Below, piece by piece: positions 1 through 64,000 of a DNA stretch of 64,000 nt. A model generated the notes under the pieces. The model made no database searches. It saw only the letters and a program-made list of their open reading frames with translations, and was not told where the DNA came from. A program made the position numbers and the translations under genes. Every line of letters starts with the position of its first letter. The stretch's first letter is position 1. Source of the DNA: Streptomyces pyxinae (GTDB lineage Bacteria; Actinomycetota; Actinomycetes; Streptomycetales; Streptomycetaceae); the NCBI RefSeq assembly GCF_024756275.1, contig NZ_JANUGQ010000006.1, positions 186,001-250,000 on the forward strand, read 5' to 3'.

Positions 1-1
1 C

Positions 2-2275
2 ATGCCCGCGTACGCACCCGAACAGCGCGACCCGTCCGAAGCGCCCGAAGCATCCGAAGCGTCCAAAGGCAGACCGGCCGGTACCGGCACGTCCGTTGCC
101 ACCGCGGCCGAGGCTCCGGATCCCGGGCCGGCCGACGCTCCGGATCCCGGGCCGGCCGAGGCTCCGGATTCCGGTCCGCTCGGGCGGGAGCGGGCGCATC
201 TGGCGGCGTCCCGGGCCGCGCTGCGGGCCATGCGGGAGGACGTACGGGCGCTCGACATCCGCGACGTAACCGCCAACTGGGTGAACGCGGCGGTGCTGGA
301 GGCCCAGGTCGAGGACCGGATCAAGGCACTGGCCGACCTCGCTCACACGCCCCTCTTCTTCGGCCGGCTCGACTATCTGCCCGCCGCCCAGGAGGGGCAG
401 AGCTTCTACATCGGGCGGCGCCATGTGCACGACGGGGCCGGCGATCCGATGGTGGTCGACTGGCGGGCCCCGGTCTCCCGGCCGTTCTACCGGGCCTCCC
501 GCGCGGACCCGCAGGACGTGGCGCTGCGCCGCCGGTTCGGCTACACCGGCGGAGAGCTCACCGCGTACGAGGACGAGGCCCTCACCGAACCGCCGAGCCG
601 GGCCGCCGGGCCGGGTTCCGGGGCGGCCGGGGTGCCGGGCCCGGCCGCCGCGCCGGACCCGGCCGCCGCGTCGGATGCCTCCGCCGGTCACACCTCCGCG
701 CTGCTCCGGGCGGAGATCGAGCGGCCGCGCGTCGGCCCGATGCGGGACATCGTCGCCACCATCCAGCCCGAGCAGGACGAGATCGTCCGCTCCGGGCTGG
801 CCGGCACGGTCTGTGTGCAGGGCGGCCCCGGGACCGGGAAGACCGCCGTCGGCCTGCACCGGGTGGCCTATCTGCTGTACGCGCACCGGGAGCGGCTGGC
901 CAGGACCGGGACGCTGGTGATCGGCCCCAACCGCTCGTTCCTCCACTACATCGAGCAGGTGCTGCCCGCGCTGGGCGAGCTGGAGGTGCGCCAGGCGACC
1001 GTGGACGACCTGGTCGCCCATGTCGAGGTGCGGGGTACGGACGAGCCGGCCGCCGCGCTGGTCAAGGGCGACGCCCGGATGGCGGAGGTGCTGCGCCGGG
1101 CGCTGCGCTCCCAGGTGACGACGCCGGCCGAGGCGCTGGTGGTGGTGCGCGGCTCCCGGCGCTGGCGGGTCCCGGCGTACGAGCTGGCGGAGCTCGTACG
1201 GGAGCTGCTGGACCGGGACATCCGGTACGGCGCCGCCCGGGACGCCCTGCCGCAGCGGGTGGCGCACGCCGTGCTCACCCGGATGGAGGAGGCGGGCGAG
1301 GCGCCGGACGACCGGACGCAGGACGCGGTGGCCCGGAACCCGGCGGTGAAGGCGCTGGTCAAGGCGGTGTGGCCGCAGGTGGAGCCGGCCAGGCTGGTGC
1401 TGCGGCTGCTGTCGGACCCGGAGTTCCTGGCCGAGCACGCCGAGGGGCTGCTGGACGAGGCCGAACAGCGGGCGGTGCGCTGGGCGAAGCCGCCCCGTTC
1501 GGTGCGGTCCGCACGGTGGTCGGCGGCGGACGCGGTGCTGATCGACGAGGCGATGGACCTGGTCTCCCGGACGCACTCGCTGGGCCATGTGGTGCTGGAC
1601 GAGGCGCAGGACCTCTCCCCGATGCAGTACCGGGCGGTCGGCCGCCGGTGCAGCACCGGTTCCGCCACGGTCCTGGGCGACCTGGCGCAGGGCACCACCC
1701 CGTGGGCGACCAGTGGCTGGGCCCGGGCACTGGAGCACCTGGGCAAGCCGGAGGCGCTGGTGGAGGAGCTGACCGCCGGCTTCCGGGTGCCGCGCGAGGT
1801 GATCGCGTACGCCTCCCGGCTGCTGCCGCACATCGCGCCCGGACTGGCCGAGGTGCGCTCGGTGCGGGAGGCCCCCGGTTCGCTGGAGGTGCGGACCGGG
1901 GCCGGCGCGGCGGACGTGGTGGCGGCCTGCCGGGCGGCGCTGGGGCGGGCGGGTTCGGTGGGCCTGATCGCCGCCGACGCCCGGCTGCCGGAGCTGGCGG
2001 AGGCATTGGCGGAGGCGGGGCTGCCGTATCTGTCGCCGGGCGACGAGACGACCGCCGAGTCCCGGCTGACCCTGGTGCCGGCCTCGCTGGCGAAGGGCCT
2101 GGAGTACGACTACGTGGTGCTGGACGAGCCCGCGGCGGTGGTGGCGGGCGAGCCCGACGAGCGGACCGGGCTGCGCCGGCTGTACGTGGCGCTCACCCGG
2201 GCGGTCTCCGGGCTGACCGTGCTGCACGCCGAGCCGCTGCCGCCCCAGCTGGCCCCGGCCGGACCGCTGCCGTAG
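2..2275 (+). CDS. helD: HelD-family RNA polymerase-recycling ATPase (UvrD/Rep-like)
   Basis: Superfamily 1 helicase-like ATPase of about 757 residues. HelD proteins bind RNA polymerase and use ATP to strip it from stalled or post-termination complexes; some actinobacterial relatives (HelR) give rifamycin tolerance. Visible motifs: an N-terminal helical arm (about 60-110), Walker A GGPGTGKT near residue 274, the DEAQD Walker B/motif II near 532, and a C-terminal SF1 motif VI (RRLYVALTRA) near 723. A proline/alanine-rich insert lies at about 197-225, and the first 60 residues carry 24-bp DNA repeats (APDPGPAD-like). The ATG is at base 2, so an earlier in-frame start outside the window cannot be excluded. 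The family call is firm; HelD rather than HelR is my reading of the N-terminal arm. Confidence 0.85.
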   Translation: MPAYAPEQRDPSEAPEASEASKGRPAGTGTSVATAAEAPDPGPADAPDPGPAEAPDSGPLGRERAHLAASRAALRAMREDVRALDIRDVTANWVNAAVLEAQVEDRIKALADLAHTPLFFGRLDYLPAAQEGQSFYIGRRHVHDGAGDPMVVDWRAPVSRPFYRASRADPQDVALRRRFGYTGGELTAYEDEALTEPPSRAAGPGSGAAGVPGPAAAPDPAAASDASAGHTSALLRAEIERPRVGPMRDIVATIQPEQDEIVRSGLAGTVCVQGGPGTGKTAVGLHRVAYLLYAHRERLARTGTLVIGPNRSFLHYIEQVLPALGELEVRQATVDDLVAHVEVRGTDEPAAALVKGDARMAEVLRRALRSQVTTPAEALVVVRGSRRWRVPAYELAELVRELLDRDIRYGAARDALPQRVAHAVLTRMEEAGEAPDDRTQDAVARNPAVKALVKAVWPQVEPARLVLRLLSDPEFLAEHAEGLLDEAEQRAVRWAKPPRSVRSARWSAADAVLIDEAMDLVSRTHSLGHVVLDEAQDLSPMQYRAVGRRCSTGSATVLGDLAQGTTPWATSGWARALEHLGKPEALVEELTAGFRVPREVIAYASRLLPHIAPGLAEVRSVREAPGSLEVRTGAGAADVVAACRAALGRAGSVGLIAADARLPELAEALAEAGLPYLSPGDETTAESRLTLVPASLAKGLEYDYVVLDEPAAVVAGEPDERTGLRRLYVALTRAVSGLTVLHAEPLPPQLAPAGPLP

Positions 2276-2375
2276 CGGCGGCCGGGCCGGCACCGGCCGG
2301 ACGACCCGCCGCCTGGCGCTCGGACAGCCGGCGTCGGGCGTCGGGCGTCAGGGGGCAGGCGTCAGGGGGCAGATG

Positions 2376-2915
2376 TCAGGTGATCGTGAGGGTGATGGGA
2401 CCGGCGATGCTGGTCAGGCCCTGCGGGGTGAGGCACGCGGTCAGGTCGGTGGAGAGCAGGATCTTGGTCTGCACGACGTTGGCGCCGTTGAACAGGCCGC
2501 TGGTGACCTTGCCGACCAGCACGAAGACGGTCTCCCCATTGGGCCTCAGATCGATGGAGCCGGTGCCCACGACGGTGCTGCTCTGCCCGGTGTTCCAGTG
2601 GTACACGCCGGTGTTCGTGAACGAGCCGGCTATGCAGCTGGCGATTCCGTCACCGGCGGCGGTGAAATTGGCCCCGGTGAGGGTCGGGTTGCCCAGTGAG
2701 ACACAGCCGGAGACCTGGCCGGTCGCGGCGAAGTGGGTCGGCTTGGCGGTGTACGTCAGGCCCGGGGTGTAGGTGGAGATGTTGGAGCCCACCGGACAGA
2801 TGACGTTCAGGACCGCCGCCGTCGGCCGGGCGGCGGCGGTGGCGGGCGCGGCGACCGCCCCCACCAGGGCCGACAGAGCGGCGAGCAGCGCGCCGAGCCG
2901 GGAAGAAGTACGCAT
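2376..2915 (-). CDS. Secreted protein of unknown function
   Basis: 179-residue protein starting at the ATG at 2915, which has GGAGG about 6 bases upstream; an in-frame ATG at 2960 lacks this. The N-terminus is a typical Sec signal peptide (MRTSSR, then a hydrophobic LGALLAAL segment and an AxA cleavage region), so the product is probably exported. The mature part has few cysteines and no motif I recognise; it is rich in Thr, Gly and Val, suggesting a beta-rich extracellular protein. It is transcribed away from cutC and convergent with helD. The roughly 100 bp between it and helD are short G/C repeats (GGCGTC-like). No function is proposed. Confidence 0.7.
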   Translation of the reverse strand: MRTSSRLGALLAALSALVGAVAAPATAAARPTAAVLNVICPVGSNISTYTPGLTYTAKPTHFAATGQVSGCVSLGNPTLTGANFTAAGDGIASCIAGSFTNTGVYHWNTGQSSTVVGTGSIDLRPNGETVFVLVGKVTSGLFNGANVVQTKILLSTDLTACLTPQGLTSIAGPITLTIT

Positions 2916-3379
2916 GGGAGACCTCCAGGGGGACCAGGGGGTGGTGTTCGGGGCTGTCATGACAGGGCTGACATGACAGGAGCGGCGTGACAGGAGCGGG
3001 CGGGACGGTTGGGACCGGCCCTCCCCCGCCCCCGCCGGAGGGCACCGCCCGGCGCGAGCGCGGGGGCGCGGACCACGGAGAAGGTGTGCCGACGGACACG
3101 CGGGGCGTACGCCACGAGGACCTGACCCTTGCCGTCGACGGTCGGGTCGGCGGCGAAGCCCGGTTTCGAGGGGCCCGGGGCCCGGGGAGCCACCTCACTG
3201 TCCCGCCGCCCGAGGTCCTCGCCCATAGTCCATTCGGGCGAGCGCACCCGCCCGGACGGACCCGGCACTTGTCAGGAGATACGCGCTCGGGGCGCAGCGA
3301 CGGCGCACTCCGGGGCCCTCGGCTCACTCCCCGTCCTAGTTGGCGTGATCGTTCGGGTGCCTTCCCCGTACAACGGCAC

Positions 3380-3405
3380 TAATCTGGTGAGTGGACTAGA
3401 CCTGT
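3380..3405 (+). promoter_or_regulatory. DasR-type dre-like operator over the cutC promoter
   Basis: AGTGGACTAGACCTGT at 3390-3405 resembles the DasR (GntR family) dre consensus, core TGG-CTAGACC. It shares its first 14 bases with the site upstream of nagK at 36760-36775. A plausible -10 box TAATCT sits at 3380-3385, which would place the transcription start inside the operator. DasR represses aminosugar genes and is released by GlcN-6-P or GlcNAc-6-P. That it controls cutC is inference from position. Confidence 0.55.
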
Positions 3406-3496
3406 GAGCGCCCAGAATCCCCGTCGGACCCGCGACCCGGGCCCGAAGCGGGGCGCGGGACGTATCGAGCCCCGTATCGGCCGGAGGATGGAACCC

Positions 3497-4216
3497 ATGA
3501 GCAACCGTGCAGTCCTGGAGGTGATCGCCCTCGACGCCGAGGACGCGATCGCCGCGCAGGCCGGAGGGGCGGACCGCCTGGAGCTGGTCAGCGACATGGC
3601 GGCGGACGGCCTCACCCCGTCCCGGGAGACCTACACCCGGATCCGCGCCGCCGTGGACCTCCCGCTGCGCGTGATGCTGCGGCTGGCCGACGGATTCGCG
3701 GCCGGGGACGTCAAGGCGCTGGTCAGGGCGGCGCGCGAACTGCGCGAGGAGGGGGCCGGCGAGTTCGTCCTCGGCTTCCTGGACGCGGACGGCCGGGCCG
3801 ATCTGGCGGCGGTGGAGCTGCTGGTGGCGGAGCTGGCGGACTGCCGCTGGACCTTCCACCGGGCCATCGACCGGGCGGTCGACCGGGACGCGCTGCGCGG
3901 GCAGCTGGCCGGGCTGCCGGGCCTCGACACCTATCTGACGGCGGGCTCCGCGACCGGCGTGGACGACGGTCTGCCGACCCTGCTCGCGGAGGCGGCGAGG
4001 CGGGGCGAGCCGGGGTACGAGCCCCAGCTGCTGGTCGGCGGCGGGCTCCGGCTGGATCATCTGCCGACCCTGCTGGCGGCGGGTGTGGACGCCTTCCACA
4101 TCGGCGGCGCCGCCCGGCCGACAGGCTGGACCGCCCCGGTCTCCCCCACCGCCGTACGCGCCTGGCGCACCGCGCTTGACGAGCCGGCCCTCAGCGGAGC
4201 GACCCCGGCCCGCTGA
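3497..4216 (+). CDS. cutC: CutC family protein (copper homeostasis/TIM-barrel)
   Basis: 239-residue TIM-barrel protein of the CutC family. Features: N-terminal EVIALDAEDAIAAQAGGADR with LELVSD, then GLTPS, FHRAIDRAVD and a C-terminal HIGGAARP phosphate-loop-like end. CutC is historically linked to copper tolerance in E. coli, but its biochemical role is unsettled. The start is the ATG at 3497, with GGAGG at 3483-3487; the in-frame ATG at 3488 overlaps that Shine-Dalgarno. The gene stands alone behind a dre-like site, hinting at co-regulation with aminosugar metabolism, which would be unexpected for a copper protein. Family assignment firm, function uncertain. Confidence 0.85.
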   Translation: MSNRAVLEVIALDAEDAIAAQAGGADRLELVSDMAADGLTPSRETYTRIRAAVDLPLRVMLRLADGFAAGDVKALVRAARELREEGAGEFVLGFLDADGRADLAAVELLVAELADCRWTFHRAIDRAVDRDALRGQLAGLPGLDTYLTAGSATGVDDGLPTLLAEAARRGEPGYEPQLLVGGGLRLDHLPTLLAAGVDAFHIGGAARPTGWTAPVSPTAVRAWRTALDEPALSGATPAR

Positions 4217-4963
4217 GCGCCGTACCGGCAGCGGCAGCCAGCCGGACGGACCGCCGGGCGCCCCGGCGCCCGGCACCGGCGACCGGCGCCCATGGCCGGA
4301 AAGGCAGCCCGGAACACGGCCCGCCACCGGCGACCGGAAGCCCCGGAAAAGCCGGAAGCCCCGGAAGACTCGGAACATCTGCGGAAAGGCGCAGGACGGA
4401 CGAGCCGGGACCAGCGGCCGTCCTGGGGCGCGACTACGAGCAGAAGCGATTCATCCGGCGTTCCGGGCGGCTCATCTGTCGGACAGCTTCAGTATTTCGG
4501 CCACCCCCGCGGAGAGCCTGCGCCGCAGCGGGCGGGCGAGCGGGCGCTCGCTCAGCCGGTCGGGGTTGTCTTCCGGAGAGGGGGGCCCAGTGTGCCACGT
4601 CCGCGTGGCGGCCGAGCCGCCACCGGGCACGCGCGAGGGAAGAGGCCGGCCCAACGGAGGCCGACCAGCCACCACCCAGGGCCCGGACAGTGGTGGGCCA
4701 GGCCACCACCATCGGCGCGCCCATCACCCGCAGTCCGTCCGGCACGATGGTCCTGGATGCCGGTACGCGGCCGGTCGCGGCTGTACCGCTGGGCGCCTGC
4801 CGTGACCGGGGCAGTGTCATGGTCGGCGGGTCGATCACGGGCCGCCCACTTCCGGCATCTGTGGGATGGCTCGGCGCCGGCGCGCGGGCGGGGCCCCGGC
4901 GTCCTTCCGCACACCGGGACGGACACCGGCCCCCGGACGGTTCCGAGGCGTCCGCGCGGCACA
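4217..4963. other. Intergenic 750 bp, possible decayed minus-strand gene
   Basis: No intact gene is convincing here. On the minus strand, 4472-4675 reads as a plausible C-terminal coding piece ending in a stop at 4472 (…LSAGVAEILKLSDR), but its frame is not continuous with coding-like sequence further upstream (about 4680-4860). It may be the remnant of a frameshifted gene I cannot identify. The first 150 bp hold short GGAAGCCCCGGAA-type repeats. Confidence 0.3.
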
Positions 4964-5920
4964 ATGAGCCGCATGGCCGTACTCCCCGAGCACCCCGCCC
5001 ACGACGACCTCCGCCGGCGCTGGCGGTCGGCCGTGTCGGTGGCCCTGCCCGCGTCCGGGCCCGGCCCGGAGTCCGACACGGCGGCCGGCCCGGCCGGCTC
5101 ACCGCAGCCGGGCCCGGGGGCCGTGGAGCTCGACCGGTACGCCGATGACCTGCTCGGACGCTGGGCCGAGCCGCAGCGGCGCTATCACACCACCGACCAT
5201 CTGGTGGCGGTGCTCGACCGGATCGACGAGCTGGCGGAGTACGCCGACGACCCCGATCTGGTGCGTCTCGCGGCCTGGTTCCACGACGCCGTCTACCTCC
5301 CCGAGCGCTCCACCAACGAGGAGCGCAGCGCCCGGCTCGCGGAGCGCGCCCTCACCGAGCTGGGCCATGCCCCGGCACGTACGGCGGAGGTCGCCCGGCT
5401 GGTCCTGCTGACGCTCACCCATGACCCCGACGACGAGGACCGGGACGGCGCCGTGCTGTGCGACGCCGACCTCGCGGTGCTGGCCGGCGCGCCCGACGCG
5501 TACGCGGCCTACGCGGCGGCGGTACGGGAGGAGTACGGCTTCGTCCCGGACGACGCCTTCCGGGAGGGTCGCGCGGCGGTGCTGCGCCGGCTGCTGGAGC
5601 TGCCCCGGCTGTTCCGCACCCCGCACGGCGTCCGGGAGTGGGAGGAGCCGGCCCGGCAGAACCTCACCACGGAGCTGACCCTGCTCACCGCGCAGGACGC
5701 GAGCACCGCCCGGGACCGGACGGACGACCCCGCGGCCGGCCCGGCCGACGGCCCGTCGGTACCGGCCAGGGACGCAGCCGACAGCCCGGCGGCATCCGCC
5801 CGGGACACGGCCGACAGCCCGGCGGCATCCGCCCGGGACACGGCCGACAGCCCGGCGGCATCCGCCCGGGACACGGCCGACGGCCCGGTGGACGGTTCTG
5901 CGGGGGCCACGGCGGGCTGA
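4964..5920 (+). CDS. HD-domain metal-dependent phosphohydrolase-like protein
   Basis: 318-residue protein with an HD-domain architecture: RRYHTTDHL near residues 68-76 (His), then the hallmark WFHDAVY near 105-111, and LCDADLAVL near 165. These residues coordinate divalent metal in HD phosphohydrolases; the substrate is unknown. The start is ATG 4964 or ATG 4973; neither has a clear Shine-Dalgarno. The C-terminal 70 residues are low-complexity Ala/Asp/Ser and include three exact 33-bp DNA repeats encoding DSPAASARDTA, which look like replication-slippage products and are unlikely to matter for catalysis. It is followed by a Cmx-type exporter. Confidence 0.75.
   Translation: MSRMAVLPEHPAHDDLRRRWRSAVSVALPASGPGPESDTAAGPAGSPQPGPGAVELDRYADDLLGRWAEPQRRYHTTDHLVAVLDRIDELAEYADDPDLVRLAAWFHDAVYLPERSTNEERSARLAERALTELGHAPARTAEVARLVLLTLTHDPDDEDRDGAVLCDADLAVLAGAPDAYAAYAAAVREEYGFVPDDAFREGRAAVLRRLLELPRLFRTPHGVREWEEPARQNLTTELTLLTAQDASTARDRTDDPAAGPADGPSVPARDAADSPAASARDTADSPAASARDTADSPAASARDTADGPVDGSAGATAG
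5780..5878 (+). repeat. Three exact 33-bp in-frame tandem repeats
   Basis: Units at 5780-5812, 5813-5845 and 5846-5878 are identical and in frame, each encoding DSPAASARDTA in the tail of the HD protein. Copy number may vary between strains. Confidence 0.9.
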
Positions 5921-6014
5921 GCCGCCCCCTGCCCTCCTCTCCCTCTCCCCCTCCCCGGGAGCACCCCTCCCACCTGTGGGAATGCGAGCGGAGCCGGTGG
6001 TGTTGGCACCGATC

Positions 6015-7388
6015 ATGCCCTCATCCCCGCCCGATTCCGCGCCCATACCCGCGCCCGCGTCCCCGTCTCCGTCCGCACCCGCGTCCGATCACGGTCTCGC
6101 GTCGCCCGCCCGTATGCCGCTGGCCGTCTACATCCTGGGCCTCTCCGTCTTCGCCCTGGGCACCAGTGAGTTCATGCTCTCCGGGCTGCTGCCGCCGATC
6201 GCCGAGGACATGGGCGTCTCCATCCCGCGCGCCGGGCTGCTCGTCTCCGCGTTCGCCATCGGCATGGTGGTCGGGGCGCCGCTGCTCGCCGTGGCCACCC
6301 TGCGGCTCCCGCGCAAGCCGACGCTGGTGGCGCTGCTCGCCGTCTTCGGGCTCGGCCAGCTGGCGGGCGCGGTGGCCCCCTCGTACACCGTGCTCTTCGT
6401 CTCCCGGGTGGTGAGCGCGCTGGCGTGCGCCGGTTTCTGGGCGCTGGGCGCGGCGGTGGCCGTCGCCATGGTCCCGGTGGGCGCGCGGGCGCGGGCGATG
6501 GCCGTGATGATCGGCGGGCTGTCGATCGCCAATGTGCTGGGCGTGCCGGCCGGGGCCTTCCTGGGCGAGCACCTGGGCTGGCGGTCCGCGTTCTGGGCGG
6601 TGGCCGCGGCGACCGTGCTCGCCGTCGCCGGGGTGCTCACCCTGGTCCCGCGCATCGCGCCGCCGGCCGAGCGGCCGGAGGTGCGGCGGGAGCTGGCCGT
6701 CTACCGCGACCGGCAGGTGTGGCTGGCGATAGCGGTCACCGCGCTGGCGGCGGGCGGCGTCTTCTGCGCCTTCTCCTACCTGGCGCCGCTGCTCACCCGG
6801 GTGGCCGAGCTGGACAGCGGCTGGGTGCCGACGGTGCTGGCCCTCTTCGGGATCGGCGCGCTGGTCGGCACGACGATCGGCGGCCGGGTCGCGGACGCGC
6901 ACCTCTTCGGGGTGCTGCTGACCGGTACGGCCGCGTCCACCGTCTTCCTGGCCGCGCTGGCCCTGCTGGGCGACCGGCCGGTGGCAGCGGTGACGCTGTC
7001 GTTCCTCATCGGGGTCTCGGCCTTCTTCACCGCACCCGCGCTGAACGCCCGGATGTTCGGGGTGGCGGGCGCGGCCCCGACACTGGCCGGAGCCACCGCG
7101 ACCGCCGCGTTCAACCTGGGCAACACCGGAGGCCCCTGGCTGGGCGGCACGGTCATCGACGCCGGCTTCGGCTACCCGGCCACCGCCTGGGCGGGCGCCG
7201 CGATGACCCTGACCGCCCTGGCGCTGGTCGCCCTCGCCCTGCGCCTGCACCGGCGGGACGGCGACCCCGGCGACGGTACGAAGCCGGGACCGGAGCGGAC
7301 GACGGCGCCGGCGGGGACGAACCGCAGCCGGGTGGTGGCCCGCTCGGCCGGGGCCCCGGACACCGCCCGGGAGCCGGCCCGCTCCTGA
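6015..7388 (+). CDS. MFS transporter, Cmx/CmlR chloramphenicol-exporter type
   Basis: Twelve-helix major facilitator protein. The core begins at MPLAVYILGLSVFALGTSEF (ATG 6114), the first helix typical of the Cmx/CmlR/CmrA drug-proton antiporters. Later landmarks are GLLPPIAEDMGVS, the loop 2-3 region RLPRKP, and the helix-5 motif C stretch GGLSIANVLGVPAGAFLG. These exporters commonly give chloramphenicol resistance; the actual substrate here is not shown. The N-terminus is ambiguous: GTG 5976, ATG 5982, ATG 6015 and ATG 6114 are in frame and none has a strong ribosome site. Residues before 6114 are Pro/Ser-rich and unlike the family. The C-terminal 50 residues are a charged cytoplasmic tail. 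Confidence 0.8.
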   Translation: MPSSPPDSAPIPAPASPSPSAPASDHGLASPARMPLAVYILGLSVFALGTSEFMLSGLLPPIAEDMGVSIPRAGLLVSAFAIGMVVGAPLLAVATLRLPRKPTLVALLAVFGLGQLAGAVAPSYTVLFVSRVVSALACAGFWALGAAVAVAMVPVGARARAMAVMIGGLSIANVLGVPAGAFLGEHLGWRSAFWAVAAATVLAVAGVLTLVPRIAPPAERPEVRRELAVYRDRQVWLAIAVTALAAGGVFCAFSYLAPLLTRVAELDSGWVPTVLALFGIGALVGTTIGGRVADAHLFGVLLTGTAASTVFLAALALLGDRPVAAVTLSFLIGVSAFFTAPALNARMFGVAGAAPTLAGATATAAFNLGNTGGPWLGGTVIDAGFGYPATAWAGAAMTLTALALVALALRLHRRDGDPGDGTKPGPERTTAPAGTNRSRVVARSAGAPDTAREPARS

Positions 7389-7533
7389 GAGCCGGGGCCG
7401 GGGCCACTGAGAAACCACGACCGGGGCCCGGCGCCGGATCAGGGACCAGGACCGAGGCGCCCGGTCACGACGGGGCCGTCGGGCCACCGGGGCGGTGCGG
7501 CCCGGCCCGGTACGGTCCCGGTCAGGTCAGGCG

Positions 7534-7746
7534 TCAGGAATGGATCACGTACCCGCAGTGGCCGCAGTGCCAGCGGACCAGCCGCCCCTCGGGCAGCCCC
7601 TCCACCGGGGAGCCACAGCGCCGGCACCCCATGAGGGGCGGCTGCCGGGGGGCGCGGGGGACGGAGCCGTACTGGGCCGGGAGGTCGACGAAGCCGGTCT
7701 CGTCCCGGTTCTCCTCCCCCGTGGTGGGCCGGAAGCCGTCGCTCAT
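7534..7746 (-). CDS. Small zinc-ribbon protein
   Basis: 70-residue protein starting at ATG 7746 (AAGGAGAGG lies upstream at a long spacing). The C-terminus has two paired cysteine knuckles, CRRCGS and WHCGHCGYV, forming a rubredoxin/zinc-ribbon-like four-cysteine site; the first half is disordered and polar. No function is known to me. It is followed downstream by about 145 bp without a gene. The region upstream (7747-8069) carries 10-bp tandem CATGGAACTG repeats near 7804-7830 and no other feature. Confidence 0.6.
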   Translation of the reverse strand: MSDGFRPTTGEENRDETGFVDLPAQYGSVPRAPRQPPLMGCRRCGSPVEGLPEGRLVRWHCGHCGYVIHS

Positions 7747-8069
7747 CGGGCCGCCGCCTCTCCTTGACCGGACTGGCCGGACTGGCTGATCTGCCTGGGA
7801 CCGCATGGAACTGCATGGAACTGCACAGAACTGGCTGGACCGGCAGCACGCGGCCGGACGAACACCCAGTCTTCAGCCCCGCCGCGCCGCCCGGCGCCGG
7901 ACCGGCCTCTTTTCACCTGTACGGAGGACTTCCCGCCGGTACGTGGACACCGCGCGCCCCACCCGCGCCGGGCCCGGCCCCCGGGCCGCCGGCGCGCCGG
8001 ACCGTCAGCGCCCCGGGCGGATCAGCGATCCGGACCGTCGGCGCCCGGGCCATCGGCGCGTCCGAGCCG
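7747..8069. other. Non-coding stretch, 323 bp
   Basis: Nothing coding is supported. It contains short CATGGAACTG-type tandem repeats at about 7804-7830 and probably the promoter of the small zinc-ribbon gene. The rest is G/C-rich without clear structure. Confidence 0.5.
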
Positions 8070-8348
8070 TCAGCGCCCCGGGCCGTCCCCCTGGTGCTTG
8101 GGACGGCGCAGCCCGGCCTTCCGCAGGACCCGGACCAGTTCCTTGGAGCCGACCTCCACCGCGCCCGCCGCCACCGCCGAGGCGTACCGCTCGGACGGCA
8201 GGTCGTAGTGGTCACGGTCGAAGGCCCGTCCCGGGGCGCCGATCCCGGCGGCGAAGGAGTGCAGCTCGTCGAACGACACATCGCTGACCAGGTGCGACCA
8301 CATCCGGCCGTGCCCCGGCCAGTTCGGCGGGTCGATGTAGACGGTCAT
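8070..8348 (-). CDS. DUF4031 domain protein
   Basis: 92-residue protein beginning MTVYIDPPNWPGHGRMWSHL, with later SDVSFDELHSFA, RDHYDLP and KELVRVLRKAGLRR. These are the hallmarks of DUF4031, a short widespread actinobacterial family of unknown function with conserved Asp, His and Arg residues that suggest a small hydrolase or nucleotide-binding fold. The start codon ATG overlaps the stop of the upstream gene (ATGA at 8345-8348), so the two are translationally coupled. The family call is confident; function is unknown. Confidence 0.8.
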   Translation of the reverse strand: MTVYIDPPNWPGHGRMWSHLVSDVSFDELHSFAAGIGAPGRAFDRDHYDLPSERYASAVAAGAVEVGSKELVRVLRKAGLRRPKHQGDGPGR

Positions 8349-8701
8349 GCGAGCCCGCCCACCGGCGCGACCACCACGCCCGCTTTGCCGCACACCCAGT
8401 GCGGGTCGGGCCCCAGCTCCGGTTCCACGTCCAGCGCGTGCGGCTCGCCCGAGGAGCAGACCGGGCAGATCGGCCAGCGGCCGAACCGTTCCAGCAGCGC
8501 GTCCTGGACGTCCTGGGCGACCAGACCGGCGACGTACGCGGCCCCGTCCGGCCACTGCTCCACCCACCAACGGCGGTGCGCCACCGCCTCCTCCACCAGG
8601 GACACGACCTCCGCCTCGGCGACATTCCGCGCCATGAGATCCGCGAGGACCAGGGCGCGCGCCGCGTGCAGGGCCTGTTCCAGGGGGTCCACGGTGTTCA
8701 T
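8345..8701 (-). CDS. Conserved hypothetical protein, upstream partner of DUF4031
   Basis: 118-residue protein starting at ATG 8701. The first 75 residues are helical and charged (ALHAARALVLADLMARNVAE, then WWVEQWPDGA). The second half has CPVCSSGEPH and a later single WVCG, a possible partial zinc site. It shares a 4-base ATGA overlap with the DUF4031 gene, so the pair is one operon, divergent from murR. I do not recognise the family. Confidence 0.7.
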   Translation of the reverse strand: MNTVDPLEQALHAARALVLADLMARNVAEAEVVSLVEEAVAHRRWWVEQWPDGAAYVAGLVAQDVQDALLERFGRWPICPVCSSGEPHALDVEPELGPDPHWVCGKAGVVVAPVGGLA

Positions 8702-8742
8702 GGGCCCATTGTCGCGCGGTCGGGCGGGACGGGGACGAGGGG

Positions 8743-8778
8743 TTGACGCTCCACCGGTGTGAAAATACCTTTCATACG
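8743..8778 (+). promoter_or_regulatory. murR promoter with overlapping inverted-repeat operator
   Basis: -35 TTGACG at 8743-8748, 17-bp spacer, -10 TACCTT at 8766-8771. The expected start point is 8778, the G of the murR GTG, so the message is probably leaderless. A perfect inverted repeat TGAAA-N5-TTTCA (8760-8774) covers the -10 box and is a natural site for autorepression by MurR. Confidence 0.65.
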
Positions 8779-9860
8779 TGAACTCTGAGGCGAAGAAAAG
8801 TTTCAGCGGCACATCCCCGCCCCTGCCCCCCGGTGCCGCTCCCCCTGTCCACCCGCCCGACCACCCCAGCCACCCCGGGCACCCCGGGCACCCCGGCCCG
8901 CCGGTCCCGGTTCCGCACGTCCTGACGGCCTCCTCCTCCACCCCGCCCGGGCCGCCCGCCCCGCGCGCGCCCGTGCCCGGCGCGCTCACCGCCAAGGTTC
9001 GCACCCTGGCCCCGACCATGACCCGGTCGATGCAGCGGGTGGCCGAGACCGTCGCCGGGGACCCGGCCGGGTGCGCCGCCCTCACCGTCACCGGGCTCGC
9101 GGAACGGACCGGCACCAGCGAGGCCACCGTCGTCCGCACCGCCCGGCTGCTCGGCTACCCGGGCTACCGCGACCTCCGCCTCGCCCTCGCCGGACTCGCC
9201 GCCCAGCAGCAGTCGGGCCGGGCCCCCGCCGTGACCGCCGACATCGCGGTGGACGACCCGCTGGCCGATGTGGTGGCCAAGCTCGCCCACGACGAGCAGC
9301 AGACCCTCGCGGACACCGCCGCCGCTCTGGACACCGTCCAGCTCGGTGCCGCCGTCACCGCCCTCGCCGCCGCCCGCCGCACCGACATCTACGGCGTCGG
9401 CGCCTCCGGCCTGGTCGCCCAGGACCTGGCCCAGAAGCTGCTGCGGATCGGCCTGGTCGCCCACGCGCACAGCGACCCGCACCTCGCCGTCACCAACGCC
9501 GTACAGCTCCGGGCCGGGGACGTGGCCATCGCCATCACCCACTCGGGCTCCACCGGCGATGTCATCGAGCCGCTCCGGACCGCCTTCGAGCACGGCGCCA
9601 CCACCGTGGCCGTCACCGGCCGCCCGGAGGGTCCGGTCAGCCAGTACGCCGATCATGTGCTGACCACCTCCACGGCCCGCGAGAGCGAACTGCGCCCCGC
9701 CGCCATGTCCTCCCGGACCAGCCAACTCCTGGTGGTGGACTGCCTCTTCACCGGTGTGCTCCAGCGGACGTACGACACCGCGGCACCCGCGCTCGCCGCC
9801 TCCTACGAGGCCCTGGCCCACCGCCACGCCCCCCGTGGCGGTAAATCAGGGTCCCGCTGA
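8778..9860 (+). CDS. murR: MurR/RpiR-family transcriptional regulator with SIS domain
   Basis: 360 residues. After a proline-rich 65-residue leader comes an RpiR-type helix-turn-helix (about 70-150; ALTVTGLAERTGTSEATVVR) and then a SIS sugar-phosphate isomerase fold (about 175-330) with GVGASG and THSGSTGDVIEPL, the loop that binds phosphosugar. In E. coli the related MurR represses murQP and is relieved by MurNAc-6-P. Here it is first in a same-strand murR-murQ-murP cluster, supporting the same role. The GTG start coincides with the predicted transcription start, so translation is probably leaderless; the overlapping inverted repeat suggests autoregulation. Confidence 0.88.
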   Translation: MNSEAKKSFSGTSPPLPPGAAPPVHPPDHPSHPGHPGHPGPPVPVPHVLTASSSTPPGPPAPRAPVPGALTAKVRTLAPTMTRSMQRVAETVAGDPAGCAALTVTGLAERTGTSEATVVRTARLLGYPGYRDLRLALAGLAAQQQSGRAPAVTADIAVDDPLADVVAKLAHDEQQTLADTAAALDTVQLGAAVTALAAARRTDIYGVGASGLVAQDLAQKLLRIGLVAHAHSDPHLAVTNAVQLRAGDVAIAITHSGSTGDVIEPLRTAFEHGATTVAVTGRPEGPVSQYADHVLTTSTARESELRPAAMSSRTSQLLVVDCLFTGVLQRTYDTAAPALAASYEALAHRHAPRGGKSGSR

Positions 9861-9894
9861 CCCGCGCACCCTCCCACCCCCGGGGACCGAACCG

Positions 9895-10848
9895 ATGACG
9901 CCCATGCCGCCCCGCACCTCCCGGCCGGACTCCGGCCTCCAGGCCCAGCTCGCCACGCTCACCACGGAGGCGTTCCGCCCCGAGCTGGCCGACATCGACA
10001 CCCTGCCCACCGCCGAACTCGTCCGCCTCATGAACGGCGAGGACCAGACCGTCCCCACCGCCGTCGCCGCACAGCTGCCCCGGATCGCCACCGCCATCGA
10101 CGCCGTGGCCGAACGGATGGCGCGCGGCGGCCGGTTGATCTACGCGGGCGCGGGCACGGCCGGCCGGATGGGGGTCCTGGACGCCAGCGAGTGCCCGCCC
10201 ACCTTCAACACCGACCCGTCCCGGGTGGTGGGCCTCATCGCGGGCGGCCCGGCCGCCGTGCGCGAGGCCGTCGAGGGCGCCGAGGACTCCAAGCCGCTGG
10301 CCGCCGCCGACCTGGCCGCCCTGGGGCCGACCCCGGACGACACGGTGATCGGTGTGTCCGCCTCCGGCCGTACCCCGTACGCCATCGGGGCGGTGGAGCA
10401 CGCCCGCGCCCTCGGAGCGCTCACCATCGGCCTGGCGTGCAACGCGGGCAGCCCGCTCGGCGCCGCCGCCGACCACGCCGTCGAAGTGGTCGTCGGCCCC
10501 GAACTCCTCACCGGATCCACCCGGTTGAAGGCGGGCACCGCGCAGAAGCTGGTGCTCAACATGATCTCGACCATCACCATGATCCGGCTGGGCAAGACCT
10601 ACGGGAACCTGATGGTCGACCTGCGCGCCACCAACGACAAGCTGCGGGCCCGCTCCCGCCGGATCGTGGCCCTGGCCACCGACGCCCCGCCCGACGAGGT
10701 GGAGGCGGCGCTGGCGGCGGCCGACGGCGAGGTGAAGACGGCGATCCTCACCCTGCTCACCGGCGCCGACACCACCACCGCCGACCAGTTGCTGAAGTCC
10801 TCCGACGGCCACCTCCGCGCCGCCCTCACCACCGCCCCCAAGCCCTGA
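9895..10848 (+). CDS. murQ: N-acetylmuramic acid 6-phosphate etherase
   Basis: 317-residue SIS-fold enzyme that cleaves the D-lactyl ether of MurNAc-6-P to GlcNAc-6-P and lactate in the cytoplasm, for cell-wall recycling or peptidoglycan scavenging. Signature segments: NGEDQTVPTAV, GRLIYAGAGTAGRMGVLDAS with ECPPTFNT, the EGAEDS catalytic segment, GVSASGRTPYA and KAGTAQKLVLNMIST. Length and order fit MurQ exactly. Start ATG 9895 with GGGGA 9 bases upstream. Its product would be deacetylated by NagA (37966-39153), which lies in the same window. Confidence 0.95.
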   Translation: MTPMPPRTSRPDSGLQAQLATLTTEAFRPELADIDTLPTAELVRLMNGEDQTVPTAVAAQLPRIATAIDAVAERMARGGRLIYAGAGTAGRMGVLDASECPPTFNTDPSRVVGLIAGGPAAVREAVEGAEDSKPLAAADLAALGPTPDDTVIGVSASGRTPYAIGAVEHARALGALTIGLACNAGSPLGAAADHAVEVVVGPELLTGSTRLKAGTAQKLVLNMISTITMIRLGKTYGNLMVDLRATNDKLRARSRRIVALATDAPPDEVEAALAAADGEVKTAILTLLTGADTTTADQLLKSSDGHLRAALTTAPKP

Positions 10849-10928
10849 CACGTCCGCCCCCCTGCCCCCCCCCGCTCCCCACCCCCAGGAACAGCGCCGC
10901 ACGCACCACATCCCAAGGCCAGGTCCCC

Positions 10929-12500
10929 ATGAACGACGCGCGCCCCGGCTCCTCCCCCGCCGCTCCCACCTCCCCTTCCGCCGCCATCGCCGCCGCCCTG
11001 CTGCCGCTCGTCGGCGGCGCGGGGAACGTCGCCTCCGTCGCCCACTGCATGACCCGCCTCCGGCTCGGCCTGCGCGACCGGAGCCGGGTACGGGACGCCG
11101 AACTGCGCGCCCTGCCCGCCGTGCTCGGCGTCGTGGAGGACGGGGTGCTCGGCGTCGTGGAGGACGGGCAGACGTACCAGATCGTGCTCGGGCCCGGGGC
11201 GGTCGCCCGTGTCACCCCCGCGTTCGAGGCCCTGGTCCGGGCCGCTCCCCCACCGCCGCAGCCCGGTGACCGGCCGGACACCGCCCCCACCACCGCCGAG
11301 GCGCTCGCCGCCCGGGGAGCCGCCCTGCGCGCCGGGCGGAGGGCGCGCAACGCCACGCCCGTCAAGCTGCTGCTGCGCCGTATCGCGGACATCTTCGTCC
11401 CGCTCATCCCCGCCCTGATCGGCTGCGGCATCATCGCCGGACTCAACGGCCTGCTGATCAACCTGGGTTGGCTGCCCTCCCTCACGCCCGCCGTCGCCGC
11501 CGTCGCCGCCGGTTTCATGGCACTGATCGCGGTCTTCGTCGGAATCAACACCGCCAAGGAGTTCGGCGGCACACCGGTCCTGGGCGGCGCGGTGGCGGCG
11601 ATCGTCGTGTACGCGGGGGTGGCCCGGGTGGAGGTCTTCGGCCGGCCGCTCTCGCCCGGCCAGGGCGGGGTGCTGGGCGCGCTGGCCGCCGCCCTGCTCG
11701 CCGTGTACGTGGAGAAGTGGTGCCGCCGCCATGTGCCGCAGGCGCTCGACGTCCTGCTCACACCGACCCTCACCGTCCTGGTGCCGGGGCTGATCACCCT
11801 CTACGGCCTGATGTACGCCGCCGGGGAGGTCGCCGCCGCCACCGGCGAGGCCGCCAACTGGCTGCTCGCCCACGGGGGCGCGGTCGCCGGGTTCGTACTC
11901 GGCGGCCTCTTCCTCCCCCTCGTCATGCTGGGGCTGCACCAAGCGCTCATCCCGATCCACACCACCCTCATCGAACAGCAGGGCAGCACCGTGCTGTTGC
12001 CGATGCTGGCGATGGCCGGGGCGGGCCAGGTCGGCGCGGCCCTCGCCGTCCATGTACGGCTCCGCCACGACACCGCGATCCGCCGCACCATCAGGTCCGC
12101 GCTCCCGGCCGGCCTGCTCGGGGTCGGTGAGCCGCTGATCTACGGCGTCTCCCTGCCGCTCGGCCGCCCCTTTGTCACGGCCTGCGTGGGCGGGGCCTTC
12201 GGCGGCGGTTTCGTCGGGCTGTTCAGCATGCTGGGCGACCGGGTGGGCTCCACCGCCATCGGCCCCTCCGGCTGGGCGCTCTTCCCGCTGCTCGACGGGG
12301 GCCACGGCCTCTCCGGCACCGTTGTCGCGATCTACGGCGGCGGCCTGCTGACCGGCTATGTCACCGGCTTCCTCGCCACCTGCCTCTTCGGCTTCCCCCG
12401 CACCTCCACACCCCCCACCACCCCCGACGAGCCGGCCACCCCGACCACCCCGTCCGCCGCACCCGCTCAGCAAAAGACATCGAAATTCACTCCACAGTGA
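10929..12500 (+). CDS. murP: PTS EIIBC permease, probably MurNAc-specific (MurP-like)
   Basis: 523-residue membrane permease of the glucose/sucrose PTS superfamily. The N-terminal EIIB domain (about 15-100) has the phosphorylatable cysteine in AHCMTRLRLGLRD. After a Pro/Ala linker, the EIIC domain (about 150-490) has many helices and the motifs GLHQALIPIH and LLGVGEPLIYGVSLP. There is no EIIA domain, as in E. coli MurP, so a separate Crr-like EIIA must supply phosphate. Position after murQ supports uptake and phosphorylation of MurNAc. The EIIB domain carries an exact 24-bp tandem duplication (11121-11168) that adds eight residues, GVVEDGVL. GlcNAc or another beta-glucoside is an alternative substrate. 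Confidence 0.85.
   Translation: MNDARPGSSPAAPTSPSAAIAAALLPLVGGAGNVASVAHCMTRLRLGLRDRSRVRDAELRALPAVLGVVEDGVLGVVEDGQTYQIVLGPGAVARVTPAFEALVRAAPPPPQPGDRPDTAPTTAEALAARGAALRAGRRARNATPVKLLLRRIADIFVPLIPALIGCGIIAGLNGLLINLGWLPSLTPAVAAVAAGFMALIAVFVGINTAKEFGGTPVLGGAVAAIVVYAGVARVEVFGRPLSPGQGGVLGALAAALLAVYVEKWCRRHVPQALDVLLTPTLTVLVPGLITLYGLMYAAGEVAAATGEAANWLLAHGGAVAGFVLGGLFLPLVMLGLHQALIPIHTTLIEQQGSTVLLPMLAMAGAGQVGAALAVHVRLRHDTAIRRTIRSALPAGLLGVGEPLIYGVSLPLGRPFVTACVGGAFGGGFVGLFSMLGDRVGSTAIGPSGWALFPLLDGGHGLSGTVVAIYGGGLLTGYVTGFLATCLFGFPRTSTPPTTPDEPATPTTPSAAPAQQKTSKFTPQ
11121..11168 (+). repeat. 24-bp exact tandem duplication within the EIIB domain of murP
   Basis: Two identical 24-bp units, 11121-11144 and 11145-11168, keep the frame and duplicate eight residues just before the QIVLG strand of EIIB. 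Confidence 0.9.
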
Positions 12501-12506
12501 TATCGT
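12487..12506 (+). promoter_or_regulatory. Candidate vapBC operator and -10 box
   Basis: Perfect inverted repeat TCACT-CCAC-AGTGA at 12487-12500 directly precedes a -10-like TATCGT at 12501-12506. This is the position expected for an operator bound by the VapB antitoxin. It overlaps the end of murP; no good -35 is visible. Confidence 0.35.
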
Positions 12507-12542
12507 TTTGGCCGTCATGATGCCTGCGGGAGGACCATCGAC

Positions 12543-12797
12543 ATGGCCAGAACCGTCATCGATCTGGACGACAGCATGGTCGCCGAGGCCATGCGCATCT
12601 TCGGCACCAAGACGAAGGCCAAGGCCGTGCGTCTCGCCATGGAGGACGCCGTCAAACGGCATCTGCGGCAGGAGTTCTTCGACGCCATGGACGCCGGCGA
12701 GGTCGACTTCAGCGAGATCGTGGAGAGCACCGGCCCCCGCAACGCCGATGGCTCCCTCAAGCGCGAAGGCCGCGAAAGCGAGGGCCGGGCCGCCTGA
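12543..12797 (+). CDS. vapB: Type II antitoxin, VapB family
   Basis: 84-residue antitoxin. The first 45 residues (MARTVIDLDDSMVAEAMRI, then KTKAKAVRLAMEDAV) form the ribbon-helix-helix DNA-binding domain common to actinobacterial VapB. The acidic C-terminal tail (FDAMDAGEVDFSEI) is the part that normally inserts into the VapC active site. GGAGG lies 9 bases upstream of the ATG. The stop overlaps the vapC start by one base (TGATG), giving coupled translation with antitoxin made first, as is standard. Confidence 0.88.
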   Translation: MARTVIDLDDSMVAEAMRIFGTKTKAKAVRLAMEDAVKRHLRQEFFDAMDAGEVDFSEIVESTGPRNADGSLKREGRESEGRAA

Positions 12798-13216
12798 TGC
12801 AGGACCGCTATGTGATCGACAAGTCCGCACTGGCGCGCTGGACGAAGCCGAGCGTCAAGGACGTGCTCAAGCCGCTTCATGAGCGTTGTCTCCTGGCCGT
12901 GTGCCGACCCACCGAGTACGAGATGATCCACTCGGCGCGGAACAGCTCGGAGGCGACCCGCATCAGCAGCTGGCTCCATGCCTTCGACTACCTGCACAGC
13001 GACGACGAGGTCTTCGCCCGCGCGCTGGAGACCCAGCGCCATGCCCTCAACGCGGGCTTCCACCGCGCTCTGTCGCTTCCCGACCTGCTGGTCGCCGCCA
13101 CGGCGGAGCTGAACCGGCGGACCGTCCTGCACTACGACAGCGACTTCGACAAGATCGCGTCCCTCACCGGCCAGCCCGCCGAGTGGGTCGTCCCACCCGG
13201 CAGCGCGGACGCCTGA
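12797..13216 (+). CDS. vapC: VapC-type PIN-domain ribonuclease toxin
   Basis: 139-residue PIN-domain protein. The conserved acidic metal-binding residues are visible: Asp in YVIDKSAL (residue 8), Glu in PTEYEMIHS (about 40), Asp in SLPDLLVAATA (about 97) and Asp in HYDSDFDKI (about 115). VapC toxins cleave tRNA or rRNA when free of VapB. The site looks intact, so this is probably an active pair. Just at and past the stop codon lies a 23-bp tandem repeat that copies the last coding bases. Confidence 0.88.
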   Translation: MQDRYVIDKSALARWTKPSVKDVLKPLHERCLLAVCRPTEYEMIHSARNSSEATRISSWLHAFDYLHSDDEVFARALETQRHALNAGFHRALSLPDLLVAATAELNRRTVLHYDSDFDKIASLTGQPAEWVVPPGSADA

Positions 13217-13260
13217 GCGCGGACGTCGCGGACGCCTGAGCGCGGACGTCGCGGACGCCT
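13215..13260 (+). repeat. 23-bp tandem repeat at the end of vapC
   Basis: Two exact units (13215-13237, 13238-13260) starting GAGCGCGGACGTCGCGG, plus a six-base start of a third copy. The final vapC codons are related to the unit, so the array may have grown from the 3' end of the gene. Confidence 0.85.
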
Positions 13261-13337
13261 GAGCGCCCGCGAGTGACCGCTCGCCGGCCGGACCGATGAG
13301 AACGAGACCGATGAGAACAAGAGAGCGGAGGACGGAG

Positions 13338-13436
13338 ATGAGGCCCTGGATCCTGGGCGAGTGCGACCACGAGTGGGTCGGCTGGAGCGGGAAGCAGCGC
13401 TGCCGCAAGTGCGGCGTCACCAAGAAGTTGCCGTAG
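13338..13436 (+). CDS. 32-residue zinc-knuckle micropeptide
   Basis: Small ORF of 33 codons, ATG 13338 to TAG 13434-13436. GGAGG lies about 6-9 bases upstream (GCGGAGGACGGAG). The product contains CDHEW and later CRKCG, so Cys-X-His and Cys-X2-Cys could form one treble-clef-like zinc site. It ends KKLP. The strong ribosome site, clean stop and spaced metal ligands argue that it is real. It lies between vapC and the APH-family kinase, and I know no function for it. Confidence 0.6.
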   Translation: MRPWILGECDHEWVGWSGKQRCRKCGVTKKLP

Positions 13437-13494
13437 CGGGGGCGACGGGACTCGGGGGCGCCCGGTGCGGTGCCCCCGGTGGGGAGGGGTACGG

Positions 13495-14283
13495 ATGATC
13501 GAGCGCACGGAGTGGCAGGAACTCCCGGCGCCGCTGCGTACGGCGGTGGAGCGGCGGGCCGGCGGGGTCGTCGCGGCGGAGTCCGTGGGGGAGGGACTGA
13601 ACTGCGCGGCCGCGCTGGTGCTCGCCACGGCGGAGGGGCGGCTCTTCCTGAAGGGGGTCCCCGAGACTGACCGCCCCGGGGTGGCGGCGCTGGAGTACGA
13701 GGAGCGGGTGAACGGAGCCGTCACCGCGGTGGCGCCCCGGATACGGCACGTGCTCCGGGCGGGCGGGTGGCGGGGACTGCTCTTCGACCACGTCGACGGC
13801 GGCCACGCCGACCTGAGCCCCGGGTCCCGGGACACGGAGGCCGTCGCCGGGGCGCTGGCCCGGATCAGCGGGCTCCGGGCGCCCGGGCTCCGGGTCCCGC
13901 CCCTGGCCGAGCGGTTCGGGGCACTGCCCGCGGCGGGTGAGGCGGAGGCGCTGGCGGGGCCGTATCTGCTGCACACCGACACCAACCCGGCCAATCTGCT
14001 GGTGGACGGGGACGGCCGGGCGCATGTCGTGGACTGGGCCATGCCCGTCCTGGGCCCGGCCTGGGTGGACCTGGCGTACACGGCGGTACGGCTCATGGAG
14101 TGCGGCCACCCGCCGGAGGCCGCCCTGGGCTGGCTGGAGCGGTTCCCGGCCTGGCGGGCGGCGGAGCCGAAGGCGGTGGAGGTGTTCGTGGCGGTGACCT
14201 GCCGCCACTGGACCGCCGCGATCGGCACCCGGGAAGCCGAACCGAGCAACGCCCGGTTCCGCCGGCTGCTCGACGGCCGCTGA
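13495..14283 (+). CDS. Aminoglycoside phosphotransferase (APH)-family kinase
   Basis: 262-residue small-molecule kinase-like protein. The catalytic loop is LLHTDTNPANLLVD (H-x-D-x4-N, residues about 161-169), followed by the metal-binding VVDWAMP at about 178, both typical of the APH/choline kinase fold. The N-lobe is short, with RLFLKGVPE giving the ATP-binding Lys. Start ATG 13495 is preceded by GGGGAGGGG. These proteins phosphorylate antibiotics or metabolites; nothing in the context identifies the substrate and many Streptomyces paralogues are not resistance genes. Confidence 0.8.
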   Translation: MIERTEWQELPAPLRTAVERRAGGVVAAESVGEGLNCAAALVLATAEGRLFLKGVPETDRPGVAALEYEERVNGAVTAVAPRIRHVLRAGGWRGLLFDHVDGGHADLSPGSRDTEAVAGALARISGLRAPGLRVPPLAERFGALPAAGEAEALAGPYLLHTDTNPANLLVDGDGRAHVVDWAMPVLGPAWVDLAYTAVRLMECGHPPEAALGWLERFPAWRAAEPKAVEVFVAVTCRHWTAAIGTREAEPSNARFRRLLDGR

Positions 14284-14366
14284 GCGGCGCCCCGACGGGG
14301 GTCCCGTCCGGGCGGCCACCGGGTTCCTGGCGGCAGAGCGCCTATCGGCTCCCTCCGGCCGGGTGC

Positions 14367-15044
14367 CTACCGGCTTCCGTCCGCGCTCCGGGCAGCGCGC
14401 GAGCGGCGGTGGGCCGCGACCCGTTCTCGGGTGGCGCACCGGCGGGAGCAGTAGCGGCGCTCCGGCCCGCTGCCCCGGGTGATGAAGACGTTCCGGCAGC
14501 CCGGTGACGCGCAGCTCCCGCCGGGCGGAAGCTGGTCGTCCCAGAGAAGGACGGTCAGCGCCATGCAGGAGGAGGCGAGGAGCCACTCGTCCCAGGGGGC
14601 GTTGTCGTCGTGGTCGAGATGAGGGTGCCAGGGGGTGGTACCGCCGTGCGAGGTCAGCCGGAGCGGCCCGGTGTGCTCGCGCAGCAGACGGTTGAGGACC
14701 ACGGCGGCGGCGTCGGCGTGCTCGGCGGCGAAGACCTCGCGCAGCAGGTCGGCGGCCGCACGCATCGCGGTGACATCGTCGCCGGTGAGGTCGAGCGGTT
14801 CCGCCTCGCCGTGGGCACGCAGCACGGCGGCCACGCCGGCCGGGTCGGGACGGTCGCCGGCGAGCGCGTTGACCAGGGCGGCGGTCCGCCGGGCCGTGGC
14901 CAGCACGGAATGCCGGGTGGACCAGTCGCCCGCGGAACGGGCGGAACCGCCGGAGTCACCGGAGGCACCAGGGCCGGCGGGGCGGCGGGGGCCACCGGAG
15001 GCACCGGGGCCGGCGGGGCGGGTGGGGTCGTCGGGGGAGGGCAC
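14367..15044 (-). CDS. CGNR zinc-finger transcriptional regulator
   Basis: 225-residue protein. After a Pro/Gly-rich leader with PAGPGASG repeats, the central region (about 45-165) is the helical ABATE-type stress-response domain. The C-terminus is a CGNR-type zinc finger: CASPGCRNVFI, then RRYCSRRCATRERVAAHR, with four cysteines and the basic helix for DNA binding. Start GTG 15044 has no Shine-Dalgarno but has -10 TACATT (minus strand, 15056-15051) positioned for a leaderless transcript. It is divergent from an MFS transporter gene that the Tn3 transposon has split; such regulator-exporter pairs usually respond to a toxic substrate. It probably binds the GTTAC array between the two genes. 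Confidence 0.85.
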   Translation of the reverse strand: MPSPDDPTRPAGPGASGGPRRPAGPGASGDSGGSARSAGDWSTRHSVLATARRTAALVNALAGDRPDPAGVAAVLRAHGEAEPLDLTGDDVTAMRAAADLLREVFAAEHADAAAVVLNRLLREHTGPLRLTSHGGTTPWHPHLDHDDNAPWDEWLLASSCMALTVLLWDDQLPPGGSCASPGCRNVFITRGSGPERRYCSRRCATRERVAAHRRSRAARSADGSR

Positions 15045-15050
15045 CCGGCC

Positions 15051-15115
15051 AATGTAACGCGTATTGATGGGTTTTGGGTTACCTCTGTAACGCCCCTGGA
15101 ATGACAAGGCGTTAC
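15051..15115. promoter_or_regulatory. Symmetric GTTAC/GTAAC operator array between CGNR and MFS genes
   Basis: Four copies of one pentamer: GTAAC 15054-15058, GTTAC 15078-15082, GTAAC 15087-15091, GTTAC 15111-15115. Start spacings are 24, 9 and 24, so the array is exactly symmetric about 15084.5. The inner pair forms GTTAC-CTCT-GTAAC. The outer left copy overlaps the CGNR -10; the inner right copy overlaps a possible MFS -10 (TAACGC 15088-15093, with TTGATG at 15064-15069). The outer right copy lies inside the first codons of the MFS gene. Confidence 0.6.
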
Positions 15116-15132
15116 CCACTCCGCTGGTATGT
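15101..15132 (+). pseudogene. 5' fragment of split MFS transporter gene (codons 1 to early 11)
   Basis: ATG 15101 opens a frame MTRRYPLRWY that is cut at 15132 by the transposon. Removing the transposon and one copy of the TATGT duplication joins it in frame to the segment at 22249 (…RWY-VAGAV…). No Shine-Dalgarno is visible, so the message was probably leaderless. Confidence 0.8.
15128..15132 (+). repeat. Left target-site duplication TATGT
   Basis: TATGT directly abuts the left end of the transposon and is repeated at 22244-22248 next to its right end. Five bases is the normal Tn3-family duplication length. Confidence 0.93.
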
Positions 15133-15174
15133 GGGGGTCGAGGAACATCGGAACGGAAACCGGCGCTAAGCCCT
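15133..15174 (+). repeat. Left terminal inverted repeat (42 bp)
   Basis: Begins GGGGGTCGAGG and contains GGAACGGAAAC followed by GCTAAG, the layout of Tn3-family ends. Identical over 42 bp to the reverse complement of 22202-22243. Confidence 0.95.
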
Positions 15175-15221
15175 CGTCGTCCCTGGTGGGTGGCTGACGG
15201 GACGTCGGTCGCAGGGCCGGT

Positions 15222-15325
15222 GTGAAGTTGTTCCACGGATAACGCCCTATTACCTGCGGGAGCTTGATTCGTCACCTGCGGTGACGTTTCCCGGGCCATA
15301 CGTGAAGTGGCCCTGTTATCCGTGG
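15222..15325. repeat. Candidate recombination (resolution) site of the transposon
   Basis: Between the left end and the recombinase gene are paired repeats: CCACGGATAAC (15233-15243) with its exact inverse GTTATCCGTGG (15315-15325); the direct repeat GTGAAGT (15222, 15302); and a perfect GTCAC-CTGCG-GTGAC palindrome (15271-15285) whose ACCTGCGG part recurs at 15252. This resembles the core plus accessory layout of tyrosine-recombinase cointegrate resolution sites. It would also place the recombinase start under self-control. Confidence 0.5.
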
Positions 15326-16338
15326 CAAAGCCGGAAGCGGTGCCCACCGTCGTGCAACTGCCGGCTGGGAAGGCGATGACCGTCCGCGCGGCGGCCGACG
15401 CCTTCCTCGACTCGCTCCGCAACCCGAACACCGTCCGCAGCTACGGAGTCGGCGTCGGCAAGACCGTCGAGCAGATCGGGGAGGCTCGCCCGCTGGGGTC
15501 GGTCGCGGACGACGAGATCGGCGAGGCCCTGGAACTGCTGTGGGGTACCGCGGCGGTCAACACCTGGAACGCCCGCCGGGCGGCGGTGCTCTCCCGGCTG
15601 GGTTGGTGCGAGTCGTACGGCTACGACGGCCCGGCGGTCCCGGCCTGGACGAAGCGGCTGGCGGTGCCGGACTCCGAGACCCCGGCCCGCTCGAAGATGG
15701 CCATCGACCGGCTCATTGCCCGCCGTGAGGTCCACCTGCGGGAGAAGACGCTGTGGCGGATGCTCTACGAGACCGCCGCCCGCGCGGAGGAGGTCCTCGG
15801 CGTGAACATCGAGGACCTGGACCTCGCCGCCCGCCGCTGCCCGGTGAAGACCAAGGGCGCCCGGAGCAAGGTCCGCCGCCGCGGGCAGACGCGCGAGGAC
15901 TTCGTGCTGGAGACCGTCTACTGGGACGCCGGCACCGCCCGGCTGCTGCCCCGGCTGCTGCGCCGGCTGCTGCGCCGGCTGCTGCGCGACCGTACCTGCG
16001 GTCCGGTATTCGTCACCCACCGCCGCCCTGGCCCGGGGAAGATTCTCAGCCCGCGCGACGTATGCCCGGATACCGGCCTGGCCCGCCTCTCCTACGGTCA
16101 GGCCCGTGCCCTTCTCGATGAGCACACGGCCGTGCGCGGGCCGGGGACGGGCTGGGACCTTCACGAGTACCGCCACGGTGCACTGACGCACCTCGGCGAG
16201 CAGGGCGCGTCCCTGCTGATGCTGATGGCGAAGTCGCGGCACAAGAAGCCGGAGAACGTCCGCCGGTACTTCAAGCCGTCCCACGCGGCGATCTCGGAGC
16301 TGACCAGCCTCCTCGCACCCGGCGATGCACGGCGCTGA
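15307..16338 (+). CDS. Tyrosine recombinase (TnpI-like cointegrate resolvase)
   Basis: 343-residue site-specific recombinase. An N-terminal SAM-like core-binding domain (about 25-110) is followed by the catalytic domain: first Arg in [12 protein letters not shown] (about 155), the H-x-x-R box in [13 protein letters not shown] (about 280), the third His-like position in [10 protein letters not shown] and the nucleophile Tyr in VRRYFKP (about 322). Tn3-family elements such as Tn4430 use such an enzyme instead of a serine resolvase. A 12-bp CGGCTGCTGCGC repeat near 15950 adds LRRLLRR residues. With the GTG start at 15307, codon 4 is TTA (15316-15318), the bldA-dependent leucine codon; starting at GTG 15322 would avoid it. 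Confidence 0.85.
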
Positions 16339-16431
16339 GTTCCCGTCGGCCCGGCATCGTCCGACACCGGGGGACGGGCGTGTTAGCGTTTGGAGTGCAG
16401 AGGCAACAGGGTCGACTGCGGAGACTGAGTG

Positions 16432-16515
16432 GGAGGTGAGTTGATGACTGTCGTAGAGGCCGCTGCCGTGTGCAGTGCCCGCCGGACCATCCTCACGTCC
16501 CGGGCCCCGGTCTGA
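16432..16515 (+). CDS. 23-residue leader ORF with strong Shine-Dalgarno
   Basis: ATG 16444 to TGA 16513-16515, preceded by GGAGGTGA at 16432-16439 (included in these coordinates), a near-perfect anti-SD match. The peptide starts MTVVEAAAV and ends TSRAPV; it is Arg/Ala-rich with no domain. It lies 48 bases upstream of the rsgA-like gene inside the transposon. A short efficiently translated ORF ahead of a ribosome-related cargo gene could act as a ribosome-stalling attenuator, but no alternative hairpins were modelled. Confidence 0.4.
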   Translation, partial: GGELMTVVEAAAVCSARRTILTSRAPV

Positions 16516-16562
16516 CCTGACGTTTCCGCCCCCGCCCGAGTCTGTCGGTCTGCGGGAGGCGA

Positions 16563-17705
16563 GTGCTTCGTGCCTATCGGGGTCCTTGTTCAAGGGTCTC
16601 TACGTTGTCTCAACCTTCCTTCAATCCCCTCCCATCACCGCACTCTCTGGCGGACTACGGCTGGGACGAGGCGTGCGAGCACGCCTTCGCCCCGCACCGG
16701 GCTGCCGGGCTGATTCCCGCCCGGATCGTGCGGGCCGAGCGTGGCCTGTGCCAGGCCGTCACCGACACCGGCCCGGCGCGCGCGGAGATTCCGGTCTCCG
16801 CCGGCACTGGCGATCCGCTCTCGGCGCCGTGCACGGGTGACTGGGCCGCTCTGCGCCCCGCCGCTGGTGGCCACGCGCCGGTGGTGGACTCGGTACTGGA
16901 ACGGCGCACCGTCCTGGTGCGCTCCACCGCCTCGCGAACCTCGCACGGCCATCTCCTGGCTGCCAACGTCGACACGGTCGTGGTGACCGCGTCCCTGGCC
17001 GCCCCGCTCAAGCACGGACGGATTGAGCGCATGCTCGCCCTGGCCTGGGAGAGCGGCGCGCAGCCGGTCGTGGTGCTCACCAAGGCCGACCAGTGCGCCG
17101 ACGCGCAACTGGCCGCGGCCGAGGTGGCCGAGGTGGCACCGGGTACGGATGTGCTGGTCACCAGCGCCCTGACCGGCCAGGGTCTGGACACACTGACGGC
17201 TGTTGCGGACGGCACCATCGTGCTGCTCGGCCCCTCCGGAGCAGGCAAGTCCACCCTGGGCAACCAGTTGCTGGGCGAGGACCGGCTGGCTACCGGCGCC
17301 GTGCGCGAGGCGGATGGCAAAGGCCGGCACACCACCGCGTGGCGGGAGCTGCTGCCGCTGCCCGGCGGCGGGGTTCTGCTGGACACCCCCGGTCTGCGCG
17401 CGATCGGCCTGCACGACGCCCAGGACGGACTGGAGCAGACCTTCGCTGATATCGAACGCCTCGCCCAGGACTGCCGGTTCACCGACTGCCGTCACGGACG
17501 CGAGCCGGGCTGCGCGGTCCTGGCCGCCATCGAGGCCGGCGATACTCCCCGGCGCCGTCTGGACAGCTACCACCGGCTGCTGCGGGAGAACGCCTACGCC
17601 GCCTCGCGCACCGACGCGCGGCTACGGAACGGACGTGAGGCCGCCAAGAAGGACATCGCGCAAAGACTGCGCGCCACCTACCAGTTCCGGGAGCGCCAGC
17701 TGTGA
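16563..17705 (+). CDS. rsgA: RsgA-like ribosome small-subunit-dependent GTPase (transposon cargo)
   Basis: Circularly permuted GTPase with an N-terminal OB fold (about 40-110: LIPARIVRAERGLCQAVT), then G4 LTKAD, G5 TSAL, G1 GPSGAGKST (about 223), G3 LLDTPGL (about 275) and a C-terminal zinc knuckle CRFTDCRHGREPGC. RsgA checks late 30S maturation and the decoding centre. About 380 residues, normal length. The GTG at 16563 has GGAGG only 3 bases upstream; the in-frame TTG at 16605 is the other likely start, since homology begins after it. The stop overlaps the next start (GTGA). Carriage on a transposon suggests a role in resistance or tolerance to a ribosome-targeting compound; this is inference. 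Confidence 0.88.
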   Translation: MLRAYRGPCSRVSTLSQPSFNPLPSPHSLADYGWDEACEHAFAPHRAAGLIPARIVRAERGLCQAVTDTGPARAEIPVSAGTGDPLSAPCTGDWAALRPAAGGHAPVVDSVLERRTVLVRSTASRTSHGHLLAANVDTVVVTASLAAPLKHGRIERMLALAWESGAQPVVVLTKADQCADAQLAAAEVAEVAPGTDVLVTSALTGQGLDTLTAVADGTIVLLGPSGAGKSTLGNQLLGEDRLATGAVREADGKGRHTTAWRELLPLPGGGVLLDTPGLRAIGLHDAQDGLEQTFADIERLAQDCRFTDCRHGREPGCAVLAAIEAGDTPRRRLDSYHRLLRENAYAASRTDARLRNGREAAKKDIAQRLRATYQFRERQL

Positions 17706-19018
17706 ACGCCACCAACACACCTGACCACACTCCTGGCACCGATCCGGTGACCGAGGCGTTCATCGCCCTGCACCACGGCCTACCCCGGCAGGGCCCCGGC
17801 TCGGACGCCACCACGCGCCGCCTGCTGGAGGCGGCCGGGCCACTGCCCGAGCGCCCTCGGGTGCTCGACGCGGGCTGCGGACCCGGCCGCTCCACCCTGC
17901 TGCTGGCCGAAGAAACCGGCGCGCACGTGACCGCGGTCGACCTGCACCAGCCCTTCCTGGACGGCCTCGCCGCCGAGGCGGCCCGCCGGGGCCTGGGCGA
18001 CCGGGTCACGGTCCTCAACCGCTCGATGGACCAGCTGCCCTTCCCCGATCACAGCTTCGACGTGATCTGGGCCGAAGGCTCGGTCTACACCGTCGGCTTC
18101 GACGTCGCCCTGCGCGCCTGGCACCGCCTGCTCGCACCGGGCGGTGTCCTCGTTGTCACCGAGATCGAATGGACCGTGCCCGAACCCGCCGGACCGGTGC
18201 GCGCGTACTGGGACGCGGCCTACCCGCTGCGTACCCACGCCGCGAACACTGACGCCGCGCAGGCCGCCGGCTACCGCCTCCGCGCGCACCGGCCGCTGCC
18301 GGAAAGCGACTGGTGGGACGAGTACTACACGCCGCTCGCCCAGCGGATCGCCGAAGCGGACCAGCACCAGCCCGGCAGGCCCGAGGCACTCGCGGCGCTG
18401 CGGGCAGAGATCACCATGCGGCGCGAACACGGCAGCGACTACGACTACGCCGCCTACCTCCTCCAGCCCCACGACCGCTCCCCTCGCACTCCCCAGAACG
18501 GAACCGCCATGACCACCTGGACCACCCGCCCCGAGACCGCCGAGGACATCACCGCCGTCCGCGACATCAACCTCGCCGCATTCCCCGCCGCCGAGGAGGC
18601 CGACCTCGTCGACGCCCTGCGCGCCGACCCGAAGGCATGGATCGACGGCCTGTCCATGGTCACCGAGGCCCCCGACGGCACCTTGGTCGGGCACGCCCTG
18701 CTCACCCGCTGCCACGTCGACGGCGCACCCGCCCTGGCCCTGGCCCCCTGCGCGGTACGGCCCTCGGCCCAGCGCACCGGCGCAGGCTCCGCCGCCATCC
18801 GCGCCGCCCTGGACGCCGCAAGGGCCATGGGAGAAAACCTCGTCCTCGTCCTCGGGCACACCGACTACTACCCGCGGTTCGGCTTCACCCCCGCCTCCCG
18901 CTTCGGCATCCGAGCCCCCTTCGAGGTACCCGACGAGGCCATGATGGCCATGGCCCTGGACGACACCCGCCCGGTCCCCACCGGCACCATCCAGTACCCT
19001 GCCGCGTTCGGCCTCTGA
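17702..19018 (+). CDS. Class I SAM methyltransferase fused to GNAT N-acetyltransferase
   Basis: 438-residue two-domain protein. Residues about 30-255 are a class I methyltransferase: VLDAGCGPGRSTLLLAEE (motif I) and LPFPDHSFDVIWAEGSVYTV. Residues about 270-438 are a GNAT acetyltransferase: TRPETAEDITAVRDINLAAF, acetyl-CoA-loop-like QRTGAGSAAIRAAL and YPRFGFTPASRFGI, as in YhbS-like enzymes. ATG 18509 opens the GNAT domain with a nearby GGAA, so it may also be made as a separate product; the joint looks like two genes that lost a stop between them. GTG 17702 overlaps the stop of the RsgA-like gene, so they are one operon. Substrates are unknown. Confidence 0.8.
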   Translation: MNATNTPDHTPGTDPVTEAFIALHHGLPRQGPGSDATTRRLLEAAGPLPERPRVLDAGCGPGRSTLLLAEETGAHVTAVDLHQPFLDGLAAEAARRGLGDRVTVLNRSMDQLPFPDHSFDVIWAEGSVYTVGFDVALRAWHRLLAPGGVLVVTEIEWTVPEPAGPVRAYWDAAYPLRTHAANTDAAQAAGYRLRAHRPLPESDWWDEYYTPLAQRIAEADQHQPGRPEALAALRAEITMRREHGSDYDYAAYLLQPHDRSPRTPQNGTAMTTWTTRPETAEDITAVRDINLAAFPAAEEADLVDALRADPKAWIDGLSMVTEAPDGTLVGHALLTRCHVDGAPALALAPCAVRPSAQRTGAGSAAIRAALDAARAMGENLVLVLGHTDYYPRFGFTPASRFGIRAPFEVPDEAMMAMALDDTRPVPTGTIQYPAAFGL

Positions 19019-19169
19019 TCCCTCCTGCGGCGCCCCGGAGGTAGGAGCCCCGGGGCGCCCCCCTGCGGACCGTGGCCGGGCTCACGTCCGGTTCACGATG
19101 GCGTCCGTGCTGGTCAACGAGTCCGGATCGGGGAAGGCCCGTTGCGACCTTCCTCGGCGTCGGCCCCGG

Positions 19170-22114
19170 TCAGCCGTTGTCGGTGGCGTGCTTGTCGCGC
19201 AGGGGCCGCAGGCCGCCGGGCAGGTCGGGAAGCTGGAAGGAATAGCGGCCCAGCACGTCAGCACGACCGCGTTGAGGACCAGGCCCAAGGCGCCGATCTG
19301 ATCCTCCATGCCGTCCTGGTAGCGCTGGTAAAGCTGTCCGGCCCGGCCGTGGAAAATCTTCCGGGCCAGGGCGTGGCGGCCTTCCTGGAGGTTGGCCTGC
19401 ACCTGATCTGGCGCCGGTAGCCGGGCTCATCGGCCAGACGCAGGATGTGCAGGGTCTTCGCGATCCGCCCGTAGTGCGCTATCGCGTCGCCGAGCGGGGT
19501 GGGGCGTCCGTCGCGCGACAGCATCCGGATCACGTCGTACGCGCGGACGGCTCCGGTGTGGATGGAGCCGATGATCCGCAGGATGTCCTCCCAGTGCCGC
19601 TCGATCCGGGCGAGGTCGACCCGGCCGCGGGCCGCGTCCTGGAAGGCGCCGTAGTCGGCGCTCCGGTCGATCCGCCACATCTTCTGGTCCGGCAGGTCCG
19701 CGAGCTGCGGGGCGTAGGCGAACCCGGCCAGGGTGAGCAGCCCGAACACGATGTCGCTGTACGAGGCGGTGTCGGTGACGATCATCTCCGGACGCTTGCC
19801 GCCGTCACGGTCGTAGAGGACGTCCAGCACGTACAGGGAATCGCGCGGGGTGCCGACCACGACCTTCCCGCCCAGACCCGCCGCCTGGTCGTTGATCATG
19901 TTGAGCCAGGTCGCGCCGCCCCGGCGCCCGAAGTACTTCGGGTTCGGCCGCGCGTACACGCTGGGGACGGGGACGACGAATCGCATCCCGTCCACCGAGG
20001 CGACCAGGCCCCCGCCCCACGTCTGCGCGAGACCGATGGACGCCTGGTGGTCGATGAGGGTCGCGTTCGCGGCCCGGTACGTTGCCGGCCGCAGATACGT
20101 CTGGTCAACGTGGGACAGCCTGCCGTGCTTCAGCGCGTCCGCGCCGCCCATCACCGGGGTGTAGCCGACGTTGCAGCCGTGGGCGACCAGCAGCGCGGCG
20201 ATCGTGACGTTCAGGTCCTTCAACCTCGCCTCGCCGCCGGTCACCGAGGTGAACGCGGCGTCGGCACCGGTCCAGGAGAACACCTCCAGCAACACCTCGG
20301 GCAGGTCCACCCGCGGCAGCATCGCGTTCACCGCAGCCCGCAGATCGAGCAGGGAGGCCGGTTCGGGCTCCGGCTCCAGGGCGGCGAAGTGCAGCCGGCC
20401 GTCGTCGTCGAAGACGATCTGCGCGTTGTCCGGGACCCGGCCGGCGACCTCCCGATAGGTGCCGTCCAGCAGCGCGGCCCGCGCCGCCAGATGCCCGCCC
20501 GCCTCCCCGGGCAGGTTCAGCGAGGCCAGCACGGTCGGCCGGGCCTGCTGCCACGCCTCACCGGCCAGCAGCTTCGCCCGCGGGTCGCCCCACTTCGAGG
20601 AGTTGCGGGCGAAGACCTGCTTGCTGCGCAGCATCCGGTGCAGCTGCTCCAGCACGCAGAACGTGTACGCCTTCCAGTCCACCGTGCCCGGCTCCAGATG
20701 TGGCGCCGACAGCACCAGGCGACGCCACGACCCGGTGAGCAGCCCCGTGTCCATCTCGGCAGGGCCGACCTTCTTGCGGCCCATCAGCTCCGGCAGCGAC
20801 AGCAGCGCGCCCAGTACGGCCTCGCCTTCCGGAGTGGCGTCGAAGTCCACCACGGTGACCAGCAGCTTCAGGAACGGGCGGACCGTGCCGAACCGGCCCA
20901 CCAGCATGGCCCGCCATGCCTCGTCGGCATCGGAGTCCAGCGGCGGGGTCAGCTCGAACAGCGCGGCGATCGCAGCGGCCAGCTCGTTGCGGGGCACCAC
21001 CTGCTCGACGGCCGCCCACATCGCCTCCAGGCTCTCCACCTTCGGCGGGGCGATCTCCCCGGTGTCGGTGTCGACCTGCTCGGAGGTGGTGTCGAACACG
21101 ACCTGGAAGGCGGTCGCCAGCTTCGCCGACGCCCGCTCCACCCGCGGCAGCGTCTTCAGCTTCTCCTTCGCGCTCTCGCGCTCCGCCTTCGCCAGCAGCT
21201 TCGTCGCGATCAGCACCTCCAGCAGGTCCAGCGCGTCATCCACCGCCCGCGACGTCAGGTAGACGGTGGTGGCCAGCAGCGTCGCCAGGCGGCGGGCGTC
21301 GGAGTGCCGGCGCAGCAGCGACGTCTTGCCGTCCACCCCGTACCGCGACAGCTCCGCCAACCTGCGCGGCGGTATCCCCGACACATCCACCGCGCCCATC
21401 CCGAGCGCGGCAATCTCCTCCGCCCGCTCCAAGGCCCTCTTCATCTGCGGGCCCGACACCCGCACCGGGCCCGGCGCAGCCGGTCCAGCTCCGAGACCCG
21501 CTCACCGGGCGGAATCGTCAGCAGGGAGTCCAGCACCGCCTGCTGCCCCACCCCGAGCATCCCGTACAGGTGTCCCACAGCCGCTGGTTCGCCGCCTCCC
21601 GCACCGAGGCCACCAGCCTCGTCAGCGTCGTGACCCCCGGCAGCAGCACCCGCCGCTCACGCAGCCACCCCACCGCCGCGTCGAACAACGCCTTCGGCCC
21701 CTCGCCAGTCGTCCAGGCCCGCGCGTCCACCCACTCCCGCAGCTCGCCCTCCGCCTCGGTGAACTCCCGGTACTCCAGCACCCGCCGCAGCTCGCGTACG
21801 TGCTCCAGCCGGGTGTTCTCCCGCTCGCCGTACGCCTTGAGCACCGGCGGGTCCCCGATGTCCAACTGCTCGGCGGGGTAGCCCACGACCTCCGGCGGCA
21901 CCTCGGCCGGGTCGTCCAGGAACACCCCGAGATACCGCGCGGTCGTGAGCTGGGCCGCAAACCCCAGGCGGTTGTGCGCCCGCCTCTTGGACTCGATCAG
22001 CTCCCGATCCGTGTCGTCCACGAAAAAGAACCGCTCCAACTCCGTACGGGGTAGCGCCCCGCGATACGCCGCGTACGCGGCAGCCTGCTCATCCGTCAAA
22101 GACTCGACCGGCAC
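19170..22114 (-). pseudogene. tnpA: Tn3-family transposase TnpA, frameshifted and internally deleted
   Basis: A GTG at 22114 with GGAGG 8 bases upstream starts PVESLTDEQAAAYAAYRG, the usual Tn3 TnpA N-terminus. Three single-base deletions break the frame: about 21577 (after QRLWDT), about 21475 (before RVSGPQMKRA) and about 19403 (after GYRRQI, where QANLQEGRHALARK resumes). Near 19262 about 35-40 conserved residues between GLVLNA and LGRYSFQLPDLPGG are missing. The middle frame (19404-21465) is long and well conserved with the DDE catalytic core. The two upstream shifts are in C runs, so read errors are possible; the internal deletion is not explained that way. Confidence 0.9.
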
Positions 22115-22201
22115 CCAGGACCTCCAAAACAGTCGATCAACACGACTGCCGAAGGTTCAGCCACCGCAGAAGCCCAGGTCAAAGCCCTCACAGAGGGCGG
22201 A

Positions 22202-22243
22202 AGGGCTTAGCGCCGGTTTCCGTTCCGATGTTCCTCGACCCCC
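22202..22243 (-). repeat. Right terminal inverted repeat (42 bp)
   Basis: Exact reverse complement of 15133-15174, ending in CCCCC at 22239-22243. It lies 88 bp beyond the tnpA start. Confidence 0.95.
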
Positions 22244-22248
22244 TATGT
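22244..22248 (+). repeat. Right target-site duplication TATGT
   Basis: TATGT adjoining the right inverted repeat, matching 15128-15132. Confidence 0.93.
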
Positions 22249-23452
22249 CGCCGGGGCCGTGACGGCTCGGGCCGGGGACGAGATGTCGGGGCCGGCGCTG
22301 ACGCCGGCGGAGTTCGCCCTGGCCGGATCGGCCGTCGACGCCGCCTCGCTGCTGGCGGGCATCACGGTCTCCGCCGCGGCCGGCGGGCCGGTGGTCGGGG
22401 TGCTCCTCGACCGTGCGGAACGGCCGGGCCGTCTGCTGGCCGGCGCCCTCCTCCTGTACGCGGTGGGCCTGGGCGCGGTCCTGGCGGGGCTCGGCCGCCT
22501 GCCGTTCGCCGTCACCCTCCTGGTCGCCGTGGTGGCGGGGCTGACGGGTCCGGCCCTCTCCGGGGGCTGGACGGCCCAGCTCCCCCGGGTGGTGGCGGGC
22601 GACCGGCTGCCCCGGGCGACCGCGCTGGACGCCATGACGTTCAGCGCCGCGAGTCTGGCCGGTCCGGCTCTCGCCGGCGGGGTGGCGGAACTGCTGGGGG
22701 CCCGGTCGGCCGTGGTGGTCTCCGTGGGGCTCATCGCCCTGGCGCTGCCCGCCGCGTGGCGGCTGCCCGCGCGTCCCGGCCGAGAGCGGGGCGCCCGCCC
22801 CACCGAGGCCGGGCGGGAACGGGGCGCCCGCCCGGCCTCGGTGGCCGGGGACCTCGCCGCCGGTCTGCGGGCCGTCGCCGGTCGGCCCTCCCTGGCCCGG
22901 GCGACCGCCACCTCGGTGGTCTGTTGTGTCGCCCAGGGCATGCTGACGGCCTGTCTCCCGCTTCTGGGGGAACGGGCCCTGGGCGGAGCCGGTCGCGGTG
23001 CGCTGCTGCTCTCCGGCCCGGCGGTCTCCGCGCTGCTGGCCGGCGCCGTGCTCGCCCGGTTTCCGCGCTCGGTCGCCCCCGACACCGTCATCTGGGCCGG
23101 AGCCGCCGTCCAGGCCGCCGCCCTGGCGCTGGCCGTGACGGGTCGGCCCACCGCGCTCGTCGCGGCCGTACTCCTGGCCGGGGCCGGGGAGGGCCCCCAG
23201 CTGGCCGCCCTGTTCGCGGTCCGTCACCGGGAGGCCCCGGACCGGCTGCGCGGCCAGATCTTCACCACCGGCGCCAGTATGAAGATCACCGGATTCGCCG
23301 TGGGGGCCTCAGTGGCCGGACCGGTCGCGGCCCGGTCCCTCCCGGGTGCCCTGGCGCTCGCGGCGGGGGTGGCGGGTCTCGCGGTTCTGGTCTTCTTCGC
23401 GATCCCGTCGGCGTCCGCCATTCGTCCGGCGGCCGGACCCACCGGCGACTGA
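22249..23452 (+). pseudogene. MFS transporter, 3' part split off by the Tn3 insertion
   Basis: About 400 residues of a major facilitator transporter: LAGSAVDAASLLAGITVSA, VVGVLLDRAERPGRLL (loop 2-3 motif) and about ten later helices to AVLVFFAIPSASAI. Read back through the TATGT duplication, it joins in frame to the ten-codon piece at 15101-15132, so the ancestral gene was intact apart from the insertion. Only the extreme N-terminus is displaced; translation could restart at GTG 22259 or ATG 22283 if the transposon supplies a promoter, and a functional protein is not excluded. It would be the export partner of the CGNR regulator. Confidence 0.85.
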
Positions 23453-23617
23453 GCCACTGCCCACCGGGACGCCCTCCGGGGCCGCCGTCCGGGCCGGATC
23501 ACTCCGGGGCTTGAGCTTCGGGGGCCGGGCTCTCTTTGCAAGGAATGGGTAAAGGGCCTGGATGAACCCACCCGCCCACCCCGGCAGTTGGCGAGGGCTT
23601 GACGCGGAGCGACGCAT

Positions 23618-23647
23618 TTGCCACGAACGGTGAAGAGGCTCTAACGT
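23618..23647 (+). promoter_or_regulatory. Promoter of the leader-HTH-uma2 unit
   Basis: -35 TTGCCA at 23618-23623, 18-bp spacer, -10 TAACGT at 23642-23647. The expected start is about 23654, the A of a short ORF's ATG. Confidence 0.5.
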
Positions 23648-23653
23648 GCCCGA

Positions 23654-23719
23654 ATGACGACAGCCCCCGAGGTGCGGCAACACCTTCGAGGGCCTGGCCG
23701 TCGAGATCGTCGAACCTGA
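23654..23719 (+). CDS. Leaderless 21-residue leader peptide containing a hairpin
   Basis: ATG 23654 to TGA 23717-23719, at the predicted transcription start. The peptide begins MTTAPEVRQHLRG and ends RRDRRT. Within it, 23663-23693 folds as a hairpin of about 11 bp (GGTG/CACC at the top, loop CGGCAA, with one bulge and one mismatch). The stop is 14 bases before the next ATG. Translation of the leader would open the hairpin, so it may couple or attenuate expression of the downstream gene. Coding status is uncertain. Confidence 0.4.
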   Translation: MTTAPEVRQHLRGPGRRDRRT

Positions 23720-23733
23720 AAGAAAGCGATCCC

Positions 23734-24588
23734 ATGGCTGAGAGCCAGCTTAGTGCCGCCGCGCACCCGCTCGCCAGTCCCGGCTACGGCAAACGGTCCG
23801 CGCCGGGCCAACGTCCCCGCTCGGCGGCGGACTTCGCGGAGCTTCCGCACCGTGAGCAGTACATCGCCGGATACATCGACCGGCTGCCGGACGGCTCCGA
23901 CATCGGCCACAAGACGCTGGCCTCGGTGCTGCCGCTCTACGGCCAGCAGGCGGTCAGTACGGCGCTGAACAACCTGGTCAGGGCCGGGTATCTGCGCCGG
24001 GGGCGGGAGCAGACGGACACCTCGGGCGGCCCGCGGTGGGTGACCCGGACCTGGTGGTCGCGGACCCCGCGCGACGACGCCTGGTGGGCGGCCTTCCAGC
24101 GCGGGGACGTCCCGGACGAGGACCGGCCGAAACGCACCACGCTCTCCCGGGCCTTCGTGCTGCTCGCCGCGCTGACCCGGGAGACCCCGGCACTGACCCT
24201 GTCGTCCGCCGACTGCACCCGGCTGGCGCCGCTGGTCACCGCGTGGTTCGACCGGGGCGCCGAGGAGCGCCAGGTCCGGTACGCCCTGACGACCGGGCTG
24301 CCGCCGGTGATCCACCACCCGTTCGCCCTGCTCCACCGGCGGCTGACCGACAAGATCCCGCCCGAGCGCATCCGCCCGGTCCGCCCGCCGCTCCGGGTGC
24401 TGGAATGCGCCCGCTGCGGCGACCCGGCCCGCCCCGAGGCGCTGCTCGACGGCGAATGCGGCCCCTGCCGGGGCCGGCCGGCCCCACCACCGTCCGCCCG
24501 CCTCCTCTCCCCCGCCCGCGTACGCGCCCACGCTGCCCGGGCCCGGGCAGCCGCGACCGGCCTGCCGCCGGAGCCGTGCCGTACGTGA
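23734..24588 (+). CDS. Helix-turn-helix (MarR-like) protein with C-terminal zinc knuckle
   Basis: 284 residues. The N-terminal part holds a winged-helix-like segment: LPHREQYIAGYIDRLPDGSD, KTLASVLPLYGQQAVSTALN and LVRAGYLRRGRE, then a basic middle. The C-terminus has CARCGDP and CGPCRGR, a four-cysteine zinc site. The start is ATG 23734 after AAGAAAGCG; in-frame codons further upstream lie in the leader. It shares a GTGA overlap with the Uma2 gene. Such proteins are annotated as MarR-like regulators; the target is unknown. Confidence 0.7.
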   Translation: MAESQLSAAAHPLASPGYGKRSAPGQRPRSAADFAELPHREQYIAGYIDRLPDGSDIGHKTLASVLPLYGQQAVSTALNNLVRAGYLRRGREQTDTSGGPRWVTRTWWSRTPRDDAWWAAFQRGDVPDEDRPKRTTLSRAFVLLAALTRETPALTLSSADCTRLAPLVTAWFDRGAEERQVRYALTTGLPPVIHHPFALLHRRLTDKIPPERIRPVRPPLRVLECARCGDPARPEALLDGECGPCRGRPAPPPSARLLSPARVRAHAARARAAATGLPPEPCRT

Positions 24589-25130
24589 TCACCGAGCACT
24601 TCGAGGAGCTGGCGCACGGCGCCCCCGAAACGGTGGAACTGGAGCTCATCGAGGGCCGGTTGCGGGAGAAACCGCCCCGGGACGGCGACCACGGCGCGAT
24701 TCTGCAGTGGCTGCTGCGACGGTGCCGGGAACAGCGGCCCGCACTCGGCCTGTTCCTGCTGCCAGGCCTGCGCGTCGGCACCGACCCGCCCTCCCGGCTC
24801 CGCCCGGACGGCTTTCTGGCGCCGCTCGGGCACTTCGCCGGCCGGCGTGAATGGCACCCGGCGGACGGCGGCCTCATGGCGGTGGAGGTCAGCTCGTTCC
24901 GCCCCGGCGACCCCCGCGACCGGCGGGCCAAGCGCCGCGCTTACGCCCGTGCGGGGGTGCCCGTCCAGGTGTTCGTCGACCGGCGAGGACGCCGGGTGGT
25001 CGTGCACAGCGACCCGGCGAGCGGCGACTACCGGCGGCGTACCAGCCACGCGTACGGCGCGAGTCTGCGGCTGCCGGACCCCGTGGGGGTCACGCTCGAC
25101 ACGGAAAGGCTGAAGAACTACGCCCGTTGA
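24585..25130 (+). CDS. Uma2 (DUF820) family putative endonuclease
   Basis: 181 residues of the Uma2 family, a PD-(D/E)XK-like nuclease fold that is abundant in Streptomyces. Visible: ELIEGRLREKP near the N-terminus, then RLRPDGFLAPLG giving the catalytic Asp, MAVEVSSFRPGDPRDRRAKR giving Glu and Lys, and AYARAGVPVQVFVDRRGR. The GTG at 24585 overlaps the stop of the upstream gene (GTGA); GTG 24576 is an alternative. Biological role unknown. Confidence 0.85.
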   Translation: MITEHFEELAHGAPETVELELIEGRLREKPPRDGDHGAILQWLLRRCREQRPALGLFLLPGLRVGTDPPSRLRPDGFLAPLGHFAGRREWHPADGGLMAVEVSSFRPGDPRDRRAKRRAYARAGVPVQVFVDRRGRRVVVHSDPASGDYRRRTSHAYGASLRLPDPVGVTLDTERLKNYAR

Positions 25131-25189
25131 CGCCCTCCCAGGGGGCCGGGCGGCAACAAGGGGGCAAGGAACCCCGGGCCGGGGAACGC

Positions 25190-25227
25190 CCGAGGGCGGC
25201 ACCCCTGGAGTGGGGTGCCGCCCTCGG
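25190..25227. terminator. Bidirectional hairpin terminator between uma2 and groEL
   Basis: Perfect 16-bp stem CCGAGGGCGGCACCCC (25190-25205) with its complement at 25212-25227 and a 6-base loop. It separates two convergent genes. There is no T tract, as is common in Streptomyces. Confidence 0.8.
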
Positions 25228-25326
25228 TGTACGGGTCGCGCGGCCGGGAGGGCACGCGATCCGGAGGACTCGCCGGTCCGGGAGTTCCGGAGGCCCGGAG
25301 ACCGGACCGGCAGTGATCCCGGAGGA

Positions 25327-27099
<1,773 letters not shown>

Positions 27100-27108
27100 C
27101 GCCAATGA

Positions 27109-27135
27109 TTAGCACTCGACCCCTGCGAGTGCAAG
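27109..27135 (-). promoter_or_regulatory. CIRCE element 2 overlapping the groEL promoter
   Basis: TTAGCACTC-N9-GAGTGCAAG, one arm perfect and the other with two changes, 9 bp from the first element. On the groEL strand it overlaps a promoter: -35 TTGCAC (27134-27129), 17-bp spacer, -10 TAATCA. HrcA bound here would block RNA polymerase directly. Confidence 0.8.
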
Positions 27136-27447
27136 CGAATCCCGCGCGCCCGCCCGGCTTCCGGACAGTGGAACCCCGCCCTCCGGACACCCGTCCGGAG
27201 GGCGGGGCGAAGAGGAGGGACGCATACGCGCCGGAGCCCGAGCGGGGCCGGGCCGAACACGCGCCCGGGGCCGGGCCGGGCACGCGCCGGCGGCGGGACG
27301 TGGGCCGGGGCATACCGGGCACGCTCGCGCCGGGGGCGGGAAGCGGGCGGGGGCGCACCACCGACAGGACCGGACTGGACCGAGGCGGGGCGGACCGGGG
27401 CGAGGCGGGGTGTACCGGACCGGACCGGGGCGGACCGGGGCGGAGAC
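27136..27447. other. Low-complexity G/C-rich intergenic region
   Basis: About 310 bp between the groEL promoter and the csp terminator, largely GGCGGACCGGGGC-type short repeats. No gene or RNA is supported. Confidence 0.6.
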
Positions 27448-27493
27448 GCGCCGAGGGGCCCGTGCCCCTCCTCGGACACGAACCCCTCGGCGC
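27448..27493 (-). terminator. Hairpin downstream of csp
   Basis: 11-bp perfect stem GCGCCGAGGGG (27448-27458) with CCCCTCGGCGC (27483-27493) and a 24-base loop, 31 bp past the csp stop. It probably terminates csp transcription. Confidence 0.6.
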
Positions 27494-27524
27494 GCTGCTG
27501 AGTCAATGGTCGATCGCGCGGCAC

Positions 27525-27731
27525 TCAGCCAACGGCGAGCTTGACCATGTCCGCCTGCGGACCCTTCTGGCCCTGCGAGATCTCGAACTCGACTCGCTGA
27601 CCTTCTTCAAGGGTGCGGTAGCCGTCCATCTGGATCGCGCTGTAGTGGACGAATACATCCGCACCACCGTCGACCGCGATGAAGCCGTACCCCTTCTCCG
27701 CGTTGAACCACTTGACGGTGCCCTGAGCCAT
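27525..27731 (-). CDS. Cold-shock protein, CspA family
   Basis: 68-residue single cold-shock domain, normal length. Starts [20 protein letters not shown] at ATG 27731 with GGGGAG 9 bases upstream. RNP1 (KGYGFIAV) and RNP2 (VFVHYSAI) are intact, giving the aromatic single-stranded nucleic acid-binding face. It probably acts as an RNA chaperone. A promoter 130 bp upstream implies a long 5' leader, usual for cold-shock genes that are regulated after transcription. Confidence 0.95.
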
Positions 27732-27867
27732 GCCTAACTCCCCTATTACTGGCCCTTGCACAGGACCGCACTTCGCGGACCCGGGTCAGACCTCACCCCC
27801 GAACAGGCCCCCCGGCGCCGGGGCCGAGAGGTGGGGGGTGTGCGCCGGAACGCGTCGACCGCCGCTG

Positions 27868-27895
27868 AATGTATCTGCCCAACTGCCGTCTGCAA
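27868..27895 (-). promoter_or_regulatory. csp promoter
   Basis: On the minus strand, -35 TTGCAG (27895-27890), 16-bp spacer, -10 TACATT (27873-27868). The start near 27861 gives a 5' leader of about 130 bases ahead of csp. Confidence 0.5.
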
Positions 27896-28113
27896 CAGGT
27901 CAGTCGGACGAGAAATCCGGGCAGGCGGGAACGGACCTACTCCGCGCTTCGGCGGAATCCCGGGCAACTCGGGCCGGGAAAAGCGGGCAAACTCCGCATG
28001 TCGCGGGGCCACTTTGACTTCATCTTGTCGGGCCGGGGCGCCTTTTCATATGCGCGTGACATGAGCGGCGGCGCGGGCTTCCCCAACTCTACCGCGCTCA
28101 ACCATGCGGAACG

Positions 28114-28144
28114 GCCCCCTTCGCTCAGGACACCCGAAGGGGGC
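28114..28144 (-). terminator. Hairpin terminator after the MoaD/ThiS gene
   Basis: 10-bp perfect stem GCCCCCTTCG (28114-28123) with CGAAGGGGGC (28135-28144) and an 11-base loop, between the MoaD-like gene and csp. The 120 bp before it contain CGTACGGCCGG-type repeats. Confidence 0.65.
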
Positions 28145-28262
28145 GATTCCGTGGCCGGAAACGGCGGTCGCGGGCTCCCCGCCGCCCGCCGGCCGCCGTC
28201 TCCGGTCGTACAACTGGCCGTACAACCGGTCGTACGGCCGGCCGTACGACGCGCCGTACGGC

Positions 28263-28541
28263 TCAGCAGCCGCCGGCGACGGCGGGGATGATCGAGACAC
28301 CGGCGCCGTCCGGCGTCGCGGTGGCCAGACCGTTCTCGAAGCGCACGTCGTCGTCGTTGACATAGACGTTGACGAAGCGGCGCAGCTTGCCCTGGTCGTC
28401 CAGGACGCGGGCGGCGATGCCGGGGTGGTCGCGCTCCAGCGACTCGATGACCTCGGAGAGGGTCGCGCCCTCGGCGGTGACCTCGGCCTGGCCGCCGGTG
28501 TAGGTGCGCAGGATGGTGGGGATGCGGACGCTGACGCTCAT
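28263..28541 (-). CDS. MoaD/ThiS-family sulfur-carrier protein (CysO-like)
   Basis: 92-residue ubiquitin-like beta-grasp protein: MSVSVRIPTILRTYTGGQAE, then RFVNVYVNDDDVRFENGLAT. The C-terminus is IIPAVAGGC: the functional Gly-Gly is followed by one extra Cys. Carriers of this family are thiocarboxylated on the terminal Gly and donate sulfur for cysteine, molybdopterin or thiamin. An extra residue after Gly-Gly would have to be removed first, as JAMM-type peptidases do for QbsE/CysO-like carriers. It lies downstream of thrC on the same strand; CysO-type carriers work with PLP enzymes of the same fold family as ThrC, but pairing with ThrC itself is not implied. Confidence 0.85.
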   Translation of the reverse strand: MSVSVRIPTILRTYTGGQAEVTAEGATLSEVIESLERDHPGIAARVLDDQGKLRRFVNVYVNDDDVRFENGLATATPDGAGVSIIPAVAGGC

Positions 28542-28946
28542 GGGGTCCTGCTTTCTCGCCCTCGTGCCCTCGGATACGGGCTCGTCCGGGCGTGATCGAT
28601 CGGGCTCGGTGGGATGTGCGGGGGGACAGGGCGGCGGGGGGACAGGGCGGGGTTCGGCGGCTCGGGCGATGGCCGGAAAGGTACGGGCATCCGGCGCCGC
28701 GCCGGGCACCGGCACGGCGGCTCCGGAGCCGCGGTACCCCCCTGGCCGTACACGCTCCGGCCCGCTCCCGCGGCGGCGGTACGCCCCCGGCGCCGTACGG
28801 CCGCCGCGCCCGGCCGCGCGACGGCGTGCGCGGGCGCGGGCACGTGGACACACGACGGCGGACACGGGCGCGGACGCGGGCACGAGAGCGCCGGGAGCGC
28901 CCGGGCGCCCGGGAACGCCCGGGCCGTCAGGCGCCCGGGCGGCCGG
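28542..28946. other. G/C-rich spacer between thrC and the MoaD-like gene
   Basis: About 400 bp with GCGGACACGGGCGCGG- and CGCCCGGG-type repeats. The CGCCCGGGCGCCCGGG run near 28900 could terminate thrC. No gene is supported. Confidence 0.5.
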
Positions 28947-30263
28947 TCAGTGTGCCAGGCCGGCCGCGCGGAAGGCGTCCAGGCTGGGACGGATGGTGGC
29001 GGTGGGGCCGGTGGTGGGAGCCACGGCGTCCAGGGTCTTCAGCCCGTCGCCGGTGTTGAGGACCACGGTGGTGAGCGTGGGGTCCAGCAGACCGGCCTCG
29101 ATCAGCTTCCGGGTCACGCCCACGGTCACCCCGCCCGCCGTCTCGGCGAAGATCCCCTCGGTGCGGGCGAGCAGCTTGATCGCCGCCACCACCTGCTCGT
29201 CGTTCACGTCCTCCACCGCGCCGCCGGTGCGGCGGGCGATGTCCAGGACATAGGGGCCGTCGGCCGGGTTGCCGATGGCGAGCGACTTGGCGATGGTGTC
29301 GGGCTTCTGCGGGCGGACCACGTCGTGACCGGCCTTGAAGGCGGCGGAGACCGGGGAGCAGCCCTCGGCCTGGGCGCCGAAGATCTTGTACGGCTTCTCC
29401 TCGACCAGGCCCAGTTCGATCAGCTCGCGCAGCCCCTTGTCGATCTTGGTCAGCTGGGAGCCGGAGGCGATCGGGATCACCAGCTGGTCCGGCAGCCGCC
29501 AGCCGAGCTGCTCGCAGATCTCGTACGCCAGCGTCTTGGAACCCTCGGCGTAGTACGGGCGGAGGTTGACGTTGACGAAGCCCCAGCCCTCGCCCGCCGG
29601 GTCCCCGATGAGCTCGGAGCAGAAGCGGTTGACGTCGTCGTAGGTGCCCTCGATGCCGACCAGTTCACCGCCGTAGACCGCGGCCATCACGACCTTGCCC
29701 TGCTCCAGGTCGTGCGGGATGAAGACGCAGGAGCGGAAGCCCGCGCGGGCGGCGGCGGCGCCCACCGCGCCCGCCAGGTTGCCGGTGGAGGAGCAGGAGA
29801 GGGTGGTGAAGCCGAAGGCGCGCGCGGCCTCCAGCGCCTGGGCGACGACCCGGTCCTTGAATGAGTGGGTCGGATTCCCGGAGTCGTCCTTGATGTGCAG
29901 CTTTCCGGGTTCGACACCCAGTTCGCGGGCGAGGTTGTCGGCCCGTACGAGCTTGGTCCAGCCCGGGTTCAGATTGGGCCGCTCGGCCACGTCGGCGGGG
30001 ACCGGCAGCAGCGGGGCGTACCGCCAGATGCTGGTGGGGCCGGCCTCGATACGGGCGCGCAGCGCCTCGGGGTCACCGGCCGGCAGGTCGTACGCGACCT
30101 CCAGCGGGCCGAAGCACAGCTCACAGGCGAAAATGGGACCGAGCGCGAAGCGTTCGCCGCACTCGCGGCAGGACAGCGCGGCGGCGGGTCCGAGATCGAC
30201 GGCCGGGCCGTGGCCCTCTCCGGTACCGGGCGTCCGGGGGGTGTCAACGGTCTGAACAGCCAT
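28947..30263 (-). CDS. thrC: Threonine synthase
   Basis: 438-residue PLP enzyme converting O-phosphohomoserine to threonine in the cytoplasm. The N-terminus carries a CRECG…CELC zinc-ribbon-like pair typical of the actinobacterial form. The PLP lysine is in DDSGNPTHSFKDRVV (about 127), with STGNLAGAVGAAAARAG after it, and SGSQLTKIDKG further on. Start ATG 30263. A SAM-I riboswitch directly precedes it, so expression should fall when SAM, and thus methionine supply, is high. This is notable because threonine and methionine pathways compete for the homoserine branch. Confidence 0.96.
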   Translation of the reverse strand: MAVQTVDTPRTPGTGEGHGPAVDLGPAAALSCRECGERFALGPIFACELCFGPLEVAYDLPAGDPEALRARIEAGPTSIWRYAPLLPVPADVAERPNLNPGWTKLVRADNLARELGVEPGKLHIKDDSGNPTHSFKDRVVAQALEAARAFGFTTLSCSSTGNLAGAVGAAAARAGFRSCVFIPHDLEQGKVVMAAVYGGELVGIEGTYDDVNRFCSELIGDPAGEGWGFVNVNLRPYYAEGSKTLAYEICEQLGWRLPDQLVIPIASGSQLTKIDKGLRELIELGLVEEKPYKIFGAQAEGCSPVSAAFKAGHDVVRPQKPDTIAKSLAIGNPADGPYVLDIARRTGGAVEDVNDEQVVAAIKLLARTEGIFAETAGGVTVGVTRKLIEAGLLDPTLTTVVLNTGDGLKTLDAVAPTTGPTATIRPSLDAFRAAGLAH

Positions 30264-30282
30264 GGAGGCGAGGCCCTTTCTC

Positions 30283-30435
30283 CTCATCTTCCTCATGGCG
30301 CATCTCGCCATGAGACGGAATTGGCACCTTCCCTAGCCGGGGCCTCGCGGTGCGATCGTCAGGCGATCTCACGAGTGCCGGCTGGAGGGTTGCCGGGGCT
30401 TCAACGGGCCGTGTCCCTCTGCCCCTCTGGATGAG
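30283..30435 (-). ncRNA. SAM-I (S-box) riboswitch upstream of thrC
   Basis: On the minus strand the element runs from P1 5' arm CTCATC (30435-30430) to the matching GATGAG (30288-30283). Conserved S-box blocks are in order: CAGAGGGGCAGAGGGAC, GGCCCGTTGAAGCCCCGGC then AACC, and GGTGCCAATTCC with GCGAGATGCGCC. Only 19 bases separate the aptamer from the thrC ATG and AGGAGA directly follows or overlaps P1, so control is probably at translation initiation, by ribosome-site occlusion. No separate terminator hairpin fits. Confidence 0.93.
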
Positions 30436-30603
30436 CGGTATGCGGTTGTGGTTCTTCGGTTGTCTGTCTTCGGTGGTGCGCGGGTGCCTCTTCGGCGATG
30501 CGCGTGCGACCCCCGCCATGCGGTGGCCGGCCACGTTGTTCAAGACTGTAACCGAACCCCTGGACGACCGGACCGGTCGTCCGCACCGCGAGATGGAGAT
30601 CAC

Positions 30604-31614
30604 GTGCTGGATGAGGTGGAGCGCTGGCTGGCCCGGCGGTCCTGGACGGTGCGGGACCGCCCGCCGGAGCGGCTGCTGGCCGCCAAGCGGGACACCACGG
30701 TCAGTGTGGTGCTCCCCGCGCTGAACGAGGAGGCGACGGTCGGGGAGATCGTCGCCGTGATCCGGCGCGAGCTGATGTCCGACGCGGTGCCGCTGGTGGA
30801 CGAGCTGGTGGTGGTCGACTCCGGGTCCACCGACCGTACGGCCGAGGTGGCGGCGGCGGCCGGGGCGCGGGTGGTGGCGCGGGACGCGATCCTGCCCCGG
30901 ATACCGGCGGTGCCGGGCAAGGGCGAGGTGCTGTGGCGCTCGCTCCTGGCGACCAGCGGGGACGTGGTCTGCTTCGTCGACGCGGATCTGCGGGAGTTCT
31001 CGGCCGACTTCGTGACCGGGATCGTGGGGCCGCTGCTGACCGACCCCTCGGTGGAGTTCGTCAAGGCGATGTACGACCGGCCCTACCGAGGCGGCTCCGG
31101 GGCCGGGGCCGAGATCGGCGCCGGGGCCGGTCCCGGGCCCGCCGCCGGGGCCGGCTCCGGCGGCGGGCAGGGCGGGCGGGTGACCGAGCTGGTGGCGCGG
31201 CCGCTGCTGAATCTGCACTGGCCCCTGCTGGCCGGCTTCGTACAGCCGCTGGGCGGCGAGTACGCGGCGCGCCGCACGCTCCTGGAACGGCTGCCGTTCC
31301 CGGTGGGGTACGGGGTGGAGCTGGCGCTGCTGGTGGACGCGCTGCACACGGTGGGGCTGGACGCGCTGGCCCAGGTGGACGTGGGCGTCCGGCTGCACCG
31401 GCACCAGGATGAACGGGCGCTCGGCCGGATGGCGGCGGCGATCTACCGGACGGCCCAGGTGCGGCTGTCGCGCGGGCATCTGGTGCGGCCGAGGCTGACC
31501 CAGTTCGAGCGCGGCGCCGAGGGCTTCGTCCCGTCCACCGGCCCGGTGGACACCGAGGAACGGCCGCCGATGGCCGAGATCGCGGAGTACGCCCGCCGCC
31601 GCCGGGTGGCCTGA
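30604..31614 (+). CDS. gpgS: Glucosyl-3-phosphoglycerate synthase (GT2/GT81)
   Basis: 336 residues. Transfers glucose from a nucleotide sugar to 3-phosphoglycerate, the first step to glucosylglycerate and methylglucose polysaccharides. Glycosyltransferase motifs: VSVVLPALNEEATVGEIV, VVDSGSTDRTAEVA, PGKGEVLWRSL and the metal-binding CFVDADL. Later HWPLLAGFVQPLGGEYAARR and GYGVELALLVDAL match the GpgS fold. GTG 30604 has GGAG 6 bases upstream. A Gly/Ala insert of about 28 residues (DNA near 31092-31180) interrupts the middle and is likely a disordered loop. Next to the trehalose genes, consistent with compatible-solute metabolism. Confidence 0.9.
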   Translation: MLDEVERWLARRSWTVRDRPPERLLAAKRDTTVSVVLPALNEEATVGEIVAVIRRELMSDAVPLVDELVVVDSGSTDRTAEVAAAAGARVVARDAILPRIPAVPGKGEVLWRSLLATSGDVVCFVDADLREFSADFVTGIVGPLLTDPSVEFVKAMYDRPYRGGSGAGAEIGAGAGPGPAAGAGSGGGQGGRVTELVARPLLNLHWPLLAGFVQPLGGEYAARRTLLERLPFPVGYGVELALLVDALHTVGLDALAQVDVGVRLHRHQDERALGRMAAAIYRTAQVRLSRGHLVRPRLTQFERGAEGFVPSTGPVDTEERPPMAEIAEYARRRRVA

Positions 31615-31979
31615 GCGACGACCGGGACCCGGGCGGCCGGACGGTCGGACCGGACGGCGGGGCCGGGGGGACCGGGGCCGAGGGGGGCCGGGCCCGAGGG
31701 GGCCGGGGCCGGGCGGCAGGGCCGGGGCCGGACCGGACGGCGGGGCCGGGAGGCCGGGCCTGGGGGTGGCGGACCGGGCGGCAGGGCCGGGCGACGGGGC
31801 CGGGGGCCGACCGGGGAGCCGGGCCCGAGGGGGGCGGGACCGGGGCGGCGGGGCCCGGGGGGCGGGACCGGGAGGCCGGGGCCGGGGGTGGCGGGGTGCT
31901 GACCAGCGGGTCGGCGGGTACGCGTCTGGCCGGATCGCCGTACGTTTGAGTGGTTCCCCGGCGGGCTAGGTTCGTTGCC
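31615..31979. other. Low-complexity spacer before otsA
   Basis: 365 bp composed mostly of GGGGCCGGGAGGC-type repeats. The last 60 bp (about 31920-31979) are more mixed and should hold the otsA promoter; no clear boxes. Confidence 0.6.
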
Positions 31980-33359
31980 ATGGCAGCCCAGATTCTTGTC
32001 GCGTCGAACCGTGGTCCCATCAGCTACACCCCCCGAGACGACGGCTCGCTGGAGGCCCGGCGGGGCGGCGGCGGACTGGTCTCCGGGCTCTCCGCGATCG
32101 GGCCGGACGCGGGGGCGCTCTGGGTCTGCTCGGCGCTGGGCGAGGGCGACCGGGAGGCAGTGCGGCGCGGGATCTCCGAGCCGGGCGTACGGATGCTGGA
32201 CATCGACGCGGAGACCCACGCCGCCGCGTACAACGGGGTCGCCAACTCGGTGCTCTGGTTCGTCCACCACCTGCTGTACCAGACGCCGCTGGAGCCGGTC
32301 TTCGACGCGGAGTTCCGCCGCCAGTGGGAGGCGTACCGCGCCTACAACCGGGCCTTCGCCGAGGCGCTGGCGGCCGAGGCGGCGGAGGGCGCCGCCGTGC
32401 TGATCCAGGACTACCATCTGACGCTCGCCCCCGGGATGCTGCGGGAGCTCCGCCCCGACCTGCGGATCGGGCACTTCTCGCACACCCCCTGGGCGCCCGC
32501 CGACTACTTCCGGATGCTCCCGGACGACGTGGCCGAGGAGCTGCTGCGCGGCATGCTCGGCGCGGACCGGCTGGGCTTCCTCACCCGCCGCTGGGCGGAC
32601 GCCTTCGCCGGCTGCTGCGAGCGGCTGCTGGGCGGCACCGGCTCCACCGAGATCGGAGTGCACGGACTGGGCGCGGACGCGGAGTTCCTCCGGGAGCGGT
32701 CGCGCCGGCCGGACGTGGACGAGCGGATGGCCGCGCTGCGGGAGCAGATCGGGGACCGCAAGGCGATCGTCCGGGTGGACCGTACCGAGCTGTCCAAGAA
32801 CATCGTGCGCGGGCTGCACGCCTACCGGACGCTGCTGGCGGAGTACCCGCAGTGGCGTGGAGAGGTGGTGCACGTCGCCTTCGCCTATCCCTCCCGCCAG
32901 GATCTCGCGGTCTACCGGGAGTACACGGCCGAGGTGGCCCGGCTGGCCGAGGAGATCAACACCGAGTACGGCACGGACGACTGGACGCCGGTGGTGCTGC
33001 ACGTGAAGGACGACTTCGCGCGTTCGCTGGCCGCCTACCGGCTGGCCGACGTGGCCCTGGTCAACCCGATCCGGGACGGCATGAACCTGGTCGCCAAGGA
33101 GGTCCCGGTCGTCTCCGACGAGGGGTGCGCGCTGGTGCTCTCCCGGGAGGCGGGGGCGTACGAGGAGCTGGGCGAGGACGCGGTGACGGTGAACCCGTAC
33201 GACATCACCGCCACGGCCGCCGCCCTGCACGAGGCGCTCTCCATGCCCCCGGCCGAGCGCGCCGAACGCTCCAAGCGGCTGGCCGCCGCCGCCACCGCCC
33301 TTCCCCCGGCCCGCTGGTTCCTCGACCAGCTGGAGGCCCTCCGCGCGGCGACGGCGTAG
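31980..33359 (+). CDS. otsA: Trehalose-6-phosphate synthase (GT20)
   Basis: 459 residues. Joins glucose from a nucleotide sugar to glucose-6-P, giving trehalose-6-P in the cytoplasm. GT20 hallmarks: ILVASNRGPISY and RRGGGGLVSGL at the N-terminus, IQDYHLTLAPGMLRE, HFSHTPW, VDRTELSKNIVRGL, and near the C-terminus PIRDGMNLVAKE, which binds the donor. Normal length. Start ATG 31980. Followed convergently by otsB (33414-34364), which dephosphorylates its product, with 54 bp between stops. Confidence 0.95.
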   Translation: MAAQILVASNRGPISYTPRDDGSLEARRGGGGLVSGLSAIGPDAGALWVCSALGEGDREAVRRGISEPGVRMLDIDAETHAAAYNGVANSVLWFVHHLLYQTPLEPVFDAEFRRQWEAYRAYNRAFAEALAAEAAEGAAVLIQDYHLTLAPGMLRELRPDLRIGHFSHTPWAPADYFRMLPDDVAEELLRGMLGADRLGFLTRRWADAFAGCCERLLGGTGSTEIGVHGLGADAEFLRERSRRPDVDERMAALREQIGDRKAIVRVDRTELSKNIVRGLHAYRTLLAEYPQWRGEVVHVAFAYPSRQDLAVYREYTAEVARLAEEINTEYGTDDWTPVVLHVKDDFARSLAAYRLADVALVNPIRDGMNLVAKEVPVVSDEGCALVLSREAGAYEELGEDAVTVNPYDITATAAALHEALSMPPAERAERSKRLAAAATALPPARWFLDQLEALRAATA

Positions 33360-33413
33360 CGGGCCCGCGTAGCGAGCCCGGGCCCCGCCCGGGCTCGCGC
33401 CCCCGGGCGGGGC

Positions 33414-34364
33414 TCAGGCGGCGGGCGGGGTCTCCAGGGTGTCGGCCAAGCGCGACAGGAAGGCGACGACTCCGGCGGGGCCGGGGAGGCGGAGGTCGGC
33501 GCGGTCGGCCAGTTCCGGGACCTCGTTGCTGGCGCTGCACACCAGGACGCCGGGGAGGCCGTCGGAGCGGAGCTTCCCGACCGCCGCGTAGGCGGGCAGG
33601 TCGCCCAGGTCGTCGCCGGCGTACAGCACGGAGCGGGCCCGGGTCTCGCGCAGGTGCTCGGTGAGGGCCACGCCCTTGTCCATGCCGGGCGGGCGCAGCT
33701 CCAGGACCATCCGGCCCGGCTCGACCACCAGCCCGTGCCGGGCGGCCAGCTCGGTGAGCGGGCCGCGGAGCAGCTCGAAGGCGGCGGCCGGGTCCTCGGC
33801 GCGGCGGGTGTGGACGGCGACCGCCCGGCCCTTCTCCTCGATCCAGGTGCCGGGACCGGCGCCGGACCCTTCCAGCACCCCGGGCAGCTCGGCGCGGACG
33901 GCGGCCACGCCCGGGTGCGGGGCAGCGGCCCGGACCGTACCGGTGCCGGCGTCCCAGCGCTCGGCGCCGTAGTGGCCGAGGACCACCAGGTGTTCCAGGC
34001 CGGGCACTCCGGCGAAGCCGCCGTACTCGACGGCCACCCCGGCGGGCCGGCCGGTGATCACGGCGACGGCGGCCAGGTGGGGGGCGAGCCGGGCGATGGC
34101 CTCCACCGCGCCGGGGTGGGCGCGGGCCTGCTCGGGGTCGGCCACGATGTCGGCGAGGGTGCCGTCGAAGTCCAGCGCGACGACCGCCCGGCCGGGGTCG
34201 GCCAGCAGCGCGTCGAGCCCGGCCCGCCCGGCGGGGGTGGCCGGTTCCGGGATGCCGGGGACGGCGGGGGCGCCGGGGCCGGTGGGGTCCGGGGCGGTGG
34301 TGCCGGGGACGGTGGTGCGGTCGGGAGAGACGTCGGGGGTGATGTCGTCGGGGGTGCTGCCCAT
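33414..34364 (-). CDS. otsB: Trehalose-6-phosphate phosphatase
   Basis: 316-residue HAD-superfamily enzyme. Motif I ALDFDGTLADIV gives the nucleophile Asp (about 65-68), motif II VITGRP, and motif IV YAGDDLGDLPAYAA holds the Mg-binding acids. Removes phosphate from trehalose-6-P. The first 50 residues are a disordered Pro/Thr-rich leader. Start ATG 34364. Convergent with otsA. A Pro-rich upstream frame extends to 35093 but is low-complexity DNA and I do not count it as coding. Confidence 0.92.
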   Translation of the reverse strand: MGSTPDDITPDVSPDRTTVPGTTAPDPTGPGAPAVPGIPEPATPAGRAGLDALLADPGRAVVALDFDGTLADIVADPEQARAHPGAVEAIARLAPHLAAVAVITGRPAGVAVEYGGFAGVPGLEHLVVLGHYGAERWDAGTGTVRAAAPHPGVAAVRAELPGVLEGSGAGPGTWIEEKGRAVAVHTRRAEDPAAAFELLRGPLTELAARHGLVVEPGRMVLELRPPGMDKGVALTEHLRETRARSVLYAGDDLGDLPAYAAVGKLRSDGLPGVLVCSASNEVPELADRADLRLPGPAGVVAFLSRLADTLETPPAA

Positions 34365-34447
34365 GTGGGGGAACCTATCCCCGGTCGCCGGGGCGCACAC
34401 CTCGGTCCCGGGGCCGCCCGGCGGTTCGCGTCCGGGTCCCCGGTGGC

Positions 34448-34798
34448 TCAGCGGCGGTCCTCGCGGGAGGCGCGAAGGCGGCGCAGCCGGTTGACGGTCA
34501 CCGGGTCGTGCTCCAGGGCGGCCGGGTCGTTCAGCAGGGCGTTGAGCAGTTGGTAGTACCGGACGGGCGAGAGCCCCAGCTCCTCCCGGACGGCCCGCTC
34601 CTTGGCGCCGGGCCCGGGCCAGGACCGCCGCTCCAGGGCCAGCACCGCCCGGTCCCGCGCGGTGAGCCGCCGGGGGGCGCGGCCGGAGGCGGCTGCGCCC
34701 GGCACGGGGCCGGAGGTGGGTTCGCCTGCGGCCGGCCGGCCGGCCGGGGCGGTCCGGTCGTCCGGGGCGGGGCCTGGGCCGGGATCGGACGGGGTCAT
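34448..34798 (-). CDS. DUF3263 domain protein
   Basis: 116 residues. The C-terminal 70 form the DUF3263 helical domain: LTARDRAVLALERRSWPGPG, AKERAVREELGLSPVRYYQL and LLNDPAAL with DPVTVNRLRRLRASRE. This actinobacterial family has a helix-turn-helix-like core and no established function. The first 45 residues are Pro/Gly/Ala-rich. Divergence from neighbours gives no clue; it sits directly upstream of otsB on the same strand, 83 bp away, so the two may be co-transcribed. Confidence 0.85.
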   Translation of the reverse strand: MTPSDPGPGPAPDDRTAPAGRPAAGEPTSGPVPGAAASGRAPRRLTARDRAVLALERRSWPGPGAKERAVREELGLSPVRYYQLLNALLNDPAALEHDPVTVNRLRRLRASREDRR

Positions 34799-35376
34799 GG
34801 CGGCAACCTAACGCTTCCGGGGGCACGGCGTTCCCGAGGGGGCCGGGAGGGAGCCCTCCCGGGGGCCGGGAGGGAGCCCTCCCGGGGGCCGGGAGGGAGC
34901 CCTCCCGGGGGCCGGGAGGGAGCCCTCCCGGGGGCCGGGACGGAGCCCTCTCCGGGGCCCGGGGGCGGGCGGTACGGACACGAGGGCCGGGGCCCGGGGC
35001 CGGGGTGGATACCGACACGGGGCCGGGCGCGGGCGGTGGTACGGCCCGGAGCCCGGGGCGGGGCCTCTTCCGGGCCGGAGACGGTACGGGCACGGGGGCC
35101 GGGGCCCCGGGAAGTGAGACGGCCCCCGGGACCGGAGCCGGTGGTACGGCCCCCGGGACCGGAGCCGCCGGTACGGCACGGGGCCGGGCGCGGACGGTCG
35201 GTCGTCGGTGCCCGGCCCCGGCCGTCAGAACCCTGGTACCGACCGTCAGGCCCCGGCCCCGGCCGTCAGGAACCAGGTCCGGCCGACGGGCCCGGGTACC
35301 GGCCGGGCCCGGGTACCGGCCTTCAGGATCCAGGTACCGGCCCGGCCGTCAGGCCGTCACTCCGCCGCTTCGGCGT
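34799..35376. other. Repeat-rich non-coding region, 578 bp
   Basis: Apart from the 23-bp array (34841-34955), this holds GGTACGGCCCCCGGGACCGG-type imperfect repeats to the end of the solute-binding protein gene. Nothing coding is supported. Confidence 0.6.
34841..34955. repeat. Five-copy 23-bp palindromic minisatellite
   Basis: Period 23 bp, unit GGCCGGGAGGGAGCCCTCCC plus GGG, phased at 34843, 34866, 34889, 34912 and 34935. Each unit is itself a palindrome (GGGAGGGAGCCCTCCC core), so the array can form repeated hairpins. The fifth copy is degenerate. Confidence 0.9.
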
Positions 35377-35396
35377 TCACTCCGCCGCTTCGGCGT
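35357..35396. repeat. 20-bp tandem duplication at the end of the lipoprotein gene
   Basis: TCACTCCGCCGCTTCGGCGT at 35357-35376 and exactly again at 35377-35396. The second copy encodes the last residues and stop of the solute-binding protein, so a slip copied its 3' end. Confidence 0.9.
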
Positions 35397-36645
35397 TCTG
35401 GGCGTCGGTGGCGATCCGGTCCAGTACGGCCTGCGGGTCGCCCTTGGACTCGACCGCCTTGCCGATGTTGGCCTTGATGCTCTTGCTGACCGCCGCCCAG
35501 GAGGTCTCACCGACCGGGTAGAGCACCGAGGTCGGCAGCTCCTGGAGGAACGGCTTCAGCTCCTTGTGCGCCGGGTCGTCCGTCATCTGCTGGCTCGCCG
35601 TCACGGTGACGGGCAGCAGGTCGTAGTCGCCGGAGAACTTCAGCACATTGTCGTCCCGGTACACGAAGTCCAGGAACTTGCCGATCTCCTTGCGGTGACC
35701 GTTCTGCTTGAAGGCCATCATCCAGTCCGCGACGCCCATCGCGGCCTTGGCCTTGCCCTTCTCACCCGGCAGCGGCACCATGCCGACCTTGATGCCGGCC
35801 TTCTCGGCCTGCTCCATCAGGGTGGGGTGGCCGTTCAGCATGCCGACCTCGCCCTTGGCGAAGGCGTCGAAGGCCGGCTGGCGGTCGAGCCGGCCGGGGG
35901 CGACCGGACCGGTCAGACCCTTGCCGACCAGGTTGTCCCGGAGCCAGCTGAAGGTGTGGGCGTTCTCCTCGGAGGCGATCGCATAGCCGTCGCCGTTCTT
36001 GGAGCGGTAGCCGCCACCGCCGGCCAGCATCCACATCAGCGTCTCGGCCTGGGACTCCTCCGAGCCGAGCGGCAGGGCGAAGGGGTACTTCACGCCCTTG
36101 TCCTTCAGCTTCTGCGCGGCCTCCTGGAGCTCGGCCCAGGTCGTCGGGGGCTTGGCGCCGGCCTTCGTGAAGAGGTCCTCGTTGTAGAAGAGCAGCCGGG
36201 TGCTGGAGGCGAACGGCAGGCCGTACTGGACCCGGTGGACCTCGCCCGCCTGGCTGAGCAGCGGCAGGAAGTTGGCCTCGGTGGTCACCGACACCATGTC
36301 CTGGACCTTGTAGAGCTTGTCCTCCTTGGCGAAGTCGGCGTAGGCGCCGATCTGCGCCAGGTCGGGGGCGTTGCCCTCCTTGACCATCTTGGCGACCTCG
36401 CGGTCCACGTCCTTCCAGGACAGGACCGTCACCTCGACCTTGGTGTCCGGATTCTTCTTCTCGTACGCGCGGGCCAGGTCGTCCCAGTAGCGCTTGGAGG
36501 TGTTGGCATCGGTGCTGCCGTAGTCGGCGGCGACGAGCTTCAGGGTGACGTCACCGCCGCCCGCCTCGCCCCCACAGCCGGACAGCGTCGCCGCCATGCC
36601 CAACGCGGCCACCGCCGCGATCCACCCCATGTTGCGGCGCCGCAC
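35377..36645 (-). CDS. Extracellular sugar-binding lipoprotein of an ABC transporter
   Basis: 422-residue periplasmic-type binding protein (family 1). Signal peptide with lipobox LSGC (Cys about 24), so anchored outside the membrane. Binding-protein features: KLVAADYGSTDANTSKRYWD, APDLAQIGAYADFA, YGLPFASSTRLLFYNEDLF and NGHPTLMEQAEKAG. No permease or ATPase genes are nearby, so it must share a transporter encoded elsewhere. GTG start 36645 with AGGTGG upstream. A dre-like site overlaps its promoter and it is divergent from nagK, so the ligand is probably an aminosugar or chitin-derived sugar. The last codons lie in a 20-bp duplication. Confidence 0.88.
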   Translation of the reverse strand: MRRRNMGWIAAVAALGMAATLSGCGGEAGGGDVTLKLVAADYGSTDANTSKRYWDDLARAYEKKNPDTKVEVTVLSWKDVDREVAKMVKEGNAPDLAQIGAYADFAKEDKLYKVQDMVSVTTEANFLPLLSQAGEVHRVQYGLPFASSTRLLFYNEDLFTKAGAKPPTTWAELQEAAQKLKDKGVKYPFALPLGSEESQAETLMWMLAGGGGYRSKNGDGYAIASEENAHTFSWLRDNLVGKGLTGPVAPGRLDRQPAFDAFAKGEVGMLNGHPTLMEQAEKAGIKVGMVPLPGEKGKAKAAMGVADWMMAFKQNGHRKEIGKFLDFVYRDDNVLKFSGDYDLLPVTVTASQQMTDDPAHKELKPFLQELPTSVLYPVGETSWAAVSKSIKANIGKAVESKGDPQAVLDRIATDAQNAEAAE

Positions 36646-36687
36646 AGCTATCCACCTCTGGCTCTACTTTGAGCTGCAATTAACCCG

Positions 36688-36715
36688 ACAATAAGACGAT
36701 GAGGTCTACACCAGT
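36688..36715 (-). promoter_or_regulatory. dre-like site and promoter of the lipoprotein gene
   Basis: AGGTCTACACCAGT at 36702-36715 closely resembles DasR sites of the AGGTCTACACCA type. On the minus strand a -10 TATTGT lies at 36693-36688, so the operator covers the -35 region. Confidence 0.55.
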
Positions 36716-36759
36716 CCGGCGCTCCGGCGCAACTCAGGCCCCACTCCGGGAATCGCGCA

Positions 36760-36775
36760 AGTGGACTAGACCTTT
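36760..36775 (+). promoter_or_regulatory. dre-like site upstream of nagK
   Basis: AGTGGACTAGACCTTT, 28 bp before the nagK GTG. nagKA is a known DasR target in Streptomyces, so this is probably the functional operator. It shares 14 of 16 bases with the site at 3390-3405. Confidence 0.75.
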
Positions 36776-36802
36776 CAACCCCGGCGGGCGACACTGGTCC
36801 CC

Positions 36803-37966
36803 GTGAAACACGTCATCGCCCTCGATGTGGGCGGCACCGGAATGAAAGCCGCCCTGGTCGGAGCGGACGGGACGCTGCTGTACGAGGCCCGCCGCGCGAC
36901 CGGCCGGGAGCGTGGCACCGGGGCCGTGGTGGCCGGGATCCTCGACTTCGCCGCCGAGCTGCGTGATCACGGTCACCACCGGTACGGCCGGCCCGCCGTC
37001 GCCGCCGGGGTCGCGGTACCCGGAATCGTGGACTCCGAGCGGGGCGTCGCGAAGTACTCCGCCAACCTCGGCTGGCGCGACCTGCCGCTGCGCGCCCTGC
37101 TGAGTGAACGGCTGGCCGGCGTACCGGTCGCGCTCGGCCACGACGTGCGCACCGGCGGACTGGCCGAGGGCCGGGTCGGAGCGGGCCGGGGCACCGACCG
37201 GTTCCTGTTCGTGGCGCTGGGCACCGGGATCGCGGGCGCCATCGGCATCGACGGCGCCACCGAGGCCGGGGCGCACGGGTACGCGGGCGAGATCGGCCAC
37301 ATCGTGGTGCGCCCCGGCGGCCCGGCCTGCGGTTGCGGCAACCGGGGCTGTCTGGAGGCGCTCGCCTCGGCCGGCGCGGTCGGCCGGGCCTGGGCGGCGG
37401 CGAGCGGCGTCCCGGGAGCGGACGCGGCGGACTGCGCAAGGGCCGTCGCGGCGGGCGACCCCGGAGCCGTACGGGTGTGGCGGGAGGCCGTCGCGGCGCT
37501 GGCCGACGGGCTGGTCACCGCCGTCACCCTGCTGGACCCGCGCACCCTGATCATCGGTGGCGGTCTGGCCGAGGCCGGGGAAACCCTGTTCACACCACTG
37601 CGGGCGGCCATGGCGGAGCGGGTGACCTTCCAGAGGCTGCCCGCGATCGTGCCGGCCGCCCTCGGGGACACCGCCGGCTGCCTGGGCGCGGGCCTCCTCG
37701 CCTGGGACCTGCTGACCGGGTCCGCCGGGCCCGGGTCGTACGCCGGGGCCGCCGGGCACGGGGCGGGCTCCGGTCCCGCCGGGTCCGGTCCGGACGGCGG
37801 TCCCGCCGGGCCCGGGGCGTCGGCCGGTTCCGGGACGGCCGGGCCCGGGTCGTACACCGTTTCCGAGTCCGCCGAGTCCCACAAGTCCGACGAGTCCGCC
37901 GAGTCCCACAAGTCCGACGAGACCAACGAGACCGAGTCCACCCCCGACCGGGAGGTTTCCGCCTGA
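36803..37966 (+). CDS. nagK: N-acetylglucosamine kinase (ROK family)
   Basis: 387 residues. Phosphorylates GlcNAc to GlcNAc-6-P. N-terminal ATP loop IALDVGGTGMKAALV; sugar-binding GVAVPGIVD and EIGHIVVRPGGPACGCGNRG, whose His and Cys cluster binds structural zinc; ends of the fold at LIIGGGLAEAG. The enzyme core stops near residue 315; the remaining 70 residues are a Gly/Ser/Glu tail containing two exact 27-bp DNA repeats (37865-37891, 37892-37918; SAESHKSDE). GTG 36803 follows a dre-like operator. The stop overlaps nagA by one base (TGATG). A generic ROK glucokinase is less likely given nagA. Confidence 0.88.
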   Translation: MKHVIALDVGGTGMKAALVGADGTLLYEARRATGRERGTGAVVAGILDFAAELRDHGHHRYGRPAVAAGVAVPGIVDSERGVAKYSANLGWRDLPLRALLSERLAGVPVALGHDVRTGGLAEGRVGAGRGTDRFLFVALGTGIAGAIGIDGATEAGAHGYAGEIGHIVVRPGGPACGCGNRGCLEALASAGAVGRAWAAASGVPGADAADCARAVAAGDPGAVRVWREAVAALADGLVTAVTLLDPRTLIIGGGLAEAGETLFTPLRAAMAERVTFQRLPAIVPAALGDTAGCLGAGLLAWDLLTGSAGPGSYAGAAGHGAGSGPAGSGPDGGPAGPGASAGSGTAGPGSYTVSESAESHKSDESAESHKSDETNETESTPDREVSA

Positions 37967-39153
37967 TGGCCGATCGCACTGTTCTCGCCGGCGCCCGTGT
38001 GGTGCTGCCGTCCGGCATGGTCGAAGGCGGGCGGGTGACCGTGGAGAACGGCCGGATCACCGCCGTGGCCCCGCCCCTGGACGCCGTGGAGCCCGGAGTC
38101 GCCGCGCCCGGCGCCGTGGAGCCCGGGGCCGTGGACCTGACCGGGCACTGGCTGGTGCCCGGCTTCGTGGATCTGCACAACCACGGCGGCGGCGGTGGCT
38201 CCTTCACCTCCGGCACCGCCGACGACGTCCTGCACGGCGTCCGTACCCACCGGCTGCACGGCACCACCACCCTGGTCGCCTCCACCGTCACCGACGACCT
38301 GCACACCCTGGCCGAGCGCGCCGGGCTCCTCTCCGAACTGGCCGAGCAGGGCGACATCGCCGGCATCCACTTCGAGGGCCCGTTCATCTCGCCCTGCCGC
38401 AAGGGGGCGCACAGCGAGACGCTGCTGCGCCACCCGGAGCCGGCCGAGGTCCGGAAGCTGATCGACGCCGCGCGCGGCCGGGCCGTGATGGTCACCCTCG
38501 CCACCGAACTGCCCGGCGGCATCGAGTCCGTACGGCTGCTCGCGGACCACGGGGTGATCGCCGCCGTCGGCCACACCGACGCCACCTACGAGCAGACGGT
38601 GGCCGCGATCGACGCGGGCGCCACCGTCGCCACCCACCTCTACAACGCGATGCCCGCCATCGGCCACCGCGCCCCCGGCCCGATCACCGCCCTGCTGGAG
38701 GACGAGCGGGTCACCGTCGAGCTGATCAACGACGGTACGCATCTCCACCCGGCCGCGCTGGGACTGGCCTTCCATCACGCGGGCGCCGACCGGGTCGCGT
38801 TCATCACGGACGCGATGGACGCGGCGGGCATCGGCGACGGGATCTACCACCTGGGGCCGCTGGAGGTGGAGGTGCGCGAGGGCGTCGCCCGGCTGGTCGA
38901 GGGCGGCTCGATCGCGGGCTCCACGCTCACCCTGGACACCGCCTTCCGGCGGGCGGCGACCGTGGACCGGCTGCCGGTCGAGTCGATCGTGCGCGCCCTG
39001 TCGGCCAACCCCGCCCGGCTGCTGGGCCGGTACGACGAGATCGGCTCGGTGGAGCCGGGCAAGTACGCCGATCTGGTGGTCCTGGACGCCGACTTCGGGC
39101 TGGTGGGCGTGATGCGGCGCGGCAGCTGGGTGGTCGAACCGCCCCGCGTCTGA
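37966..39153 (+). CDS. nagA: N-acetylglucosamine-6-phosphate deacetylase
   Basis: 395-residue amidohydrolase that converts GlcNAc-6-P to GlcN-6-P and acetate, the committing step of aminosugar use; its product is a DasR effector. Motifs: VPGFVDLHNHGGGGGSFT (metal-binding His), GIHFEGPFISPCRKGAH (Glu and metal site), VGHTDATYEQ, THLYNAMPA and ITDAMDAAG with the catalytic Asp. Full length. GGAGG lies 10 bases before the ATG; its start overlaps the nagK stop. It can also process GlcNAc-6-P made by MurQ. Confidence 0.97.
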   Translation: MADRTVLAGARVVLPSGMVEGGRVTVENGRITAVAPPLDAVEPGVAAPGAVEPGAVDLTGHWLVPGFVDLHNHGGGGGSFTSGTADDVLHGVRTHRLHGTTTLVASTVTDDLHTLAERAGLLSELAEQGDIAGIHFEGPFISPCRKGAHSETLLRHPEPAEVRKLIDAARGRAVMVTLATELPGGIESVRLLADHGVIAAVGHTDATYEQTVAAIDAGATVATHLYNAMPAIGHRAPGPITALLEDERVTVELINDGTHLHPAALGLAFHHAGADRVAFITDAMDAAGIGDGIYHLGPLEVEVREGVARLVEGGSIAGSTLTLDTAFRRAATVDRLPVESIVRALSANPARLLGRYDEIGSVEPGKYADLVVLDADFGLVGVMRRGSWVVEPPRV

Positions 39154-39632
39154 CGGCCGCCGGGCGGCCCGGCCGGGAACGCGGCACCAGTGAGCCGGGA
39201 CGCACGGCACCGGACGGCGGCACGCCCGGGGACTGGGCCGATCGGCCGGTATTTGGCATGATCAGGGCCGAGGGGCCGGATTCCCGTCGCACGGATCCGT
39301 CCGGCGAACCCGTCCAACGGGCCCGTACGGACGACCCGTTCGCCCGGGCCGTCCGGCGGAGCCGGGCAACGGGCCGGTACGGCGGACCTGTTCGGCCGGT
39401 TCGGCCGACGGCTCGTCCGCCGGGGTGTCCGTCGGCTCGTCCGCCGGGGTGTCCGTCGGGTTCGCTCGACCGACCCGCGCGGCGGAGCCTTTCGGCGGGC
39501 CCCTTCGGCGGACCGGTTCAACGGGCGCGTACGGCGGGCCCGTTACCCGGGTCCGGGGCCGGGTTCGCGGACGGGTCCGGCCGCCGGATTCCGTCCATCG
39601 CAACCGATCGCGCACTTCCGGGGGTGTCACCG
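39154..39632. other. Low-complexity spacer before the PfkB kinase
   Basis: 479 bp of CGGGCCGTACGG- and CCGGTTCGGCC-type repeats, including two exact 24-bp units at 39409-39432 and 39433-39456. An open frame crosses it but its composition is non-coding in character. Confidence 0.55.
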
Positions 39633-40559
39633 GTGATCCTGACGGTCACGCTCAACGCGGCGCTCGATGTCACCTACCAGGTCCCGGCCCTGATCCCGCA
39701 CGCCTCGCACCGGGTCACCGAGGTGGCCGAACGGCCGGGCGGCAAGGGGCTCAACGTGGCCCGGGTGCTGGCCGCGCTCGGCCATGAGACCACCGTCACC
39801 GGCTTCGCGGGCGGCCCCACCGGGGACGTCGTACGGGAGTTGCTCGCCCCGCTGCCGGTCCGGGACGCCCTGGTCCCGATCGCCGGCACCACCCGCCGCA
39901 CCCTCGCCGTGGTGGACGCCGCCACCGGGGACACCACCCAGCTCAACGAGCCCGGGCCCGAGGTGACCCCGGCCGAATGGGCCGCCTTCCTCGGCCGCTA
40001 CGAGGAGTTGCTGCCCGGCACCGGGGCGGTCGCGCTCTGCGGCAGCCTCCCGCCCGGCGTCCATGTCGGCGCCTACGCGGAGCTGATCCGCCGCGCCCGT
40101 ACGGCGGGGGTCCCGGTGCTGCTGGACACCAGCGGGGAGCCGCTGCGCCGGGGGGTCGCCGCCCGGCCGGAGCTGATCAAGCCGAACGCCGAGGAGCTGG
40201 CCCGGCTGACCGGCGCCCGGGAACCGCTGCTGGCCAGCCATGACGCCCGCCGCCGGGGCGCCCGGGCGGTCGTCGCCTCACTGGGCCCGGACGGTCTGCT
40301 GGCGGTCACCCCGGACGGCGTCTGGCGGGCGGCGCCGCCCCGTCCGGTGGCCGGCAACCCCACGGGCGCCGGCGACTCCGCCGTGGCCGGCCTGCTCTCC
40401 GGCCTGGTCATGGACCTGCCCTGGCCCGAGCGGCTGGTCCGGGCCGTCGCCCTCTCGGCCGCCACCGTGCTGGCCCCGGCGGCCGGGGAGTTCGCGGCGG
40501 AGGCGTACCGGCGGCTGTGCGCCGAGGTCACGGTGGAAGAGACACCGGCGGCGGCCTGA
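39633..40559 (+). CDS. PfkB-family sugar kinase (1-phosphofructokinase/tagatose-6-P kinase type)
   Basis: 308 residues. Ribokinase-fold kinase: ILTVTLNAALDVTY at the N-terminus, GGKGLNVARVLAALG (PfkB signature 1), and NPTGAGDSAVAGLLSG with the catalytic Asp (signature 2). Best fit is the FruK/LacC branch that phosphorylates hexose phosphates. Downstream of nagKA on the same strand but 480 bp away, so a link to aminosugar catabolism is only suggested. GTG 39633 is preceded by GGGGGTG; GTG 39624 is an alternative. FruK is less likely without a fructose PTS next to it. Confidence 0.85.
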   Translation: MILTVTLNAALDVTYQVPALIPHASHRVTEVAERPGGKGLNVARVLAALGHETTVTGFAGGPTGDVVRELLAPLPVRDALVPIAGTTRRTLAVVDAATGDTTQLNEPGPEVTPAEWAAFLGRYEELLPGTGAVALCGSLPPGVHVGAYAELIRRARTAGVPVLLDTSGEPLRRGVAARPELIKPNAEELARLTGAREPLLASHDARRRGARAVVASLGPDGLLAVTPDGVWRAAPPRPVAGNPTGAGDSAVAGLLSGLVMDLPWPERLVRAVALSAATVLAPAAGEFAAEAYRRLCAEVTVEETPAAA

Positions 40560-40574
40560 CAGGCCGTGTCACGG

Positions 40575-41630
40575 CTACGGCTGCCGGACCTCCAGCCAGT
40601 CGAACATGGCGTTGCACTGGTTGCCCTGCTCGCAGGAGATCTTCAGGGTGTTCTCGCCCTTCTGGAGGGTCACCGGCGCCCAGGTGGTCTGCCAGTTCTT
40701 CTCCAGGTCGGGGTCCGAGGAACCGATGAAGTTCTTCAGCCCCAGCGGGTTGGAGTTGGCCTTGTCGTTCACGGTCAGCGTGGCGTTGGCGTCCTGGGCG
40801 GGGATGGCGTACCGCACATAGAGCCGGTACTCGCCCGCCCGCTGGACCTTGGCCCGCCAGGTGACCGAGGCGCCGACCGAGTTGAAGTTGGTCACATAGG
40901 CGCCGTCCGCGCCCTCGGCGCCCTTCACGTCCTTCGCCAGCGCCGCCGGGGCGCCGAGCTGAAGGGTGGCGGCGTCCTGCTTGGGCAGCTCGACGGGCTT
41001 GTCGGCGCCGCTCCCGCCGTCGTCCGCGCCCCCGGAGGGCTCGTTACTCGGGGACGGCTGCTGCTCGCCGGCGGAGGCGCTCGGGCCCGGACCGGCCTTG
41101 TCGTCCTTCTTGCCGGTGTTGTTGGTCACCAGGGCGACCGTGATGCCCGCCACCACGACCAGGACGACCGCGATGGCGCCGATCAGCAGGCCCCGGGTGT
41201 TGGGCCCGCCGCTCCGGCCGCCGCGCTCCTGATAGGGCGGGGCGGCCTGGTGCTGCGGGGCACCGGGGTACGTCTCGGGCGCGGCGTACTGCGCGTTCGG
41301 CGCCCCGTACGGCTGCTGGGGAGCGCCGTAGGGCGGCTGCTGGGCCCCGGGGCCGTACGGCTGCTGGGGCTGCTGGCCCGGCTGACCGGACTGCCCCGGC
41401 TGGGAGGCGTACGGCTGCTGCGGCGGGAGCTGGCCGTACTGGCGCTCGCCGACGGCCCTGACCTGGTTGTACGACGTCCGGGGCACCCCCGGCTGGGCCG
41501 CCGGGCCCGGGTAGCCGTAGCCGCCGCCCTGGCGTCCCTGCTGAGCGCCCGCCGGCTGTCCGTCCGCGTACAGATAGCCGAACGGATCGTCGTCCTCGGG
41601 CGTGCTCGCGCCGTTGTTACCGGCAGCCAT
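40575..41630 (-). CDS. Membrane-anchored protein with C-terminal CBM-like domain
   Basis: 351 residues. The first 145 are Pro/Gln/Tyr-rich and cytoplasmic with QQPYGAP-type repeats; one transmembrane helix follows (LLIGAIAVVLVVVAGITVAL, about 150-172), then a Ser/Gly/Pro linker, then a beta-sandwich domain of about 130 residues outside the cell. The end (WRAKVQRAGEYRLYVRYAIP, TLQKGENTLKISCEQGN, MFDWLEVRQP) looks like a CBM35/CBM6-type carbohydrate-binding module. GGAG 8 bases before ATG 41630. It may tether to cell-wall glycan; ligand unknown. Confidence 0.75.
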   Translation of the reverse strand: MAAGNNGASTPEDDDPFGYLYADGQPAGAQQGRQGGGYGYPGPAAQPGVPRTSYNQVRAVGERQYGQLPPQQPYASQPGQSGQPGQQPQQPYGPGAQQPPYGAPQQPYGAPNAQYAAPETYPGAPQHQAAPPYQERGGRSGGPNTRGLLIGAIAVVLVVVAGITVALVTNNTGKKDDKAGPGPSASAGEQQPSPSNEPSGGADDGGSGADKPVELPKQDAATLQLGAPAALAKDVKGAEGADGAYVTNFNSVGASVTWRAKVQRAGEYRLYVRYAIPAQDANATLTVNDKANSNPLGLKNFIGSSDPDLEKNWQTTWAPVTLQKGENTLKISCEQGNQCNAMFDWLEVRQP

Positions 41631-41782
41631 CCCGGTCACTCCTATCGTGCTCGCCAGCGGTCACCGACCCGGCGAGCCTACCCCGAACGGCCGAGCGGCC
41701 GTCCTTTCATGATCGCCCCCATGATCCCTCCCGGCCGCGCCGGGGCGGGCCCCGCGGAGGCGCCGCGCGGGCCCCCGAACGG

Positions 41783-43897
41783 TCAGCCGGCCCGGCGGTG
41801 GACCTTGGAGCGGGACCGCTTCTCCAGGTACATCCGCTGGTCGGCGGAGTTCAGCACCTCTTCCACGGACATGCCGCACTCCGCCCAGCCGATGCCGAAG
41901 CTGGCGCCCACCCGGACCGCCCGGCCGTCCACCCGGATGGGCGGCAGGATGCCGTTGCGCAGCCGCGCCGCGAGATCGGCCGCGTCCGCCGCGCCCAGCC
42001 CGTCCGCGAGCACCACGAACTCGTCACCGCCCAGCCGGGCCACCGTGTCCCCGTCCCGCACCCCGGCGGTGAGCCGCCGGGCCACCTCGATCAGGACGGC
42101 GTCCCCGGTGTGGTGGCCGAACCGGTCGTTGATCGACTTGAAGCCGTCCAGGTCGCAGAAGAGCACCGCCAGCCCCTTGGTGCCGTCGTCCACCTCGCCG
42201 GCCGGGGCGACCGCGTGCACATGGTGGTCGTACGGCCCGGCGAACCCGCCCCCGGCGAAGTCGAAGCCGTCGCCCCGGTAGCCGCCCCCGCCCCGGTAGC
42301 CGTCGTACCCGGGGCCGTCGTGGCTCTCCTGGCCCCCGTGATCGTCCTGGCCCCCGTGACCCTCGTCGTGATTCCCGTAACCGTCGTGACCGTCGTAGCC
42401 CTGGTGACCCTCGTGACCGCCGTGGGCCTGGTGGCTCTCATGACCGTCGTGGGCCTCGTAGCCGTCGTGTCCCTGGTGACCGTCGTGACTCTGGTGACCG
42501 TCGTGTCCCTGCTGACCGTGCGGGCCGTCCTGCCCGCCGTACGCGGCCTGCTCGCCGTAGCCGGCACCGGCGGGTGCGTACTCGGGGTGCGCGGGTGCGT
42601 ACTCGGGGTGCGCGGGTGCGTACTCGGGGTGTTCGGTGTACTCCGCGTACTCGGGACACGCGGCGTACCCGGGGTACGCGGGATGCCGCGCCGGGAGCGC
42701 GGCGCCGGCCGGCCCGGTCCCGTGTCCGCCGGGGTACGCCCCCGCCCCTGTGTCGTACGTCCCGGGCTCGTACGCCCCCGAGTCGTAGGCGCCCGCCGCC
42801 GCGCGGACCGCGTGCGGGCGGGCGCAGAGCCGGGCGCTCAGCCGGGCGCGCAGCTCGGCGCTGTTCGGCAGGCCGGTCAGCGCGTCGTGCGAGGCCCGGT
42901 GGGCGAGCTGGAGCTCATGGCGCTTGCGCTCCTCGATGTCCTCGACATGGGTCAGCAGAAAACGCGGCCCGTCGGCCGTGTCGGCGACCACGGAGTTCCG
43001 CAGCGAGACCCAGACATGGGTGCCGTCCCGCCGGGCCAGCCGCAGCTCCGCCCGGCCGCCCTCGGCCGACGTACGGAGCAGGGTGCCCACGTCCTCGGGG
43101 TGGACCAGGTCCGCGAAGGAGTGCCGGCGCATCACGGCGGCCGGCCGGCCGAGCAGCCGGCAGAGGGCGTCGTTGGCGCGGAGCAGCCGGCCGTGCTGGT
43201 CGCCGCCCATCTCCGCGATGGCCATGCCGGACGGGGCGTACTCGAACGCCTGGCGGAACGACTCCTCGCTGGCCCGCAGCGCCTGCTGCTCCCGCTCCAG
43301 CCGGACCAGGGCGCGTTGCATATTCGCGCGCAAACGGGCGTTGCCGATGGCGATGGCGGACTGGGAGGCGTACATCTGGAGCGCCTCGCGCCCCCAGGCC
43401 CCCGGGCGGCGGCCGTTGCGCGGGCTGTCGACGGATATGACGCCCAGCAGCTCCCGGCCGCTGCCGGAGGCGTACATCGGGGCGTAGAGCCGGTCCCGGG
43501 GGTGCCACTCGTCCTCGAAGCGCGGATCGGGACCATCGGTGTACCACTGCGGCACGTCGTCGTCGATCAGCGCCCAGCCCTCGGTGTGCGGTATGAACCG
43601 CAGGTCGCCCCAGGCCTCGCCCATCGAGAGGCGGCGCTCCCAGGAGGCCCGGGAGCCGACCCGGCCGGTGATCAGGGCCTCGGCGGCCGGGCTGCCGGCG
43701 AACGCGGCGACCACCAGATCGCCGTCGGGGCGGACCAGGTTGACGCACGCCAGCTCATAGCCGAGACCGGCGGTGATGCCGTCGGCGACGGTCTGGAGCG
43801 TCTCGGCCAGGCTCCGGGCCGTATGGAGATTGGCGACGACCTGATGCAGCTGCCGCAGGGTGGCCAGGCGGACGTACGGCTCCGACTCGGTCTCCAT
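41783..43897 (-). CDS. cdgB: Diguanylate cyclase CdgB-type (GAF-PAS-GGDEF) with His-rich insertion
   Basis: 704 residues. GAF domain about 15-185, PAS/PAC about 205-320 (VHPEDVGTLLRT, LTHVEDIEERKR), then the GGDEF domain from HDALTGLPNSAELRARL (about 336). The catalytic RLGGDEFVVL is near 621 with an inhibitory-site RDGD just before it, so c-di-GMP synthesis and product inhibition look possible. Between about 355 and 572, where cyclases normally have some 10-15 residues, is a low-complexity insertion: Ala/Tyr-rich, then HPEYAPA repeats, then a HDGHQ-type stretch with about 20 His. CdgB controls Streptomyces development and is a BldD target. ATG 43897 has GGGGAG upstream. Confidence 0.88.
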   Translation of the reverse strand: METESEPYVRLATLRQLHQVVANLHTARSLAETLQTVADGITAGLGYELACVNLVRPDGDLVVAAFAGSPAAEALITGRVGSRASWERRLSMGEAWGDLRFIPHTEGWALIDDDVPQWYTDGPDPRFEDEWHPRDRLYAPMYASGSGRELLGVISVDSPRNGRRPGAWGREALQMYASQSAIAIGNARLRANMQRALVRLEREQQALRASEESFRQAFEYAPSGMAIAEMGGDQHGRLLRANDALCRLLGRPAAVMRRHSFADLVHPEDVGTLLRTSAEGGRAELRLARRDGTHVWVSLRNSVVADTADGPRFLLTHVEDIEERKRHELQLAHRASHDALTGLPNSAELRARLSARLCARPHAVRAAAGAYDSGAYEPGTYDTGAGAYPGGHGTGPAGAALPARHPAYPGYAACPEYAEYTEHPEYAPAHPEYAPAHPEYAPAGAGYGEQAAYGGQDGPHGQQGHDGHQSHDGHQGHDGYEAHDGHESHQAHGGHEGHQGYDGHDGYGNHDEGHGGQDDHGGQESHDGPGYDGYRGGGGYRGDGFDFAGGGFAGPYDHHVHAVAPAGEVDDGTKGLAVLFCDLDGFKSINDRFGHHTGDAVLIEVARRLTAGVRDGDTVARLGGDEFVVLADGLGAADAADLAARLRNGILPPIRVDGRAVRVGASFGIGWAECGMSVEEVLNSADQRMYLEKRSRSKVHRRAG
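42190..42835 (-). repeat. Repeat-rich segment inserted in cdgB
   Basis: In-frame low-complexity DNA. Three 21-bp-type copies at about 42565-42640 encode HPEYAPA, and degenerate GTGACCGTCGTG-type repeats at about 42330-42520 encode HDGHQ and related His/Gly/Asp units. Confidence 0.85.
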
Positions 43898-44022
43898 TGT
43901 TCGCTCTCCCCGAGACCTCGACAGCAACTCCAGGATTCTCATCGACACTCATCTGGTCCTGCCTCGCCACTGAATCACAATGAGCTGTGCACCCGGTACA
44001 CAGGGTCAACAATTCCTGCCCT

Positions 44023-44040
44023 CTGTGACTCAAGTCACAG
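44023..44040. promoter_or_regulatory. 18-bp palindrome upstream of cdgB
   Basis: CTGTGACT-CA-AGTCACAG, a perfect inverted repeat 126-143 bp upstream of the cdgB ATG. Its TGAC and GTCA half-sites resemble a BldD box (TNAC...GTNA), but the spacing is one base short of the published form, so another regulator is possible. Confidence 0.4.
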
Positions 44041-44231
44041 CAGCCTCACAGGTGTGTCAGGCTTGCCGAACGCAAATGGATCTTCCCGGGGATGGGCGGG
44101 CGAACCGCGGCCGGCGCGGGCCCGGCCGGGCTCCCGGCTCCGGACCCCGGGGTCACGGGGCTCCAGACCTAGGCCTTCGCTCGTTCCCCGGCCCGATGCG
44201 GGGCCCGGAGAGACGCGGTTAGCGTGCCGGT

Positions 44232-44894
44232 GTGTACCGGACGACGACCTCCCCCGCCCCCGAACCCGCCCACCCCGCCGGGCCCGGTGTTTCCGCCGAG
44301 GCCGGTGGCCCCGACCGGCCCGGTGTTTCCGACCGGCCCGGTGTTCCCGACCGGCCCGCGGACGGTGTGCCGCATGCTGAGGGGGTGAGCGATGAGGAGT
44401 TCCGGGCGGCCATGTCCCGGCTGGCGGCCGGTGTGGTGCTGGTCACCGCCCAGGAGCCGCCGCTGAGCGCGGACGGACCGCGGGGCGAGGACGTCGGGAT
44501 GACCGCGACCTCGTTCCTCTCGGTCTCGCTGGACCCGCCCCTGGTGATGGTGAGCCTCCGGGAGGGCTCGCGGATGGACGACCTGCTGGCCGAGCAGCCG
44601 CTCTGGGGGGTGTCGGTCCTCTCCGAGCACCAGCGGGCGATCGCCGGCCGGTTCGCCATGAAGGGGCGGATCAGCGACCGGCTGCTCTTCGCCGACCTGC
44701 CGTACCGGCGGGGCGAGATCTGCGGGGCGCCGCTGCTGGACGGGGCGCTGTCGGTACTGGAGTGCCGCACCGAACAGCGGGTGACGGCGGGCGACCACAC
44801 GCTGGTCGTCGGCCGGGTGCTGGCCGTCGGCTTCCCGGCCGCCGAACAGAGCCCGCTCGCCTACTTCCGGGGGAAGTACCGGCGGCTGGGCTGA
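44232..44894 (+). CDS. Flavin reductase family protein
   Basis: 220 residues. The core from about 52 is a FMN-binding split-barrel: FRAAMSRLAAGVVLVTA, MTATSFLSVSLDPPLVMVSL (flavin contact), VSVLSEHQRAIAGRFAMKGR, and the end YFRGKYRRLG. Such enzymes use NAD(P)H to reduce free flavin for a monooxygenase. No partner oxygenase is adjacent. The first 50 residues are a Pro/Gly-rich leader with DRPGVSDRPGVPDRP repeats. GTG start at 44232; translation could also begin nearer the core at GTG 44385. Confidence 0.85.
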   Translation: MYRTTTSPAPEPAHPAGPGVSAEAGGPDRPGVSDRPGVPDRPADGVPHAEGVSDEEFRAAMSRLAAGVVLVTAQEPPLSADGPRGEDVGMTATSFLSVSLDPPLVMVSLREGSRMDDLLAEQPLWGVSVLSEHQRAIAGRFAMKGRISDRLLFADLPYRRGEICGAPLLDGALSVLECRTEQRVTAGDHTLVVGRVLAVGFPAAEQSPLAYFRGKYRRLG

Positions 44895-45241
44895 GGCCGG
44901 TGCCGGCAGCGGGGGGCCGGTGCCGGCAGCGGGGGGCCGGTGCCAGTAGCGGGGGGCCGGCCCTCGCCGGACCGGTCTCCCCGGGCTCGGACCGGTCCCC
45001 GGGCCGGTCTCCCCGGGCCGGTCTCTCCTCGCCGGGCCGGGCCCGTAAGTGGGCCGGAGGCGGGCCGCGCACCCGGAGATGGGCCAGACCCGGAGGAGGG
45101 CCGCACCCGGAGATGGGGCGGACCCGGAGATGGGCCGCACCCGGAGGCGGGGCGGCGGCCTTCCGGGCCGGAGCGGGCCGTCCCGGGGGCCCGCCCGGGG
45201 CCCGGCCCCCGGGACCCGGCCCCCAGGGCGCGGCCCAGGGC
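44895..45241. other. Low-complexity spacer
   Basis: 347 bp. Begins with three 20-bp copies of GGTGCCGGCAGCGGGGGGCC (44898-44960, the last with changes) and continues with ACCCGGAGATGGGCC-type repeats. No gene. Confidence 0.65.
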
Positions 45242-45670
45242 TCAGCCCCAGTCGCGGCCCGAGCGGCCGCGCTTGGTATCGGCCCGCTGCTTCTTCTCGC
45301 GCAGCCGCCGCTCATTGATGCCGCGCGGGATCCTGGTGGCCTTGCGGGGCCTCGGCGGCGGAGCGGTCGCCTCGGCCAGCAGCGCGGTCAGCCGTACCGC
45401 CGCCGCCTCGCGGTTGCGCCACTGGGAGCGGTGCTCCGACGCCCGTACGGTGAGCACCCCGTCGGTCAGCCGGCCCGCGAGCCGCTCCAGCGCCCGGTCC
45501 CGCCAGACCGGGGGCAGCGCCCGGGTGCGGGCCAGGTCGAAGCGGAGCTCCACCTGGGAGTCGCTGGTGTTGACATGCTGCCCGCCCGGCCCGGAGGAGC
45601 GTGAGAAGCGCCAGCTGAGCTCGGCTTCCGGGAGGCAGACCGAACCGCGGATGACATGGGGACCGGACAT
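45242..45670 (-). CDS. arfB: ArfB-like peptidyl-tRNA hydrolase (GGQ release-factor domain)
   Basis: 142-residue RF-1 catalytic-domain protein. SRSSGPGGQHVNTSDSQVEL holds the GGQ loop that enters the peptidyl-transferase centre. The basic C-terminal tail (RKATRIPRGINERRLREKKQ) matches the part of ArfB that lies in the empty mRNA channel. It releases nascent chains from ribosomes stalled without a stop codon. ATG 45670 and ATG 45679 are both in frame; homologous sequence starts at the former. Confidence 0.92.
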   Translation of the reverse strand: MSGPHVIRGSVCLPEAELSWRFSRSSGPGGQHVNTSDSQVELRFDLARTRALPPVWRDRALERLAGRLTDGVLTVRASEHRSQWRNREAAAVRLTALLAEATAPPPRPRKATRIPRGINERRLREKKQRADTKRGRSGRDWG

Positions 45671-45878
45671 GCCCTCCATGGTCCCCGCACCACCGTGTCC
45701 ACGTCACCCCGATTACCCGGGCGGACCCGGGCGCACCCGGTGACCCGGGGTCCGGCGGCTCCGGACCCGGCCCTGGCGCGCGAGTCCGGTGGGGCTGGAA
45801 CCAGGGGGCGGGCCGCCGCGTTATGGGGGGTGACGCCGGCCCCCGGCGGCACCGAGCACACGAGGAAAGGGACTTCCC

Positions 45879-46454
45879 ATGGCTGTAAGCCTGTCCAAGG
45901 GCGGCAACGTCTCGCTCACCAAGGAGGCGCCCGGCCTGACCGCCGTCACCGTGGGCCTCGGCTGGGACGTCCGCACCACCACCGGTACCGACTTCGACCT
46001 CGACGCCTCCGCGATCGGCGTGGACGCGGCCGGCCGGGTCGTCTCCGACGGTCACTTCGTCTTCTTCAACAACAAGTCGACCCCGGACCAGACCATCGTC
46101 CACACCGGTGACAACCGGACCGGCGAGGGTGGCGGTGACGACGAGCAGATCAACGTCAACCTGGCGGGCCTCCCGGCCAATGTCGACAAGATCGTGTTCC
46201 CGGTCTCCATCTACGACGCGGTCACCCGCTCGCAGAACTTCGGCCAGGTCCGCAACGCGTACATCCGCATCGTCAACCAGGCGGGCGGTGCCGAGATCGC
46301 CCGCTACGACCTGAGCGAGGACGCCGCCACCGAGACCGCCATGGTCTTCGGCGAGCTGTACCGCAACGGCGCCGACTGGAAGTTCCGCGCGGTCGGCCAG
46401 GGTTACGCCTCCGGCCTGGAGGGCATCGCCCGCGACTTCGGCGTCAACATCTGA
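45879..46454 (+). CDS. TerD family protein
   Basis: 191 residues, full length. Starts [19 protein letters not shown], with [20 protein letters not shown] and the calcium-binding stretch [15 protein letters not shown], and ends IARDFGVNI. TerD proteins are cytosolic Ca-binding beta-sandwiches linked to tellurite and general stress resistance; in Streptomyces they affect differentiation. AGGAAAGGG precedes the ATG. Stands alone here without other ter genes. Confidence 0.95.
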
Positions 46455-46613
46455 GACACCTGACGGCGGGTACGGCCGGGCCCGGTGCACGGTGTCCGGC
46501 CCGCCGAGGCCGGTACACGGTGTCCGGTACGGCCCCGGCGGCGCTCCCCGCCCCGGGGCCGTACCGCTCCGTACCGTGTCCGGCCCCTTGAGCCGTACCG
46601 GGCGCCCGCCCGG

Positions 46614-47453
46614 TCAGCTCCCGTCGGCGCCGTCCGGCTCCTCCGGGCGCTCGTCGCCGTACAGCCAGACCTCCCACACCGCGCTCAGGTCCTTACCGGT
46701 GGTCCTCTCGGCGTACCGGGTGAAGTCCTCGGTCGAGGCGTTGCCGCCCCGGTGGTCGGCCGGCCAGCCCTTGAGCAGCCGGAAGAACGCCTCGTCGCCC
46801 ACGGCCTCGCGGACCTGGTGCAGCACCATGGCGCCGCGCCGGTAGACGGGCGTCTCCGAGAGCACCTCGGGCCCGGGCGGCTCGGCGGGCGGGAACTCCC
46901 AGGCCGCGTCGTCCTCGAACGCCTCCTGGAAGCTCTCCCCGGCCGGCTTGTCCCCGAAGTCCTCGTCGTACAGCCACTCGGCGTAGGTGGCGAAGCCCTC
47001 GTTGAGCCACATGTCCCGCCAGGACTTCGGGGAGACCGAGTCTCCGTACCACTGGTGGGCCAGCTCATGGACGAGGGTCGCGGTGTCGAAGGTGCCCACC
47101 GGGAAGAACGGCCTGGTCTGGGTCTCCAGGGCGTAGCCGGTGTCCACCGCCGGGTCCACGATCGCCCCGGTGGAGGAGAACGGGTACGGGCCGAAGTTCT
47201 CCTCCTCCCAGGCCGTCAGCTCCGGGATGCGGGCCAGCAGCGGCGCCGTCTGCCGGGTCGCGGCACCCTCCCGGACGGCGGTCCTCACCGGCAGCCCGGC
47301 GGGGGAGGGGCTGTCGGGGGCCGGGGGGCCGGGGGCCGGGATCATCGGGGCCGGGGGGCCGGGGCGGGACGCGATACGGAACCGGGGCCGGGTGGCCGCG
47401 TGCCGGAGGCGGTACGCGACCGGGGCCGGGGGCCGGGGAGCCGGACGCGACAC
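46614..47453 (-). pseudogene. M1-family metallopeptidase lacking its N-terminal domain
   Basis: Up to 279 residues; the recognisable part starts near [20 protein letters not shown] (about 47285). The catalytic core is intact: [17 protein letters not shown] (GAMEN-like), [10 protein letters not shown] (HExxH zinc site), [13 protein letters not shown] (third zinc ligand Glu) and [14 protein letters not shown]1 peptidases of this type are usually about 450-500 residues with a beta-saddle domain first. Here that domain is absent and the upstream DNA (47300-47605) is low-complexity repeats. Either repeats replaced the 5' half or a deletion removed it. Activity is doubtful. Confidence 0.75.
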
Positions 47454-47605
47454 GGAACCGGGCCGGGGAGCCGGAGGTACGCGACCGGGCCGGGGGCCAA
47501 ACGCGGTACGCGACCGGGGCCGGAGGCGGACCAGGGGCCCGGGGCCGAGCGACCCCCCGGCCCCCGGGCCTCACCTCCACCCCCACCCCCACCCCCGCCC
47601 CCGGC

Positions 47606-47980
47606 TCAGTTCCGCTGGCCGGCGAAGACGGTGACCAGTCCGACCACCACCAGCAGCGACCCGGCCCAGGTCCAGACCGAGGTCCGCTCGTCCAGCAGGA
47701 TCGAGCCGGCCAGCACGATCAGCAGATAGCCGAGCGCGTTGAACGGATAGGCGATCGAGAGCGGCACCCGGGCCAGGGTGGTCATCCAGGCGAGCGCCGA
47801 GACCGCGAAGACGGCGAGCCCGACCACCACCCAGGGGGTGGTCGCCGCGCGGGCGGCGAGCGAGCCGCCGCCCCGCTCCACGGCCGCGGCGGCCGTGCGC
47901 ATGCCGTGCTTCAGCATGATCTGGCCGCCCGCCGACGAGAAGACCGCGAAGAGCAGCAGCAACAGGCTGGACAGGGTCAT
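47606..47980 (-). CDS. Small EamA/SMR-type membrane protein (ArnE/F-like)
   Basis: 124 residues, four predicted helices: SLLLLLFAVFSSAGGQIMLK, PWVVVGLAVFAVSALAWMTT, PLSIAYPFNALGYLLIVLAG and WTWAGSLLVVVGLVTVFAG. This is the half-size DMT fold shared by SMR pumps and the ArnE/ArnF lipid-sugar flippases; SIAYP is a family hallmark. ATG 47980 with GGAGG 6 bases upstream. It lies downstream of the GT2-methyltransferase gene on the same strand, so a role in flipping a polyprenyl-linked sugar is reasonable, though not shown. Confidence 0.8.
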   Translation of the reverse strand: MTLSSLLLLLFAVFSSAGGQIMLKHGMRTAAAAVERGGGSLAARAATTPWVVVGLAVFAVSALAWMTTLARVPLSIAYPFNALGYLLIVLAGSILLDERTSVWTWAGSLLVVVGLVTVFAGQRN

Positions 47981-48113
47981 GCGCGGCCTCCGCCGGCTCG
48001 TCGGGGCGTCGTCCTCCGCGCCGCCGGCCGCCCCGGACCCGGGCCCCCCGGATCCAGGCCCGGCCCCCGGCTCCGGCGCACCCCCGGGCACGGACGCGCA
48101 CCCGGACGCGGGC

Positions 48114-49664
48114 TCAGACCCCGGCCCGGGTGGCCGGGCGGGTGGCGGGACGGTCCTCGGGGACGTACTGACGGTTGAGGATCTCCTGGACATCGATGTG
48201 CTCCCCAGCGATGATCGTGCGCGCCGCGTGCGGGGTGAGCAGGGCGACGTACTGGTAGCCGAAGACGGTCGGCCGGACCCGGGTCAGCAGCCGGGACAGG
48301 GCGCCCAGCACCCGGGCCGCGGGCCCGCCGCCCAGCACCGACCAGAAGGGCGCCCCGGTGGCGCTCAGGGACAGCAGGTCGTACCCGGCGGCCCGGACGG
48401 TGCGGCGCAGGCTGGCGCGGCTGAAGAAGCGCAGATGGGTCTCGTCCAGGATGCCGCGCCGGTCGTAGTCGAAGGCCCCGAGCGCCACCCGCAGCCGGGA
48501 GTACCAGTGCCCGAAGTTCGGTACCGAGAGCAGGATCCGGCCGTCCGGCCGCAGGACGCCCCGGAGCTGGGCGAGGAGCCGCTCGGGCCGGGCCAGGTGC
48601 TCGATGACGTCCCCGGCGACCACATGGTCGTACCGCTCACCCGCCAGCACCGCCTCCGGCAGCCCCTGTTCGAGGTCGGCGCGGTGGAACTCGGAGCACC
48701 GCTCCCGTACCCCGTCGATCTCCACCACGTCCACGCCGGTGACCCGGTGGCCCAGCGCCTCCAGCCGCTCGGCGAAGAGGCCGCCCGAGCAGCCGATGTC
48801 CAGCACCCGGCCGGGCGGCAGCCCGCGCATCCGCTCCAGGATGACCGCGTGCGAGGAGCTGTCGCCCTCCTTGAAGGCGTACGCCGCCGGCTTGGGGATC
48901 CAGCCGCAGGTGCCGAACCCCTTCTTCGCGAGCCGGTACTCCAGCACGTCCTTCACCACGTCCTTGGCGTACCGCAGCCCGTTGACGTAGCAGATCTCGT
49001 CGCCGTAGTAGGTGGGCACGGGGATCTCCCGGATCCGCATCCCGGCGTTCACCAGCTGCACGATGATCTGGGTGTCGAAGTCGAAGGCGTCGGTGTTCCG
49101 TTCGATCGGCAGCCGGCGCAGCGCGTCCACCCGGTAGGCCCGGTAGCCGGAGTGGAACTCGCTGAGCTCCGAGCCGAGCAGCCGGTTCTCCAGGGCGGTC
49201 AGCACCCGGTTGCCCAGCCACTTGTAGACCGGCATCCCGCCGCGCAGGGCGTCCCGGGGCCGGAGCATCCGGGAGCCGAAGACCGCCTCGCACTCCCCGC
49301 GCACCAGCGGTTCGACCATCTCGGGGAGCAGCTCGGGGGCGTACTGCCCGTCGCCGTGCAGCAGGACCACGATGTCCAGGCCCCGTTCGGCGGCGAGCGC
49401 GTAGCCGGCCTTCTGGTTGCCGCCGTAGCCGAGGTTCTTGGTGTGCCGCATCACCACGGTGGGCGGCATGCCCTCCAGCTGCGACCAGCGGCAGCCGGCG
49501 GTGAAGGTCGCGTCATGGCTGGCGTCGTCGAGGATGAGGATCTCCGCGATCCGGGAGCGGAAGCCGGCCGGGATGCGGTCGAGCGTCTTCTCCAGGGTGG
49601 TCTCCGCGTTGTACGCCACGACCAGGATGCCGATCCTGGGCTGCGGGCTCTGGGCCGGTGGCAC
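48114..49664 (-). CDS. Bifunctional GT2 glycosyltransferase/SAM methyltransferase
   Basis: 516 residues. Residues 1-240 are a GT2 domain of the polyprenyl-phosphate sugar transferase kind: IGILVVAYNAETTLEKTLDR, ILILDDASHDATF, VVLLHGDGQYAPELLPEMVE (DXD-like) and EFHSGYRAYRVDALRRLPIE. From about 275, RVLDIGCSGGLFAERLEALG starts a class I methyltransferase, with YDHVVAGDVIEHL and ILLSVPNFGHW. GTG 49664 has GGAG upstream. It could load a sugar on a lipid carrier and methylate the glycan. Adjacent to a GT87 protein and the rhamnose genes. Confidence 0.88.
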   Translation of the reverse strand: MPPAQSPQPRIGILVVAYNAETTLEKTLDRIPAGFRSRIAEILILDDASHDATFTAGCRWSQLEGMPPTVVMRHTKNLGYGGNQKAGYALAAERGLDIVVLLHGDGQYAPELLPEMVEPLVRGECEAVFGSRMLRPRDALRGGMPVYKWLGNRVLTALENRLLGSELSEFHSGYRAYRVDALRRLPIERNTDAFDFDTQIIVQLVNAGMRIREIPVPTYYGDEICYVNGLRYAKDVVKDVLEYRLAKKGFGTCGWIPKPAAYAFKEGDSSSHAVILERMRGLPPGRVLDIGCSGGLFAERLEALGHRVTGVDVVEIDGVRERCSEFHRADLEQGLPEAVLAGERYDHVVAGDVIEHLARPERLLAQLRGVLRPDGRILLSVPNFGHWYSRLRVALGAFDYDRRGILDETHLRFFSRASLRRTVRAAGYDLLSLSATGAPFWSVLGGGPAARVLGALSRLLTRVRPTVFGYQYVALLTPHAARTIIAGEHIDVQEILNRQYVPEDRPATRPATRAGV

Positions 49665-49822
49665 GGGCTCTCCTCTGCGTAGGGGATCGGTCGGTGCGGA
49701 CGAGGCAGGGGCTGGGCACGGACGAGGTACGGACCGGGTACGGACGAGGGGTCCGGGGCGGAACCGGAACCGGGGTCCGGCGGCCGGGCCCGGTCGGCCT
49801 CCGGGCCCGGTCGGCCCCGGGC

Positions 49823-51064
49823 TCAGTTGGCCGTCGGGGTGGTCGGCCGGCTCCCGGTGCGGGGTCCCGCGATGACCGGGAGCGCCCGGGCCTCCCGCCG
49901 GGCGGCGGTGAGCACCCGGCGGACACCGGTGGCCACGCAGACGGCGAGCACCAGCCAGCCGAGCGCCCCGAAGGCCATCTCGGTGAGCGTCCAGTGCACC
50001 GGCCGCTGGCCCGTGTAGACGGAGGCGGTGACCCCGCCGACGACCACGCCGTACGCCAGCCCCTGCCAGAGGCCGATCACGAACAGCCCGGCGGCCGGCC
50101 AGGCGAGGTACTGCACCCCGGAGGCGGTGCTGAGGAGCAGCAGCAGCCCGAGCACCACCGCGACCGCGACCGGCAGCTCGGCCGGGCGCCGCCGGACCAG
50201 CCAGACGCCGGTGGCCATGACGGCGGCGACGATCAGCCAGTGGCCGGGTCCGCGCAGCAGCTGTACGTACTCCTCCGGCACCCCGGCCCAGCGGGCGAAG
50301 CGGACCACGCCCCAGAAGCTGAAGTCGCCGCCCGCGTACTCCAGCACCTTGGCCTTGAGCGGCCCCGGCACGGCGGCGATCACCGGCCCCCAGACGGCCA
50401 GGAAGAGCAGCCCGGCGGCGGCGGTGAACCGGGTGAACACCGGACGGCCCGCCCGCCAGGCGGCGGCGAAGAACAGCGGTACGGCGACGACCGGGATCAG
50501 TTTCACGCTGACGCAGAGCGCGGCCGCCGCCCCCGCCGCGAGCGGCCGTCCCCGGTCGGCCAGCAGATGGGCGGCGGCGAAGGCGAACATCACCGCGACC
50601 GAGTCCGTATTGCCGTGGTAGCCGGAGGTGGCCACCAGCACCGGGCAGAGGGCCGCGCCCAGCGCGCAGCTCACGGCGGTGCGCAGGGCCGCCCGCCGGC
50701 GGACGATCTCGAAGACCAGCAGGACGGTGACGAAGTCGGCGAGACAGGCGGGGAAGCGGATGAGCGAGGTCCACGGCACGCCGTTCACCGCGAGTTCGTG
50801 CAGGACCAGCAGCATCCAGCTCGCCAGCGGCGGGTGGTTGTAGACCGGCAGCCAGGTCAGCGGCTCGGCGTAGACGTGGACCGGGTCGGTCCGGGCGATC
50901 GCCCGCGCGAAGCCCCAGAAGAAGCGCACATCGGCGGGGCCCCGGGTCGCCGCCGCGAGCGCCATCTTGGCGGCGAACGCGAGCGCCGCGACGACGAGTA
51001 CGACAATCCTTGCTTTCCGTACATCCCACGATAGAAAGGGCAGGGACGACATTCGGGCGTTCAT
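49823..51064 (-). CDS. Polytopic GT87/DUF2029-type glycosyltransferase
   Basis: 413 residues, about ten membrane helices. Near the N-terminus the extracytoplasmic catalytic region has GPADVRFFWGFARAIARTD and LPVYNHPPLASW; later VSVKLIPVVAVPLF and GVQYLAWPAAGLFVIGL. These fit the GT-C fold family of actinobacterial polyprenyl-phosphate-dependent mannosyl- and arabinosyl-like transferases. Start ATG 51064. Divergent from rmlA across 320 bp. Confidence 0.82.
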   Translation of the reverse strand: MNARMSSLPFLSWDVRKARIVVLVVAALAFAAKMALAAATRGPADVRFFWGFARAIARTDPVHVYAEPLTWLPVYNHPPLASWMLLVLHELAVNGVPWTSLIRFPACLADFVTVLLVFEIVRRRAALRTAVSCALGAALCPVLVATSGYHGNTDSVAVMFAFAAAHLLADRGRPLAAGAAAALCVSVKLIPVVAVPLFFAAAWRAGRPVFTRFTAAAGLLFLAVWGPVIAAVPGPLKAKVLEYAGGDFSFWGVVRFARWAGVPEEYVQLLRGPGHWLIVAAVMATGVWLVRRRPAELPVAVAVVLGLLLLLSTASGVQYLAWPAAGLFVIGLWQGLAYGVVVGGVTASVYTGQRPVHWTLTEMAFGALGWLVLAVCVATGVRRVLTAARREARALPVIAGPRTGSRPTTPTAN

Positions 51065-51384
51065 GGTCGGGGAACGTAGCAACACTCACCGGGACAAACG
51101 AAGCACCGATAAACACATTAAAGGGGCTATGAAGGTCGTTTCAGGCTGGTTATCAGCACAGAAGTGATAAGCGAAATCACCCATATGGCTGCGCCGAAAC
51201 GCTTCTGCGTCGCACGCCCCGCCGGACCCACCGGGCCTCACCGAACCCCACCCGGCCCGATCAGGTCCGCCAGGTCCTCACCAGTCTTCAGCGCCGGGCC
51301 TCAGCACCGGACTTCCGAACGACTTCCGAACGACTTCCGAACGAGGCCTCCGAACGAGACTTCCGAGATCCGAGAGCAGAGCCA
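51065..51384. other. Divergent intergenic region with 11-bp repeats
   Basis: The half next to the GT87 gene is unusually A/T-rich (51110-51190) and probably holds promoters for both directions. At 51305-51365 there are repeats of CTTCCGAACGA, three exact in tandem then degenerate, just upstream of rmlA. Confidence 0.6.
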
Positions 51385-52452
51385 GTGAAAGCACTCGTCC
51401 TCTCCGGCGGCGCCGGAACCCGGCTGCGCCCCATCACCCACACCTCGGCCAAGCAACTCGTCCCGGTCGCCAACAAACCGGTGCTCTTCTACGGACTGGA
51501 GTCCATCGCCGCCGCCGGGATCCGCGAGGTCGGCATCATCGTGGGCGACACGGCGGCCGAGATCCGGGGCGCGGTGGGCGACGGCGCCCGGTTCGGCCTG
51601 GCGGTCACCTACCTTCCGCAGCCCGCCCCGCTGGGACTGGCCCACGCGGTGCTGATCGCCCGGGAGTTCCTCGGGGACGACGACTTCGTCATGTATCTGG
51701 GTGACAACTTCGTCGTCGGCGGCATCACCGAACTGGTCGACGGCTTCCGGGCCGAGCGGCCCGCAGCCCGCATCCTGCTCACCAAGGTGCCCGACCCGAG
51801 CGCCTTCGGGGTGGCCGAACTGGACCCGGAGGGCCGGGTCGCCCGGCTGGAGGAGAAACCCGCGTGCCCGCGCAGCGACCTGGCGCTGGTCGGGGTGTAC
51901 CTCTTCACCCCGGCCGTGCACGAGGCGGTGCGCGCCATCAGGCCGTCCGCGCGCGGCGAGCTGGAGATCACCGACGCCCTCCAGTGGCTGATCGACCAGC
52001 GGCGCACGGTCGCCTCCACCATCGTCTCCGGCTACTGGAAGGACACCGGCAATGTCGCGGACATGCTGGAGGTGAACCGCTCGGTGCTGGAGCTGCTCAC
52101 CCCCGGCAACGAGGGCACGGTCGACCGGGACACCGAGATCATCGGCCGGGTGCGCATCGGCCCGGGTGCCGTGGTGCGCGGCTCCCGGCTGGTGGGGCCG
52201 GTGATCATCGGCGCGGACACGGTGGTGGAGAACTCGTACATCGGCCCCTCCACCTCGATCGCGGAGAACTGCCGGATCACCGGCAGTGAGATCGAGTACT
52301 CCATCGTGCTCAGCGGCTCCTCACTGCTCGGCGTGGGGCGCGTGGAGGCGTCGCTCATCGGCCGTAGCGTCGAGATCACCCCCGCCCCGCCCATTCCGGC
52401 CGCCCACCGACTGGTGCTCGGTGATCACAGCAAGGTGCAGATCTCCTCATGA
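51385..52452 (+). CDS. rmlA: Glucose-1-phosphate thymidylyltransferase (long form)
   Basis: 355 residues. Makes dTDP-glucose, the first dTDP-rhamnose step. Nucleotide loop KALVLSGGAGTRLRPITHTS and KQLVPVANKP, metal site MYLGDNFVVGG, sugar-binding KVPDPSAFGVAEL and EEKP. The last 110 residues form a left-handed beta-helix (VRIGPGAVVRGSRLVGPVII), as in the long RmlA/StrD group of actinomycetes. GTG 51385. rmlB follows with an ATGA overlap. Confidence 0.95.
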   Translation: MKALVLSGGAGTRLRPITHTSAKQLVPVANKPVLFYGLESIAAAGIREVGIIVGDTAAEIRGAVGDGARFGLAVTYLPQPAPLGLAHAVLIAREFLGDDDFVMYLGDNFVVGGITELVDGFRAERPAARILLTKVPDPSAFGVAELDPEGRVARLEEKPACPRSDLALVGVYLFTPAVHEAVRAIRPSARGELEITDALQWLIDQRRTVASTIVSGYWKDTGNVADMLEVNRSVLELLTPGNEGTVDRDTEIIGRVRIGPGAVVRGSRLVGPVIIGADTVVENSYIGPSTSIAENCRITGSEIEYSIVLSGSSLLGVGRVEASLIGRSVEITPAPPIPAAHRLVLGDHSKVQISS

Positions 52453-53468
52453 CCGCCCCCCTGACCATCCCTCCGGCCGCTCCGGTCACGCGCGTCCTGG
52501 TCACGGGCGGTGCCGGGTTCATCGGCTCGCACTACGTCCGTACGCTGCTGAACCCCCGGCTCGGTACGGACGGCGTCCGGATCACCGTGCTGGACGCCCT
52601 CACCTACGCGGGCAACCCGGCCAATCTGGACCCGGTCCGCGACCACCCCGGATTCGCCTTCGTGCACGGCGACATCCGCGACGCGCCCCTGGTCGACAAG
52701 CTGGCGGCCGAGCACGACCAGATCGTCCACTTCGCCGCCGAGTCGCACGTGGACCGCTCCCTCGGTGACGCCGGGCCCTTCGTCCGCACCAATGTGCTCG
52801 GCACCCAGACGCTGCTCGACGCGGCCCTGCGCAACGGCGCCGAGGTGTTCGTCCAGGTCTCCACCGACGAGGTGTACGGCTCCATCGACACCGGTTCCTG
52901 GACCGAGGAAGAGCCGCTGCGCCCCAACTCCCCCTACGCGGCGACCAAGGCGTCCGGCGATCTGCTCGCCCTGGCCTGCCACCGCACCCACGGCCTGGAC
53001 GTCCGGGTGACCCGCTGCTCCAACAACTACGGCCACCACCACTTCCCCGAGAAGGTGATCCCGCTCTTCATCACCCGGCTGCTCGACGGCGGCCGGGTGC
53101 CGCTCTACGGCGACGGCTCGCACGTCCGCGACTGGCTGCACATCGACGACCATGTGCGCGGCATCGAGCTGGTCCGCACCCGGGGCCGGGCGGGCCGGGT
53201 CTACAACCTGGGCGGCGGCACCGAGTTGTCCAACCGGGAGCTGACCGGGTGCCTGCTCGCGGCCTGCGGGGCCGACTGGTCGAGCGTGGACCGGGTGCCC
53301 GACCGCAAGGGCCACGACCGCCGTTACTCGGTCGACTGGACCAGGGCCCGCGAGGAGCTGGGCTACCGGCCCCGGCGGGACTTCGCGGCCGGACTGGCCG
53401 AGACCGTCGCCTGGTACCGGCACCACCGCGCCTGGTGGGAGCCGCTGCTCGGCCGGACGGCCCGGTGA
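52449..53468 (+). CDS. rmlB: dTDP-glucose 4,6-dehydratase
   Basis: 339 residues, extended SDR. NAD loop VLVTGGAGFIGSHYVR, catalytic VSTDEVYGSID with SPYAATKASGDLLAL (Tyr-x3-Lys), NNYGHHHFPEKVIPL and RDWLHIDDHVRGIEL. Converts dTDP-glucose to dTDP-4-keto-6-deoxyglucose. The start overlaps rmlA by 4 bases and the end overlaps rmlD by 4 bases (GTGA), a tight operon. Confidence 0.96.
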   Translation: MTAPLTIPPAAPVTRVLVTGGAGFIGSHYVRTLLNPRLGTDGVRITVLDALTYAGNPANLDPVRDHPGFAFVHGDIRDAPLVDKLAAEHDQIVHFAAESHVDRSLGDAGPFVRTNVLGTQTLLDAALRNGAEVFVQVSTDEVYGSIDTGSWTEEEPLRPNSPYAATKASGDLLALACHRTHGLDVRVTRCSNNYGHHHFPEKVIPLFITRLLDGGRVPLYGDGSHVRDWLHIDDHVRGIELVRTRGRAGRVYNLGGGTELSNRELTGCLLAACGADWSSVDRVPDRKGHDRRYSVDWTRAREELGYRPRRDFAAGLAETVAWYRHHRAWWEPLLGRTAR

Positions 53469-54358
53469 ACCGCCCGGCGAGCGGGCCCGGTTCGCGCCCC
53501 TGGCTGGTGACCGGCGCGGGCGGGATGCTGGCCCGGGACGTGCTGGCCGCCCTCGGTGACCGGGCCGTCGGCCTGCCCCGTACCGCCCTCGACCTCACCG
53601 ACCGGGAAGCCGTGCGCGCGGCCCTGGCGGCGCTGCGGCCCACCCATGTGGTCAACTGCGCCGCCTGGACCGCCGTGGACGAGGCCGAGACGCGCGAGGA
53701 CGAGGCGCTGGCCGTCAACGGCACGGCGGTACGCCATCTCGCCGGGGCCTGCGCCGAGTCGGGCACCCGGCTGCTGCACGTCTCCACCGACTACGTCTTC
53801 CCCGGCGACGCCCGCTCCCCCTATCCGGAGGACGCGCCCACCGGTCCCCGCACCGCCTACGGCCGCACCAAACTGGCGGGCGAGCGAGCCGTGCTGGAGC
53901 TGCTCCCCGAGCGGGGTCTCGTCGTCCGGACGGCCTGGCTGTACGGCTCCGGGGGCGCCCACTTCGTCCGGACGATGGCCCGGCTGGCGGCGACCCGCCC
54001 CACCGTGGACGTGGTCGACGACCAGCGCGGCCAGCCCACCTGGAGCGCCGACGTGGCCCGGCTGCTGGTGGCGCTGGGCGACACGGGGGCCCCGCCCGGC
54101 GTCTACCACGCCACCAACTCCGGCGAGACCAGCTGGTACGGCCTCGCCCGGGAGACCTTCCGGCTGCTGGGGGCCGACCCCGGGCGGGTGCGCCCCGTCC
54201 CGGGCGCCGCCTTCCCCCGCCCGGCCCCGCGCCCCGCGTACAGCGCCCTGGCCCACCACCGCTGGGCGGCGGCGGGCCTGAAGCCCCCGCGCCCCTGGCG
54301 GGAGGCGCTGGCGGCGGCGCTGCCGGGGGTGGTCAGCGCCGGCCGTTCCGCCCCTTGA
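53465..54358 (+). CDS. rmlD: dTDP-4-dehydrorhamnose reductase
   Basis: 297 residues. Final NADPH-dependent reduction to dTDP-L-rhamnose. WLVTGAGGMLARDVLAALGD, VVNCAAWTAVDEAE, VSTDYVFPGD, TAYGRTKLAGERAVL (Tyr-x3-Lys) and RTAWLYG are all in place. GTG 53465 lies inside the rmlB stop. Its last 26 bases overlap the convergent rmlC. Confidence 0.95.
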   Translation: MNRPASGPGSRPWLVTGAGGMLARDVLAALGDRAVGLPRTALDLTDREAVRAALAALRPTHVVNCAAWTAVDEAETREDEALAVNGTAVRHLAGACAESGTRLLHVSTDYVFPGDARSPYPEDAPTGPRTAYGRTKLAGERAVLELLPERGLVVRTAWLYGSGGAHFVRTMARLAATRPTVDVVDDQRGQPTWSADVARLLVALGDTGAPPGVYHATNSGETSWYGLARETFRLLGADPGRVRPVPGAAFPRPAPRPAYSALAHHRWAAAGLKPPRPWREALAAALPGVVSAGRSAP

Positions 54359-55034
54359 CGTACGGCTCCGCCGCCTCCCCCTCCCGGGGGGCCGGGGGCA
54401 CCGGGGGCGCGCCGGGCCCGGTGCGGAGGCCGGCGTACCAGTCGGCGCACGCCCGGTAGGACGGGAGCAGGCCGGTGCGCTCGGCCTGGGCGAGGGTGGG
54501 GGCGGCGGCGTCCTTGGGCGAGAGGAGCGGGGTGATGCCCGGCGGCCAGTCGATGGCGAGCTCCGGGTCGAGCGGGTGGACGCCGTGCTCGCGGGTGGGG
54601 GCGTACCCCCGGGAGCAGAGGTAGACGACCGTGGCGTCGTCGGTGAGGGCCAGGAACCCGTGGCCCAGCCCCTCGGCCAGCTGGACGGCCCGGTGGTCGC
54701 GGTCGTCCAGCCGTACCGCCTCCCAGGCGCGGTAGGTGGGCGAGCCGGTGCGCAGGTCCACGATCACATCGAGCACGGCCCCGCGCACACAGGTCACGTA
54801 CTTCGCCTGGCCGGGCGGCACGGCCGCGAAGTGGATGCCGCGCAGGGTGCCCCGGACGGAGACCGAGCAGTTGGCCTGGACCGGCCGCAGGACGGGCCCG
54901 GCGGCGGCCACCCCGGCCGCCCCGGTCACGTCGTCGGGGTCGGGCGCCCGGAACCACTCGTGGAAGCTGCCCCGGTCGTCCTCGAAGACCTCCGGCTCCC
55001 GGAGCCACGCGCCCTCGATGCCCAGTTCACGCAT
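54333..55034 (-). CDS. rmlC: dTDP-4-dehydrorhamnose 3,5-epimerase
   Basis: 233 residues, cupin fold. FEDDRGSFHEWF, QANCSVSVRGTLRGIHF with the catalytic His, AKYVTCVRGAVLDVIVDLR, and GLGHGFLALTDDATVVYLCS. Epimerises C3 and C5 of the keto-sugar between the RmlB and RmlD steps. It is on the opposite strand and its 3' end overlaps rmlD by 26 bp. ATG 55034 chosen; GTG 55043 is an alternative. The Pro/Gly-rich C-terminal 25 residues are extra. Confidence 0.95.
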   Translation of the reverse strand: MRELGIEGAWLREPEVFEDDRGSFHEWFRAPDPDDVTGAAGVAAAGPVLRPVQANCSVSVRGTLRGIHFAAVPPGQAKYVTCVRGAVLDVIVDLRTGSPTYRAWEAVRLDDRDHRAVQLAEGLGHGFLALTDDATVVYLCSRGYAPTREHGVHPLDPELAIDWPPGITPLLSPKDAAAPTLAQAERTGLLPSYRACADWYAGLRTGPGAPPVPPAPREGEAAEPYVKGRNGRR

Positions 55035-55193
55035 CTGGCCCACCGTCCTTCCCGTACCGCCGTGGATGTCGGCGGGCCCAACGGACGGACGGGCCCCGCG
55101 TCACCGGGGGCGGGGCCGGACGGGTGAGCCGGCACCCGGAGGGCCCGGCACCCGGGCCCCGGAGCCGGTACGCGGCTCAGGACTTCGCGCGGT

Positions 55194-55802
55194 TCAGGAC
55201 TTCAGCGCCGCGACCGCCGCCGTGGCCAGGTCGTCCAGGTACCCCTTGGGCAGGGGCGTACGGACGACCACCAGCCGCCAGTAGAGCGGGCCGATGATCA
55301 GGTCCAGGGCGCGGCCGGGATCGGTGGCGGCGGGCAGCTCGCCCCGGGCGACGGCGTCCCGGACGACCAGCGCGGCCACGCCCTGCTGGCTGTCGAGCAG
55401 GGTCGCCTTGATGGTGTCCGCGATCTCGGGCTGGCGGGCCGCCTCCACCAGGAGGTCCGGGATGACCTGGGAGGCGACCGGATGGCGCAGCGCGTGCGCG
55501 GCGACTTCGAGCAGCGCGCGCACGTCCCCGTGGAGCGAACCGGTCGCGGGCGCGGGCAGCCCCTGCGCGGCGAAGACGGTCAGCAGATCGAGGACGAGCG
55601 AGAGCTTGGACTTCCAGCGGCGGTAGACCGCCGTCTTGCCCACCCCGGCCCGGCGCGCGATGCCCTCGATGGACATCCGGGCGAAGCCGACGGTGGCCAG
55701 CTCCTCGAAGACGGCCGCCCGGATCGCGTCGGTGACGTCCTCCCGGAGTACGGCGGCTCCGGCGGGGGCGCGGCGTCGGGTTCCGGGCGGCGGTGAGGTC
55801 AT
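55194..55802 (-). CDS. TetR/AcrR-family regulator
   Basis: 202 residues. N-terminal HTH: VTDAIRAAVFEELATVGFAR then MSIEGIARRAGVGKTAVYRR. The ligand domain (about 80-202) is of the TetR_C_16-like kind with HPVASQVIPDLLVEAARQPE. On the minus strand, TATGAT (about 55814-55809) lies 6 bases before the ATG, so a leaderless transcript is likely. Divergent from the polysaccharide exporter permease, which it may control. Confidence 0.88.
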   Translation of the reverse strand: MTSPPPGTRRRAPAGAAVLREDVTDAIRAAVFEELATVGFARMSIEGIARRAGVGKTAVYRRWKSKLSLVLDLLTVFAAQGLPAPATGSLHGDVRALLEVAAHALRHPVASQVIPDLLVEAARQPEIADTIKATLLDSQQGVAALVVRDAVARGELPAATDPGRALDLIIGPLYWRLVVVRTPLPKGYLDDLATAAVAALKS

Positions 55803-55983
55803 GACCGGATCATAACCCGGTTTTTACGTTACGACGACACGGTTGCGTTCCGACGTCAGCGCGCCTACGCTGCCGCCGTGGCGACGAAACGGGACCGTTC
55901 CGTCGCGCCGCCCCGGCAGGGAGCTCCCCGCAGGGACATCGAGCGCCCCCCACCAGGGACTTCGAGCGAAAGGGACCGCCGCC

Positions 55984-56940
55984 GTGAGCACTCCGATCCT
56001 CGCGCCGCCCCCGGCCTCTCCCCCGGCGCCCGCCTCGGCATCCCCGGCGCCGGAGGCGTTCCCGGACTTCGAGGAGGACCTGGGCGCGCTCGCCCGCCGG
56101 CACGGGCTGACGGTCAGCGGGGCCCGGCCGACGCTGCCGGAGTACGTGCGGCAGCTCTGGGGCCGGCGCCACTTCATCACCGCCTTCGCCACCGCCCGGC
56201 TGACCGCCCAGTACAGCCAGGCGCGGCTGGGCCAGCTGTGGCAGGTGGCGACCCCGCTGCTCAACGCGGCGGTCTACTACTTCATCTTCGGCGTTCTGAT
56301 GAACACCAAGAGCGGGGTGCCGGACTTCGTCCCGTTCCTGGTGACCGGCGTCTTCATCTGGACCTTCACGGCCGGCACGATCATGGCCGGCACCAAGGCG
56401 GTCAGCGGCAACCTCGGGCTGGTCCGGGCGCTGCACTTCCCGCGCGCCGGCCTGCCGATCGCGCTGGCCCTGCAACAGCTCCAGCAGCTGGTGTTCTCGC
56501 TCTGCGCGCTGGTCGTCATCCTCTTCTGCTTCGGGGTCACCCCCGACTGGTCCTGGCTGCTGGCCGTACCCGCGCTGCTGCTCCAGGCGCTCTTCAACAC
56601 CGGGCTCGCCCTGGTGATGGCCCGGATCGCGGCCCGGACGCCGGACGTCGCCCAGGTGATGCCGTTCCTGCTGCGCACCTGGATGTACGTCTCCGGGGTG
56701 ATGTGGAGCGTCCAGCACGTGCTGGCCCACAACCATCTGCCGCACGCCCTGCTGCTGGCGCTGGAGTGCAACCCGGCCGCCGTCTACATCGACCTGATGC
56801 GCTTCGCGCTCATCGACAGCTTCACCTCCGCCCAGCTGCCGCCGCACGTCTGGGCGATCGCCACCGGGTGGGCGCTGCTCGCCTTCGTGGGCGGGTTCAT
56901 CTACTTCTGGCAGGCGGAGGAGACGTACGGCCGTGGCTGA
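55984..56940 (+). CDS. ABC-2 permease for polysaccharide/teichoic acid export (Wzm/TagG-like)
   Basis: 318 residues, six membrane helices after a 90-residue cytoplasmic arm. RHFITAFATARLTAQYSQAR then LGQLWQVATPLLNAAVYYFI is the classic Wzm/TagG opening; later VSGNLGLVRALHFPRAGLPI and a C-terminal FIYFWQAEETYG. It forms the membrane channel with the next ATPase. GTG 55984 is preceded by AAAGGGA. Eight bases overlap the ATPase gene. Its place next to rml genes suggests export of a rhamnose-bearing glycan. Confidence 0.9.
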   Translation: MSTPILAPPPASPPAPASASPAPEAFPDFEEDLGALARRHGLTVSGARPTLPEYVRQLWGRRHFITAFATARLTAQYSQARLGQLWQVATPLLNAAVYYFIFGVLMNTKSGVPDFVPFLVTGVFIWTFTAGTIMAGTKAVSGNLGLVRALHFPRAGLPIALALQQLQQLVFSLCALVVILFCFGVTPDWSWLLAVPALLLQALFNTGLALVMARIAARTPDVAQVMPFLLRTWMYVSGVMWSVQHVLAHNHLPHALLLALECNPAAVYIDLMRFALIDSFTSAQLPPHVWAIATGWALLAFVGGFIYFWQAEETYGRG

Positions 56941-57772
56941 GACACGTACCAACGAGAGCGCACCGGTCGTCCCCGAGACCGCCCCGGTCGTCCCCGCCGC
57001 CGGAGGGCGGGTGCCGACCGTGGTCGTGGACGACGTCCATGTGACCTACACCGTCCAGGGCGCGGCCCGGAGCGGCCGGGGCGGGGCCACCGGGGCGCTG
57101 AGCCGGCTGCTCTCCCGGCGCCCGGCGGCCGACGCTCCGGGCTCGGGGACCCGTACCGTGCACGCGGTCAAGGGAGTGAGCTTCGCGGCGTACAAGGGTG
57201 AGGCGATCGGGCTGATCGGCTCCAACGGCTCGGGCAAGTCCACCCTGCTCAAGGCCGTCGCCGGGCTGCTCCCGCCGAGCCGGGGCCGGATCCACACCCA
57301 GGGCCAGCCCTCGCTGCTCGGCGTCAACGCGGCGCTGATGGGCGATCTGACCGGGGAGCGGAACGTCGTCCTGGGCGGGCTCGCGATGGGCATGACCCGC
57401 GAGGAGGTCCGGGCCCGCTACGACGAGATCGTGGACTTCTCCGGCATCAACGAGAAGGGCGACTTCATCTCGCTGCCGATGCGGACGTACTCCTCCGGCA
57501 TGGGCGCCCGGCTCCGGTTCTCCATCGCCGCCGCCAAGTCCCACGACGTGCTGCTGATCGATGAGGCGCTGGCCACCGGGGACGCCGCCTTCCGGGCGCG
57601 CAGCCAGGAGCGGATCGAGGAGCTGCGGGCCCACGCCGGCACGGTCTTCCTGGTCTCGCACAGCAACTCCACCATCCGGGAGACCTGCGACCGGGCCCTC
57701 TGGCTGGAGGCGGGGCGGCTGCTGATGGACGGTCCGGCGGACGAGGTGATCGCCGCGTACGAACGCGGGTGA
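56933..57772 (+). CDS. ABC ATPase for polysaccharide/teichoic acid export (Wzt/TagH-like)
   Basis: 279 residues. Walker A IGLIGSNGSGKSTLLKAVAG (about 95-102), signature TYSSGMGARLRFSIAAA, Walker B DVLLIDEALATGD, H-loop LVSHSNSTI. The SSGM signature and DEALATGD are characteristic of the Wzt/TagH export branch. An insert at about 45-70 (Gly/Arg/Ser) precedes the core. There is no C-terminal carbohydrate-binding extension, so substrate recognition probably lies elsewhere. GTG 56933. Confidence 0.92.
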   Translation: MAETRTNESAPVVPETAPVVPAAGGRVPTVVVDDVHVTYTVQGAARSGRGGATGALSRLLSRRPAADAPGSGTRTVHAVKGVSFAAYKGEAIGLIGSNGSGKSTLLKAVAGLLPPSRGRIHTQGQPSLLGVNAALMGDLTGERNVVLGGLAMGMTREEVRARYDEIVDFSGINEKGDFISLPMRTYSSGMGARLRFSIAAAKSHDVLLIDEALATGDAAFRARSQERIEELRAHAGTVFLVSHSNSTIRETCDRALWLEAGRLLMDGPADEVIAAYERG

Positions 57773-57826
57773 CATCGGCGCCTTAAAGCGCACCGATGGA
57801 CAAATCCGGAGTTACAGTGCGCTCCG

Positions 57827-59242
57827 ATGACGACGCAGACGCCCCGGACGACGCATCGGCCCCCGGCCCCCGGCCCGTACCCCCGGGCCCCCCTTCGGGT
57901 CCTCCTCCAAGATCTCCTCCGGAATCTCCTCCGCCGGAGGATTCGCCGGGACGATCCCGGCCTCGGAGTTCACCGGAACGGCCTCCGGCAGGGGATGCTG
58001 CGGAACGGTCTCCGGCAGGGTGTGCCGCGGAGCGGCCTCGGCCGCAGGGTCCGGCGGGAGGGCCGGCCGGGCGCGGGCGGGCGGCCCGCGCCGCTGCCGT
58101 TGGTGGCGGTGTGGGCGGCCTCCCGGGCCGCGATGCTGGTGCTGCTCTGGGACGACTCCCTGGGGATCGGGGGCCTGGGGCGCGAGGTCCATGTGCTGTA
58201 CCGGCACTGGTACGAGCAGCTCGCGGCGGGCTCGTACCCGGCGGGCGACGTCACCTGGCAGTACCCGCCGGGTGCCGGACTGGTGATCCTGGCCCCCGGG
58301 CTGCTGGCCCCGCTCGGCTACTACCGGGCGTTCGTCGGGCTCACCCTGCTGGCCGACGCGGCCGTGGCGTACGCGCTGGCGCGGGCCGACCGGAACGGCG
58401 GGCGGGGCGCCTGGCTGTGGGTCGGTGGGCTGCCGCTGCTGGCCCATCTGCCGCTGGCCCGCTACGACGTGGTGGTCACCGCGTTCGCCGTGCTCGCCCT
58501 GCTGGCGGTGCGGGCGCGGCGGCCGGGGCTCGGCGGGGCGCTCGCGGGGGTGGGCGCGCTGGTCAAGGTCTGGCCGGTTCTCGCCCTGATCGGCACCGAC
58601 CGGGGCCCGGTGACCCGGCGCGCCTGGGCCTCGGCGGCGGCCGCGGCGGCGGGGCTGCTCGGCGTGCTGCTCCTGGTCTTCCCCAATCCCCTGGAGTTCC
58701 TGCGCCACCAGGGCGACCGGGGGGTGCAGATCGAGTCGCTGGGCGGCACGGCGCTGTCGCTGGCCCGGCTGGCCGGGTGGCCGGGGGCGGTCACCTACCG
58801 CTACGGGGCCTTCGAGCTGACCGGCCCGTATGTGTCGAGCGTGGCCCGGCTGGCGCTGCTGCTCACGGTGGCCGGATTCGGCTGGCTCCTGGCGTGGCGG
58901 CTGCGGGCCCGGCGGTGGGGGCCGGCCGTTCCGGCGGACGCCGCGCTCACCGCCGTCCTGCTGTTCACCGTGACCAGCCGGGTGATCAGCCCGCAGTACC
59001 TGATCTGGCTGCTGGGCCTCGCCGCCGTCTGCCTGACCCGCCGGGACACCGCGCTGCGCCCGGTCGCGCTGCTGCTGCTCCCGGCCGCCGCGCTGAGCAC
59101 CCTGGCCTACCCGGTGCTCTACGAGAACGTGCTGGCGGTCGATCCGCTGGGGTGCGCGGTGATGGTGGCCCGCAACGCGCTGCTGATCGCCGCCACCCTC
59201 CTCGCCTGCCGCCGCCTCTGGCGCTCGACGACGGGCCCCTGA
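57827..59242 (+). CDS. Polytopic GT87/DUF2029-type glycosyltransferase
   Basis: 471 residues. After a 90-residue Arg-rich, repeat-like leader (RNGLRQGM/RNGLRQGV), about ten helices follow. The first extracytoplasmic loop has VLYRHWYEQLAAGSYPAGD and WQYPPGAGLVILAPG, the GT-C catalytic region of GT87 proteins; then PLARYDVVVTAFAVLALLAV and VTSRVISPQYLIWLLGLAAV. Probably uses a polyprenyl-phosphate sugar. 54 bp after the exporter ATPase on the same strand, so likely one operon. The start might lie after the leader. Confidence 0.8.
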   Translation: MTTQTPRTTHRPPAPGPYPRAPLRVLLQDLLRNLLRRRIRRDDPGLGVHRNGLRQGMLRNGLRQGVPRSGLGRRVRREGRPGAGGRPAPLPLVAVWAASRAAMLVLLWDDSLGIGGLGREVHVLYRHWYEQLAAGSYPAGDVTWQYPPGAGLVILAPGLLAPLGYYRAFVGLTLLADAAVAYALARADRNGGRGAWLWVGGLPLLAHLPLARYDVVVTAFAVLALLAVRARRPGLGGALAGVGALVKVWPVLALIGTDRGPVTRRAWASAAAAAAGLLGVLLLVFPNPLEFLRHQGDRGVQIESLGGTALSLARLAGWPGAVTYRYGAFELTGPYVSSVARLALLLTVAGFGWLLAWRLRARRWGPAVPADAALTAVLLFTVTSRVISPQYLIWLLGLAAVCLTRRDTALRPVALLLLPAAALSTLAYPVLYENVLAVDPLGCAVMVARNALLIAATLLACRRLWRSTTGP

Positions 59243-59476
59243 GGCGGCGAGCGGCCGGGGCCCGGTGCCGGGCGCGGTGCCGGGCGGGCGGGGCGCGCGG
59301 CTCCAGGCTCCTGGGCTCGCGACTCCGGGGCCCAGGGCTTCCCGGGGCAGGCTGCCGGACCGGGCGCGCGGCTCCCGGGCGCGGCGCCGGGCGCGCGGCT
59401 CCGGGTCTCGCGGCGGTCCGCCGGACGCGCGGCCCTTACGGGGCCCGAGGCAGGTGGCCGGACCGGGCGCGCGGCC

Positions 59477-60139
59477 CTACGAGACCGCGGGCCCGGCGGG
59501 CGGGGGCAGCAGCCGGTCGGCCAGCTCCTCGGCGTACTCCGGGGTGAGCGGGCCCGCGCCGAAGAGGACCCGGATGTACATCGGGGCCAGGATGTGGTCG
59601 ACCACCTCCAGCATCCCGGGCGGCTCCTCACCGCGCTCGCGGGCCCGGTCGAGCATGCCCGTCAGCTGCCGGGCGCGCTCGGCCAGGAACGCGTCGCGCG
59701 CCCGGGCGCCCTCCTCGCCCGCCGCCGACAGGGCCATGACCAGGCGGACGACCGCGAGACCGTCGGGCCCGGTCACATCGCGGGCCACCTGGGCCGCGAA
59801 GGCGCGCAGATCCCCGCGCAGGCTCCCGGTGTCGGGGATGGGTGACTGGTCGGTGAGCCAGCTCATCACCACCTCCGTGAGCAGCGCCTCCAGGCTGCCC
59901 CACCGGCGGTAGACGCTGGTGTCGGCCACGCCCGCGCGGGCCGCCACCTCCCCGACGGTGACATTGCCGTACCCCCGCTCGGCCACCAGCTCGGTGACGG
60001 CCCGGTGCACCGCCGCCCGCACCCGGGCACTGCGGCCACCGGGCCGGCGCGCCGGCCGCTTCTCCACCAGGTCCCCGCCCGCCGCCACGGGTCCGCTCTC
60101 GCTCGCCCCCACTGCCGCAGGCCCCTCTTCCCTCACCAT
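59477..60139 (-). CDS. TetR-family regulator
   Basis: 220 residues. HTH at about 38-85: RAAVHRAVTELVAERGYGNV and TVGEVAARAGVADTSVYRRW. The ligand domain ends EYAEELADRLLPPPAG. Divergent from an alpha/beta hydrolase with inverted-repeat operators between them, so it probably represses that gene and itself. The 234 bp downstream (59243-59476) are CGCGCGGCTCC-type repeats without a gene. Confidence 0.88.
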   Translation of the reverse strand: MVREEGPAAVGASESGPVAAGGDLVEKRPARRPGGRSARVRAAVHRAVTELVAERGYGNVTVGEVAARAGVADTSVYRRWGSLEALLTEVVMSWLTDQSPIPDTGSLRGDLRAFAAQVARDVTGPDGLAVVRLVMALSAAGEEGARARDAFLAERARQLTGMLDRARERGEEPPGMLEVVDHILAPMYIRVLFGAGPLTPEYAEELADRLLPPPAGPAVS

Positions 60140-60150
60140 GACCCCACCTT

Positions 60151-60222
60151 AACGCAGCAAGTGATTGCGTTTACACGTCCGAGGGTTCTACAGTCGCACC
60201 AAACGCAGCCGTCAACTGCTTT
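60151..60222. promoter_or_regulatory. Operators between tetR and the hydrolase gene
   Basis: AACGCA-N9-TGCGTT (60151-60171) is a perfect inverted repeat 12 bp from the regulator's ATG. A weaker relative, AAACGCAG-N7-CTGCTTT (60201-60222), lies before the hydrolase. A -10-like TACAGT is at 60189-60194. Both sites fit TetR binding. Confidence 0.5.
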
Positions 60223-60238
60223 AGGAGCCGAGGCAGCC

Positions 60239-61459
60239 ATGAAACCCCTGTTCTTCCCCGACGACTCCCAGTTCTGGTTCGAGACCCTGCGGACCTTCGG
60301 GCACATCGCCTACGGCGGCGCCGACTTCGGGGAGACCGTGGTCACCGCCGAGCGGATCATCGCCGGCGACTACGACAGCTGGCACGACGAATGGCTGGCG
60401 ACCGCCGACCGGGTGGCCGCCGAGGGACGCTCGGCGCTGGCCGGCGGGCACCCGGTCAGCGCCCGGGACGCCTTCCTCCGGGCGTCGAACTACTACCGGA
60501 GCGCCGAGTTCTTTCTGCACGGCGACCCCACGGACCCGCGCATCCACCACGCCTACGACGCCTCGGTCGCCTGCTTCCGGGAGGCCGCGGCGCTGTTCGC
60601 CCCGGCCGTCGAACCGGTCCGGATCCCCTACCGGGACACGACCCTGCCCGGCTATCTCTACCGGGCCGACGACTCCGGCGGGCCCCGGCCGACGGTGGTG
60701 ATGTTCAACGGCTTCGACGGCAGCGCCGAGGAGATGCACTTCGGCGGGGCCGCCGCCGCCGTGGAGCGCGGCTACACCGTGCTGACCTTCGACGGCCCCG
60801 GCCAGCCCGGCACCCGCCACCACCAGGGCCTGACCTTCCGCCCCGACTGGGAGCACGTGGTCGGACCGGTGCTGGACCACGCCCGTACGCTCCCCGAGGT
60901 GGACCCGTTCCGGATCGCGCTGCTCGGCACCAGCATGGGCGGCCTGCTCGCCCCGCGCGCCGCCGCCTTCGACCACCGGATCGCCGCGCTCATCGCCCTG
61001 GACGGGGTCTACGACCTGGGCACCATCGCCACCGCCTCCGTCCCCGGGGACCGCGCCGAGGCCGAACGCCGGCTGCGCGCCGAGCACGACCCCGAGCTGG
61101 ACGCCGCGATGGAGGCGGGCATGGCGGCCGACCCCATGGTCCGCTGGGCCGTCCAGCACGGCATGTACGTCCTGGGCGCCGCCACCCCGCGCGCCTTCGC
61201 CGCCGCCTATCTCGACTACCACCTGCGCGACGGCGTCGCCGAGCGGATCGCCTGCCCCACCCTGGTCTGCTCCGGCGCCGACGACGGCTTCTTCCGGGGC
61301 CAGCCCGAGCTGCTGTACGAGCACCTGACCTGTCCCCGGACGCTGCTGGAGTTCACCGCCGAGCAGGGGGCCGACGCCCACTGCCAGGCCGGCGCCCAGC
61401 GCCTCGCGTACGCCCGGATCTTCGACTGGCTGGACGACACCTTCGGCGTACGGGCCTGA
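60239..61459 (+). CDS. Alpha/beta-fold hydrolase (FrsA/dipeptidyl-peptidase-like)
   Basis: 406 residues. A helical N-terminal cap (about 1-125; FWFETLRTFGHIAYGGADFG) precedes the hydrolase core. Nucleophile elbow LLGTSMGGLLAPRAA with Ser about 245; acid in CSGADDGFF (about 348); His in EQGADAHCQAG (about 380). Same layout as 2,6-dihydroxypseudooxynicotine hydrolase and FrsA-type esterases/C-C hydrolases. ATG 60239 with AGGAG and GAGG upstream. Divergent TetR and paired operators indicate substrate induction. The substrate is unknown. Confidence 0.82.
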   Translation: MKPLFFPDDSQFWFETLRTFGHIAYGGADFGETVVTAERIIAGDYDSWHDEWLATADRVAAEGRSALAGGHPVSARDAFLRASNYYRSAEFFLHGDPTDPRIHHAYDASVACFREAAALFAPAVEPVRIPYRDTTLPGYLYRADDSGGPRPTVVMFNGFDGSAEEMHFGGAAAAVERGYTVLTFDGPGQPGTRHHQGLTFRPDWEHVVGPVLDHARTLPEVDPFRIALLGTSMGGLLAPRAAAFDHRIAALIALDGVYDLGTIATASVPGDRAEAERRLRAEHDPELDAAMEAGMAADPMVRWAVQHGMYVLGAATPRAFAAAYLDYHLRDGVAERIACPTLVCSGADDGFFRGQPELLYEHLTCPRTLLEFTAEQGADAHCQAGAQRLAYARIFDWLDDTFGVRA

Positions 61460-61578
61460 GCCCCCCGGCCGGCCGGGCGCGCACCGGGACGGACGGGCAC
61501 GGACGGCACCCGGCAGGGGTCGGCGGAGCCGTACGCGACCCCCGGAGCCGTACACGCTCCCCGGAGCCGTACACGCGA

Positions 61579-61614
61579 GAAGGGCGCCCCGCCGGTGTCG
61601 GCGGGGCGCCCTTC
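61579..61614. terminator. Bidirectional hairpin terminator
   Basis: Perfect 15-bp stem GAAGGGCGCCCCGCC (61579-61593) with GGCGGGGCGCCCTTC (61600-61614) and loop GGTGTC, between the convergent hydrolase and glutamate dehydrogenase genes. Preceded by three GGAGCCGTAC repeats. Confidence 0.9.
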
Positions 61615-61646
61615 CGGGTGCCGTACGGCCTGTCGGCCGGGCTCGG

Positions 61647-64000
61647 TCAGCCGTGGGTGCGGAGCAGGGTGCGCATCGTCCGCATAGCGACCGAGAGGTT
61701 GGCCAGATCGAACGTGTCCGAGCCCTGGATCTCCTCCAGGGTGGTACGCGCCCGGGTCAGGATCGCCGCGTTCTTCTCCTCCCAGGCCCGGAACCGCTCC
61801 TCCGGCGAGGCGGTGTCGTCACCCGCCGCCAGCACGTCCGCGGTGAGCGCGGCGTGCGCGGCGTACAGGTCCTCGCGGATGGAGGCACGGGCCATCGACT
61901 GCCAGCGGTCGGAGCGCGGCAGCTCGATGATCCGGTCCATCAGCTGGGTGATGGAGAGCCGGTCGGCCAGGTCGTAGTAGACCTCGGCGACGGCCAGCGG
62001 GTCCTTGCCGGTCCGGTCCGCGATGGCCACGATGTCCAGCGTCGGGAAGGCCGAGGAGAAGCCGGCCACCCGCAGCGCCAGCTCCTCCGGGACGCCCGCC
62101 CCGGTCAGCTCGGCCACGATCGACTCGTACCACTTCTGGTCGGCGCCGCGCAGCAGCTGCGGGAGCTTCGACCAGACCTGCTCGACCCGCTCGGAGAAGA
62201 ACTCGATCGTCTCCGCGAGCCGCACCGGCTGCGGCCGGTTGCCCAGCAGCCAGCGGGTGCCGCGCTCGACCAGCCGGCGGGAGTGCAGCCGGACGCGGGT
62301 CAGGACGTCGGCCGGGACCTTGTTGTCGAGCGCCTCCACGGCGTCCCAGACCTCACCGAGCCCGAAGATGGCGCGGGCCGCGGTCTGCGCCCGGACGATC
62401 TCCTCGATGGAGGCCCCGGTCTCCTCGCGCAACCGGTGCAGGAAGGTCGAACCGCCGGTGTTCACCGTGTCGTTGACCAGCACCGTGGTGATGATCTCGC
62501 GGCGCAGGGCGTGGGCGTCGATCTGCTCGGCGAACTCGGCCCGCAGCTTGGACGGGAAGTACGTGTGCAGCAGCCCGCGCAGATACGGGTCGTCCGGCAG
62601 GTCGGTGGAGATCAGCTCGTCCGCCACCGTGATCTTGGTGTAGGCGAGCAGCACCGCCAGCTCGGGCTGGCTGAGCCCCTTGCCGTTGGTCAGCAGCTCC
62701 CGGATCTGGCGGTCGTTGGGCAGGAACTCCAGCGCCCGGTCGAGCCGGCCCTCGCGGCCCAGCCGGCGCATGAACCGCTGGTGGGCGTGGAGCAGCGAGG
62801 GGGCCTGGACGACGGCGTTGGCCAGCGCCACGTTCTGCGCGTAGTTGTTGCGCAGCACCAGCGAGCCGACCTCGTCGGTCATCTCCGCGAGGATCTTGTT
62901 GCGCTGCTTGACGGTCATGTCGCCGTCCGCCACCAGGGCGTTGAGCAGGATCTTGATGTTCACCTCGTGGTCGGAGGTGTCCACCCCGGCGCTGTTGTCG
63001 ATGGCGTCGGTGTTGACCTTGCCGCCGTGGCCCTCAGGGCCGCCCCGGCGGGCGAACTCGATCCGGCCGAGCTGGGTGAGGCCCAGGTTGCCGCCCTCGC
63101 CCACGACCTTGACGCGCAGCTGCTCGCCGTCCACCCGGATGGCGTCGTTGGCCTTGTCGCCCACGTCGGCGTGCGACTCGGTGGACGCCTTGACGTACGT
63201 ACCGATGCCGCCGTTCCACAGCAGGTCGACCGGGGCCTGGAGGATGGCCTTCATCAGCTCGGCCGGGGTCAGCTTGGTGACCTTGTCCTCGATGCCGAGG
63301 GCCGCCCGGACCTGGGCGTTGACCGCGATGGACTTGGCGGTGCGCGGGTGGATGCCGCCGCCCGCCGAGAGCAGCGCGGTGTCGTAGTCGGCCCAGGAGC
63401 TGCGGGGCAGCTCGAAGAGCCGGCGGCGCTCGGCGTAGGAGGTGGCGCTGTCCGGGTTCGGGTCCAGGAAGATGTGCCGGTGGTCGAAGGCGGCCACCAG
63501 CCGGATGTGCTCGCTGAGCAGCATGCCGTTGCCGAAGACGTCGCCCGACATGTCACCGACGCCGACGACCGTGAAGTCCTCGGTCTGGGTGTCGTGGCCC
63601 AGCTCCCGGAAGTGCCGCTTCACCGACTCCCAGGCGCCCCGGGCGGTGATGCCCATGCCCTTGTGGTCGTAGCCGGCCGAGCCGCCGGAGGCGAAGGCGT
63701 CGCCCAGCCAGAAGCCGTAGGCGGTGGCGACCTCGTTGGCGATGTCGGAGAAGGTCGCGGTGCCCTTGTCGGCGGCGACGACCAGATAGGTGTCGTCCTC
63801 GTCGTGGCGCACCACGTCGGCGGGCGGCACGACCTCGCCCGCCACCAGGTTGTCGGTGATGTCGAGCAGCGCAGAGATGAACGTCCGGTAGCTGGCGATG
63901 CCCTCGGCCAGCCAGGCGTCCCGGTCGGCCGCCGGGTCCGGCAGCTGCTTGGCGACGAAGCCGCCCTTGGCGCCGACCGGCACGATGACGGTGTTCTTCA
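61647..64000 (-). CDS. gdhB: NAD-specific glutamate dehydrogenase, large GDH_180 type (C-terminal part)
   Basis: Runs off the right edge; 784 codons are inside the window and the full protein is normally about 1,600 residues or more. Oxidises glutamate to 2-oxoglutarate with NAD. Visible core: VIVPVGAKGGFVAKQLPDPA at the edge, GYDHKGMGITARGAWESVKR, VVGVGDMSGDVFGNGMLL (dinucleotide-binding), WNGGIGTYVKAS and VGEGGNLGLTQLGRIEFA, followed by the long helical C-terminal domain that ends TMRTLLRTHG. This large form was first described from Streptomyces clavuligerus. The hairpin at 61579-61614 terminates it. Confidence 0.95.
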   Translation of the reverse strand, partial: KNTVIVPVGAKGGFVAKQLPDPAADRDAWLAEGIASYRTFISALLDITDNLVAGEVVPPADVVRHDEDDTYLVVAADKGTATFSDIANEVATAYGFWLGDAFASGGSAGYDHKGMGITARGAWESVKRHFRELGHDTQTEDFTVVGVGDMSGDVFGNGMLLSEHIRLVAAFDHRHIFLDPNPDSATSYAERRRLFELPRSSWADYDTALLSAGGGIHPRTAKSIAVNAQVRAALGIEDKVTKLTPAELMKAILQAPVDLLWNGGIGTYVKASTESHADVGDKANDAIRVDGEQLRVKVVGEGGNLGLTQLGRIEFARRGGPEGHGGKVNTDAIDNSAGVDTSDHEVNIKILLNALVADGDMTVKQRNKILAEMTDEVGSLVLRNNYAQNVALANAVVQAPSLLHAHQRFMRRLGREGRLDRALEFLPNDRQIRELLTNGKGLSQPELAVLLAYTKITVADELISTDLPDDPYLRGLLHTYFPSKLRAEFAEQIDAHALRREIITTVLVNDTVNTGGSTFLHRLREETGASIEEIVRAQTAARAIFGLGEVWDAVEALDNKVPADVLTRVRLHSRRLVERGTRWLLGNRPQPVRLAETIEFFSERVEQVWSKLPQLLRGADQKWYESIVAELTGAGVPEELALRVAGFSSAFPTLDIVAIADRTGKDPLAVAEVYYDLADRLSITQLMDRIIELPRSDRWQSMARASIREDLYAAHAALTADVLAAGDDTASPEERFRAWEEKNAAILTRARTTLEEIQGSDTFDLANLSVAMRTMRTLLRTHG

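Follow-up and report, generated by a model that had tools for sequence, protein, structure and literature searches.

CdgB is ranked among the most conserved and abundant c-di-GMP enzymes of the genus Streptomyces and of S. venezuelae, and excerpts of the same paper tabulate its architecture as GAF-PAS-PAC-GGDEF and describe as unknown which signals these Streptomyces enzymes detect through their sensory domains (PMC6205966). The S. coelicolor protein is an active cyclase in which the first glycine of the GGDEF motif is numbered 472, and cdgB is reported as a BldD target (both from portions of PMC4151990). E. coli DgcZ, according to an excerpt of PMC8262984, is regulated through a 3His/1Cys zinc core. 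The available sections of PMC6205966 and PMC4151990 describe no insertion in CdgB of S. coelicolor or S. venezuelae, whereas the CdgB studied here carries a loop of 232 residues. Calculated from the published numbering, with the start taken to be the same, the loop of the S. coelicolor enzyme comes to roughly 75-80 residues; as that enzyme is active, a loop of this size would not prevent cyclase activity. We found no description of such a loop in the open-licence literature on CdgB with zinc, cysteine or disorder. The word "insertion" is absent from PMC6205966, PMC11012013, PMC7374567 and PMC7911125 and occurs once in PMC7026642, for a plasmid, and the passages of PMC4151990 around "disordered" and "CdgB" describe no loop.

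The window (the whole 64,000-nucleotide stretch of Streptomyces pyxinae DNA analysed here) carries cdgB on the minus strand at 41783..43897, stop included. The open frame is unbroken over 721 codons (43948-41786) and encodes 704 aa from a conserved ATG at 43897, where the orthologues also begin (METESEPYVRL). Pfam matches a GAF domain at residues 30-184, a PAS domain at 213-321 and a GGDEF domain at 574-696, the architecture given in the published excerpts for CdgB of S. coelicolor and S. venezuelae. The RDGD I-site and the GGDEF active-site motif are both intact (42017..42058, minus strand), the latter at 42017-42031 with RDGD five residues upstream, and identity to 13 aligned orthologues is 76-93%. 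By these domains, motifs and identities the protein is a CdgB-type cyclase with predicted cyclase activity, in agreement with its preliminary description as an otherwise complete cyclase. The GGDEF half of the gene was matched in 387 of 392 genus genomes (E up to 1e-40); those without a match at that threshold (G008, G065, G126, G143 and G169) reflect either absence or draft gaps. A BldD-box-like site, another likeness to the S. coelicolor and S. venezuelae genes, lies on the plus strand at 43996..44008, some 100 bp before the cdgB start codon. With one mismatch to the palindromic consensus, it is the only match of this quality in the window and, despite 3.3 such matches expected by chance, it fits the reported targeting by BldD.

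The loop within the GGDEF domain

The alpha1-beta1 loop of the GGDEF domain spans 42167..42862 on the minus strand, with 232 residues between DALTGLPN (DxLTGLPN) and VLFCDLDGF. It is about 213 residues longer than that of outgroup cyclases (18-19 aa) and about 150 longer than that of the median orthologue (85 aa). The preliminary description of an insertion of about 200 residues splitting the GGDEF domain at 42190-42835 was therefore accurate, its span falling within the loop. Reading in the direction of translation, Cys358 (42824..42826, in the triplet RLC, loop position 13) marks the N-terminal rim and is followed by a variable Tyr/Gly/Ala-rich stretch (42632..42823), by three copies of a 21-bp repeat encoding HPEYAPA (42572..42631; 100% matches, given as 42570-42631 by the repeat search), by a His-rich repeat expansion of 76 aa (42290..42517) built of HDGHQ-like units of 6 residues or 18 bp, and by the conserved motif YDHHVHAVAP (42203..42232), which holds H559 (42221-42223), H561 (42215-42217) and P565 (42203-42205), all on the minus strand.

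Structure prediction places this loop, mostly disordered, between the elements of the GGDEF fold. In the AlphaFold model of the window's CdgB, pLDDT is below 50 for most of residues 359-573 and no secondary structure is formed there, while the GGDEF elements follow in order on both sides. A known domain within the loop was sought and ruled out, since five loops matched 0 Pfam families at E up to 10. Only GGDEF and PAS domain models of NCBIfam passed their cut-offs, with one weak collagen-like match over the loop. Among 53 matches to solved structures, 52 align from residue 566-578 onward, approximately the loop end, and the other (3ewk) covers the PAS part; the top 50 rows of the fold search held GGDEF-bearing proteins and nothing on the loop.

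The loop was then compared across orthologues. From 280 loci, 275 were parsed into 249 distinct sequences, of which 246 have a long loop; the other three are cyclases of another family in the same order, with 19-residue loops. In this non-random set, nearly all labelled Streptomyces and including some frames picked as long or short, loop length ranges from 59 to 232 aa (median 85), the window's copy being the longest and a Kitasatospora copy of 182 aa the runner-up. The window's loop holds 26 His in total, against a median of 5.5 and a range of 2-14 in the other orthologues. Open-frame lengths were taken from three listings (G347 is in none of them, and nothing can be learned from genes truncated at the end of a contig); every listed frame longer than that of the window was read, and their loops are shorter, at 76-120 residues. 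An insertion unique to this strain was thus ruled out, all 246 distinct orthologues carrying a long loop. The lengths of CdgB across Streptomyces bear out the insertion itself, but not the idea that it is peculiar to this gene: the window's copy is the extreme of a general orthologue trait and not as a singular event. Judging from sequences and structure models, the CdgB of nearly all sampled Streptomycetaceae has a predicted disordered alpha1-beta1 loop in its GGDEF domain. None of the seven further GGDEF domains in the window's genome carries such an insertion; their loops are short. One CdgB frame (L196, in G204) is broken upstream of the loop, possibly by a frameshift or an assembly error; the trees described below leave out this apparently frameshifted sequence as well as L169, which is cut.

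Conservation at the two ends of the loop

A Cys at loop position 13 and an HxHxxx[P/L] motif close to the loop end occur together in 283 of 291 distinct CdgB-type proteins, while eight have neither and none has one alone; the Cys is thus found in 283 of 283 proteins with the motif and in 0 of 8 without it. All 246 distinct orthologues have HxH and 245 of them HxHxxxP, the exception (L222) having Leu for Pro, and 282 of the 283 carriers have a Pro at the fourth position after the second His. The distance between Cys and HxH varies from 26 to 201 residues, while that from the start of HxH to the loop end is 17-20 residues in 260 of the 283 carriers; the rim is therefore fixed and the interior not. 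Column entropy agrees, at 0 bits for the Cys and both His and about 2-3.5 bits across most of the adjoining variable interior. An Asp or Glu precedes the first motif His by two positions in 253 of 283 carriers, and the residue between the two His may be V, E, T, L, A or Q. CAT encodes the first motif His in 112 of 245 orthologues, mostly in a CAT-GTG pairing, but makes up about 7% of the His codons elsewhere than in the loop.

Conservation of the motif at the DNA level was considered and ruled out, third codon positions being variable. Fitch minimum codon changes, counted over 279 rows (273 with the motif, and the window entered twice, as L001 and L281), amount to 20 at the Cys, 58 at the first His and 12 at the second His, all of them silent, and to 60 at the motif Pro, where one sequence has Leu. 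Such repeated but almost wholly silent changes show purifying selection on the rim at the protein level, as read from these codon alignments. Loop positions 2, 3, 4, 7 and 8 of alpha1, before the Cys, are also invariant among carriers; several of these residues are common to the outgroups too, unlike the Cys. A duplicate CdgB-like gene in another genome (L145; G007, 3001 bases) has SLN in place of the DLD of beta1 and has kept the Cys, HVH and an intact GGDEF motif; it is perhaps a decaying or a regulatory duplicate. What evolution keeps in this loop is, by all these comparisons, the Cys and HxHxxxP at its ends and not the His repeats. The comparison also cautions that conspicuous His repeats in a single strain are probably noise, and that conservation lies in the inconspicuous residues next to them.

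The eight proteins without the rim features are the outgroup L142, six from genera g15 and g18 and one from g23. Both the Cys and HxH are also missing from L141, L143 and L157-159, which lie outside the family; L141 and L157-159 have 19-aa loops and L143 likewise lacks the insertion. These outgroups were read separately and are excluded from the larger tree set, in which 322 of 330 loci were parsed. In the outgroup-rooted tree, genera g15 and g18 branch off first and all carriers fall in one group, which also holds the non-carrier L303 and whose support is weak (0.665). A single gain close to the base of the family is the probable origin of the insertion and its rim, and the co-occurrence of Cys and HxH accordingly counts as one event. 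Outside family f1, the motif was found in none of the matches listed for 148 class-wide genomes, 11 of them of the window's own genus, although the alignments of these matches start at query position 10 at least, after HxH, except in G565 and G522. The latter two reach the motif position, and on reading HxH is absent from both.

A candidate metal or redox site and competing readings

We consider it possible, at somewhat below an even chance, that the disordered loop is closed by a metal or redox site made up of Cys358, H559 and H561, with D557 as a further possible member. The alpha1-beta1 loop presumably lies on the side of the GGDEF domain away from the active site, as in known GGDEF structures. 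Its interior would be free to lengthen and shorten by replication slippage, the window's copy being one swollen by His/Gly/Asp repeats, and its function would reside at the rim, in the invariant Cys at the end of alpha1 and the invariant HxH some 17-20 residues before beta1, the latter usually set within [Y/F]D-x-HxH-xxx-P. A candidate Cys/His2 site, perhaps completed by an Asp or an adjacent His and probably occupied by zinc, may clip the loop ends together. Loss of the metal or oxidation of the Cys would then open the clip, shift the GGDEF geometry or the dimer contacts and so tune c-di-GMP output. Metal binding, the identity of the metal and the effect on activity are inferred here. The extended proposal, in which a Cys...DxHxHxxxP site built into this conserved developmental cyclase gates c-di-GMP synthesis, and hence the timing of sporulation and antibiotic production, while letting the loop grow freely, is more speculative and on balance unlikely. 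If it were true, metal loss or Cys oxidation would set the timing of both processes. The invariant Cys plus HxH in the catalytic domain of CdgB offers a concrete handle on whether Streptomyces development is under metal or redox control.

A metal or redox site is favoured by a Cys and an HxH that never vary among carriers and always occur together, by the silence of their codon changes, by the contrast between a fixed rim and a variable interior, by the duplicate that retains Cys and HVH though its DLD became SLN, by the lack of the loop in the genome's other 7 GGDEF domains, and by analogy with the 3His/1Cys zinc core of E. coli DgcZ. Against it, both AlphaFold models, that of the window's CdgB and that of a short-loop orthologue, are of low confidence around HxH, with the Cys at the edge of the low-confidence segment (pLDDT below 50 from residue 359 for Cys358 in the former and from 361 for Cys359 in the latter). 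The perfect co-occurrence probably stems from one gain, and three ligands are few for a stable zinc site, the fourth being a guess. Moreover, the five invariant helix residues before the Cys mean that it could be kept for packing.

This last point bears on the reading that comes next, in which the rim residues serve packing or the docking of a partner protein rather than a metal, the interior being a neutral linker and the His repeats slippage noise. We regard this as a serious though less probable alternative; the invariance of the helix residues beside the Cys led us to raise our estimate for it slightly and to lower that for a metal site. The position of the motif at a fixed distance from beta1, the largely conserved aromatic-Asp and Val/Ala/Pro residues, which would suit a docking strand, and the pN/pS of the repeats (0.67) all fit it. 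Yet none of the 283 carriers has a substitution at the Cys or at either His, despite variation at the position that separates the two His, a pattern more like that of ligands than that of a binding strand. A metal or redox site is, just short of an even chance, the best single account, followed by packing or docking.

Such a site, if correctly read, would liken CdgB to DgcZ and the CZB cyclases in having a Cys/His metal site that controls a GGDEF cyclase (as far as the excerpt of PMC8262984 goes). The two differ in layout: in CZB the 3His/1Cys set sits in a helical domain of its own at the N-terminus, whereas in CdgB the candidate ligands flank a disordered loop within the GGDEF fold, and Pfam returned no CZB match for the full CdgB (E up to 0.01) or for five loops (E up to 10). 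The pattern [Y/F]DxHVHxxxP resembles the DxHxHxxxP metal-binding strand of dihydroorotase, an amidohydrolase-type motif. At E up to 10 the five loops hit no amidohydrolase profile in Pfam, so the resemblance extends to a few residues only, without profile support for kinship.

Selection could also act on composition and not on sequence, the loop being a sticker-rich disordered region that promotes pH- or metal-dependent clustering of the cyclase. Across the 246 orthologues, loop centres are enriched, relative to the rest of the protein part read, in Tyr (7.0% vs 1.8%), Phe (5.2 vs 2.7) and His (5.8 vs 2.7) and are low in Lys (0.1 vs 1.0), as clustering would have it. However, this composition may follow from GC-rich slippage, some loops are poor in aromatics (e.g., L223, L238) and nothing ties the loop to clustering, which makes this reading improbable.

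Origin of the histidine-rich repeats

The preliminary description had drawn attention to the HDGHQ-like part of the loop, credited with about 20 His, and had offered two accounts of it: binding of Zn, Ni or Cu that renders c-di-GMP output metal-sensitive, or neutral slippage in a loop. The richness in His stands; the count is somewhat lower, this part holding 16 His in its 76 residues. HypB, UreE and SlyD possess His-rich metal-binding tails which, as in the window's loop, are disordered His/Gly/Asp repeats. The CdgB repeats differ from these in being private to one lineage, in lying inside a catalytic domain and in showing no clear selection on His.

In a gene tree built without the loop, the eight rows of the window's sister clade have loops of 89-127 aa with only 2-5 His, which argues that the HDGHQ expansion is private to the window's lineage. 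The His part consists of eight degenerate 18-bp units whose pN/pS of 0.67 suggests only a weak departure from neutrality. Its Gly codons lean towards GGT and GGA (11 of 23, against 4 of 46 in the rest of the gene; Fisher p = 4e-4), as expected if the units were copied from one ancestral unit. Different repeats occupy the same place in other lineages (e.g., L030, L061, L115, L119 and L317). Slippage in a tolerated, disordered loop is the economical account of the expansion, and the repeats are probably neutral, so that of the two early accounts the neutral one agrees with the absence of the expansion from the sister clade, with the pN/pS and the Gly-codon bias, with the predicted disorder and with the other repeats grown at this place. 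As a conserved feature the His repeats were ruled out, being private to the window's lineage and nearly neutral.

The account in which the repeats of this strain act as a Zn, Ni or Cu sensor draws on their density, since the richest 75-residue stretch holds 17 His and none of 2000 shuffles of the 721-residue frame exceeded 13. Lineage-restricted and near-neutral evolution speak against it, as do the few loop His of the sister clade and of the other orthologues, and His-Gly runs that arose elsewhere (e.g., L030, L115, L119, L061) have other spacings; metal-sensing by the repeats thus finds no support in the comparison and appears quite unlikely.

Although the genome is a draft in 78 contigs and the loop contains three exact 21-bp repeats, an assembly artefact is very improbable because the longest exact direct repeat of the insert (41 bp) is below the usual sequencing read length, the His repeats are degenerate and the frame is open and coding-like. 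The insert looks coding by its GC content at codon positions 1-3 (0.84/0.54/0.88, against 0.74/0.51/0.93 for the part upstream and 0.76/0.48/0.98 for that downstream), and at the sequence level the insertion in the window's CdgB is confirmed as real.
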